A stretch of DNA of 53,179 nt, from the NCBI GenBank assembly GCA_003550305.1, contig QKYT01000149.1, forward strand, positions 3,468 to 56,646, read 5' to 3'. The notes under the pieces are model-generated. The model saw only the letters and a list, made by a program, of their open reading frames with translations, ran no database searches and was not told the origin of the DNA. Each line of letters opens with the position of its first letter. The stretch's first letter is position 1. Of this stretch, positions 1-53,179 are shown piece after piece. Both the position numbers and the translations under genes were made by a program. Source of the DNA: Glomus cerebriforme (taxonomy: Eukaryota > Glomeromycota > Glomeromycetes > Glomerales > Glomeraceae).

Positions 1-16
1 TATCATTTAAAATCTG

Positions 17-129
17 AACGAAGAAGCCGAAAGTATAGACTCGTAATGGCACCATTGAAGTCATCCTAAAACGATTAGATAATTCTCAGAACATAAAACA
101 AGAATTCGTAAATCAATTAAATATATAAT
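17..129 (+). pseudogene. Kinase gene fragment facing the main kinase copy
   Basis: This short piece matches the reverse complement of about 1095-1200 over roughly 110 bases with only scattered differences. One frame reads NGTIEVILKRLDNSQNIKQE, the beta-3 strand of a protein kinase with the conserved lysine in VILK. Its upstream part needs a frameshift and holds a stop. At the point where the other copy has a GTAAGT donor, this copy reads ATTAAATATA, so the splice site is lost. The rest of the copy lies beyond the left edge or is deleted. I infer an inverted duplication followed by decay. Confidence 0.7.
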
Positions 130-201
130 AAACCAAATTTAATGGGCGACTGTAATAAATTGCTCTTTCATAACAGGGTAAAATATTAAAATTATATCTT
201 T

Positions 202-1476
202 CTAATTCGAGAATTTAATTTCCTCGGCGACATCAAAATTGATTAGATAATTCCGATGGATTTGGATCGTCGCAAATTGCCTGATCCAATTCCCTAAACA
301 TTCATAAAGGTGAGATGCTGACTGTTGGATGGATTTGCACCTACACATTGTAACATTAATTTAGCGAAAACAGGTGGAGTTCCACTGATAATATTCGGTT
401 GTGACCCTGAGCAAATCTTTCCTCTTCTTCCTCCTCTTCTTTCTCATACTTACTATCATTATATTCTTTTTCTTGATAATCAACATTCCTATCTTCATCT
501 TCTAGAACATCATACCTATATATATTTTCATCTCCTAAAACAGCTATGTTGTGAGTCATGAGGCCTATCACGTACACCAGCTGATAACATCATATGATCA
601 TACCAAAGTTATATATGTCACATTCTTTGGTTATTATACATCCATTGAAGATTTCTGGAGCAACGAAAGGTATTACTCCGTAAATTTGTTTTGATTATTT
701 ATCAACATGTCCTTGTAATCCGGTGTCCGCGATTTTGGTGTCGATCGAATCCATCTCGTTTTCTATTAAAATGTTTCCACCGTGCAAATGACTGTGGACG
801 AGATTTTGTTCATTAATAAAATTAAGACCGGCTGATATTGTCCATAACACATCCACGATGTCCCGCCAGCAAAGGACACCCATGGATTCGTCAAGGTACG
901 AATACAAAATCCATTCTCGTAACATCTCATAACGATCATGTAACGGATCTTTAGTCATACCGAAGACGTCTGCTTTGTAAACACTTGTAATATCTACGTA
1001 ACTTATTGATTCAAAAGTTATTAACCGAATTAAGCTAATTTTAAATTTACAATGAAGCAAATAAAATTTTGGCGTTTTTTAACTACATACTTACTTGATT
1101 TACGAATTCTTGATTTATGTTCTGAGAATTATCTAATCGCTTTAATATGACCTTAATTGATCCGTTACGAGTCCATACTTCGGCTTCTTCATCCAAATTC
1201 CACCTTGGACTTTGCAGAATAAATTGAACTAAAATCACCTCGTTTATTAGTATATTCGATTAAATCGAACTGATCCATTCAAGATAGTCCATACTCTCGT
1301 TGCATTTAGTTGTGTTTCTCTAATAAATTCATCTATCATAGAACTTCCGCTAGTCCAATTACAAAAATTGTCTTTCAAAATTGAAAATCGCAATTTTTGC
1401 ACCATGATGCGGCATTTCGTTTCCTTTTGCACTCTGGACATTCCCCGTATGATAAATATTTATCATTCAAGGCCAT
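202..1476 (-). pseudogene. Broken protein kinase-like gene of the glomeromycotan expanded family
   Basis: Read on the minus strand from an ATG at 1476 (MALNDKYLSYGECPECKRKR). The N-terminus has a CPEC...WCKNC zinc-ribbon pair, then NWTSGSSMIDEFI, a glycine-loop region (GDFSSIYSAK), the VILK lysine, an intron with a GTAAGTATG donor at 1094, GMTKDP, the loop HSHLHGGN, IADTG in place of DFG, and the activation-segment motif VIPFVAPE. DIYNFGM, ISGTPPVFAKLML and the tail ICDDPNPSELSNQFDVAEE follow. At least four frameshifts and several stops interrupt it: after the ribbon, at the glycine loop, a TAA just before VIPFVAPE, and a TGA plus shift after DIYNFGM. An acidic tract (ED/EK then seven E) at about 420-480 has replaced the segment before the last lobe. 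The HRD aspartate is histidine, so even the parent may have been a pseudokinase. Signalling partners are unknown. Confidence 0.85.
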
Positions 1477-1538
1477 ATCCAGCCCCAAGGGTGGATTGGA
1501 TGGATTGCTTATTTACTTTTGTCTATAAAAATGTGAAC

Positions 1539-1569
1539 TTTAAATTTTTTTTAAAAAAAAAAATTTAAA
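1539..1569. repeat. T-run/A-run palindrome upstream of the kinase start
   Basis: TTTAAA, eight T, eleven A, then TTTAAA form a near-perfect inverted repeat about 65 bases before the kinase ATG on the minus strand. A very similar palindrome (18928-18959) lies at the same distance from the start of the minus-strand gene at 18865. Confidence 0.6.
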
Positions 1570-1573
1570 ATGA

Positions 1574-1590
1574 AGCGCGCAGAACGCGCT
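1574..1590. repeat. GC-only hairpin
   Basis: AGCGCG and CGCGCT form a six-pair stem around a five-base loop (CAGAA). It stands out because it is GC-rich inside very AT-rich DNA. No role is evident. A Helitron-like terminus was considered, but no CTRR end follows it. Confidence 0.5.
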
Positions 1591-1737
1591 ACATCCCATT
1601 AGATGCCATTATATGATAAAACTTACAATGTGCTTTTTAAATTACATTGTTGCTATAGTGTTGCCATAATATATAATAAAAAATAAAAGTGTGACACTAT
1701 AAATTTTTAAAATATAATGTCGTACTTATTTATTTAT

Positions 1738-1992
1738 TCATGGGTGCTGATCGTTCAGATAAAACATTGAATTCTGCAACCTGTAATTACTAATAAAAAA
1801 TGTGTGTTTACATAATTTATCTTCAAAACTATCGAATATTGACTGAAAATCGATTAAAATAGTATAATCATCAATTTTTTTTACGTCAAACTTTCCACGA
1901 GGCAATCGCATTTTGATCGCATTTTTACATGTGAATATGTATTTCACATGAATTTCATAGGAATTAATCCTAAAAAAATAAGTTTGTTCCAA
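1738..1992 (-). CDS. Small hypothetical ORF, doubtful
   Basis: An 84-codon frame rich in K, I, F and Y, with no recognisable motif and no signal peptide. Its composition matches AT-rich background. It sits 260 bases upstream of the kinase gene on the same strand. A chance ORF is as likely as a gene. Confidence 0.15.
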   Translation of the reverse strand: MEQTYFFRINSYEIHVKYIFTCKNAIKMRLPRGKFDVKKIDDYTILIDFQSIFDSFEDKLCKHTFFISNYRLQNSMFYLNDQHP

Positions 1993-2209
1993 TTCCCAAA
2001 TTTAATTATTTAAAATATGAGAAATTCAAAGGTGTGGATTTTTTTTCCAAAAATACACAAATTAATTTAATTTTCATCAACTTCATGAATATAAAAAAAA
2101 GCTTAACAGCATCATATTTTTTTCTGATTGATCGCCCATCTCAGATAATATCAGTTAATAGACTAAACCTTAGTTTATTATCTGTTAGGGGAAGTTCTAC
2201 TGTACCGAT

Positions 2210-2525
2210 ATAGTTACTAAGATCTATAAATAATATTTTTAATTTTCTCAATTTGTATGGGTATAATTAATCAATATGGTTTTAATTCGTTTATAAAAAA
2301 AATTATTAGCACGAATTTCCGAGAAATTTCTGTAAATTTCATAACTTTAAATTTTTTTTTATGAATCTAAATTCACAAGGTTAATTATCTTTTATTTGAC
2401 GATATGATACAAAATTCGTTGCCATAACAATGGGCTATTATGTAATATTATTTTCTGGCTTTCCCGGTCTGTCGGACACTAGAAACTAAAGTTTACTTCC
2501 TAAACTTCCTAAAATAAGATTATTG
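2210..2525. repeat. Dispersed repeat R1, copy 1
   Basis: The stretch reading TATGAATCTAAATTCACAAG and then TTAATTATCTTTTATTTG followed by GATACAAAATTCG recurs nearly unchanged at about 21270-21345. Looser similarity (CTCAATTTG, CCTAAAATAA) extends over roughly 300 bases. A third partial copy is at about 21880. No coding potential or terminal repeats seen, so the element class is unknown. The rest of 1993-2846 holds a slightly GC-richer patch at 2580-2720 and no gene I can support. Confidence 0.6.
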
Positions 2526-2846
2526 GCCTATTTATCTAAAATTAGTGTATCTAGCCTTAATTTGTCAAAATACACTTTGCATTAGCTGCAGTGTTTGTAT
2601 ATTGTAATCCGCGGAGTACAATCTGAGGCGATCTAAATATACAAATATCCCACTATTCCCGGATGTCGATCATTCGGGACCGGGCCAGCCTGAATCTAAA
2701 TGGAATCGTGGGGTGATCATTGAAAATCATTGCGCTATACTTTTTTTGATATTAACATCTAAAACGCCGCATTTCAAGATCAAATTCATTTTTCGTAGTT
2801 AATTAAATTATTTGAATTAATTCGACGCATGATGATGATAAATAAT

Positions 2847-3447
2847 TGTCAATATGATGTATGAATAATGTTCATTATTATAACAGAAATAAAGAGTAAA
2901 AATTTATGATAAATGGAAAATATATATCGATGTAATATAACAGTGTTTAACAGTTTCTAAAATATAACAGTATTGTCGAGTCTCAAATAAAATATAACAA
3001 TATGTAACAAAATTTACTAATATCGAACAGTAAAATTAAAGATAGATAAATCGGGAAGGATCAACGACTTTTATTAAATCAGAAATCACAACGCTATACT
3101 ATCGGCGCTCCGTAGTATCGGTTTCCTTCTAAGACTATTATTCTATAAACTAAAGAAATCCTTTTTTTTTCCTTCGAATTCCTCCAGCTCGCCCTCTTTA
3201 TATAATATTCCAAATTCTTGGACAATTTGTCCTTTGAACAACTTGTCCTCTGGATATTTTAGCCACAATTGTCTTAAGTACAACTTGCCCATCGTCACGA
3301 TGATCATATATTTTCTATGTACTGTAGTGAAGTAAACTAAAAATAAACTAAATATAACAATAAATAAACTATAGAAATGTTCTATTTTATTAACTAAATA
3401 TAACTAAAATAAATTATACATTTTAATAAAAAAAAACTTTCGTAACA
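2847..3447 (-). mobile_element. Probable solo LTR
   Basis: On the minus strand the block starts TGTTACGAAAG at 3447. It has a TATATAAAG promoter motif at 3197-3205 and an AATAAA signal at 3070-3075 about 130 bases downstream, the usual U3-R layout of an LTR. ATAAT lies just outside both proposed ends (2842-2846 and 3448-3452), which fits a 5-bp target duplication but could be chance in this AT-rich DNA. No internal coding region is attached. The high-coordinate end is fairly secure and the low one is not. Confidence 0.55.
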
Positions 3448-3890
3448 ATAATTTATACCTTTAATTTAAATTATTGCGTAACTAACAGGTAAACCTGCTG
3501 ATCTATATAGTGCATTTTAAGGTCACACAAACCAAAGGCAATACAATACTGTAATTGTTTCAAACTACATCATTTTGTGCAATTTTTATTGAATACTATA
3601 AACTAGTAAATTTGACCTTTTATATTCAATTTTATTAAACAAATATGTCTAGCATATTTCCAACACACATTACACACATTTAGAGATGTTAAATAACTGT
3701 TATGAATTTGGCTAATTAATCAGTTATTAAATATATTGTCATATTAATATACTTTTATGTAAAATAAATTTTATTCTAAACATGTAAATTTAGTTAATTG
3801 AACAATATCAGATATATAAAGTTCATATATTTTATTTATTCTTAAATAATCACTGATCAATGATAACTAACAAATAATTAATAATTAACA
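3448..3890. other. AT-rich spacer, no gene seen
   Basis: This is the 3' flank of the secreted-protein gene. It holds only short A/T-rich stretches, and no ORF, RNA gene or terminal repeat could be recognised. Confidence 0.5.
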
Positions 3891-4266
3891 TTATTCACAT
3901 ATTACTCTTGGATCTCTTTTGGTAAATCCGCGTCTACAGTTCGGTGGTGGTCTTGGTGGTGGACATGTCAAATCCCCACAGTTATGACAAGTTGTGCGAA
4001 ATCCATATTCACAAGCTTCACCAGAAGGATTACATTCAAACACAGAGTCTGGATTGCATCCTGAAAAGAATCGAAAAAAAATTTAAAGGAGACAAAAAAG
4101 TAAACCAGTAGAACTTAAATTTCCATTACTTACCAATTTTGCTACCACAGTATTGACCTTGATTAGTCCCTATAGGGCATTTACATGGGGTACTAGTACA
4201 GGCCGAATAAACGACGGAAACAAAGATTAAGAAAATTAAAGAAAATAAAAGAGATTTTGAACCCAT
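3891..4266 (-). CDS. Small secreted cysteine-rich protein, two exons
   Basis: Exons at 4134-4266 and 3891-4060 flank a 73-nt intron (donor GTAAGT at 4133, acceptor TTTTCAG). Spliced, they give a complete 100-residue protein ending in TAA. Residues 1-22 (MGSKSLLFSLIFLIFVSVV and on) are a textbook signal peptide. The mature part has 12 cysteines in about 78 residues, including TPCKCP, GQYCG, VFECNPSGEACEYGF, CHNCG and a proline-rich PPPRPPPNC segment. An even cysteine number suggests six disulfides, so it likely acts outside the cell. The reading frame is intact, unlike most genes here. I do not recognise a named family. A symbiotic effector or cell-wall protein is possible but unproven. The intron breaks the ORF, so the gene is easily missed. 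Confidence 0.85.
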
Positions 4267-4338
4267 CTGAAAAAAATGAAATATAAAGATTAAATACGCT
4301 CAGGAAAAAAATGGAATTATATAGAGTACAGTACATAC
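4267..4338 (-). other. Likely 5'UTR intron of the secreted-protein gene
   Basis: On the minus strand AAAAA|GTATGTACTG starts at 4338 and a T-rich tract ending CAG stops exactly before the ATG at 4266. The 72-nt length matches the 73-nt coding intron of the same gene. This is inferred from splice signals only. Confidence 0.5.
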
Positions 4339-4397
4339 TTTTTGATAAATAAAAATGCTGCGAGTTAAACTCTATCGAATATCATACCGACAGCTAT

Positions 4398-4407
4398 TGT
4401 ATATATA
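4398..4407 (-). promoter_or_regulatory. TATA-like box of the secreted-protein gene
   Basis: TATATATA on the minus strand lies about 60 bases upstream of the putative 5'UTR intron donor and about 135 upstream of the ATG, a plausible core-promoter position. AT-rich background makes chance matches common. Confidence 0.4.
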
Positions 4408-7164
4408 AACAAAATTTGATACAAAATGGCGTAAATTCTTGAAACACTTATTCCCTTATTTTATTTAATCTTATCATCATAATAGAATATAAAACGAAAA
4501 GGGGAAACAAAAAAAAATTTTAAAACTTTACCATTGCAGATTACATCCGTATAATCGTATTGATTTTTATTAACCAAAATAGTAAAAACAATGAAAAATT
4601 CCCTCGATCTGATGATCATGATCATCAACCTACTTACATGTATTAGGAAAAGTTCCTAGTGAATTCATAATTTTTAGTATATGTCTATATCAAAAATCCG
4701 CTGGTTGCACCTGTATAAACGGCGGGATCCGCGAATACAGCAGGTTCAACCGTTTTCGCGTTTCAAATTGATGAGATTTGCCGATTTTCCTTAAATGAAC
4801 AAATTCAAATTATTTTCCTTAAATGAATAAATTTGAATTGTCTCCTTTGTAAAATCAACAATTTCTTTTTTAAAGAATTTGGCATTTATAAAAATAATAG
4901 ATTCATTTTGAGACTAATTATTGGTGTTGTTAATATTCTCGTTTCATAAATGCTTAGTATTCACATAATTGTAAAGTTTATCCGCGAATCATAAGAGAAA
5001 AAATAGAAAAAAAATGTCTAACATAAATTATAATTATTAATATTTGCAGAGCTTTTCATCGTAATTCTTAAAAAATACAATTTTATGTTTCAAAATAAAA
5101 AATATTTCTAAATCAAGCGAGGTACAATTAGTTCGCCTTTTAGAATTGTTCATAGTATGTATTGGAACTTTGTGAAATAATATTATTGGCATGTTGACAT
5201 TATGCTGTGACCGTTGTTTAACATAATAATAATGCATATTATCCGATTAAAATCGCGTTTATCTTTCATAATACGTAAATAAAATACTTAAGCAAAAGAT
5301 GGTGCAATAAAATGTCGGAACATAATAAAAACTCAGATCAAAAAAAAAAGAATCACTTGTGAAACTTCATGATCTTTTTTTTTTTAGCCATTAAATGTGG
5401 CTTTTCTATAAAATTTTTTTTCGATAAAGAAGCAAAAACAATGATGTTTCAATTGCAAGTAATTTTATATTCTTAAATCTTTTATTAAAATAAATAGTGG
5501 TTAAACCAAATCCATAAATGTAATGAAACTAAATCAGATTTAAGTTACCTTAACAAAAGTGTATAAATTTATAAAATAATTCATTATAATCGATCCATTT
5601 ACTATAAAGTAAAACAAAAAATTAATTAAATTGATCAATCTATAACATGTTAACATCTTTTCATTATAAACACGTTTTTAGAGAACAAGACCCAAAGCTA
5701 TTAGTATGCAAGTCAGGGGAAAGCAAAATAATATCATTTTTCGGAAAACAATTAGTGTAAAATTGCAACCGTAGTTACTTAATCGCAGAGAATTTTATAT
5801 AATAATATACAATACTTAACCATTCATCGACTATTTCGTTAAGTTGAATCCTAACGTTAAAGTTCATGCCGACACAATTGAAAATTCTAACAGACACATC
5901 ATTAATTGCACCTCAACACACTATTTTTTTTTACCTCAACACTCTATTCGGAAGACAAGCAGAAATATGGCGTAAGAAAATTCCAAATTTGTGCTCGGGA
6001 AGGTTACACAAAAGCCACTAATTTATACCAGTTAAAATGAAAAAGCTGAATTTTCGATTTTGTGTAAAATTGAATGAAGAGGAAGAAGTCATCTCTTTAT
6101 ATAAAAGTATCAACATAATGATAAGCGTACCTACAGTAATATATATCTGCTGTCTCAGATTTGGTTTGTTATAAAGTTATCGAATATACGCGGTCGGCCT
6201 TCATTTATTCGCTACTAGAGATGTGATCCGGAATCCAGATATTCGAAATCGATCTGACATAAATTGCAACCAAATACAGTATATCTGTTATCCAATTTCA
6301 TTATTACAATCCGGATAACTACAGTATGTTTAGGCGGGAATTATCTATAGTGCTGGCTGGAATTTCAAATCACGTGATGTGGAAACTTGTGTAACTTCAA
6401 ATTAAATTTATAGTTACAAAGCATAATTATTTTATAATTTTACTTTTAAATAGTTTTTCTATCTTAAGGTCTGATTTTTTAGATGTTTTATATTTAATGC
6501 AAGTAATTTCTTCGTAACTTTGTTAAAAAGTCATATTTTTCTGAATAATTAGTAAAGCTGCACGACGAAAAAATAGCTTTCACCAATCGTATAAATACCG
6601 TTTTCATCAAAGGGATGTAATAAATTCGACTAGAAACAATTCCATCACTCCACATAATACCACGTAGGATAGTTGTGGATTCTATACATCGAATAGTATG
6701 GATAAATTTAATTAATTTACTTACCTCAGTTATATTGTTACACGATCATGATTAAGATTGTCATGATTTTCCTATGAAAACAATGTAAAATTAGTCTAGG
6801 CTGACTTAGTTGTACAAGTTTTATTTTCATTTTAACGCCGATTCGTTACAACTTTAATTCCAGATTTCTCATCATCCATAATTTAACATTAGATTAATAT
6901 TTATGTAGCAATATTTTTATTAGGTATTATACAGTGGCTTTATTATTATTTTGTAATTGTAAAAGTGTAAACGAAAAGTGAATACTGGTTAGGGATTTTT
7001 AGTAGTATCTTTGTGTTTATATAATTTATTGGAATTGTTTTTTTTTAAGATTACTAATTATGTCCCATAAAAATTTTATCCGAATATTTCCGTTACATTT
7101 CCATATTTCTGTATAAATTCCATGAACATAGGATATAAACAAAGATCAATATTTGTTATATTTA

Positions 7165-7560
7165 AATCGGGTCCGACAGGTCGGTATTAACGTGACCCGC
7201 ATGACCCGACCCGTCGGGTCGGTTATCCTTTTTAAATATTAGAGTCAATAAAAAGTTGTGCGACTCATCTGAGTGATCTGACAATCATAATCATTTTCTT
7301 AAAAACTTTATGGCGAAATACTTAATTATAAATACAACTAATACTTCAGATACCATTAAAACTTAGTTGATGCTAGCGAACTTAATCAATTAAATTTTAA
7401 CTCGATATATCAAACAAAAATTTGAGTTTGAACCTGGGTTTATACGAGTTAAACTAGTATGCTCAGATCAAGCCGAGTTCGGGTTATGAAAATATATGAC
7501 CCGAATATTACAAGTTCTGATATATCCTTCAAACCCGACCAACTTGACCCGGTAGGTGTA
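7165..7560. repeat. GACCCG/CGGGTC-rich block with inverted ends
   Basis: The left part has CGGGTCCGACAGGTCGG and a hairpin CGACCCG-T-CGGGTCG. The right end, read in reverse complement, has CGGGTCAAGTTGGTCGGG. The two ends are loosely inverted and separated by about 350 bases of ordinary AT-rich DNA. A decayed MITE or foldback element is a reasonable reading. No target duplication was identified. Confidence 0.45.
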
Positions 7561-9683
7561 CTACTTTTTGTTTTACTAGATATGAATCAAAGATACAATT
7601 AAACTCGTACAGAAAAATAACATTTTTTTATGAAAATAAAATAATTATCAATATTTACTTAACAAATTATATTCTATTATCATAATAGATCTCATTACCT
7701 TAATACTGTATGTAAATAAATCAAGAAATAACCATCTAACAATTTAAAATTTATCGTTCAAAATATAAAAAGCAAAATTTAAACACGAACATGGTAATCA
7801 TAATTTGCATCGAGTGGTTAATATTTCGAATTTAATGTTAATCATATGGACGTATTTGTTTATTTGACGGCAATTAGTTTTTGCAAATTAATCGGTAGAT
7901 CAAATTGAAAAATCTTTTCAATCCCAAGTCTCGACCCATCTAACATAGGATAACAATATGAATATAGTTTATGTCAACGATTATTTTAAAAAAATTAATG
8001 TTCTAATTATCTTTTTTTCTTCTATAGTTTCTTGCTTATGATTATCTTTTTTATGTCTTTATTCCTATCCTCTATTTTTTCTTGTAGGATATAATATATT
8101 TTAAATGGCACAATATCTTGCAATAAATACGCTTTTAACCTATATATTCTGAGAATAAAAAAATATATTTTTTTATTTAAATGTATAACATCGAATTTGG
8201 AAGTTTTGAATTAAATTTACGTGCGCAATGTGCACATGTGAACATGTCTTTTATACAAATTTAAATTTGAATGTACACAAAATGAATATACATAAAGCTT
8301 CTATTAATGTACTGTAACTATTTAAAAAGATTTAGTACGTATATATATTTAGCGTTATCTCGTTTTTTTTCAAGTCAATAAAATTATTGATTATGCAACA
8401 ATTGTTGATCTACATCACAACTTATTAAAAAAAATATGAATTCTCAGAGCGTAAATATTCATGAATTAATGGAAGAACTACTGATAGCAGGAAAATTGTA
8501 TAGCATATACAAATTGCAATATTACTTTGTGTTACATATTCTACATAAACATAAAAACAAATTGAATTTAAAAATATATTAGTATATGCAGGATTATGGA
8601 TGTTCAAAGCAAGATTATTTATTATGTGGCATACAGATCATTTAATCGGATTTATATCTCAACCCAATAAATAATCATTTTCTAGTATTTATTGTGAAAA
8701 ACCTAACATTTAAAAAATTTTTTATAGGCAATTGTTTCTTAGTTTAAATTTAACGTAAACTCTATATATTCTTTATTTTTAGAGTAAATGATGATTGGTA
8801 TCTGCAATTACACAATAATCTTGATGATGTACCCGATGTTTTTCATCACGTGGTCAATAAATATATTATGTTTGTAAAAAATGTTGATCCGTGTTTATAT
8901 TCCAATATAACGGAAATTATGAATGGAAATATTCGGATAAAGTTTAATATAAACAGAATTCTTGATAAAGTCCTAATCGATCTAGAATTAGTTCGTCTAA
9001 CATTACCCCATACATCATAATCAAATAACAAAAATTCCGTTCAAAAATAGATATTCGAATATTCATTCACAAATCATGTAAAATTGTATATTCGAATATA
9101 AAATTAAGATTCGATCGACGAATACAACGAGACGGTTCGAATCTTATTCTGGACCATTGTAACAAACTAGTTACTGTATTTAGCTTGTTAATTGTTATAC
9201 AAAAATATAATTATTATATGCAATTTGAATTATTCTTCATGGATTCATTTCTTAAACATTAACTTACTTCTTTCTTGATGCTTGGTGAGTGTCGGATTGG
9301 TGACTTTGTATTAAAAGTTTTATTAACTTTTTTTATATGGTTAATTTTTCAGACTTCGTATCTAAATAAAATTTGGAATTTATTGATTTGAAATTGAATT
9401 AAGGTTAAATACAGTATATTATGTAAAATTTTAAAAGTATCACATACATCTAAATTACGGGAGTATTCCGAAGTTAAGCATAAATCTTGGTCAAATATTA
9501 ATATCTGTATTTGCAACCACGTGATTAAACACTTGTAACGAAAGACAGAAAATTATTTAACCAATTTCAAATTGTCATTATTCACTAATCAGATCGATGT
9601 GCAATAAATATGTGGGTAACATGCATTAAAAAATTAGAGCGGATAATCACATTTAACAATTACACGTTTAAAAAAAAAAGTAT

Positions 9684-9709
9684 TTTGAGATATCATATGG
9701 TATCTCAAA
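9684..9709. repeat. 26-nt palindrome
   Basis: TTTGAGATA and TATCTCAAA pair around TCATATGG, giving a nearly perfect 26-base inverted repeat. It could be a hairpin or a dyad protein site. No neighbouring gene is supported within 1 kb. Confidence 0.5.
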
Positions 9710-10406
9710 TTCTCAATACATAGTTAAATAAATTTAAAACTCCTTTCAAGAGAAAGATTAGGAACGGATTAAAATATCATCCGACTAAAGTTACACCATT
9801 TTTTTATATTCAATTTAAAATAAAATAATGTATTATGTATTGTATATATAATCGCAGATCCTAATGTAAAAGATGACGGATTGGTACTTGCCAATAAATT
9901 TAGAATTACAAATGTCAATTATATTCTTCCTTTCATTACATTCCTTTTTGTCTTAAAATTTATATTATATGTTAATCGAAGTTAACATTTATTATCATTA
10001 TTATCATTAAATAATAATATCACCTAACTATTTCACAACATATACTCAATTGATACCATGAGGAGGGACAAATCCGATACTTTTACAAATTTGACAACCA
10101 TCTTTTTTTCTTTACCAAATATAGGTTATGGAACCAAACATTATTCAAAATTCGGGTATTACCGAAATAAACAATTCAGGTACGGAGGGAGTTTGCTCAT
10201 GTGAGAGAATGTATAGATAGAATTTAATTTAAATTTTATTTTTCCAGATCAATAATAATTAATGTCCATCAAAAACAATTTACAAAATGATTTTTTTCTA
10301 TCTCATTTTGAGTTAAATTCTAATAAATCTTATCAATCCCTGTATCGTCAAACATCATACGGAAATTTACATATAAATAAATAAATAGTGTCAAATTATT
10401 TTTCAA

Positions 10407-10431
10407 AAAAAAATATATATATATATATATT
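10407..10431. repeat. AT dinucleotide microsatellite
   Basis: A run of alternating A and T of about 23 bases in the flank of the gene at 10773. Useful only as a length-polymorphic marker. Confidence 0.8.
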
Positions 10432-10772
10432 AATAAAAAATCAAAAAATTTTTTAAATAAAATAAAATTTCAAATTCCTTTTTTTTAAACGTTCATGATT
10501 AATTAACCGCTTATTTTTTTTAGAATTTTTTTAATCTCAAATTCATCACTGTTCTTTTTTATTAATCGTATAATTCCTATAGTTTACATAAGGATTTACC
10601 TAATTTCATTAATTTTACTTGACTTTAATTTTTTTATTAATTTCCAAGATATAATTCTACATTTTTGTTCTTATTACTATTTCATTTAATGACAAATAAT
10701 AATTTGCTCTCAATCTGTCATCATTAGTATTAAAGAACAACTTTTAGTGAATTACGCGATTTTTCTACCGAG

Positions 10773-11327
10773 ATGACTGCAGATCAGCCAATTACACAAC
10801 ATCAACAAATTTTGCAAGTTATAAGTTACTTGAAATTTTATCACTTATCACCAAATGATAATAATTTTTATTATGTAACTTGTAAGATTATTTTGCAAGA
10901 AGATGTTGGCTCTTTTGATGATCATGATCATTATAATCACGGATTCTTTTACCAACATCCAAATGATCCCTCCACAGTATATTTCGTTACTTGTAAATTA
11001 ATTCCATATCATTTAATAGAAAATATATTAAATAATGGAATGGATTTTAATAATAAATGTATGGTATTATTATCCTTACATCAAAAACTCAATCTCGAAC
11101 AAAGCTTGAAACAAAAACTTTTTAATTTAATGCGAAATGCAAACTCGACAATACAATTCGTTTCAAAGGCAGATATTCAAAATTATAATGATAGTGGCTT
11201 ACCAAACAATGATCATATTGCTTATCAAAATACAAATCAATCGGATGATACTTATTTTGATGTTACTTATCAACAAGTTGATTATCACCAAAATCATCAA
11301 AACAATTTGGATTTTATCCAAAATTAA
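10773..11327 (+). CDS. Unrecognised protein, member A of a two-gene family
   Basis: An intact 184-codon frame. The core, about residues 13-120, reads ISYLKFYHLSPNDNNFYYVT, then SFDDHDHYNHGFFYQHP, VYFVTCKLIPYHLIENILNN and LSLHQKLNLEQSLKQKLF. The tails are short and rich in N, Q, D and H (probably disordered), with no signal peptide or membrane segment. It is clearly paralogous to the gene at 18197-18865: the core aligns with about half the residues identical and indels only in loops, which argues that both are real and under protein-level constraint. The N-terminus is about 40 residues shorter than in the paralog, and no in-frame ATG just upstream would lengthen it. The function is unknown to me. 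Confidence 0.8.
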   Translation: MTADQPITQHQQILQVISYLKFYHLSPNDNNFYYVTCKIILQEDVGSFDDHDHYNHGFFYQHPNDPSTVYFVTCKLIPYHLIENILNNGMDFNNKCMVLLSLHQKLNLEQSLKQKLFNLMRNANSTIQFVSKADIQNYNDSGLPNNDHIAYQNTNQSDDTYFDVTYQQVDYHQNHQNNLDFIQN

Positions 11328-12959
11328 ATTTATTTTATTTTATTTTTATCTAGATAAGATAAAATTGGCAAATTCATTTTCAATCAAACCTTTAATCGTA
11401 TTCGTATTTAAAACATTTAAATAATTATTCTACAAATATAAAATTTGTAAATCTAAATCTGTTATTAGGTTGAAAATCTACTAATCGTTTCATAATTCTT
11501 TTAATTCCGTTTTAATTACCGGAAATTCTTTTTCTTGGGTTTTTATCAAATTCATTTTTCATTTTGTCATCATTCAATGAAGAATCACAAACTTTAAAAC
11601 CTTCTTTTTATAAGTTATATTAACATTTATGGTAACATCTCTCGGGTGTTGTTATGCAACTAATTATGCACTTTTAAAGATTTTTAAATCAATAAATTTG
11701 TTAGGCTTATTCGATTCCAATTTTCGTTTACCTCAATAAAATTATTACATTATATAATTTCTAAATCAAAAGAAGAACGGATCAAATTCAAATAATCGAA
11801 CTGAACCATTTTTTTTTAATGTAAATGAAAGTGATAAGAGATGAAATTCAATATTCTTAATAATATTCTTAATAATTAGTGAGTGGTAATTTTTTGAAAA
11901 TTTGTACGAACGAAAATTACTACTATCATACTGTACATTCGTGATAGCAGATGTTATTACAATTACAGAGTAGTTACTATCTTGTGGATTATTTAAATTT
12001 ATAAATTGCTGGACTAGGAAACGGAAACCGTTATGAGGGCGCGATATGATAAACAACGTTTTGATTGACTTGGACAGAGAAACTTCTGTGAGTTCATATA
12101 AAAAAAAATTTTTCCTAAGATTTCCACTATGTTTCCTGTAAAAACGCCCAAATCTATGACAGAAAAAAAAATAGCTAGAATTGTCTATAGTACCAGGCCG
12201 CACTAGATTATCCTTGTTAATGGTTCATAATTAAATGTTGTTTTAACTCTAACTCATTTTGATCTTAGTTTGTTCCTTAGTTATATAATATAAAATTGTT
12301 TTTTTGTTAGATCCTTTAATATTTTTCTATACTATACTCTTTTAATTCTTAATATTTAATTATTCAGCTTCTTATCCATCAAAATTAAATATTTGTATTT
12401 AGGAGCAAAATAATAAGTTTATAAACGTATTCTCAATGTTTCAACAAAGCACAAACCACATACCGAATATTTTAACTACGACATAGTGTGTGCTAATCGA
12501 TATCTTAAAAAAATACTCTCATTTTTAATCTTTCACCTTTTAATATGAAAGCACTCCTTTCTCATCTCACATAAAATTACACCACCATCACCAAGTTCTC
12601 ATCGGTTATGTAGTTAGACCAATTTATAATACCATTAAAATTTCGAAAGTCAGACCTCCATATAATCACCTAATCGGTATTTCGCAGAAATCATTTTTTT
12701 TATGATCTTAATTTTGGCCGGAATTATAGAAATAGCCACGTGAATTTGACCCGATTTTTTTTTTTAATTTTTCAATGTAAATTTGTAACATAAACTTCTA
12801 AAATAGAAATTCGCGTGTAATTCTGGCTGAAATTACCTTAGGACTGAAATTATACTTCCCAGCAGAATTGTGTCATAGGCTCACCAAATTAATTATATGG
12901 AAATCAGATTTGATCAATTAAACTGATTTTTTTTCAGACAAATCTATTTATTATTTTCA
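11328..12959. other. Intergenic, mostly featureless
   Basis: Downstream of family member A. Contains a doubtful minus-strand ORF (separate entry) and scattered GGCCGGAATT and CTGGCTGAAATT words at 12715-12840 that look like short repeat remnants. No RNA gene was seen. Confidence 0.4.
11766..12203 (-). CDS. Hypothetical ORF of 145 codons, doubtful
   Basis: The longest open frame in this stretch. It encodes a basic, F/S/N-rich protein with segments such as SIKTLFIISRPHNGFRFLV and no motif I recognise. It starts at MRPGTIDNSS. Length above the local background is the only support. No splice signals or paralog were seen, so a chance ORF or gene relic remains possible. Confidence 0.25.
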   Translation of the reverse strand: MRPGTIDNSSYFFFCHRFGRFYRKHSGNLRKNFFLYELTEVSLSKSIKTLFIISRPHNGFRFLVQQFINLNNPQDSNYSVIVITSAITNVQYDSSNFRSYKFSKNYHSLIIKNIIKNIEFHLLSLSFTLKKNGSVRLFEFDPFFF

Positions 12960-13310
12960 ATATTTTGTAAGGAATACCGGAACAACTTTGAAAACTTCGG
13001 TGAGATGGGTTCCAAAATTAATTTTAAAAAAATATTAGTGGAAGTTCCACTAATATTTTTTTACTTTGTAGGGAATGCCTTGGGAATTTTCTGGCAAGAT
13101 GAGATTTGAAATTAACTTTAAAGAAACATTAATGAAATATACTAACATTTCTTTAACCTTTTTTTTACTTTTAACTTTTAGGATACCAGATCCTTAGACG
13201 AACCTAGAATTAGGGTATATAGAACGGAGGGATTTTTTTACATAGGAAATATATTAATATTTCTTTAACTTTTTTTTACTTTAGGACGTCAGACTCTTGG
13301 ACAATAAAGG
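12960..13310 (+). repeat. Decayed array of intron/exon-like units (array 3)
   Basis: Two or three units. One has ATACTAACATTTCTTT at about 13138-13153, a T-rich tract ending TTTTAG at 13181, and the block GATACCAGATCCTTAGACG. The next has ATATTAATATTTCTTT, TTTAG at 13284 and GACGTCAGACTCTTGGAC. These blocks resemble the 35-nt 'exon' of the array at 43.3-44.3 kb (GTTACCAGACTCCTTGGGCG), and the preceding TAC/TAAC plus TTTCTTT layout is the same. So this is a diverged third locus of the same repeat type. No flanking TIR could be found. Confidence 0.55.
13025..13063. repeat. 39-nt perfect inverted repeat
   Basis: Nineteen-base arms pair perfectly around a single central G at 13044 (core AGTGGAA-G-TTCCACT). 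It sits at the start of the decayed intron-like array. A perfect palindrome in otherwise decayed DNA suggests recent origin or conversion between arms. Confidence 0.75.
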
Positions 13311-13329
13311 TTATCAATACAAAGTTTAC

Positions 13330-13790
13330 CGGATACAGTGGATGGAATGGAAATAAAGAAACAAACAGAATTTCAAATGAAAGAAGTGAAATTTAATAGA
13401 AATATTTTATTAAGTTTATAGACCATAATAAGCAAAATATTACTGCCCACCCATTTATAAAATCTCGTAAATCATACAAGAATAAAGAAACCCAAGAAAT
13501 TCTCCTTTGATACCAAATAAAACTTATGGAAAAAGCCTACAAATATTTTAGGAAAAATAAGTTGAATGTTCAAAAAAGATATGAGGATACTAATATTATT
13601 GAAATGCACTTAAAGGTATTTTCAATTTGTTTATTAATAATCTAACTTAATAACTATAGTATTCCCATTCACTAAAATCGATAACCTACTATTCCTTCTT
13701 CACAAGCTTTATATACCACACCAGTTTACCAACAGCAAGATCCTGGTACTTCAACATCATATTATACAATGGTAATTAATTATCTCGAAG
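13330..13790 (+). pseudogene. Coding relic with a conserved-looking last exon
   Basis: Fragments read ITAHPFIKSRKSYKNKETQE, then after a stop YQIKLMEKAYKYFRKNKLN. After a likely intron comes PTIPSSQALYTTPVYQQQDP followed by GTSTSYYTM, ending at a possible GTAATT donor (about 13771). The S/T/Q/P-rich tail resembles the low-complexity ends of fungal transcription factors, but no DNA-binding domain can be confirmed and several stops interrupt it. The family is not recognised. Confidence 0.35.
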
Positions 13791-14250
13791 ATAATATTAA
13801 TCTTGATTCTATTCAGACTGACTTGTTGAATTGCATTTTTTTCTTTTACATGTAAATCATAATCTCGATCACGTTTTTGTCTAAAAAATTATCAAATTAT
13901 CAGAAAATGAATATTTTTATAAAATATTATCGTGTTTGAGATATATAGTATAATTTACTTTAGTACATTTTCTTTATCAGCCAAACTTTTCAGTGGTATT
14001 GCGTCAAACGAAACCATATGCATATGCATGTTGTTTCATGTTTCAAGATCTCATAATCTTAATATATAATTCAAAAATTATTATAAGTGAAATTTAAAAA
14101 ATCAGTTTATGTTCTACGAGAGCTTTTATTTTTTCCTGAGATGAACCAATTACTTGGAATTCTATCTGCTGATAACTATTTCTTATTTCTCATAACTACA
14201 AATTAAAAATTCTTTTTACTGGTATTACATTTTTCTCATAGACTATAATC

Positions 14251-14647
14251 TAGAGTTCATTTCAAAACTAGTTTCGAAGCTCAAAAGATTTTCAAACCTC
14301 TGAAGCTCTAATGAAAGGAGTTAAAACGAGATTGCATGACACTCAATAGTCGTAAAAGATGAATTTACAATCATTGGATTTGTCTCGTTAAGGCGTGTCG
14401 AATGGTAGTTTCATCTTCTGGATGGCACGCAATAAGCAAATATGTCTTTAAATCATTTTTTCAATATCATTTCTGTTATATCAATGAAGCTACACACATT
14501 TAACGAGATGAATCCAATGGTGGTAATTTCATCATTTTACGACCACTGGATGGCATGGAATCTCGTTTTAATGTCTTTTTTTAGAGTTTTGAAGTTTTGA
14601 AAATTTTTTGAGCTTCGAAACTATAGTAGTTTTGAAGTTCAACTCTA
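14251..14647. mobile_element. Foldback (long-TIR) element
   Basis: The left arm at 14251-14391 and right arm at 14500-14647 are inverted copies of each other with about three quarters identity. They share TAGAGTT at the tips, TTTCGAAGCTCAAAA, AAAACGAGATT, GTCGTAAAA, CATTGGATT and TCTCGTTAA. The non-repeated centre is about 108 bases. No ORF is present, so this is a non-autonomous foldback or MITE. A related single copy lies at 33803-33885. Target duplications were not identified. Confidence 0.75.
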
Positions 14648-14689
14648 CTAATGGTACATTTGTTTACATTATGTAAAAATTGAATAAAA

Positions 14690-14940
14690 ATACTCACCCT
14701 ATTTCTAAATTTTTCTTTTCTGATTAATCGACAATCTTTTATATAGTGGATTTTAATAATGCAAATGATAATATCAAATTGCCAACAAATAAACAACTCA
14801 CACGGCATAAAGATTTGAATGGGATATTCAAATTAAGCGTAAATTGTTTATTTACATAGTATCTCAGATTAATTGTAATTTACCTCCTTATAAACTTGGC
14901 TTTGTGCACAATATTGCAGCAAATATAATTTTTACTGTTG
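14690..14940. repeat. Dispersed repeat R2, copy 1
   Basis: Shared words with about 22020-22290 in the same order and orientation: CATAAAGATTTGAATG, GGATTAATTGT/AGATTAATTGT, ATTTACCTCC/ATTTAACTCC and CACAATATTGC/CACAACATTGC. Similarity is patchy. Two small minus-strand frames here show no motif and I do not support them as genes. Confidence 0.45.
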
Positions 14941-15297
14941 GGAGTGAAATAGATATGTGAAAATTTTGCAGGGTCTCCCTCTTCTCTTCCGCAATACAAA
15001 AATAAAATAAACTGTATTTCTTACAATCAAAACCAATTATTCTGTGATAAAACTGAACGCGATTAAAAGATTTATGCAATAATAGCTAATACGCGATATG
15101 CGCAAATAAATTTCTGAAAATATATAAATATAAATAAATTATTTTTACATGCACAATTAAACTTTATTAATTAATATAAAAGAGCAGGAAGTAAAATACC
15201 ATGCATCCTAAACCGATCGCAGAGATAAAAATATTGGAGTAAAATATGAGACTTTTGCTAATATTATTTTTCATAATGTTGTAACATTGGAAATATA

Positions 15298-15438
15298 AAC
15301 ACTTTTAATTTGATTCGAATCAAATCAAATCCAAATTTAATTCAATTTGATTCGATCAAATTCAAATCCAAATTTTTTAAATTCAATTCAAATCAAATTA
15401 AACTCAAATTTGGTTTAATTCAATTCAATTCAATTCAT
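15298..15438. repeat. TTGATTC/AATTCAAAT low-complexity tract
   Basis: About 140 bases built almost entirely from degenerate copies of ATTCAAAT, AAATTTGAT and their complements, ending in AATTC repeats. It is a simple-sequence tract that would form hairpins, with no coding content. Confidence 0.7.
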
Positions 15439-15539
15439 GTGAAACACTACCATTAATGATAATTTTGAAAACACTAACACTAACATATCTGATTTAGTAA
15501 CAGCAGTGTTCCATTACAACTATCGTTATTGAGTCTTGC

Positions 15540-16960
15540 ATACCTGACATTCAAGTTCCTTTGTGGTGATTAACTCACAAGTGTCCTCCATTAGTTCATA
15601 TAGTAATTCATTAAACCTTCAATTATATTAGGCCCCATATATTTCATGCCTCTTTCCATATCACTATATTCAAACATGTATCCAATATAAAAGCTAAATG
15701 CCCAGATTGGCCTATACATACAGCACGAGGACGGATAATACCAAACATTTTAGCAAAGTACCTGACATTATGTTCATCCAATAAAAGCAACAGGTACGAT
15801 AAGTCTTTTTCGCTTGTAATTTCATGAAATCCAAAAGGGCAATTTTTTAGGTGGAAAAGTAGCGCTTGCAATTCTGACAAGGAGGTTAAATTGAATAAGC
15901 TCTCATTGGAAGATCGGGCCTCCATAGGGAAAGATGCATCATGGATTGATTTTCGCACAGTTCCCTATCTTTTCTTTTATAAGAGTGTTGGATATTGAAT
16001 TATCTTTAGAGAAAATGATGAAGCAAATGTTTATAATATTAAATATTTGCGTAGTTTTCTCTTAGTCTGAAACGTCCGATGGTTTTCTGCTTTAACCTAT
16101 AGGGTAGAGCTGTACGTCTTATGTATAGCCCAATCCTCCAACTTCTTCTCCATATTCAGGTTTCGGGAGAAAAAGTTTTGGTTATTTTTCTGTTGATGAT
16201 CGATCATTCTTTTTCTGTCTTTTTGCTTGGTAGCTGTAATCAATACACCAAATAATGCTTTGATTATATTGTATCCATTCTGTTTCCAAGAAACATTGAT
16301 CACTGGTGGATGCGTCTCCTCTGTCTCCAGGATAGTGATCCATCGGGCAAGCTGATCTAAATGCTGAAGAGTGTCTTCTTTCAGAAGGAAGGATTCCATA
16401 AATAATGAACTCAAAGCAAAAAAAAACAAAAAGAAATCCAGAGAGCAAAAGCATAAAAACAGCCCTAAAATGAACACTCAAAGTAAAACCCACCAAAAGG
16501 ATAACAATTTTGGTTGATAGTTGGCTGTGTATAGGAAACAAAACGCATCCCATACTGTGCATAATACTATTGTAGAACCATTTATCTCCACATTTGATGG
16601 GTCCAGGACGTTTTCAGAGTAATAAATAATTTTTGATAGTTCCTAATGTAGAACATCAAAGGATCAATATCTATGCATAATCTATAAGACATACTTATAT
16701 TGTAGGAGAAACTTGTTGTAAACAAGTTGAGTTAGATCCATTAGTTTCTTTATACATTCCCATATCTTAAGGAGAAAATTATTAGCGAACTTTCTTTCTT
16801 TTTGTAAGAAGTGACAGAAACAAATATGGTATGAAGAGCTATATATATATTGTAACTACATTGGATAATCATATCTGAAATCCCTACTCTGCTTTCTATA
16901 TACAGTTTCCATTCTATCTCCTTAGACAGAGTTATTCATTATATAGGTTAGCATGACATC
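15540..16960 (-). pseudogene. Broken multi-exon gene of unrecognised family
   Basis: This region is GC-richer than its surroundings and has several coding-like minus-strand pieces in order. First come LMDLTQLVYNKFLL and SENVLDPSNVEINGSTIVLC followed by TVWDAFCFLYTANYQPKLL. After a probable intron come LKEDTLQHLDQLARWITILE and TKQKDRKRMIDHQQKNNQNF. Then HDASFPMEARSSNESLFNLT continues through EKDLSYLLLLLDEHNVRYFA. After two frameshifts the last pieces are DMERGMKYMGPNIIEGL and LMEDTCELITTKELECQVCK, with a CxxC pair. Frameshifts and stops show decay. I do not recognise the family. The composition and lack of paralogs in the window leave open a captured host gene or a mobile-element gene. Confidence 0.5.
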
Positions 16961-17012
16961 GTATGAATCTTGACTCATCCACTGTAATGATTCAAAAGCT
17001 TGTTGATACTTG

Positions 17013-17041
17013 TTAAATTAACCGGTCATTGGTTAATTTAA
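17013..17041. repeat. Hairpin in an AACCGG-rich patch
   Basis: TTAAATTAACC and GGTTAATTTAA form an 11-pair stem around GGTCATT. The next 130 bases contain more AACCGG, CCGGTC and GCCGGCCGG words, suggesting a small degenerate element around 16985-17170. Confidence 0.6.
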
Positions 17042-17171
17042 CCGGTTAAAATGCAGTTCATTCCCATAGTTGAATTTCAATAAGTTAATTCTGGTCAAAA
17101 TTCGGAATTTTTTTTTAACATGTTAATTCCGGTCAAATTTTAATGCCGGCCGGAGGTTTTTTTGGACCGGT

Positions 17172-18196
17172 TCCAATAAAAAAAATTTCCACAAAAAAAA
17201 AGATGATTTTGACTTTAAAAAAAAATAGGATAACTCGGTATGTATCAGCTTTTTATGATTATTACAGCTGATTTCAGGACACTCGGCAATTTTGCGTTGG
17301 CAACTCGACAACTCGGTAAAAAGAAAAATAATATTATAGGATTATGAGATACTGATTGTATGATAGATGATGTCAATTACATCTTTCAAACTTTTTCTTT
17401 CTATTGGCGGTATCACCAAAGTAAGTGACCGAACCTGTAAAAAAAAAAAAAAAGATAAAAAAATAAATTTTTATCTAAAAAAAGTAATATTACTAATAAA
17501 CTGAATTTTCTTTAACGGTATTTATATGAATACATAAAATAGTGTTTAAAATAGAACCTATTTTTATTAAAATAAAAAGCAAAATGATTTGTTTATCTTT
17601 AATTATTTACATCTTTATCTTCTAGATAAACAAATAAAGGTGTGAATAATCAAGTGCGAAATCAATTGATAGAAACAATAGATTTAAATGATTTTAGAAA
17701 TTGTGATTTGTGATGTGATTTTATTGTAACAAAAATTTTGTAGTCGAATAAAGCTTAATTAATTTTTTGTGCTAAAACTTAAAAATCTTAAAAAAGTAAG
17801 TTACATAACAACACTCGAATGATATTATGATAAATATTAATATTAATTATAAAGAAGATTAGGTTTGTGATTTCTTATTGAATGATGACGAATAAATTTA
17901 ACGAAAAAGAAGTCAAAGGAGAGGAATTTTCAGTGTAACGAACCGGCATTAAACCGGAATTAAATGAATATAACGATTGTTTTCAATCTAGGCGTGGTTT
18001 TTTTTCTTACCGTAATTTTTTACTAACGATTCTAGTAAAAAGTCTATTCTATGTAAAGACGAATGATAATAATGTTTATATGTGATAAATAATATAATAA
18101 ACGTTTCATATAGATTTTGCCATAAAGATATGATGATCCGATATTGACTGAAATAAATCAGTCTTTCATGACAGAATGAAGTATTAAAATTAAATC
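17172..18196. other. AT-rich spacer, 3' side of family member B
   Basis: Contains a 15-A run near 17440, a weak hairpin AGATAAAAA...TTTTTATCT at about 17453-17476, and an AACCGG-word patch at 17940. No gene could be supported. Confidence 0.45.
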
Positions 18197-18865
18197 TTAT
18201 ATAAAAGAGGTTTCGGAATCATTTTGATAATTTTGATATGTAAAATTGTTAGAATCGACTATTTGCTGCGGATGATCCAATCCAATTGCATCTTGATGAA
18301 CATTATTTGGTAAGCGATTGTTGTAAGTTTGAATATCTGTCGTTAAACCGGGTTGTGTTGTCAAGTTTGCACAGTGCAATGAGTGCATAATATCGAAAAT
18401 TTTTTGTCTCAAACTTTGTTCGAGATTAAGCCTTTGATGTACGGATAAAAATACCTTACAATTCAAGTCAATTCCATCAAAATCCATTACATTATTCAAG
18501 ATATATTCTACTAAATAATCTGGAAGTAATCTACAAGTAACATAATATATTGAGACTGGATCATGCTGGAAAAAGAATCCATGATTATAAGGGTAATTAT
18601 CATCAAAAGAGGCAGAATCTACGTTTTTACAAATTATTTGATAAAAGTTTTTATCATTTGATGAAAAGTGAAAAAATTTTAGGTAGCTTAAAACCGATGC
18701 CATATTATGTGTCATAACTTGATTGGCTGCATCAAAAGTAGTTGATGTATTAGAAAAATTCATCACATTTCCTTGAGAAGATGCTTGATATTGTGTAGTT
18801 GAAAAATTGTAAGGATGAGTAGCGACATTAAATGATAGTTGATCACAAAATAAATTTTCATCCAT
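18197..18865 (-). CDS. Unrecognised protein, member B of a two-gene family
   Basis: An intact 222-codon frame, paralogous to the plus-strand gene at 10773. The shared core, about residues 57-162, has VLSYLKFFHFSSNDKNFYQI, SFDDNYPYNHGFFFQHD, IYYVTCRLLPDYLVEYILNN and LSVHQRLNLEQSLRQKIFDI. The N-terminus is longer than in member A and rich in N, S, T and Q, and the tail is N/Q-rich, so both ends are likely disordered. No signal peptide or membrane segment is present. The start ATG at 18865 has an AAAATATGG context. Its upstream region shares a T/A palindrome and a roughly 60-base similar block with the region upstream of the kinase gene. Function unknown. Confidence 0.85.
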   Translation of the reverse strand: MDENLFCDQLSFNVATHPYNFSTTQYQASSQGNVMNFSNTSTTFDAANQVMTHNMASVLSYLKFFHFSSNDKNFYQIICKNVDSASFDDNYPYNHGFFFQHDPVSIYYVTCRLLPDYLVEYILNNVMDFDGIDLNCKVFLSVHQRLNLEQSLRQKIFDIMHSLHCANLTTQPGLTTDIQTYNNRLPNNVHQDAIGLDHPQQIVDSNNFTYQNYQNDSETSFI

Positions 18866-18927
18866 ATTTTATTTGGGTGAAAAAGGAATTGTTTTTGAAG
18901 AATAAAATTTAATAAATAAAATGTTAA

Positions 18928-18959
18928 TTCTAAATTTTTTTTTAAAAAAAAAATTAGAA
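18928..18959. repeat. T-run/A-run palindrome upstream of family member B
   Basis: TTCTAA(A), nine T, ten A, TTAGAA lies about 65 bases upstream of the start codon. Its counterpart is at 1539-1569 relative to the kinase gene. It may be a shared promoter element or a fold-back repeat. Confidence 0.6.
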
Positions 18960-19874
18960 TGAAATCTTACAAAGGTATTATCCGAACTTAAATATGTTTT
19001 TTTTTCATAATAAAACAAAAAAAAGTGACACAATAAATTATTAAAAATATAATATTATTTTATTTATTCCGGATGCCTAATGAAAAAAAGTGATTACATA
19101 ATTTACTAAAATATATGATAAAGTTGCTTTAATGAATACTTAAATGAACTAATCACGCGTGCATACTATTATTATATTTGGTCAAATTTACTATTTATTG
19201 TAAATATATTATGCGGTTCAAGTAATTTCCTGTTACACTTTATAATTATTCATTAAAATGACTTCCTTGTAGAATTTAATTAATTTATTGGTTTATCTAT
19301 ATAAAACTTGAAATTAAAAATCGAATTCGAAACTCTTTTAAATGGAACATTCTAATATAAGTTATTAATATTAAAAACAATAATAATAATTAGCTTTAAA
19401 TAATGTTTTAAAATCTAAATAGGATCAATTAATAATACATTTTTCATATTGAATTTATGCTTGTCACTAAATATATCAAGTAATTCACACGATTCAATCG
19501 TGTAAGGTACCAATCGTTGATACAGCTAAATGCCTTAGCTGGCTCATATAATGCAAGTTTATTGACGTCAAAAAATCATTATAATGAAATTTAAAGGATT
19601 TAATTTAATAATTAATAAATATTTACAACGACAAAAAATTTATTTTATCAGTCATCGAGTATAATCCGAACATGTTCGAATTTAGTTTCCTTCTAAATAA
19701 TAATATTAAATTTCCATAATAGACGATATGAAAAATTCAAACCGTGTAAAAATATTGGTCAATCATATTTGTTTCACAAAACGAATAAAAACTACTATAA
19801 GGCAAGTCATCAGTAAAATGACAGGCATGTATAAATTTTATGTTATCAACGTCTTTTGTTGTACGGATCTGCAT

Positions 19875-20096
19875 TTAATTTAAAAATGGTTTGTTTAATT
19901 TACGGATATTTTTTATTATTGCCACATAGTGCATTAGGGTGCGCCGTGCGCTGATATACTGTACAATGCCATGTAAATCAAAAACTATATTGAGATCAGA
20001 ATAAGATTTGTGTGAAACAACACGCAACAAATAGTCGTGCAATGTCCTGAGTTGCTGTGATTGAGTGATTGCTGAACACCATTCATATTTAATCAA
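19875..20096 (-). CDS. Small hypothetical ORF, possibly a gene fragment
   Basis: 73 codons starting MIKYEWCSAITQSQQLRTLH. The composition is less AT-driven than neighbouring chance frames (balanced L, S, R, H, V), which hints at coding ancestry. No motif or paralog seen. It could be one exon or a relic. Confidence 0.25.
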   Translation of the reverse strand: MIKYEWCSAITQSQQLRTLHDYLLRVVSHKSYSDLNIVFDLHGIVQYISARRTLMHYVAIIKNIRKLNKPFLN

Positions 20097-21159
20097 TTGA
20101 TAATCTTTGATTAATTACAAATAGGTAACCACATATACTTTGGATTTACTTAATATACCGCGCACCTTGAAAGAATGAAACATCGTTTCATATATCATTT
20201 ATTTATTTATTAATTATTATATAACACACACGCGTGTTCGGAGATAACGGGATACGATACAAAATTTTTGATGTAACGTTTATCAGAATTTTTAAGACCT
20301 TACCTCTTTCTCGAACTTTATTAGACATTTAACATTGCACATTATAATCACGGAAATAATTTATCAAAAAACATTTTTAACGCTCACAATAAAGTTGATT
20401 GAACGAATTATTTTTTTTGATGCACAACATTTAATCTCAATGATTATTAGATGAGATATATCATAGAACTTGGAACCGGGTTACCTGTTTGAAAAGGTTG
20501 TATCCAAATAATCCGAATATTTTGTGTCAGCTAGTAACGGATAATCCACTTAGCGGAATTATTTTATTGATATTTTAATTTATCATTTTCAAATTTCAAT
20601 TTCATCTATATTATCAAGAGCCGATATGACTATATTTGCTTTGCATTTTATTATTTATTTTTGGGATGATTTCTGTTGTTTTTATTGGTAATGTATTTTT
20701 AGAAGCGTAACCTTTATTTACACTGATAGAAGTACTAAAATGGAAAAGCTTGATTTGAAAATGGAAAAGTTTGTTAATGTAATCAGTAAATCAAAGCCAA
20801 AAATAGATAGTCAATGACTTAAAAAAGAAGTCGTTTGATTTAAATTTAAATTTAAACTTAAATTTAGGCTTACATTCTAATCATCCAAAACTTAACATAA
20901 CAACCGCCCCTGCGTTTTTAAATGTAACCAGTCTAACCGATTTTGGAATAGTCTGATTTATAAAATATTGTTTTATACGATTACTAATCGATGAATCTGA
21001 TTACTAATCAATAAATATGATTTATTTTGATTATTATTGAAAAGTTATTGTTTTTATTACACGATAATTACCCATTAAATTATTTAATACTAAAAAATAA
21101 ACCTATTTAGAGCTCCCTGTTACGTTCAAAGTTAACTTGTTAAGAATATATAATAATTC

Positions 21160-21385
21160 GATTAATATTTTATGTTAAAATCTACAAGTATTTTTCTCAA
21201 TTTGGTATAATTTATCAATTATAAAAAAAAAATTATAGTCACACGATAAATAACGAATTCCTGAGAATCTTGATTTTTTTATGAATCTAAATTCAAAGAT
21301 TAATTATCTTTTATTTGGCAAAGTGATACAAAATTCGACTTTCTATCACCTATTACTTCCTAAAATAAAATCGCCAATTGAAATT
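21160..21385. repeat. Dispersed repeat R1, copy 2
   Basis: Matches copy 1 at 2210-2525 in the same orientation. The best part is TTTTTATGAATCTAAATTCA and TTAATTATCTTTTATTTGG followed by TGATACAAAATTCG. Confidence 0.6.
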
Positions 21386-21819
21386 AATTATATTTAAGAT
21401 TTTTTTTTTCATGCTTACATATCGGAGTATTTACTATAAAAAGAATTGAAAGATTCGTGAGAAAAAGTTTCTTAAATTCTAATACATGATCTGTCAAGAT
21501 AAAGCTAATGCACATGAAAGTGTAACATATCGTTAAAAATATACTAATTAATGTAATTAATGTATGTAACACAGACAAATTTCTCCAATAAAGTTTGCAT
21601 TCTTTTTTTTACTAATAGTTGTATTTAATTAACTTTACACTAATTAATCCTATATTGTTTTTTTCAAAAAATCAAAAAACACAAAATTGTGTAATGTGCA
21701 AAATCTGTGATTACAAATCAACATTTACGCAGTATATGATTTACCAAGTACCAAATGTAGCATCACTAGTATGATAATAATTTTTTGCGTTATTATTTAC
21801 ACTTGTTTTTCGTTTATAA

Positions 21820-21925
21820 AAAATTTAAGTGACTTTGATGATATCTGATATCGGTCTTGACCAATATAAATTTCTTAACCTTATTTTTTTGTTATGAATC
21901 TCTAAATTCACAAGGTTACAAAGAT
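21820..21925. repeat. Dispersed repeat R1, partial copy 3
   Basis: Contains TTATGAATCTCTAAATTCAC followed by AAGGTTA, with TCGTTTATAAAAAATTTAA about 80 bases before it, matching the order in copy 1. Confidence 0.45.
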
Positions 21926-22019
21926 TAACAACACATCTCTTCAATAAGTCTAAGGACAATTTTTTTTTTTTTTTTACAAAATTTTATATATAATGAACAA
22001 ATAAAACAATATTGACTGT

Positions 22020-22290
22020 TTTTCTCGCTCAAATAAACAATTTAAGCTACATAAAGATTTGAATGTAAAAATAATGTATTATTCAAAAGTTCTTTCTGTG
22101 AAGTTCTTAAAAGATGTTACAAATTTCCCACACGTCATAAATAATGTTTCACTGTTTCAAATTACCTGAAAAACTACTAGAAGAAACATGTATAATCGGT
22201 AAAAAATTTTATTTGTACTTGAACGATATTTGCATAACGTTTCGGATTAATTGTGATTTAACTCCGTACACAACATTGCTGTTGTAGCCA
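22020..22290. repeat. Dispersed repeat R2, copy 2
   Basis: Ordered matches to 14690-14940 in the same orientation, such as CATAAAGATTTGAATG and GGATTAATTGTGATTTAAC. The element type is unknown. Confidence 0.45.
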
Positions 22291-23563
22291 AACTTTATCA
22301 TGTAACAAATCAAACTCGGAAATCTTACTGTATATCCGAAACTCCTAAACTAACTCTTAGATGTGACAGACGTAATAGTATAATATTTTGTTGTTTTATA
22401 TATTTTATATGTATTTTACTTTTTACTTTTTAATAAAATTATATTTCAATCAAAAAAAAAACAACCTCCAGTCTTAGATGGTAATTTGGGATGTTAAACA
22501 TTTTATTACTTTTAGGCTACAACATTATATATGAGTTAATATATTTGATTATTATCGGCGATTTTAGTAGCTAGCATACAATTCATAAAAACTGACCATA
22601 ACATATCTGCAATTTAAAGAACTTTCATAGTTTCTCAATTTTTTCAAAATGTTAACCTGTATAATATTTTTAATATTTTGCAAAAAATAAAAAAAATTTT
22701 GTTTGTATTGTATATTAATTTTGTATGGACAGTCTACAAAAAGTAAGAGCTTCAGTAAAAAGTGTTCAGATGGATGCCCGAGAAACATTTATTCTTAGTT
22801 CCGAATTTTGACCTGAAAACTCGCGTGATTTTTTGATCGTGAAGATTCTTCCCGGTTGCGTCTAATGCGATAACGTACATGTTCGATATTGGAAAAGCTT
22901 TAATGCGCTGAGAAATAAATCTTTTGATCATAGGGCGGAGTGGAATACTATGAAATTAAATATAATGGTAGGAAAGAGGAGCACTGTTATTTTTATCGAA
23001 ATTACTTCATATCAAAATATATGAGTAATGGTATTTAGCAATATTAGAGATAGAAAAAAGTTAGCTGTAGTAATTTTCCATAAATATAGGAGCAAAGAAA
23101 TATAAATATGACGTAAGGACTCGGCCTAGCCATATATTTTGCTTCCTACCTTCACTATTTCACTTATATATTTTTGTATCAATGAAAAAAAAATAATAAA
23201 GCAATAAAAAAGGTACATGTGAATCCATAGGAAATTTTTACATTTTATTTTTTTTAAAACGTACATATTGAGTAATATCCTTAATCCAATTAGTTTGCGA
23301 ATTCCATCTACATACTTTTTTTTCTTTAGTGTAATATAGTCCTGCAAATAATAATTATCAAACAGATCGTTTATATTTGGAACAACGAAATATAGACATG
23401 TTGGTAGATCCGTATTCATTTTTAATTTAGTAAGACCATTTACCTAAATAACATGGATGTATTTAGTTTGTAATAGTAAATACAAGGCTAATATAAAGAA
23501 ATGTTTACCTTGATATTATGCGTTTCGGCTATTGTCATTTGATATAAATAATTAATTCCATTA
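22291..23563. other. Spacer with two weak minus-strand ORFs
   Basis: Frames at 22564-22788 (74 codons) and 23126-23419 (97 codons, starting MNTDLPTCLYFVVPNINDLF) show no recognised motif, and the second ends in a hydrophobic K/I/F-rich stretch typical of AT-rich background. A GC-richer strip at 22810-22950 is unexplained. Confidence 0.3.
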
Positions 23564-23593
23564 CTAGTTTGCTGCCCGTTGCTTTGCAACGGG
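23564..23593 (-). mobile_element. Helitron-type 3' terminus
   Basis: On the minus strand, CCCGTTGC-AAA-GCAACGGG (8-pair stem, three-base loop) is followed by CAGCAAA and CTAG, then T. A short hairpin a few bases before a CTRR end inserted between A and T is the diagnostic 3' end of Helitrons. The body would extend to higher coordinates, towards or across the Crinkler-like relic. Its 5' TC end was not located and no Rep/helicase is visible, so it would be non-autonomous. Confidence 0.6.
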
Positions 23594-23933
23594 TTTTAAA
23601 TTTATTTAATTCCGGCCAGAATTATGTGTATGCACATCAATTTTCTTTTTTGGAATTTTGTATAACCTTGTACTATCATTACCATTTGATCCCAATTTTC
23701 GTAGTGCTTTTTTTGGATAATGTGTAACGTAACGTGATTAGGTTACACAACTTTAAAGCATTTATTTATACAGTTAATCTAAACGTTACAAATATTTTTA
23801 ATTAGATAGATGAGGCACAATAGATCGACAGACTCAAAATTATCAACTTCTGGAATATTGTAACATCCTGAAAGTGTAGTTAAAGCGTTTCTTCAGGAAA
23901 TATATTGTTATTATTCTCTTTAGCTACTAATCA

Positions 23934-25166
23934 TTATACCTTAAAATCACCACCTTTTTGTAAGATATCATGAGCCATCATTTTAAAATGCTTGCCAGCT
24001 AATGAACCACCAGCAGTTCTTGTAAAATTTTGGATTATATTAACAATTATTTCTTTTGCATTCTTTGCATAGTAATTGTATAAAACTTTGCTTATTTCTT
24101 CTGAAGCAGGAACATATTTTTTTTCAATAAAATCAGAATTAGGAATGATGTGTATAATCTTTTCAGAATAATCATCATATAACTCTCCTTCATCCATTTT
24201 AAGGTATCATCCTTATATTCAACAAAAACTCATCGTGGTATGCATTCCTATCTCCTAATCAGCTCCTTGACTCGAGTTTCAGATATTTTATTCTTATAAT
24301 GCTCATTCCACCTCCAAACATTTCAAATTTCTTCTTCTGTCCAAACTGGAGCATAATATTTTTTAGAATGCATCTTTACAAAATTATGTCATCATTCACT
24401 TTTTGGTGTTATAACTAATAATGCATATTTTGTTACCCACGGAGTAGGAGTAATAGAATTGGCAATATAAATTCAATCTCATGGGGTTTCAAGTGTTGGG
24501 TATTAGAATTTCCATTACAGAAGCATTTGATTTGATATAAAGAACACAAGATTTATTTTGAAATAAATGTTCATAGATGATATCAATTGGATTATATTGA
24601 CAAGTTATATAAAAAAAAAAAAAATTTAGTGAGAAATGAGTTTTTCTAATGCCTAGTGATCCAATTATGGTACATCTATTTATTTCCTCTCATTAATATG
24701 ATCAGATTCAATCTTTTCAATCATCAGCAAGTATGACTTTTTTATTAAGATATCCTGTTTTGATATTCCATAAATTATTTCATGTGGTAATTTACAGAAA
24801 TGTAAAAATTTCACAAAATTCAATGATTTCACTAGTTCTGATACAGGTTTATAATTAGTTATCTTGTGCATTTAACATTACATTGTTATTCAGTACAATT
24901 TCATCTTCTTCAACTTTTATATATTGAGATGAAGTAAATATACTTTTGTCAAGATCTTTTGGTAATTTAAAAATAATCTGTGCTTCTGAAAGTTTATTCT
25001 AAAAATTTGCAATTGAAGGAGAAACAGGTTTATGGTTATAATCTTGAGGTTTGCCTTGTCATTTTACTGGAATAGAAGATGATCCTAATTTGATTTGGCA
25101 CAAGAAAAAAATTAGATATAAATTAATCAAAATTACAAATTTTCTTATTCAAGAAAGACACTTACC
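23934..25166 (-). pseudogene. Decayed Crinkler/RHS-like P-loop gene
   Basis: In order on the minus strand: LPKDLDKSIFTSSQYIKVEE, SELVKSLNFVKFLHFCKLPH, YGISKQDILIKKSYLLMIEK, a P-loop relic CTIIGSLGIRKTHFSLNF (usual GxxGxGKT, here G to R), CQYNPIDIIYEHLFQNKSCV, then an 87-codon open piece with PNSDFIEKKYVPASEEISKV and GKHFKMMAHDILQKGGDFKV. The order and motifs fit the NTPase plus nuclease-like C-terminal architecture of the Crinkler/RHS-like proteins abundant in these fungi. That comes from family knowledge, not a search. Many stops and shifts make it inactive. A GGTAAGT donor at about 25161 suggests an upstream exon. The nearby Helitron terminus may mean it was carried by that element. Confidence 0.65.
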
Positions 25167-25214
25167 AGTAGTGCAAATAGTAGTGATGGTGATTAGACAA
25201 TGATACGGAAGCAA

Positions 25215-25420
25215 TCATTTAAAATATTTTGAAAATCCATTGAAATTTTCCAGTCAATAATAATTTTATATATTCCAAGCTTTTTATATCAGTTTTTATA
25301 TAAGCCTTTGCAAGTACTTTAAGTAATTTCCATTCATTAGTTTTTTCATAAAGATCTTTTAAACCCTTTCATAATGTCAAATCCTTAAAGCCATTATGAT
25401 TATATAAGTCAAAAAATTTA
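25215..25420 (-). pseudogene. Coding relic upstream of the Crinkler-like gene
   Basis: Reads FFDLYNHNGFKDLTL, stop, KGLKDLYEKTNEWKLLKVLA followed by KAYIKTDIKSLEYIKLLLTG and KFQWIFKIF. It looks coding (helical, W and D/E/K balanced) apart from one TGA that could be a mutated TGG. It may be a 5' exon of the same gene or a separate relic. Family not recognised. Confidence 0.4.
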
Positions 25421-25559
25421 TTTTCTGCATTTCATATCATCATTTATTTAAGATGTAAAGTATTAAGTTGTTCTTTTTTGACAGTAGTTGTTTCATTATT
25501 ATTTATTTTAGTAATGTTGATCTGAAAAGAATTTAGGAAGAAGGTCAGTGAGAACAACA

Positions 25560-28500
25560 AAAAATAATAACATTTTGACAATATACTATATCTGTAAAAG
25601 CAAAAATCAGGAATTAAAAATAAGGTTTAAAAAATTATTTTTTTCAGTAAAATACAAATAAAGGTCTTTTTAAATGTGATGTTAGACTAACAGGTAATAA
25701 ATTTTCCTTGACTTTAGTTTATATAATTCATATTTAGGATGAAGAAAGATAATTTGATAAGATATTTTGGTTATTTATCTCATAAATATACAGTATATTT
25801 TTATAAACTGTTTTTGACAAACTGTTAATTAATAATTCAAATTTTGATCTCTTTCTTAGTAAGATTAAATACAAAATTAAAAAAAATTTATCAATCAAAA
25901 ATCAGTCATATGTTAAATGTCGTATAAGAGAACTGATTCTCAAAAAATATTCAAGCTAATATAATATCTATTTTTTTTTTAGAAATTTTGAGGATTCAAA
26001 TCAAATTTGATTAGACCAATTCAATCTAAAGTTTTGAACCAATCACATGAAAGCTCTTTTTCCAGAAATTTTAGTCCATCATCTTTTAAAAAAAATAGGA
26101 ATCATTTTAAACAAATTTTTGATTTAAATAAGAAAAAAAAAAATACTATGGATTATAAATTTAAAACTATGAAATGTGAAATTCATCAACTTACTAGGAA
26201 AAAATTGGAAAAAATACTGTAAAAAGTTTTTATGTTGGCAAAAGAAATCCAAAATTTGGTATAGTAAAGTTAATTAAGAAATAGATAATAAAAAAAATAC
26301 TAGTATAGTTTAAATAATAATATATTAGGATTTGGCAGGTTATATAAGCAGGCATGCTCTTTTATACTTTTTCTTATTTGAAATCTTACTTCTCTATTAT
26401 TTTATTATTTGCAATTGGATATGGTAAAAGTGAATGATTTTAGCAAAAGTAACCTCTGTAAATACAATATGGTAAAATATTTAAAATATATATTTTCAAT
26501 GCAGAATATCTATTATATGGTCAATTTTTTCCATTAATAGTTTCAAATTCAATCTAAAAAAATAAATATATAAAGTAATATTATAATTAAACCAAACAGA
26601 ATTTATCATCTATCATAAAGATGTGATCTGATAAGTTAGTTAATCCAATATTTGATTCAGTCATGTGACATTACATATGAATATGCAGATCATTTTTTTT
26701 AATGATACCTATTTCACAAAAAAAAATTTTTTAAAAAAAATTTCCTTTTTTAAAATCTTGTATAATATTTGATCTAAAAAAGTTAAAATTATATAATTTC
26801 AATCAGATTGATTAGATTAATCAGATAACCAGATCGTATCTTTAATTTATCATAAATATACTAATTCTTACTATTTAAAATAAGAATTTATAGTACTGCT
26901 AAAAATATAGGATAATTATTAGGCAAATAAAATAAATGAAATGATACCAAAAAATAATACTGAACTGTTAAATGATATAAAGTAATTTTTTCTTAAATTC
27001 TATTTTCTTAATTTTAATATAATAACATCTTTTATATAATTTGAAATTAACTAAAATTAGTAGTCTTTTGGATTATACTTTAGAAATTTTGTAAATTATC
27101 ACCATTTTTGAATTACTGTAAACTGTGCATTGTTGATCATTTATAAATAAAATTGCCGATTTCACAAGCCACAAAAAATACGTATTAGTTAAACTTTTAC
27201 ACAAACTTTTTTTACTTGAAACTTTTTAACTTTTATTAAACTTCATAACCTGTAGTATTTGAAGTTTTTGTTTTGAAAGTTCTTTGTATATAAAAATACT
27301 TTTAAAGGTAAAATAAATGTCACAATTTCTTAAACAATTCCTAGTGATTCCTAACGATTCCAAATGATTACTAATGATTACACTGTGATTTCCTTGCACT
27401 TACAAGTAAGTTTTTATTGTAAAAATTTGGTTCTAGGCTTTATTCATTTTTCATTATAATATATATATTTTTGGGGATTTTTTTATATATATTTTATTTT
27501 TATTATTATAACTTATTCTAACTTGAAATATTTTTAATTTTTTTAGGAAATAAATTATTTAGAAGTAGTTTTATTTTATTTTCTTTGTCTAATACATTCT
27601 TTTTATGAATATTTAAGATTAGAGACGCTTAATAGTTATTAGTATTTATTAAAGAAAATTGGCGGGATTTTATTATTTTTTTTAAATTAATAGCTAATTA
27701 TAAAAATTTATAATTTTGTAATATAATAATTAATAGTTCATTACTTTTTAAGATAATTTTTGAATTGCTAAATTGGTATTTTGTTTATTCTTTAAAGATC
27801 AAAAAACTTTTATTGTAAAGTTTAAGAAAAATAAATTATTTTTTTTTCTTTTGTGCGAAATGAGCGAAACAAAAAATTTTTTACAGATTACGTATTAAGT
27901 ATTTTGGTAAATTTTATTGGCTTATTAATGTTGATCATCATGTGATGCAAATGTTTTCAGTTTTTATTTATAAATGATCGATAATGCATAATTTACAGTA
28001 ATTCAAAAATAGTGATAATAATTACCTTAATAATAACAGTTAACCAAGAATTATTCTTTAAACTATTATACAGTATATTCAGATTATTAATTTTTGTATT
28101 TTCAATAATAAAATTTAAGAAATAATACCTAAACATTATATAAGATTTGAACTGGCTTAAGTAAAGGTTTTGGTACAAATGAAATATCTAAAGTAATAAA
28201 ATAAGCTAATGTAATAAAGTTAGATTTAATATAATAATATATTATATATATTTAACAAAACTTTTCTCCTGAATTTAACCTTCGCGCGACAAGTTATGCT
28301 TTTCTGTTAAAGAGGGTATATTCGTGATTTATCTTTCGTAATTATGTATTCTTTTTAGAACTTCAATAATTATAATAAATGCGATTAACTTGTCTTTTAA
28401 AAAAAAATATATTATATATATTTACAAACTAAATATTAAAGAGTATATACTTATTAATCTAGTATTACTAACTTAATTTTAATATGATAAATTAAAAAAA

Positions 28501-29136
28501 GCATTTAGAAATTATCTAGTAAATTAACCATAAGCAATTTTATAATTATAATTTGAAAACTCAATTATAACTATAATTTCATTTGATATTTTTAAAACTT
28601 TGATATATTTATATATTCACATTTTTTTTCAAACTCTTTATAGCTTACATCTTTTACTAAAATTAGGCAATGGAAATCATTATAAATCCAGAGCTTTGAG
28701 AAAAAAAACTATTTGTATAACATTATTTATTGTTATTAGTATATCTTATTCAATATAATATCAAAACAATCAAAATAGTACTGAAAATTGCCATGTGATC
28801 TTAGTTATTTATCACCTTGTGTAAATATATATAGTCCTTCACTTCGCTCTGGACAATTAGAAATAAAAAGTCTAATAAAATAGAATAAATTTTAGCATAA
28901 AGCCATACAAACTTAATTTATTGGTTTTCATAACATAAAAATTTTAAAAATAACCTAACAACCCAGCTTTTAATTTTTTTTCAAAAAATTTTATATGTAA
29001 AATTCATATGAAATTTTTTTGTAATTTTTTAAAAAATTGTATATAATAATAATATATAAAATTTTTTTTTAAAATTTAACACAGATTGAACCCAGCCAAT
29101 TATAAGAACTAATTTTATTACTTTATATCACCTAAA
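25560..29136. other. Extremely AT-rich region without a supported gene
   Basis: Composition rises visibly to mostly A/T runs. A 71-codon frame at 26007 is K/N-rich background. An intron-like stretch at about 27405-27545 (GTAAGTTTTTATTG, CTAAC, TTTTTTTAG) has no convincing flanking exon. A weak ATCAGATTGATTAG word patch lies at 26800-26840. Confidence 0.5.
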
Positions 29137-29138
29137 TA

Positions 29139-29562
29139 CAGTCAGCTTTTCTTATAATAAATTTTAATATAACAAATTTTACAATATAATGAATTTTCAA
29201 TATGATACAGATTTTAATATATAAAAAAAAATCTTCTTATACCAAATTTTACTAATTAAATATTATATACCATTTAATAAAATAAATTTTATAAATTACA
29301 CATATATATAAAATGATACTCTTTATACCAAATTTTCATTTAATGAATTTTTTTAATATAATAAAAATTTTATAAGATAAATTTTAACTAAAGAAAATTA
29401 TATTATATAAATATACCAAATTTTCTGGATTTTTTTATATTATACCATATTATATCAGATTTTCCTATTATACTAAATAATTCATTATAATATTAACAAA
29501 TTTTCTTATAACAAAGGCCTAATTAATCTGAATACCTACTTTGTTATATCAAATACTGACTG
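29139..29562. mobile_element. AT-rich MITE with TA target sites
   Basis: TA|CAGTCAGCTTTTCTTATAAT at the left and, in reverse complement, TA|CAGTCAGTATTTGATATAAC at the right. The ends agree at 7 of 7 outer bases and at many further ones. The 424-bp interior consists of ATAATGAATTTT and AACAAATTTTAC-like words with no ORF. CAGT ends with TA duplications fit the Tc1/mariner/pogo superfamily. Confidence 0.65.
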
Positions 29563-31676
29563 TAATTGCAATCAAATTTATATAATACTTTAACTTTACT
29601 TATTTTTATTAATAATTTTATAATTTTCATCAATCTACTATTTTTTCTTTCTTGTATTAGTTTTGTTAATAATAACTTCTTTTACTAGTATTGATAATTT
29701 CAATATATTTCTGAAATGTAAACTTATCTGAAATGTAAACTTATCTGCAATTAAATAAGATAAGAAAGTTATTAAGTTTTAATAAAAATTTAAAGCAAAA
29801 GAAATACTTAAAAATATGATTAAAACAGAAATTAAGGAATATTAATAAGAACTTGCAAAAGTCTTATATAGTTAAAAATTAAGAAATACAATCACTAGTA
29901 ACTATTATTACTAATTAAATAAAATGAGAGATTAAAGTTTATTGTAAAAATAAAGAAACAATTATAATTTAAAAATTGAAAGTAATTAAATCAGAATTAA
30001 AAAGCTAAAAAAGAAACTCATATATATGGTAGCTTATTATAATAAAATACAGATTTTATTTCTTAAATAGTAATTAATTACAGGCAAATTTACTTGCAAT
30101 TTTACTGTAAATTTAGCTTTTACTTATTATTAAAAATAATAAACCTATTTCAAAAAAAAATTTTTTGATTAAATTAATATTTTATATTATATAATATAAT
30201 TACCATATTTTATAATTAGTAAGTACTTCCAAAAGTAAATATTCCTGCATTTTTATATTAATTAATAAAAGTAATTACCTGATAAAGTAATACCAAAAAA
30301 TTAGCTAAAATAAATATGTACTGCTTATTTATAAGTAATATTTTACAAATTATTTATTAAAATAAAGTTTATAATATAAATTTTTAATCATTATATAAAA
30401 AATTATTTTCATCAAAATCAACATACTCACTATTGTATATAGAAATATTTAGCTCAATTTTAAAAAAGGGATTATTTCTTCAAAGTGATAGTTTCAAATC
30501 TTTATAAAAAAAATGCAATTAATATAATATACAGTAAATATATAAAAATATAATAAAATAAAATTCAAATTACCTAATTTGTAATCTTATTATATTATCC
30601 AAATTTTCATACATTTCTATCAGAATTTTCTTATTTTTAAATTTATTAATATAGTTTATTTAAGGAATTTGATATTTTGTATTTTTTAAAAGATTGAATA
30701 ATTATTTTATTTGAAATATTATTCTACATATGTTTTATCTATTTACAAATTTTACTTAATTTAGTATGTCATAAGTTTCTAACTGTGATTTTCCTAATGT
30801 CACCATTTGCCATTTATAAATACCATTCTTTATAAAGATTATTTTTAATTCGTAATCTGTGTAATAATTAAAGAAAATTGTTAATTTTAATTAATGCCGA
30901 TCAGGGATAATTATATATATTATTTTATATATTAAACCAAAAAGTGCAAGAATCTCTCTTGCCATATATCTAACAGTACTAATTAAATACTATCCTAAAT
31001 AAGTGACCATGAGGACCATAATGTCTCTTTAATTCATAATTTATATAAGAATTGGAGACTGATTATATTAAAAATTAGGGGATTTTACTATTGTATTTAC
31101 TATAGTTTTTTCAAAAATCCTAGAATTTCAGATTCTTCTATAATAAAAACATGTGATTTATATCTCATATGATTAGATACGTGATGATATACAAATTTCA
31201 AAACCCAAAATTATACTTCCCACTAAAAAGAAAATTTGTATTATGCAGCTTTTCAAAGAAGGAAATTCAAGTGCTAATCCAATTTTTTTATATTTGATTT
31301 CCCCAAATTTTACTAATTAATTTCTCTGATTCTTAAATATATCACTAATTAAATAGCTTATTAGTTACTATATTAAGAAATTGACAAATGCTTATCAAGT
31401 TACCTGAAATCACTATTAAATCAAATCTATTTTTACAAAACTTTTCTTTTACAAGTTCTTGTAAATATCTCTTGAAAGAATTGTAAACTATCATTGTTAG
31501 AAGATCAGATTTGTCAATTTTATCAACAAAATACTCAACATAATTTTTATTAAGCCTATATCTATTCACCTATTGTCTTAAAACTAAACAAAAATTCTAT
31601 CAGAAATCTGTTTATCACAAGATATCTATTTTTCTTTAAAAATACAGATTAGAGGTAACTTAGTTCCATTTATAAT
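29563..31676. other. Extremely AT-rich region without a supported gene
   Basis: Only short frames. One of 74 codons at 31345-31569 on the minus strand contains FVDKIDKSDLLTMIVYNSFK, which could be an old coding relic but has no recognised motif. Confidence 0.4.
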
Positions 31677-31678
31677 TA

Positions 31679-31935
31679 AGATTGCTTGCCGAAACTTAGA
31701 GGTTTAGACAAGATGATGTTTTACCAAAAAGTAAAATTCTGCCAAAACTATATTAAAGTTATATTAAAAAACTGGCGAAACTCTGGAGAAAAGCGAAACT
31801 GCCAAAACCTATTATAATTGCCAAAACTGCCAAAACTGCCAAAATTCTACCGAAACTATAATAAATCTATAGTAAAATTTTGACAAAACTAATCGTAGGA
31901 TTTTGAAGAGATTTAGACAGGCAACTTTATTTATA
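31679..31935. mobile_element. Short relative of the 43-44.7 kb TIR element
   Basis: Begins AGATTGCTTGCCGAAAC after TA, 16 of 17 bases like the TIR consensus of the element at 43022-44674. Its first 180 bases carry the same subterminal motif GAAACTGCCAAAAC many times. The right end is weak (GACAGGCAACTTTA near 31920). It contains no intron-like units, so it may be an internally deleted derivative or the simple ancestor. Confidence 0.55.
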
Positions 31936-34051
31936 ATAAAGAATTTAGCATTAATTGTTCCATTTCTCTGATTTTACCTAAGATCTTAAAGAAAAATCTC
32001 ATTAATTTTTAGGTAAAATTAGAGATAAAAAAAAACTTTTTAGCTACACAAATTAAAATGATGGTGAATTTATTTTTCTCATTGTCAGTTTTATGAATAT
32101 AAACTGTTTATCATTTTATTCACCTATCACATTAATAGTAAAATAAATAATATTTTAAAATTTTCTGTAAAATTACTATAAAGTGCAGTTATTTCTAGTT
32201 CTTTTAAAATATTAAACATAATAATCTTTACAGTTATATAAGTCATAGCCAATCCTTATTTTTACTATTTAATAATTCAAATATATAACTTTTTTTTAAC
32301 TTTGAAGTAGAAGGTTTTTTAACTACAACTAACCTTTATGTTCTTCTTATTTCAGTTATCCAATTCTCACTTGCTTTAATCCAATATCTAATTATACTAC
32401 CATTAAGTTAAAAATATTTTACTACCTTATTTTTTTTATTTTATTTAGCGTAAACTACAACTTTCTTTTTTTATTCAATAAAATATAAACTTTATTTAGT
32501 TATAGAAGCTTTATACATTTAACTTAAATATGTTTAATAACTTGACTTTGTTTAACTCATTCAGTTTGGTTACTTATTTAACTTGTCTTTTGGTGACTTA
32601 TTTAACTTATCATTTAGTAGATTTTTTAATAACCATATTTTGTTTATAAACAGGTTTAAGTAAATTACATATTTGTCTCATGTTATAAGGAAGTTATATA
32701 TTATTATATTGCATAAATACAACTAAATGATCATTATATTATTCATACAATATAATTTATCTAAAACAAAGTAAAAAAAAAATGCTTATATGCCACAAAT
32801 TATGGTATTAATTTTTCTATTATATTGAAAAAAATAAACTTTAATTTATTAATCAAAAATTTGTACTTTTAAAAATAATCATAATTTTTAAAAAAAAACT
32901 TGATAATTTTATTAGAATTTATTTGTAGTTATATAAAATTTTAATATAATATTTAAAAATTTATTATAAGAAATAACTTTTATTAATTAAATTTTTCTAT
33001 TTTAATATATGATTTTAACTTTTAAACTTTAAAAAAGATAAAATTCATAAAAAAATATAATGTAAAATTTAATAAAATAAAACCAATTTAAATTATAAAA
33101 ATTGGGCAAATGCAGGGATGCGATATCATTATTCATCATCTCCAATTTATTATTCCATATCATACTATTTGATTTTTATTTTTACTATTTATTTTAGAGT
33201 TTTTCAAAGTGTGAAATTCTATTTGTTATATGTTAATCATTATATACTTAATTTTGGCCAAAATTTTTAATCCTAACCATAATTTTTATTTTTGAATATT
33301 TAAATAATGTTATATAGATCAAAAAAAAATAATTTTATTCTTCTTTAAAATTAAAATTTAGGTATATAAAACTTCTAAAAAAAGGCAATTTTCTTAATTT
33401 TAGCCAGAATTATTAAATTAAAAAAAAATCAAGTAATAAATAAATGTTTCATCCTCATATTAGATCTAGATTTACCCATAAAAATTTTATTTTTATTTAC
33501 TTTTATTTACATATATATTTATACCAAAAAAGAAAAGATCCAGACTGGTCTATTAGCAAATAAAATATATTAGGTATATTAATTGATTAGCATTCCAAAA
33601 ATCAGTTCATATGAAATTTTTAATATTATTTTTACTTTGTATTTTTTTTTTGAAAATAAATGGATATAGATTTAAGAATAGCTCTGAAATTGATTTACCC
33701 AAAATCTGAAATCTGAAATTCTGAAACTGAAATTTGAAATTATTCTGAAATTCTGATTGGCTGAAATAATAAAAATTTTATCTCACCATTTATTAATTCT
33801 AGAAAGATGATTAATAGTTCATTGGATTTTTCTCGATTAGGTGAGTCTAATGATAACAAAATCATCTTTCTGTGATCACTGGTTGCTGAGATATTTATTG
33901 CTAAAGTTTTTATTTATATTAATTCATGATCCACCTGATAAGAAGTGATCAACATATAGTATATATGGGAACAATTTATATATAAAAAAACTTTTTTTCA
34001 GAATCCTTCTAATCTGGCTAAATAAACTACTTCTAAAACAATGCCAAAGTA
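31936..34051. other. AT-rich 5' flank of the transposase-like gene
   Basis: No gene seen. Holds repeated TTTAACTTG-type words at about 32530-32620 and a CTGAAATTCTGAAACTGAAA patch at 33700-33760. A ten-base tandem duplication AATGCCAAAG at 34040-34060 puts two ATGs at the start of the next gene. Confidence 0.4.
33803..33885. repeat. Single copy of the 14.3-kb foldback arm
   Basis: AAAGATGATTAATAGTTCAT followed by TGGATTTTTCTCGATTAGG matches the inner left arm at 14357-14395 with a few changes. AGAAAGATGAT and ATCATCTTTCT here also pair as a hairpin. It is likely a derivative of the same element family. Confidence 0.5.
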
Positions 34052-34936
34052 ATGCCAAAGCAAAAAGAATACTCAGTTTCGCTTATTTCTGCAGGAGNAN
34101 TTATANACAACTTGCATTNTGGACCATATTCTANAGAATGGTGGTTGGCTCNNCTAACTANNGACAATACNACTTTTTGTCCAATACGTCTTGATATGAA
34201 AACACTTACTACAATAAATAATCGTGATTTTATCATTACAGTGGTCCAAGGAAATACTCAAGATATCAAAGATCCTAATTATAATGAGTTTCAACCTGGG
34301 TATATATGTCAATCTGAAGGTTTGCGTAGTAATGTATGTGAAAGTTCATCAAAAACAATTACTTCAGTATATCAAAAAGCATTTTCTAATAAAACAAAAC
34401 ATATAGGACCTTTAGTTATGGGATTTGATATCCCACATATATCTGAGGCATTACTTTCTGATGTACATTTTCATCTCTTTGCTTTTAAAATTGAGAATTT
34501 AAACATAATGGTTTTTAGTATTGGTGTATCAAATAATTCTGATTGGAATTATGTGGGTGAGGGATATAAAAATTCTTTTATACATGATTTTAATCATTCT
34601 TGGTCACTATTTTTTCAAGAATTTGATAATGATGAAGCAATTGTTAAAATTTATAAAGAATTTCAAGAAATATATGTATTTCGTGATGCTAATCCTAATT
34701 TAGTTTGGAAAAAAATTGGAATATTAACAAAATTTAATGGAAGCACCCTCTTTGGACTTGAACATAATGAAATAAAATTAGTAATTGATCGAGAAAAACT
34801 TCCTTATTATACAGCTGATGGTTGGCAAAATAAAGAAATTATGAATAAAATTTTCAATTATCATTTGAAAAAATGTATTTTAATGTCTATTAATTGGAAA
34901 AACATCTTTATTGAATGGCAAAATCAAAAAAAGTAA
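34052..34936 (+). CDS. N-terminal part of a transposase-like protein, unrecognised domain
   Basis: 294 open codons starting MPKQKEYSVSLISAG and ending in KK-stop. Nine unresolved bases give X residues near the start. Visible segments include WWLA, FCPIRLDMKTL, ITVVQGNTQDIKDPNYNEFQ, MGFDIPHISEALLSDVHFHL and DREKLPYYTADGWQNKEIMN. No catalytic motif is seen. After the stop the same protein continues with further stops (IYPIGYIIKDHEFHA, LLCHTGCTRIIPFKKESE) to an intron donor at 35076. So this is the 5' part of the longer broken gene up to 38610, not an independent protein. An upstream ATG is created by a tandem duplication. Confidence 0.6.
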   Translation: MPKQKEYSVSLISAGXXIXNLHXGPYSXEWWLAXLTXDNXTFCPIRLDMKTLTTINNRDFIITVVQGNTQDIKDPNYNEFQPGYICQSEGLRSNVCESSSKTITSVYQKAFSNKTKHIGPLVMGFDIPHISEALLSDVHFHLFAFKIENLNIMVFSIGVSNNSDWNYVGEGYKNSFIHDFNHSWSLFFQEFDNDEAIVKIYKEFQEIYVFRDANPNLVWKKIGILTKFNGSTLFGLEHNEIKLVIDREKLPYYTADGWQNKEIMNKIFNYHLKKCILMSINWKNIFIEWQNQKK

Positions 34937-35075
34937 TATTATTGAATTAATATAAAAACTAAAGGAAATATATCCAATTGGTTACATTATCAAAGATCAT
35001 GAATTTCATGCATGAAAAGCTTTATTGTGTCATACTGGTTGTACTAGAATAATCCCTTTTAAAAAAGAATCAGAG

Positions 35076-35139
35076 GTAATTAAATAAAAATTTGATTTTA
35101 AAAAAAATTTGCATAATTCTAAATTGAAATTTTTTTTAG
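35076..35139 (+). other. Intron in the transposase-like gene
   Basis: GTAATT donor after KKESE and TTTTTTTTAG acceptor before LEFWMQSKDPDKNKDTLT, 64 nt. Removing it keeps the reading frame and a sensible protein, which supports a genuine intron. Confidence 0.65.
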
Positions 35140-35874
35140 CTTGAATTTTGGATGCAATCAAAAGATCCAGATAAAAATAAAGATACACTAACATAATTAT
35201 ACAATTGCAGTTTCCTTCAAACAACCCCTGAAAACCATACAAAGCAATTTTGGAATGCATTTCAAGATGCACTAGATAGTAATATTCGTGGAATTGATAG
35301 TAAAAGAAGAATATTATCCATTATTGCTAATAAGTTTTCATATGAAACAATAAAACATAATTTATCAGTTAGTATCAAAAATTTACAAAAATTATGAAAA
35401 AAAATTTCTAATAAATTATATAATACCTGTAATTATTAGATTTCCAATTATTTAATTACTGAAGCACACTATTATGCACGTATTAATAGTTTAGGAGATG
35501 TTCAAATGGAAAAACCCAAATTTACTTCTCAACAACTATCATCTGAAAAAAAGAAACAAATTGAAAATTTTTTTCAGAATAAAGCAAACGTTATAATGAG
35601 TTCTTATAAAACAGATAGTGCTAGTGGATTACCTGTATATTACCTAAAAAATACCAAAAAGATTTTATGGGAACAGTTCCATGAGGAATATCCTGATGGA
35701 CTTAAAAGAACTGCATTTTATAGATATTTACAAGGAAACCAATATATTTATAAAGAGGATTTGGGAGGTCTCTNTTCAATCTNTAATATATATGGTTANG
35801 AATCATTTGATGAGCTTNNNAAATTAATACAATGTCATATTCTAAACTTGAATTTACAGGNAAATATTAATTGA
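35140..35874 (+). pseudogene. Middle part of the transposase-like gene
   Basis: Reads LEFWMQSKDPDKNKDTLT, then after a stop KQFWNAFQDALDSNIRGIDS, KRRILSIIANKFSYETIKHN, and an open 122-codon piece with KPKFTSQQLSSEKKKQIENF and FHEEYPDGLKRTAFYRYLQG. The last segment looks like a helix-turn-helix. Several in-frame stops lie between 35200 and 35500, so the gene is dead. Seven N bases lie near 35770-35860. Confidence 0.55.
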
Positions 35875-35959
35875 TTAATTGATATTACCTTAATTAAANC
35901 NNATCAATTAACATTTTTTTAAATCAATTAGAATCAACTATTAAATGAATGTGATAATC

Positions 35960-36776
35960 TACAAAGATATTTGAAAAAAGATTATGAGAATAAACTAAAA
36001 ATTGATTCATTTGGTTATACATAACACAATGCATGCATAAATCATTGCATGTTATATGCTTTTGGAGTTTGTTTGCAATTACATACCAAAATTTGTGATC
36101 ATTGTGGAAGTTTTTTTCGCCTATTTAAACAAATCCAAGAACACATACCATCCAATTTTCATGCTGAATTAGAAAAGTTAAAAGGGTATTTGTTGTATTA
36201 TTTAGCACATCAAATGCGGAAGGTTTATTTAAATGCATAGTTTAATGCACATTTAGGTAAAATTGATGAAAAAGGTACTGTGATAGTTATTGACTATAAA
36301 ATGAAAATCCTTCCCAAAAGTGCACGAGAAACAAAACAAGATTTTTTTGGAAAAAANGNATGGANACTGCATTNAGCATTAGTATATACTCATTCACAAG
36401 AAGGTATGAACTTACAGATTCATGCTTTTGACCATTGGTCCAATGATACCTACCAAGACTCTTGGTTCACTACGTCCTCATTATATGCGGTGATAATAGA
36501 ACTAAATCCTAAACCAGAGTGGATTACTTTTATCTCAGATAACGGATCACATTATCACAATGCGGATTTAATGATAATAATGAGAAGATGGAAGGAATAG
36601 TATAATGTTGATGTTAGAAAATGGACATTTCTTGAGGCTGGTGAAGCAAAGATGTCAATTAATTCTCATCATGCTCAAGTTAAAATCAATTTTTAGTTCA
36701 CATTTTTTAATCAATTTACCTTTATTATTATATTAACATATTGAAAATGTTGTAGATATCACATGCAATCAAACGC
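35960..36776 (+). pseudogene. DDE-type catalytic region of the transposase-like gene
   Basis: Continues with LQRYLKKDYENKLKIDSFGY, HNACINHCMLYAFG, a CDHCGSFFRLFKQIQEHIP zinc-finger-like pair, then VIVIDYKMKILPKSARETKQ, HAFDHWSNDTYQDSWF, FISDNGSHYHNADLMII and LEAGEAKMSINSHHAQ. The spaced acids in VIDYK, SDNG and LEAGEAK match the D-D-E order of RNase H-fold transposases. After HHAQ a 77-nt intron (GT at 36679, TTGTAG at 36755) joins to ISHAIKR before the gap. Stops replace residues after YLNA and RWKE. I know this family from glomeromycotan genomes but have no name for it. Confidence 0.65.
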
Positions 36777-37726
36777 NNNNNNNNNNNNNNNNNNNNNNNN
36801 NNNNNNNNNNNNNNNNNNNNNNNNNNNNNNNNNNNNNNNNNNNNNNNNNNNNNNNNNNNNNNNNNNNNNNNNNNNNNNNNNNNNNNNNNNNNNNNNNNNN
36901 NNNNNNNNNNNNNNNNNNNNNNNNNNNNNNNNNNNNNNNNNNNNNNNNNNNNNNNNNNNNNNNNNNNNNNNNNNNNNNNNNNNNNNNNNNNNNNNNNNNN
37001 NNNNNNNNNNNNNNNNNNNNNNNNNNNNNNNNNNNNNNNNNNNNNNNNNNNNNNNNNNNNNNNNNNNNNNNNNNNNNNNNNNNNNNNNNNNNNNNNNNNN
37101 NNNNNNNNNNNNNNNNNNNNNNNNNNNNNNNNNNNNNNNNNNNNNNNNNNNNNNNNNNNNNNNNNNNNNNNNNNNNNNNNNNNNNNNNNNNNNNNNNNNN
37201 NNNNNNNNNNNNNNNNNNNNNNNNNNNNNNNNNNNNNNNNNNNNNNNNNNNNNNNNNNNNNNNNNNNNNNNNNNNNNNNNNNNNNNNNNNNNNNNNNNNN
37301 NNNNNNNNNNNNNNNNNNNNNNNNNNNNNNNNNNNNNNNNNNNNNNNNNNNNNNNNNNNNNNNNNNNNNNNNNNNNNNNNNNNNNNNNNNNNNNNNNNNN
37401 NNNNNNNNNNNNNNNNNNNNNNNNNNNNNNNNNNNNNNNNNNNNNNNNNNNNNNNNNNNNNNNNNNNNNNNNNNNNNNNNNNNNNNNNNNNNNNNNNNNN
37501 NNNNNNNNNNNNNNNNNNNNNNNNNNNNNNNNNNNNNNNNNNNNNNNNNNNNNNNNNNNNNNNNNNNNNNNNNNNNNNNNNNNNNNNNNNNNNNNNNNNN
37601 NNNNNNNNNNNNNNNNNNNNNNNNNNNNNNNNNNNNNNNNNNNNNNNNNNNNNNNNNNNNNNNNNNNNNNNNNNNNNNNNNNNNNNNNNNNNNNNNNNNN
37701 NNNNNNNNNNNNNNNNNNNNNNNNNN
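36777..37726. other. Assembly gap
   Basis: 950 unknown bases inside the transposase-like gene. Open frames spanning it are artefacts. The true length is unknown. Confidence 0.99.
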
Positions 37727-38610
37727 AAGGTGAATATGCTGGCTACATTTGCGCACGTTCTATTCCAAATATTGGCAAATGGAATTATTTTTTACCAGAA
37801 AAATTACAAAAATTACAAAAAAAAGAAATACAAAAACCAGATTCCCAAGTTTCTCAGCACATAGTTTCTCAAACTTCCTGGATTATCCCATTACCAAATA
37901 AGTCAGATATTGAACTGTTGTCATTAATATTACTATATGGCACCATTTTAAGCTAATATATTACTTCTAGGAATTTTTCCTAATCGTCTAAATATAGATC
38001 AACTAAGAAACCAGCTGTCAAATCTGAAAATAAGCCATGAAAATATAAACAATAGATGTGAATTAGTATCTTTGTTAAAAGATGCTTTATCACAGTAAAT
38101 GGAAAATACAGGTATAGTTTGATTTTAAATAGAGGATTATGCTAGATCCTTAAGCTAATTATAATATTATCAAAAAAAATCAAATACTATCCACTGATAT
38201 ATTGGATTCAAATGAAGAAATAAGGTAAGATTAGATATCAGATATATGTCCTTTTGTAAGAATTACAATTAACCTACTATAAAACTAAAGTGTATATCAG
38301 GAATTTCTGCTCATGTTAGGTTGGGCACTAAAGGAAAATCAGAAATTTGGAAAAAAGGGAGGTGGTAAAAGAATTAGTAAACACATTATAGCACTTCTGG
38401 AGGGATACTTTTTAGCAGGAAATTTAGATAAAAGTGATAGATATAGTGCACAGGAAATGTGGAATAAACTTACAAAATTAGTGAAGAAAGGTAATTTATA
38501 AGAAATGACATTCTGAAAGTATTAACTATTCAAAATTGGATAGCCAGATATGCCGCTCAACATAAATAAAATATGGCACAACGAGCTAGACAGTTTGTAA
38601 ATCATAGAAA
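37727..38610 (+). pseudogene. C-terminal part of the transposase-like gene
   Basis: GEYAGYICARSIPNIGKWNY, a Q/K-rich linker, FPNRLNIDQLRNQLSNLKIS, then LKENQKFGKKGGGKRISKHI, ALLEGYFLAGNLDKSDRYSA, QEMWNKLTKLVKKGNL and, after a shift, LTIQNWIARYAAQHK. The GGGKR...LLEGYF...SAQEM...I.NWI..Y pattern looks like a compact DNA-binding helical domain that ends this family. Frameshifts and stops confirm decay. Confidence 0.55.
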
Positions 38611-38639
38611 TAAATAATTTTAGTATCTTTTTTTGTGTT

Positions 38640-39016
38640 TTTTTTATTGTTTATAACTTTAAAAAATATTTACTGGCATATAAATAATAATATTTTAATA
38701 AAAAATATCAATTTTGTGGTTGGTACACTTCTTGTAATTGAGTAAATATAGCGTTTTTAAGGGCTGGAATCTAGCGTCGCTAAAGAAAAAATTTTTTAAC
38801 TAATCATACAATATAAAAATTATTGATGAATCTGAATTCCTCCAGTTTTAAGCAATTGGTTACACTATTTTTAGCGAGATTGGAATACAAATTTGGCTAG
38901 TTATTTTTTAGGCAAAATCACCAATTTGTATAATATCGTAACCTTAAATGGTAAGGATATGTTGATCAAACTTGTGAAATTAATATACAATAATGCAAAA
39001 TTTGTCAATCAATGTA
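38640..39016. other. 3' flank, no gene seen
   Basis: AT-rich, with a short GC-richer word patch GGGCTGGAATCTAGCGTCGC at about 38761-38780. No terminal repeat of the transposase-like element could be paired with the left flank. Confidence 0.4.
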
Positions 39017-39202
39017 CAGTCATCCTCCTCTATAAGCACCTTCTGTTTAGTCACACCTCCCTTATAAGCACATTTATGCTTGGCCCAAGTTACTAATAAT
39101 ATTATTAAAAAAACCTTCTCTATAGTCACATCATATAGGTTTTTTATAATCACACCTTTTTTTTTCAGTTCCAGGAGGTGTGATTATATAGGGGGATAAC
39201 TG
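39017..39202. mobile_element. 186-bp MITE of Tc1/mariner/pogo type
   Basis: TA on both sides (39015-39016, 39203-39204). The left end CAGTCATCCTCCTCTATAA and the reverse complement of the right end CAGTTATCCCCCTATATAA are a clear TIR pair (16 of 19 identical), and both continue into AGTCACACC/AATCACACC subterminal words. No ORF. Strongly supported as a non-autonomous element. Confidence 0.85.
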
Positions 39203-39329
39203 TATTTCAGAATATTATTCTGTAACACTAAAAAAAAAATTCTGGGCAAATAAGCTCAAAAGTCATTTAAGGGATAATTAATTTGCAAAAATAATTTCCC
39301 AAAATGTATTAGTAATTTTTACTGGTTCG

Positions 39330-39884
39330 GTGTCAGCGTCGTATGTAAATACAAATAACTAACTAAGAAAAACCTAAAGTGATCTATTCAGATGTACAGG
39401 GAATCCAGAAATAAGTGTATGTTTTATATGTTTATATGTGAGGATAAATGTAAATCAAATTAATTGGCAAAGGTTTAAACACACAGTTTGATACAAGTTT
39501 ACAATAATTTCACAATACAAATCGATACATAATCGATTCATACAAGTAACAGAGAGACGTGAAGGTAAAGTGTATATTTAACTTTAGACTTTATTATTGA
39601 GTTAATAGCTAAACTATCTAACTTTATCCAAAACTACTGGAAAAGACTCTGAGCTAACTAAGTCTAAAACTCAGTGCTTTTATATAAAAATAAATGTAAA
39701 GAAAATAAAATAGATAATACAAATATAATAAATAAACTAAATATAATAAGTATAATAAATATAATATATAAAATAAATAAAATAAATTAAATAGATTAAA
39801 TAAATTTAATAGGTAATACCATTTTCACCTTTTTTATCTGATGATCATTTACTGCGCCACAGGATAAGAAATCACATGGTAATA
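39330..39884 (-). mobile_element. 3' LTR of the Ty3/gypsy element
   Basis: Read on the minus strand it follows a polypurine tract AAGAGGAGGAAAA (39885-39897) and starts TATTACCATGTGATTTC (a TG start mutated to TA is likely). It has a TATATAAAAG promoter motif at about 39679-39688 and an AATAAA signal at 39590-39595. It ends near GACACCGAACCAGT. Both ends are approximate. The 5' LTR is absent from the window. Confidence 0.6.
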
Positions 39885-40090
39885 TTTTCCTCCTCTTAAA
39901 ATCGAGCTCCTGTGAAATTTATTGCAAGTATTTGTCACAGTTCAAAGGATTTAAGATTTCTTATTTTTTTAAAGATCAAATTTTTGGTACGAAAGATTTG
40001 TTCGATTCCATAAACATCAAAAATAAAATAAGTATTTGTTATTCTTTAGGAATAATAAGAAGTCATTTGAGATTTTATTAGTTGTTTCTT

Positions 40091-40303
40091 TCAATGAGAG
40101 CGAGTATCATGTTCAATTAATTTTCCTAAATAATAAGCAGTATATAAAACTTGGTGATGTTGCTTCAACCTTGCAAATCGTTGAAGTTGTTGATATAAAT
40201 GTTCAAACTTTGCTTGACGTTTATCCAATTGGTGTTCTGGAATTTCAGGAAGAGTTATTACGAAGGGTTCTAATTCAGCAAGTTTAGCAAGTATTTTATC
40301 CAT
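40091..40303 (-). pseudogene. Ty3/gypsy C-terminal extension
   Basis: 70 open codons: MDKILAKLAELEPFVITLPE, then HQLDKRQAKFEHLYQQLQRF and KQHHQVLYTAYYLGKLIE. A helical, charged tail downstream of the integrase C-terminal domain, in a different frame from it. Such tails occur after the integrase in some fungal gypsy elements. The function is unknown. Confidence 0.5.
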
Positions 40304-40353
40304 TTCAAAAATTTTGGAAAAAGTATTAAATTTTTTGCGGACAGGTAGGCTAT

Positions 40354-41579
40354 TTATATATTTTCTTCTGGATTATNAATAAAAATTGTTNGTTCCCANA
40401 TGGTTTGTCGATCATGATAAGNTTTTAATAATTTAATATTAATTGGTGTAGCCAATACTTTTCCATCTAAGGTACGTAATTTGTAAACTCCATTTGGTAA
40501 AATATTATGAATATAGAATGGTCCTTTCCATTTTGGNTTTAATTTNCCNGACCATTGCTTATCTTTGGCNGCATCATACATCAAGACTTTATCACCAATT
40601 GCGAATTGTGTTTCATATGTAATTTGCTGATCATGCAAATCTTTCTGCTTTTGTTGAACTTTTTGAATTTGCTTTCAAGTTTGTTCTCTAATAAAAGGTA
40701 ATTTTTCTATTAATTGATTTAGACAATCTAAAATAGTGATTTCCTCATTTCTTTATAATCTATGGGTAATCGAGCTTCTCTTCCATATGTTAAATAAAAT
40801 GGTGTTAACTTTGTAGTGGATTGTTGCGCAGTTCTATAAGCAAAAAGTACAGAAGCAATATGTTGATCCTAATCCTGCACATTTGTTACAATTTTTGCCA
40901 AGAATTCACAAAGTATTCTATTAAAACGTTCTACAAGACCATTTGTTTGTGGATGATAAGGAGTTGAAAATAATAACATATTGAAAATTTTTGGAGTAAT
41001 TCATCCACAAGTTGATTTCTAAAATGAGTTTCTCGATCTGATAAAATTATTTCTGGACAACCATGTCGACAAATAATTTCTTCATAAATAAATTATGCAA
41101 CTGTAACAGCAGAGGCTTCATGTAAAGATTTTGCTTCAGGCCATTTAGTGAGATAATCCGTAGTAACAACAATATATCTATTATGGTGTAAAGTTAAAGG
41201 TAAAAGTCCTACTATATCTATTCCAATACGTTGAAAAGGGTGAACTACTTCAAGAGGATGTAAAGGTTCCTTAGTTTTCTGCTTTCCTCTTCGTTGACAA
41301 GTATCACATGTTTTAACATATTGACAAATATCCTCATACATTTGTGGCCAATAATAAAGATGTCTGATTTTATTGAACTCTTTCTGTTTCAAAATGTCTT
41401 CCAGTGGGATGATTGTGTATTAAAAATAAAATTGCTTCTAATTCATGTTTTTGAAGTACTTTTAATAAATTTGTTGGTTGATGTTTATCCTTTTTGAATA
41501 AAATGTTTTCTTTAATTTTGAAATGTTTTGATTGAATTTTAAGATGTTTTTGCTCTTTTGGAGTAAGATTATTTGGCAT
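40354..41579 (-). pseudogene. Ty3/gypsy integrase, broken
   Basis: In order: PNNLTPKEQKHLKIQSKHFK, an HHCC zinc domain (HNHPTGRHF ... CDTCQRRG) split by a frameshift, the core with IGIDIVGLLP (first D), LSDRETHFRN (second D) and YHPQTNGLVERFNR (catalytic E), VLFAYRTAQQSTTKLTPFYL, then FAIGDKVLMYD and the GPY/F-type motif KWKGPFYI. Two tryptophan codons have become stops (VQD-stop-DQHI; EQT-stop-KQIQ), and at least two more frameshifts occur, so it is inactive. It inserts retroelement cDNA in intact relatives. Confidence 0.9.
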
Positions 41580-41879
41580 TTGTTATGTTGTTAAATAAAA
41601 TTTCAAGTTTTGGTAATGTTGTAATTCCATATTTGCAAGTTGTCTGTCATACTGCAGGAACTTTTCGCTTTCATTTACAATATGTTTCTTTAAGTTGATT
41701 AATTATAAGTTATTGAGAAGAAAGAAATCTTTTTTGACTTGGTTTAAGTTGTTCTTGGGAAAAATCATAAGGAATATGATTACTAGGTTCTCCTTACATT
41801 TCAAGTTGATATTCATGTTCAATTTTTCGTAATTGCTTAGTTTGATAAGAAAAGAAATCTTCCTTTTACTTTCCTAAGC

Positions 41880-42384
41880 TCTTCTGACTTTATTGTTATA
41901 TTAATTTAGGTTCTTCCCAAAAGACTTCATTGACTAAATAATTAGGATTCATGTCAGGATGAATTTGTCCAAGTTTAAGTCCAAAAATACAATTATGTAC
42001 TAAGGTATTATAAGATAGATTGCGTTTACAGAAGGTACAATAAGTATGAATGTGATAATTTTCTATATCACAAGAAAAATCACAGCAAGAACCTCCTCTG
42101 GTAATAGGTTGATTAGCAATTACTTGCTTTACTTTAATAATTTCTTGGTATAAAGCTTTTACTTCTTCCTCAGTGTAATTATAAGTGGTAGTCCAAGTAT
42201 TCCAGAGATTACTAACTTCAGATTCAATTTCACTTCGAGGTATACTCCAAGAGTTATGTTCAATGTCTTCATTTTTCCATTTCTGAAATTCTTCCTGCTA
42301 ACTAGTTTCAGATTCAGATTTATTCCATGCTTGCTCACGAATAGGGTCAAAATTCTCATCATATTCCTGAAAATCTGCTATAAA
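41880..42384 (-). pseudogene. Insert between RNase H and integrase with Cys/His cluster
   Basis: Reads DFQEYDENFDPIREQAWNKS, QEEFQKWKNEDIEHNSWSIP, TEEEVKALYQEIIKVKQVIA, then CCDFSCDIENYHIHTYCTFC, KRNLSYNTLVHNCIFGLKLG and QIHPDMNPNYLVNEVFWEEP. Seven cysteines and three histidines in about 40 residues suggest a zinc-binding module. This is not part of the usual gypsy domain order and is nearly open here (one internal stop). The role is unknown. It may be a family-specific domain. Confidence 0.6.
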
Positions 42385-43019
42385 AACTTTGTTTCCTCAT
42401 TAAGACGTGATAATACATCTGCATTGCCATATTTTCATCTAGCATGATGAATAATTTTGAAATTGTAAGGTTGTAAACAAAGAATCCATCTAGCATATTT
42501 TCCTTTTAATGGTATTTTATTTTGTAACCATTGTAGAGTAGAGTGATCAGTAATAAGTGTAAATTCTTAGGAACCAAGGTAATGATGAAAGTGTTCAATG
42601 GCCCAAATAATTGCTAAACACTCAAGTTCAGTGGTAGCATAATTTTGCTCAGCTTTGAAAAGACTTCTACTGGCATAAGCAATAAGTTGTTCAATTCCTT
42701 GCTCATCCTTTTGTTATAATACTGCACCTAATCCTTTTTCAAAAGCATCAGTATAAAGTACAAATGGTTTGGTGAAGTCAGGATACTTAATAACAGGAAC
42801 AGAGATTAAATAATTTTTCAAAGTTTCAAATGCATGTGCTTGTTCAACATCCCAGATAAATAGTTGATCCTTTTGCAATAATTGGTTAAGAGATTTAGCC
42901 TTCTTAGAAAAATCTTTAATAAATTTTCTATAATAAGAACAAAGACCTAAAAATCCTCGTACTTGACGTACACTTTCTGGTTGAGGAAAATTTTTAACAA
43001 CATCTAATTTACTTGTATC
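42385..43019 (-). pseudogene. Ty3/gypsy reverse transcriptase end and RNase H, broken
   Basis: From the high-coordinate end: LDVVKNFPQPESVRQVRGFL, GLCSYYRKFIKDFS (the RT thumb hallmark), VIKYPDFTKPFVLYTDAFEK, GLGAVL-stop, [57 protein letters not shown] and YGNADVLSRLNEET. RNase H acids (TDA, ELE, TDH) are present. Stops occur at least at three places. The polymerase YxDD part is missing because a TIR element begins at 43022, so the element is 5'-truncated at that point. Confidence 0.9.
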
Positions 43020-43021
43020 TA

Positions 43022-44674
43022 AGGTTGCTTGCTGAAACTAGGGGGTTTTGGTAGAATAGCGTATACGAAACTGCCGAAACTAGTTTCGCAAAATCACCTG
43101 AAATGCTGAAACTGCCAAAACTGTTTCAGCATTTCGGTGTAGTATATCATATGACATACATACAATTTTGGCATTTTGATAATCATTTGATTAATAATTA
43201 AAAAAAATTTTTTATTAAAAATTTTTTTTTTATATTTTTTTTCTCTTTTTTTTTAGATTATTAAACACTTAAATGTAAGTTGAAAGAGGGAGAGACTTTT
43301 TTTAATATTAAAGAAACGTTACTAACATTTCTTTCTCTATTTTTTTTAGGTTACCAGACTTCTTGGGTGGACTGAACTTGGAATGTAAGTTGGAAAGGGT
43401 GAATGATTCTTTTAATATTAAAAGAAACGTTACTAACGTTTCTTTCTCTATTTTTTTTAGGTTACCNGANTCCTTGGGCGGACTGGACTTGGAATGTAAG
43501 TTGGAAAGGGTGAATGATTCTTTTAATATTAAAAGAAACATTACTAATGTTTCTTTCTCTATTTTTTTTAGATTACCAGACTCCTTGGGCGGACTGGACT
43601 TGAAATGTAAGTTGGAAAGGGGGAATGTTTTTTTTAATATTTAAAAAAACGTTACTAACATTTCTTTCTCTATTTTTTTTAGGTTACTGGACTTCTTGGG
43701 CGGACTGAACTTGGAATGTAAGTTGGAAAGGGTGAATGATTCTTTTAATATTAAAAGAAATGTTACTAACGTTTCTTTCTCTATTTTTTTTAGGTTACCG
43801 GATTCCTTGGGCGGACTGGACTTGAAATGTAAGTTGGAAAGGGTGAATGATTCTTTTAATATTAAAAGAAACATTACTAATATTTCTTTCTCTATTTTTT
43901 TTAGGTTACCAGACTCCTTGGGCGGACTGGACTTGGAATGCAAGTTGGAAAGGGGGAATGTTTTTTTTAATATTTAAAAAAACGTTACTAACATTTCTTT
44001 CTCTATTTTTTTTAGATTACCAGACTCCTTGGGTGAACTGGACTTGGAATGTAAGTTGAAAAGGGGAAATGTTTCTTTTAATATTAAAAGAAACGTTACT
44101 AACGTTTCTTTCTCTATTTTTTTTAGGTTACCGGACTCCTTGGGTAAACTGGATTTGGAATGTAAGTTGGAAAGGGAAAATGTTTTTTTTAATATTAAAA
44201 GAAATGTTACTAATGTTTCTTTCTCTATTTTTTTAGGTTACCAAACTTCTTAGGCAAAATGGACTTGAAATGTAAGTTGAAAAGAGAGGGAGAGTTTTTT
44301 AATATTAAAGAAATGTTACTAACATTTCTTTCTTTATTTTTTTAGGTTGCCAAACCTTCTCNGACAAACTGAACTCAGAAATGAAGTTTACTTCAAAGAA
44401 ATGTAATCTTTTATTATAATATTAAATAAACATAAAAATTACAATAAATTATTCAATTACATATAAATTTATTGAATTATATGGCGAAACTATGCCGAAA
44501 CTCATATAAAATATTACTACTTGTTGTGCCAAAACTATGGATAAATTTATTATAAAGGTTTCACAAATTTTGGCAGTTTCGCAAGTTTTAGCAGTTTCGC
44601 AATTTCGCAGTTTTGACACTATATAAGAGTTTTAGCATTTCACGTTGGGCTAGATAGGTTTCGGCAAGTAACCT
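43022..44674 (+). mobile_element. TIR element carrying the intron-like array 1
   Basis: AGGTTGCTTGCTGAAAC at the left and AGGTTACTTGCCGAAAC (reverse complement of the right end) match at 15 of 17 bases and are flanked by TA on both sides. Subterminal GAAACTGCCRAAAC repeats lie inside both ends (43065-43130 and 44480-44640). A TA target fits Tc1/mariner-like insertion. No transposase is encoded. The interior is the tandem array. It sits at the truncated edge of the gypsy element, but the right flank does not continue the reverse transcriptase, so a rearrangement followed or accompanied insertion. Confidence 0.75.
43257..44346 (+). repeat. Array 1: eleven near-identical intron/exon-like units of about 111 bp
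   Basis: Ten donor sites lie at 43275, 43385, 43496, 43607, 43718, 43829, 43940 (GCAAGT), 44051, 44162 and 44272. The other nine read GTAAGTTG. Each 'intron' of 74-76 nt has TTAATATTAA-type sequence, an ACGTTACTAACGT-type core with the TACTAA branch motif, then TTTCTTTCTCTA, a run of seven or eight T and AG. The 35-nt 'exons' read close to GTTACCAGACTCCTTGGGCG plus GACTGGACTTGGAAT. Unit spacing is exactly 111 bp in the middle and 110 at both ends. Units 2-3-4 and 5-6-7 repeat as a 333-bp trimer. A 37-residue frame also runs through several units (LECKLERVNDSFNIKRN), but the spliced exon length of 35 would shift frames. Confidence 0.85.
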
Positions 44675-44676
44675 TA

Positions 44677-47600
44677 TAATAGGTAGTAGCTGAAATATAT
44701 TTTTCCAGTCTCTAAAGTACTAGTAATTCACAATCTTTTTACATTATCCTTAAGAATAATGTCTTTTAAATTATTATAACAGAAGCAAATAAATAGATAG
44801 GTTTTTCATTATCAGTTAGATAAAGAAACTTATCTTCAATTTTCATAATCTTTAAATCCCTCCAGAATTTTCAATTTTATTATCTTTAATTCCTCTGTAA
44901 AGTACTGCATAATAGGAATAAATATGTAAAATAGAATTAATCCTGAAATATTTGATATTACTTAATATGTGTCATATATTTGCAAAAGCTTACTTTGAAA
45001 ATTTACAGACATGTGATTATATTATTTAATACATATATTTTTTAATAATATATATAATTTTTTCTAATATTATACAAATTTTATTAATTCAGAAGTGAAG
45101 AAGAGTAAATGAAATATATGATGCTATTAAAGAAGAAGAGAATACACAGATCTTAAACCATTTAATATAAGTTTTAGTATTATATTATTTTTTTGTTTTT
45201 GCACATTTTTAGTAAATTTCTATAACTAATTTGTTTTTATAACTACTATTATTAATTACAAGGTTCTTATCCCCCATCTATATTTGCAGAATTTTTGTCT
45301 ATTATATTTATATCTCTTCCAAACATACAGATTATATAAAATATTATTTTTCAAAAGAAAACTTCTTCAAGATTAATTGCTAATCTGTCTAAAATTAGTC
45401 TAATAAATTTGGCGATAATAAAAAAAAGCATTTTTTATATTTTATATATGAATAAATTTTCACCTATTTCATAAACAAAAGTACCACAAATATAATATTT
45501 CTTTTATTTTATGAAGTTTTTTAGCAAATATGACTGGTCATAATTATATTTTTAATACCAGTTTTCTTTAACTTTTAACTAGTTCTAATAATAAAAATAT
45601 TTTAAAAAAATCTTTAAAAACAACTTTGAAAGCTAAAAATTATATGTTTTTAATATAAATAACACAATATAGTAAAATAAAATATTGAAATTTCCTATAT
45701 TTTAAGGTATAAATCTGATGCGCATACACATTAAACTCATTTTTTTGCATATAAACATATAATTTTTTTTTGCAAATTCTTTTTTTTAAGTATTTTTTCA
45801 GTATATTATATGTTTTTATTTATAGTTAATATATCATCTATAAAATATTTTTTTTTGAAATTTGTATTCTAATATAAAATTGGCAAATTTAATTCTGAAT
45901 TTTATTAATAATACAATGCCAATCTTAATCAGATCAGCAATTAAGAAATTTAAAACCTATAGTATAATTACAGAAGTATTAGCAACTGAAATAAAAAAAA
46001 TAATATAAAACAATATTACCAACTTACACTTACTTTCATGATTCACTTTTACATAATTCTATTTTGCCTCATATATAAGAAATTTACTTTGTATTGCTTA
46101 ATTTTTCTGAGTTATTACCAAAATGATATTGTGTAAAGTTTTAAAAATTTGGCATGTAAAGATGCTTATGTCAGAAAAATTATTTATATATTACGCCAGA
46201 CTTTTGCTATGTCATTGTATGTGACAAGATTCATACAAATAATTTCATTGCATCTATTGTACATGTAATAATAATTGGTAACTTTTTTGGTAAATATCAA
46301 AATGCCAATATATAACAAGAAGAGTAATATGTCTATTTTATTTTAAAACATCTATAGAGGCAGAAAATTAATTAACATCATGATGTCATATTTTAAAAAG
46401 TTAGTTGAGTAATAAAACTATACTTATTTTTTGATTGAATAATAATATCAATAATTGCAAATTATAGTAAGTTTGAATGTTTCACTTAATTTTTCATTTT
46501 TTATTTGCATAGAATATATAAATAGATTTACTAATTGGAGCAAACATCTTTTTATATAATTTTCATTAGGTCTATAAGCAATAAAACTTTTGGAATATGC
46601 CTTTGGATAATTACATCACAAAAATCTGATTAATAATATAATAGTTGATTAGTTCTATTTCATTGTCACCTACTCCTATTCTATTTCAACTGCAAAAAAA
46701 AAAATTAGAATAATTCTTTGTTCTAAAATAAAATTATAAATTAGTTATATTAAATATACTAATATCAACAAAATAATACTTTTATTCTAGATTTATTTTA
46801 TAATTTAATTATTATTATAGGTAAGTGTGTAGAAGTTTTTTTTATTAATAATTTGAAACTGCATAATAAAAAATATATACCAGAACTTTCAAGCAAAACT
46901 ATAAAAATTGGCCATGTAATAACATTATTGTAGCAGAATTTTTTTTCAGAATTTCTAGTAACAGATCAATGTTAAATTGCATAATAAAATTTTCATATAT
47001 ATTATTATTCATATTATTTATAAAACATGCATACAGTTTTTAAAAATCAAAGTGAAAGTCTTTATTATATTTTTTATAAAAATTATATTGAAAAAAAAAG
47101 TCAGGACTCAACTAAGTAAAAATGAATGAAAAAAATAGTAATATAAAAAGATAGAAAGAAATAAAGTATAAATATCATAAAATAGCAGTTTCTTTTTATT
47201 ACTTAAAACTAGTTACTCATGCATTAATCTGATTAATAGTGTTAATTTTACTGTTACTAATATTATTATAAAAATTTTTTACTATTGATATCTTAATATT
47301 TCTTTCAAAACTATAAATATCTATTACTACTAAGAAACACATCTCATCAAAAGTATAATTCCTTACCTTTATAAGCCAATTAAAGTGTCATTTAAAGTAA
47401 AGTAAATTTTAATGTCTATATTATTAATAACACTTTAAATTTACCTAATACTATTCTAATAAATGCATTTAACTAATCATAAAGATTACTTTACAAGTTA
47501 TAAAAACTATTAAAATATAAGTTTTATAAAAATATAAAAAATTATTTACTTATTTGATAAGTATTAAATAAAGAAAATTTTTTTAATTTTCTTATCTTCT

Positions 47601-47719
47601 TTTGGATTATTTTTTTTATTAGTCTATTTTTCTTTAGTAATAAGATTTTGTATGAATATATGAAAATTTTTTTTTTTTTTTAACAAGTTAAACATATTTA
47701 TTGTATTTAATGTTATATA
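44677..47719. other. AT-rich region without a supported gene
   Basis: About 3 kb of mostly A/T with short T-rich runs. No ORF above 60 codons, RNA gene, TIR pair or LTR could be recognised. Confidence 0.5.
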
Positions 47720-47733
47720 AATATATGAAAATT
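47720..47733. repeat. Target-site duplication, left copy
   Basis: AATATATGAAAATT, identical to 49363-49376, directly abutting the T-tract (poly(A) on the minus strand). A third copy followed by a T-tract lies about 66 bases further left near 47654. Confidence 0.8.
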
Positions 47734-49362
47734 TTTTTTTTTTTGAAAACGCACTGTAATCATGATCTTTATTATGTGTATATCGATGGACATTGCCCGG
47801 TATACAATAGAAATAAAATTATATAGAACAGATATAAGACTTCCATCCAAAAGGAAAATCCTAACACGTCACACTTACGTAGCATGAGTCCTCAGAGTGA
47901 GGACTGAAAGCAAGACCTCCTTAGATATTAGTATGCTCTGATTCTCCCTCACACCCCAGTGCTAGCACCAAATAAAGTAATTCTTTTCCCCAGTCCTCCC
48001 AAATCTCCCCTCAATATCCTTGGGTCTTCAAACTAGTACGATTTGTTATAAAAGTCTACACGCTTTTGTAAAAGGAATTATAAAAGCCGGATACTAGTAC
48101 CAACCTCCAGAAAGAAAGAAAAACTAATCTAATACTATAACTAAAGATACAAAAAAAGAAAAAAAAACCTACTTCTACCTCTACACCTTCCCTACCAAGA
48201 CCGGTACCAAGTCACCCTTACGGATACTCCAGATGAATCGAGACAACTGCTTATACTGTTTCATCCGAAGGCCATCACCCAGTACCTTGCCTCACCTTCT
48301 GAATGGCACCCATAGCTTTCATCCATCACGACCGCCCCAGTAGGAGTTAATCCCAAAATAAGCTAATTCCTCACGGCCTGGACTGACATATCCAAGAATC
48401 AAGCTGACTACTTACTGTCTACACGGTGTGTCCAACCCTATCGAAGAATCTTCATCCTTGATGTACCTATTGCAGAAAAAATATCATCTTGCTCCCAGTA
48501 TCCTCAAACCAATTTTACCCAATTAACGTACCTGACCCTGCACCCAATGTTTTCTGCACCCTTTTATTCTTTTTATTAATTTTTCTATTCAACTACTATG
48601 ACGTTACCTTAAAGGCAAAATTAGGGATCACCATCTGTGAAACAAAACCTAGGAATGTATTACAACAAGGGAACCAATCATCAACAGATGATCGACTGTC
48701 AATCAAAATTTTCAGTACCCCCCATCTCCTGCCAGAGAATACCACTTCGCAGTAGTTCATCCAAATCTGCAGCCAAGGAGAAGCAGACTTAGTATAGCGG
48801 TATATGTTTATGTTCCAACGCCGGTTCAGTATTTGTCTTTATGAGCCTGAAAATCTTGATGCCTTTCACCTTTCCACTAACTGAAAATAAAATTAAAATT
48901 TATAATAAACGAAATTATCACCAAACTTTTACTCCAGAAAAGCCTCTCCCTGTTGAGCCAAGTCCATATGACAACTTAGTAAAAAACTGCCTAATTTCTA
49001 AAGAAACTTCACACTAGGCCAACTCTAGGGTCCATCCAAAGTAGTCACAAGATCAACCCATCTGTCTTGTGCACAAAGAGCGTATCTTAGAATACCAAAC
49101 GACTGCTCAGGTATCAACTTTAGAGAAGGACGTAGGTGACTGAAAATTATAGAGACCTGATTTGCAGAGAAACTTGGTGTGCCAGACACTAAATAACAAA
49201 CTTTCTAAACCTCTCTAGTTAAGTTCAGCATCATAGAGCAACTTTTCCTATGACTAAAAGACCACTTTCTTAGACCAAAACGGCCAAAAAGCGCAACTTT
49301 TCTTTCCAAAACTTCTTCAGAGAAATGGGTGTAAGGATCAACAGGGAGAGTTGCCCCCCCTC
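47734..49362 (-). mobile_element. 5'-truncated non-LTR retrotransposon or SINE-like copy
   Basis: Read on the minus strand the element runs from GGGGGGGCAACTCTCCCTG near 49362 to ACACATAATAAAGATCATG and a poly(A) tract at 47734-47744. Perfect 14-bp duplications flank it, the hallmark of target-primed reverse transcription. It is clearly GC-richer than the flanks. No RT or endonuclease motif was found. A short coding-like piece near the middle reads LGDGLRMKQYKQLSRFIWSI. Stops are frequent. It could be the 3' end of a LINE, a SINE, or a retrocopy of a host RNA. The low divergence of the duplication points to a recent insertion. Confidence 0.7.
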
Positions 49363-49376
49363 AATATATGAAAATT
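49363..49376. repeat. Target-site duplication, right copy
   Basis: AATATATGAAAATT, identical to 47720-47733. Confidence 0.8.
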
Positions 49377-49435
49377 AACAAATATTAAATTTTAATATTA
49401 TTATTATATTTTTTTTGAATAACTTATATATTTAA

Positions 49436-52433
49436 CATCGGCAAATTTTTTAGTCTACAGATCTGTGCAGTTCTGCAATATCATTATATTTGCACAGTTC
49501 TTTAATAAAAATTGCCGATAATCTGTAATATGCAGATTATTGCCAAACTTTTAATAGAGTTCTGCGAACATCTGTAAAATGCAAGATTGTCATTATTTTT
49601 TACAAACAAATCTGCAACAATTTGCAAAGTGAAAAAAAAAGTTTATTTTGTTTAAACTTCTTGGTTTTTCAATTTTTTTTAAATAAAAACTTTGGGATTT
49701 TGATTTTTTAACTAATTTTTTAACTTAGTTTTTTTTAATTCTTATTGTGTATGAAGTTCTTCAAACTTCATATTTAATCTGTGGCATGCAGATTTTTTTC
49801 CTTTTTTTTTTGCAGGACTCCGGATTTCTCTCATATCTCTGGATTTTATTTTCAAAAAATAAGTATATATTTTTATTAAATGAACGTTTACTAACGTTCT
49901 TTTTATTTTTTTAGGTTCCAGAAAACCGAATTATGGCTCCGGGCTCCCACTTCAAAGGTAATAACTTCAAAAATTTTTTTCTCTTTTTTTTTTTTTATTA
50001 AATGAACGTTTACTAACATTCTTTTTATTTTCTTTAGGTTCCAGGAAACTGAAGTACAGCTCCGGACTCCCATTTCAAAGGTAAGACTTCAAAAATTTTT
50101 TGTTTATTTTTTTTTTTATTAAATGAACGTTTACTAACATTCTTTCTTTTGTAGGTTCAGGTCTTTGGGTATGGAACTTAGAAATAGGTTCATAGTAAAG
50201 GGTGAGGGGTATTAAGAAATGTTTACTAACGTTCTTTCTTTTGTAGGTTCAGGTTTTTGGGTATGAGACTTCAAAATAAGTTTGTAGTAAAGGGGGAGGG
50301 GTATTAAGAAACGTTACTAATATAACATTCTTTCTTTTGTAGGTTTGGGTCTTCAGGTATGAGACTTCGAAATAGGTTCATAGTGAAGGGAAAGGAGTAT
50401 TAAATGAATGTTTACTAACGTTCTTTCTTTTGTAGGTTCAGGTTTTCAGGTATGAGACTTCGAAATAGGTTCATAGTGAAGGGGGAGGGATATTAAAAAA
50501 CGTTACTAATATAATGTTCTTTCTTTTGTAAGTTCAGGTCTTCGAGTATAAGACTTTGAAATAGGTTTATAATGAAGGGAGAGGGGTATTAAGAAACGTT
50601 ACTAATGTAATATTCTTTTTTTTTCTTATAGGTTCAGATTTGACTTGGACTTCGAAGATTAGGATTTCAGCTTCGAGATTCGACTTAAACTTCAAAGGTT
50701 TGTATTAGGGGAGATAGATAGATTTTTTTTTGTTAGAGAAACGTTACTAATGTAATGTTTCTTTCTTTTTTGTAAGACTTTGGCTTCAGGATTCGACCTG
50801 AACTTTTAAGGTTTGTATTGGGAAGTTATAATTTTTTTTTTATTAAAGAAACGTTACTAACGTAATGTTTCTTTCTTTTTTTGTAGGACTTCAGCTTCAG
50901 ATTTGACCTGAACTTCAAAGGTTTGTATTGGGGAAGATAGATAGATTTTTTTTGTTAGAGAAACGTTACTAACGTAATGTTTTTTTTTTTTTTATAGGAC
51001 TTCGGCCTCAGATTTGACTTCTTGGACTTCAAAATTGAAGGTTTGTTATCTACTTTGTTTTTTTAATGAAACATTTAACTAACGTTTCTTTTCTTTTCTT
51101 TTATAAGTTCTTCCAGGTGGTACTTCAAAGGTATACCTTTGAATTTTATTATTATTTTTTTTAATGAAATGTTAATAACTAACATTCCATTTTTTTTTGT
51201 AGGGTGAGTTCCCAGGATTTCAAAGGTAAATTTACCTTCATTTTTAAAGGTTTTTTTTTAATGATTGTTTTTAATATTTTATTTATTTTTTATTTTGTAG
51301 GTTCCAAAATTGAGTAATTCAGAATTTCAATATTCTTTTTTAGGTCCCGCAATATGGGTATATGGGATTTCGAAGGTAAGCTTCNAAACTTTCTTTTATT
51401 GTATTTAACAAAATATTAATAACTAACGTTCNTTTTTCTTTCTTTATAGATTTCTTCCGACGTGAGTTAAGGGAACTTCGAAGGTAAATAAATACCTTCG
51501 AAAATATTTTTTTATTATTTTTTTCAACAAAACGTTAAATTAACATTTCAATTTTTTTCTTTATGGGTTTCCGGGCATTGATATTATGGATTTTGAAGGT
51601 TAGCTTCAAAAAAAATATATTTTTTTTTGTTTTTTTTAGCGAAACTTTTTACTAACATTTTGTTGGTTTCTTTTTTTAGTTTCTGGTATTCTTCGCAGCT
51701 TTTTCAAAGGTAAATAGTACCCTCAAAGATTTGTTTCTTTTTTAACGAAACATCAACTAATGCTTCGCTTTTCTTTTATAAATTCCGCGCATGATATTAC
51801 AAATTGAAGGTATATAATACCTTCAAAAAAATTTTATTTTTTTTTGTTTTTAACGAAATGTTACTAACATTTTGTTATTTTTTTTGTAGGTTCTCCAGGT
51901 GGATTATAGGATTTTGATGGTATAATACTTTCAAATTTTCTTTTTAATTCCTTTTTTAACGAACGATTATTTCTTTTCTTTTATAGATTCTTCCAGACGT
52001 GAGTATGTGGGATTTCAATGAAAATATCTTAGTTGTTCATTAGAATCGAACTAACTGGAACTATGTCCAAACCATTAACAACATGTAAAGAATAGGAAAT
52101 TAGTTTTTTTTTGTATTTAATAATAAGTAAATTAGTTTTTAATTTGTAAATATATTTGACTGTAATTAATAAAATTAATAAAGCATAAATTACATTATAC
52201 AACTGAAAAGTAAATGTATAATGATAATAAACAGAAATATAGTAAAAATTTACAAATGAAGTTATTNNNAAGATTTGNTTTGTAAANTTCTGCACAGATT
52301 TTTAATACTTAAATAATCTGCGCAGAAATCATAAAATTTTTTTTTTCAAAGTTTGATAGTATGTCCAAAGATCTGTACAGAATTATTATATTGCAGACCT
52401 GTGCAGATCTGCGGACTAAAAAATTTGCCAATG
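49436..52433 (+). mobile_element. TIR element carrying the intron-like array 2
   Basis: The left end CATCGGCAAATTTTTTAGTC continues CTACAGATCTGTGCAG. The reverse complement of the right end is CATTGGCAAATTTTTTAGTC, continuing CGCAGATCTGCACAG. About 60 bases are alignable with high identity. Subterminal CTGCARATNTGC-like words repeat at both ends. No transposase ORF. The target duplication is unclear. The TIR differs from that of the 43-kb element, so the same type of cassette array has entered at least two element families. Confidence 0.7.
49860..52020 (+). repeat. Array 2: about twenty diverged intron/exon-like units
   Basis: Early units: GAACGTTTACTAACGTTC, T-rich tract, TTAG, then a 43-nt block (GGCTCCGGGCTCCCACTTCA and on) ending CAAAG and a donor (GTAATA, GTAAGA). 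The middle units at 50150-50640 have TTTTGTAGGTTCAGG acceptors about every 92 bases and weaker GTTCAT donors. Later units carry GACTTCGGCTTCAGATTTGA-type blocks ending TTCAAAG and GAAACGTTACTAA-like cores. The last ones to about 52010 are heavily decayed. The order of signals is the same as in array 1. No long frame is open through the array. Confidence 0.75.
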
Positions 52434-53019
52434 AATGATATATTAATTATATTTACAAAAGTATTTAATAGATTAGAAATAATAAAAATAACAAAAAATT
52501 TGCTATTAATAGCTGGAGTAGTAAAGCTATACTTTATATTTACTATAGTATTGATATTTATTTTATTATTTTTGTTAGCTATAATCTACAGAATAATTTA
52601 TAACATTTGGTTAATACATATAAATTTCGTAATTTTTACAGCAAATTCATATACAGTGAGTTACAAAAAGTGACTGACCACCTAAAAATCAAATAAACAC
52701 AGACTTTTTAACAATAATTTCACATTTACTTTAAAGTTAAAATGTAAAAAACTATATTGAGACATTTTTTTTATTTAATTAATAGTAAAATTATGCATAA
52801 ATATTTAATTTTAAAGGCAAAAAATTTTTTGACTTTTTAACCAAAATAGTTACAGTAAAATAAATACCAAAAATCGATTCCTTGACTTAAGAATAGCTTA
52901 TGTTTCAAAAATCAGAACAATTGAATCAGTAATTATTGAGAAATCTGCTTTTAAAAACCATAAAATTTTGTAAATTTCATATGTAAATCATTTTTAAAAG
53001 TGGATTTCTCAATTAGAGG
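52434..53019. other. AT-rich flank with a single Tc1-like end
   Basis: TA|CAGTGAGTTACAAAAAGTGA at 52652 looks like the first terminal repeat of a Tc1/mariner element, but the partner end lies outside the window or is lost. The 106-codon frame at 52353 is a hydrophobic AT-rich chance ORF. Confidence 0.4.
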
Positions 53020-53170
53020 TATGCTTCGGTAAAATCTGTTCAATCTGTCATCCGTTTTTGAATGGATTGGATAATCTGGATGGATCCGTTGGATAACACC
53101 GGATTGATCAAATGTTACATAGATGACCGAATTGACCAGATTGATCAGATAATCTAGTCAAATCTGGTGT
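53020..53170. repeat. Degenerate GATTGATC/CCGGATT word patch
   Basis: Tandem-like degenerate words (AATCTG, GGATTGGATAATCTGG, CCGGATTGATC, GACCAGATTGATCAG) fill the last 150 bases. A similar but shorter patch lies at 6215-6345. Probably a simple degenerate satellite, cut by the window edge. Confidence 0.5.
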
Positions 53171-53179
53171 TTTTTTTTT

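Follow-up and report, generated by a model that had tools for sequence, protein, structure and literature searches.

What is the tandem series of intron-like segments that lies near 43 kb in this stretch of Glomus cerebriforme DNA, and why is it enclosed by terminal inverted repeats (TIRs)? The whole stretch that was analysed, 53,179 nucleotides of contig QKYT01000149.1, is called the window here, and the genome searched for relatives comprises 112.5 Mb. The explanation that we favor, with a probability of about 0.6, is that the enclosed element (E1) is a non-autonomous hAT-type transposon, and that its cargo is a self-contained tandem unit of microexons and near-consensus U2-type introns, most likely noncoding.

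The original prediction had placed a TIR pair with flanking TA around the array. The TIR pair stands, but the TA is part of the inverted repeat, so that E1 spans 43020-44676. The inverted repeat reads TAAGGTTGCTTGC(C/T)GAAAC, and the ends of the element are rich in GAAAC/GTTTC motifs. E1 and its surroundings contain the following features:

40001..43019 (-), extent provisional: Ty3/Gypsy-like pol (RT/RNase H) adjoining the left end of E1; three-frame translation DTSKLDVVKNFPQPESVRQVRGFLGLCSYYRKF..., family named by eye
43020..44676 (+): E1, putative non-autonomous hAT-type TIR transposon with array; from TIRs at both ends, genome matches and the duplications of its relatives
43020..43038 (+): left terminal inverted repeat of E1, TAAGGTTGCTTGCTGAAAC
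43257..43274 (+): incomplete first exon, preceded by a T-tract that ends in AG; from the sequence
43275..43349 (+): predicted intron 1, 75 nt; by script
43350..43384 (+): 35-nt microexon, first of nine; by script
43385..44271 (+): predicted introns 2-9 with the remaining eight 35-nt microexons, the GC-AG intron being 43940-44015; by script
43421..43445 (+): one of the palindromes that surround the branch motif, AAAGAAACGTTACTAACGTTTCTTT; from sequence and fold
44272..44345 (+): predicted intron 10, 74 nt; by script
44346..44384 (+): last exon, start only, with no good donor after it; from the sequence
44658..44676 (-): right terminal inverted repeat of E1

Ten intron-like segments with GTAAGT-type donors (one GC-AG), TACTAA motifs, T-tracts ending in AG and 35-nt exons between them had been predicted, and an annotation script recovered them as ten introns of 74-76 nt with nine internal 35-nt exons. 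Together with the partial first exon and the last exon that lacks a good donor, they account for the eleven units reported inside the TIRs. In nine introns the donor reads GTAAGT, and the one at 43940 reads GCAAGT. All of them (10/10) contain TACTAA[CT] and a T-tract closing with AG, and all ten carry donor, branch, polypyrimidine tract and acceptor in spliceosomal order, with the single GC donor as the exception to GT. TRF describes the same region of the window as a 111-nt array (43272-44352, 9.8 copies, 89% matches). When the E1 unit consensus was shuffled with dinucleotides preserved, GTAAGT, TACTAAC and Y6AG appeared in this order in only 3 of 200000 shuffles, and a looser set of splice signals in 1052 of 200000.

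Introners have splice sites at or beside the ends of the element. In E1, the first donor lies 255 nt and the last acceptor 331 nt inside the ends, and internal splicing alone would therefore not restore an exon interrupted by the insertion. Complete E1 copies carry 3-12 intron units each and represent all residues modulo 3; these units were counted by HMM, as a strict regular expression undercounts in decayed copies. The number of units probably changes by unequal exchange or slippage.

E1 belongs to a repeat family. At least 48 matches were found genome-wide with 40 of 256 candidates scored. The search for other elements with the same TIR, suggested in the original prediction, was productive: allowing up to 3 mismatches, the TIR pattern gave 624 matches against 4 for a reversed-pattern control, and array-free elements are among the 624. 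Both ends could be placed in 19 complete copies from 28 E1 loci, and comparison of offsets established a duplication length of 8 bp. Sixteen of these 19 copies are flanked by an 8-bp target duplication at 7/8 identity or better (exact in 8/19), compared with 6 of 342 mismatched left/right flank pairs that reach even 6/8 identity. In one copy (L022) the duplication is present only after a one-base shift, and in another (L025) it is absent. The window copy also has none, its flanks CTTGTATC and TAATAGGT agreeing at 0/8 positions. Elsewhere in the window, an E1-type TIR end AAGATTGCTTGCC followed by AAACTGCCA repeats starts at 31677 and runs for about 400 bp with no array seen; it has the appearance of a plain MITE from the E1 family. 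A 950-base run of N occupies 36777-37726.

With TIRs and target duplications, the E1 family has the DNA-transposon signature that is also expected of introners. The duplication length and the element ends point to the hAT group. Both ends of the window copy have counterparts in a 6.2-kb relative (L040), with 82% agreement over 104 nt and 71% over 243 nt; L040 is flanked by an exact 8-bp target duplication, TGTATACC. Between 902 and 5725 its sequence consists of N. The start of an open reading frame before this gap (107 aa) looked BED-like by eye, an idea that was rejected when Pfam returned no transposase or BED family match. The hAT assignment of E1 hence rests on duplication length and ends, because the interior of the long relative is N and its ORF start lacks a Pfam transposase. 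The hAT domain PF05699 has at least 143 matches genome-wide (150 of 265 candidates scored). In a comparison by eye with roughly the first 100 of the 624 TIR places, no such domain lay between paired E1-type TIRs; two of the pairs compared read N inside, and one domain lies just outside a TIR on contig C184. We read E1 as a non-autonomous hAT-type transposon.

Inserted copies of E1 appear to be decaying freely. Relative to an assumed ancestor, 1658 of 2075 differences (80%) in 176 units are C-to-T or G-to-A; these units are the 190 rows from loci L001-L028 less the 14 from the window. Such changes are most frequent at CpG and CpC, while many A and T positions are invariant and about nine vary. 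The spectrum resembles deamination-like decay. Of 157 full units, 19 carry an altered donor G, a proportion that falls among those of the G positions nearby. Selection on splicing, if any, must thus act on source copies, since inserted copies show no constraint.

Serial intron units are not confined to E1. Another TIR element of the window (E2) and further repeats also carry them:

49436..52433 (+): E2, second TIR element, its microexon-intron array larger than that of E1 and with other exons; ends as in Plavaka-encoding elements
49816..52000 (+): array of E2, exons 12-66 nt by script, several boundaries ambiguous

E2 has at least 167 matches genome-wide (40 of 359 candidates scored), and its end pattern gave 60 matches compared with 0 for the control. 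Its ends agree with those of a long element (L041) in two stretches, one of 382 nt at 88% and one of 217 nt at 91%. The Plavaka transposase domain PF18759 lies inside E2-type TIR pairs at C353:127903-128643 and C601:62986-63498 (L042 and L041), and four more PF18759 places (C210, C379, C770 and C1032) were found by eye within 3 kb of one listed E2 end. Target duplications of 2-3 bp are expected in the CACTA group; the flanks of three E2-type elements are AA/AA, AT/AT and AG/AA. Judged by the ends that it shares with Plavaka-encoding elements, E2 is a putative non-autonomous Plavaka transposon. At several of its exon-intron junctions, the exon end and the intron start together make a palindrome that spans the donor.

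An intron similar to that of E1, accompanied by other exons, was found in three more repeat families (E2, E3 and E4) and in two arrays seen once each, one at L045 and one at L047 (E5), whose exons are mostly 45 nt. The palindrome around the branch motif, GAAACGTTACTAACGTTTC, allowed to differ at up to 2 positions, has 440 genome matches compared with 3 for the control; many of these sites count twice because the palindrome is nearly its own reverse complement. From the first 100 or so of the 440 listed, five loci and then twelve more were read, and the twelve are, by reading, seven E3, three E4 and two E2 or E2-like copies. E3 has at least 69 genome matches (40 of 347 candidates scored) and E4 at least 71 (40 of 106 candidates scored). 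E4 has inverted ends and two or three introns per copy, and ends of E3 were sought and not found. TRF reported no unit-length array in L046, L054, L058 and L061. Two E3 loci (L057 and L059) have an upstream block in common, 83% identical over 468 nt, with a TATATA-like stretch and a short palindrome, which is possibly a promoter. A GC-richer repeat, TTATTATGTGTA..TGGACATTGCCC, seems by eye to occur both in the window at about 47745-49350 and at L046:1-310.

A model of the E1 intron matched 17 of 17 other array loci at E<=0.01, although these had been chosen by the intron motif and many of the matches span little beyond it. In L044, L051, L056, L060 and L062 the match extends well past the motif, and in L047 it runs from intron position 7 to 72 (E 1.3e-6). 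Elsewhere in the window the model found three places at E<=0.01, all within E2, and it matched 0/5 host actin-family loci and 0/3 long-transposon loci. The E1 exon model gave a single weak match on the same loci (L047, E 0.021). In several array families donor, branch, T-tract and AG follow in this order between other exons. As far as such models can tell, the common part of the array families is the intron and not the exons.

As RNA, the palindromic branch region shows an excess of folding. Of 66 array introns, 42 have a 59-nt stretch ahead of the acceptor that folds better than its shuffles (p<=0.05), compared with 0 of 12 host introns, the latter being from three actin-family genes with ends placed by hand and having, by eye, weaker branch motifs. 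By family, the excess is seen in 8/10 introns of E1, 7/16 of E2, 14/16 and 7/12 of E3, 3/3 of E4 and 3/9 of E5. From two examples we had believed that a hairpin loop presents the branch A. This was dropped: a role of the fold in branch presentation is unsupported, as a branch-like A lies in a predicted loop (stem of at least 5 bp) in 29/66 array and 3/12 host introns. In two E3 introns folded whole, a second hairpin holds the donor, and the E3 intron at L043:1484-1565 forms two strong hairpins, one with the donor site (z -4.5). An apparent covariation of the hairpin in ten hand-picked introns (nine two-sided cells, 0/500 shuffles as high) was discarded, since about 170 E1 units show no covariation of stem pairs (p=0.53, 0.08 and 0.31 for three pairs). 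Changes at neighboring CpG letters of the E1 stem are mutually exclusive, as CpG decay predicts. Rfam returned, for four loci, only a sub-threshold mir-653 match (30.7 bits compared with 77), taken as chance.

In genes for micro-exon proteins, exon lengths keep the reading frame and the ORF is open. E1 departs from this in its 35-nt exons, its free number of units and its lack of significant stop depletion. Stop codons are not significantly depleted in any of five families (lowest P 0.08, 23 hand-chosen exons), and the spliced translation of the window copy had no match at E<=1 among 5.8 billion proteins, with only two candidates sharing words. Spliced junction patterns gave 6 genome matches compared with 4 for the control in E1, and 1 compared with 0 in E3, with no intronless copy in either case; retroposed spliced copies of E1 and E3 were accordingly rejected as not beyond chance. 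A noncoding unit is favored because there is neither significant stop depletion, nor a protein match, nor an intronless genomic copy, and the array would most likely be a noncoding transcription unit. In other parts of the window, the ORFs at 10773-11327 (+) and 18197-18865 (-) are similar by eye; besides itself, the latter matches only three Glomus cerebriforme hypothetical proteins, at 43-55% identity.

These results have to be set against four other explanations. An ordinary minisatellite, grown in a MITE from a chance intron-bearing fragment and never spliced now, would account for the tandem array and its variable number of units, for E1 donors that decay like neighboring positions and for the failure to find spliced genomic copies by the E1 and E3 junction patterns. 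We regard it as unlikely, as one chance minisatellite does not predict several families with other exons, ordered splice signals and a branch region that folds better than shuffles. Slightly less likely is the capture by a transposon of a coding microexon gene, for a repeat protein or an effector-like product, which had been among the original suggestions and is weakly disfavored by exon lengths that are not locked to 3, the 3-12 units, the lack of significant stop depletion and the lack of a protein match. It is true that none of the three frames of the E1 consensus exon contains a stop, and that stops in the window copy, such as TGG to TGA, fit C-to-T decay, but shuffles are open in all frames as often as P=0.24, exon lengths are mixed modulo 3 with the number of units free, and neither a protein match at E<=1 nor significant stop depletion was found in the five families.

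The palindromes could instead act as DNA, as transposase-binding repeats or as cruciforms that drive expansion of the array, their splice-like appearance being secondary. A near-perfect palindrome in every unit, ends rich in GAAAC/GTTTC and a branch A often predicted in the stem rather than in the loop would agree with this. We nevertheless consider it improbable, given that the order and orientation of donor, T-tract and AG around the palindrome are constant in the arrays read, which DNA binding would not need, and that the ends of E1 and E2 differ. Least probable of all is that the array is a factory for new introns that it gives singly to host genes, another of the original suggestions. A TIR element with strong intron signals resembles DNA-type introners (PMC9860276), but all 12 of the sampled palindrome loci are, by reading, copies of array families, none being a lone host-gene intron, and the 12 introns of three actin-family host genes lack such a fold.

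We return to E1 as a probable hAT-type transposon with a cargo of microexons and introns. Read from the letters of the DNA, its introns would be removed from RNA transcribed from the element itself, and it may be on the source copies that selection for splicing competence acts. Introns that resemble each other and have a palindromic branch region recur, with other exons, in hAT-type E1, in Plavaka-type E2 and in further repeats. Copies would spread by cut-and-paste with the enzymes of their relatives; once inserted, they decay without visible constraint. A benefit to the element at the RNA level is the weakest step, for which escape from silencing or better export would be guesses. Tentatively, one may think of a selfish class that extends over hAT-type, Plavaka and small TIR transposons, with a splicing-array cargo passed between superfamilies and acting at the RNA level, for example by using the spliceosome for silencing escape or export; we consider this broader idea possible rather than probable.

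If spliced, each of these elements would give transcripts with a natural series of as many as twelve near-identical introns, and, with dozens of genomic copies bearing graded mutations, intron definition and microexon recognition could be tested directly in them. The presence of a similar intron in two transposon groups would point to an intron-exon cassette that can travel as cargo from one mobile element to another. The array families may also be of use in classifying repeats of mycorrhizal genomes that have no class so far; two-thirds of the transposable elements of R. irregularis are still unclassified (PMC11075540). In the open-licence literature, no report was found of microexons in Glomeromycotina, of microexon tandem arrays with transposon and splicing, of tandem micro-exon genes with a transposon in fungi, or, for mycorrhizal fungi, of non-autonomous Plavaka together with hAT elements, a scope which does not establish absence from print.

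Rows of exons of about 35 nt are characteristic of schistosome micro-exon genes and aphid bicycle genes, whose products are secreted proteins; E1 has such rows, but a coding signal was not found in it. Bicycle effectors are mentioned in PMC11333574, which also describes the SP7-like effectors of arbuscular mycorrhizal fungi, secreted proteins with repeats whose genes have a conserved intron ahead of the first repeat. Like the arrays, they are built from repeats and occur in the same fungal group; unlike E1, no microexon arrays are described for them in the relevant parts of that source, and a link suggested by repeats and splicing was dropped because gene structure differs (PMC11333574). The symmetrical stwintrons of Hypoxylaceae, integrated in genes and, in the portion of PMC8469720 consulted, without target duplications, are likewise fungal, with internal inverted repeats and predicted hairpins. 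Their repeats are terminal, whereas in E1-type introns a local palindrome surrounds the branch motif and the units are tandem.

Introners with TIRs and target duplications are described in PMC9860276, the main text of which does not use the word 'tandem'. As the original prediction had proposed, a TIR element with serial intron cassettes differs from them. Both are DNA-transposon-like elements with spliceosomal intron signals; E1 has many introns per element, with signals far inside its TIRs, and no single host-gene copy of its intron appeared in the 12 sampled loci. E1 also resembles non-autonomous hAT elements and MITEs, with which its family shares the 8-bp duplication, the short TIR, the lack of a transposase and ends in common with a longer element. 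What sets E1 apart from these is its cargo, a series of intron-exon cassettes that amounts to 3-12 intron units in the complete copies read, and such an array within a transposon looks unusual.
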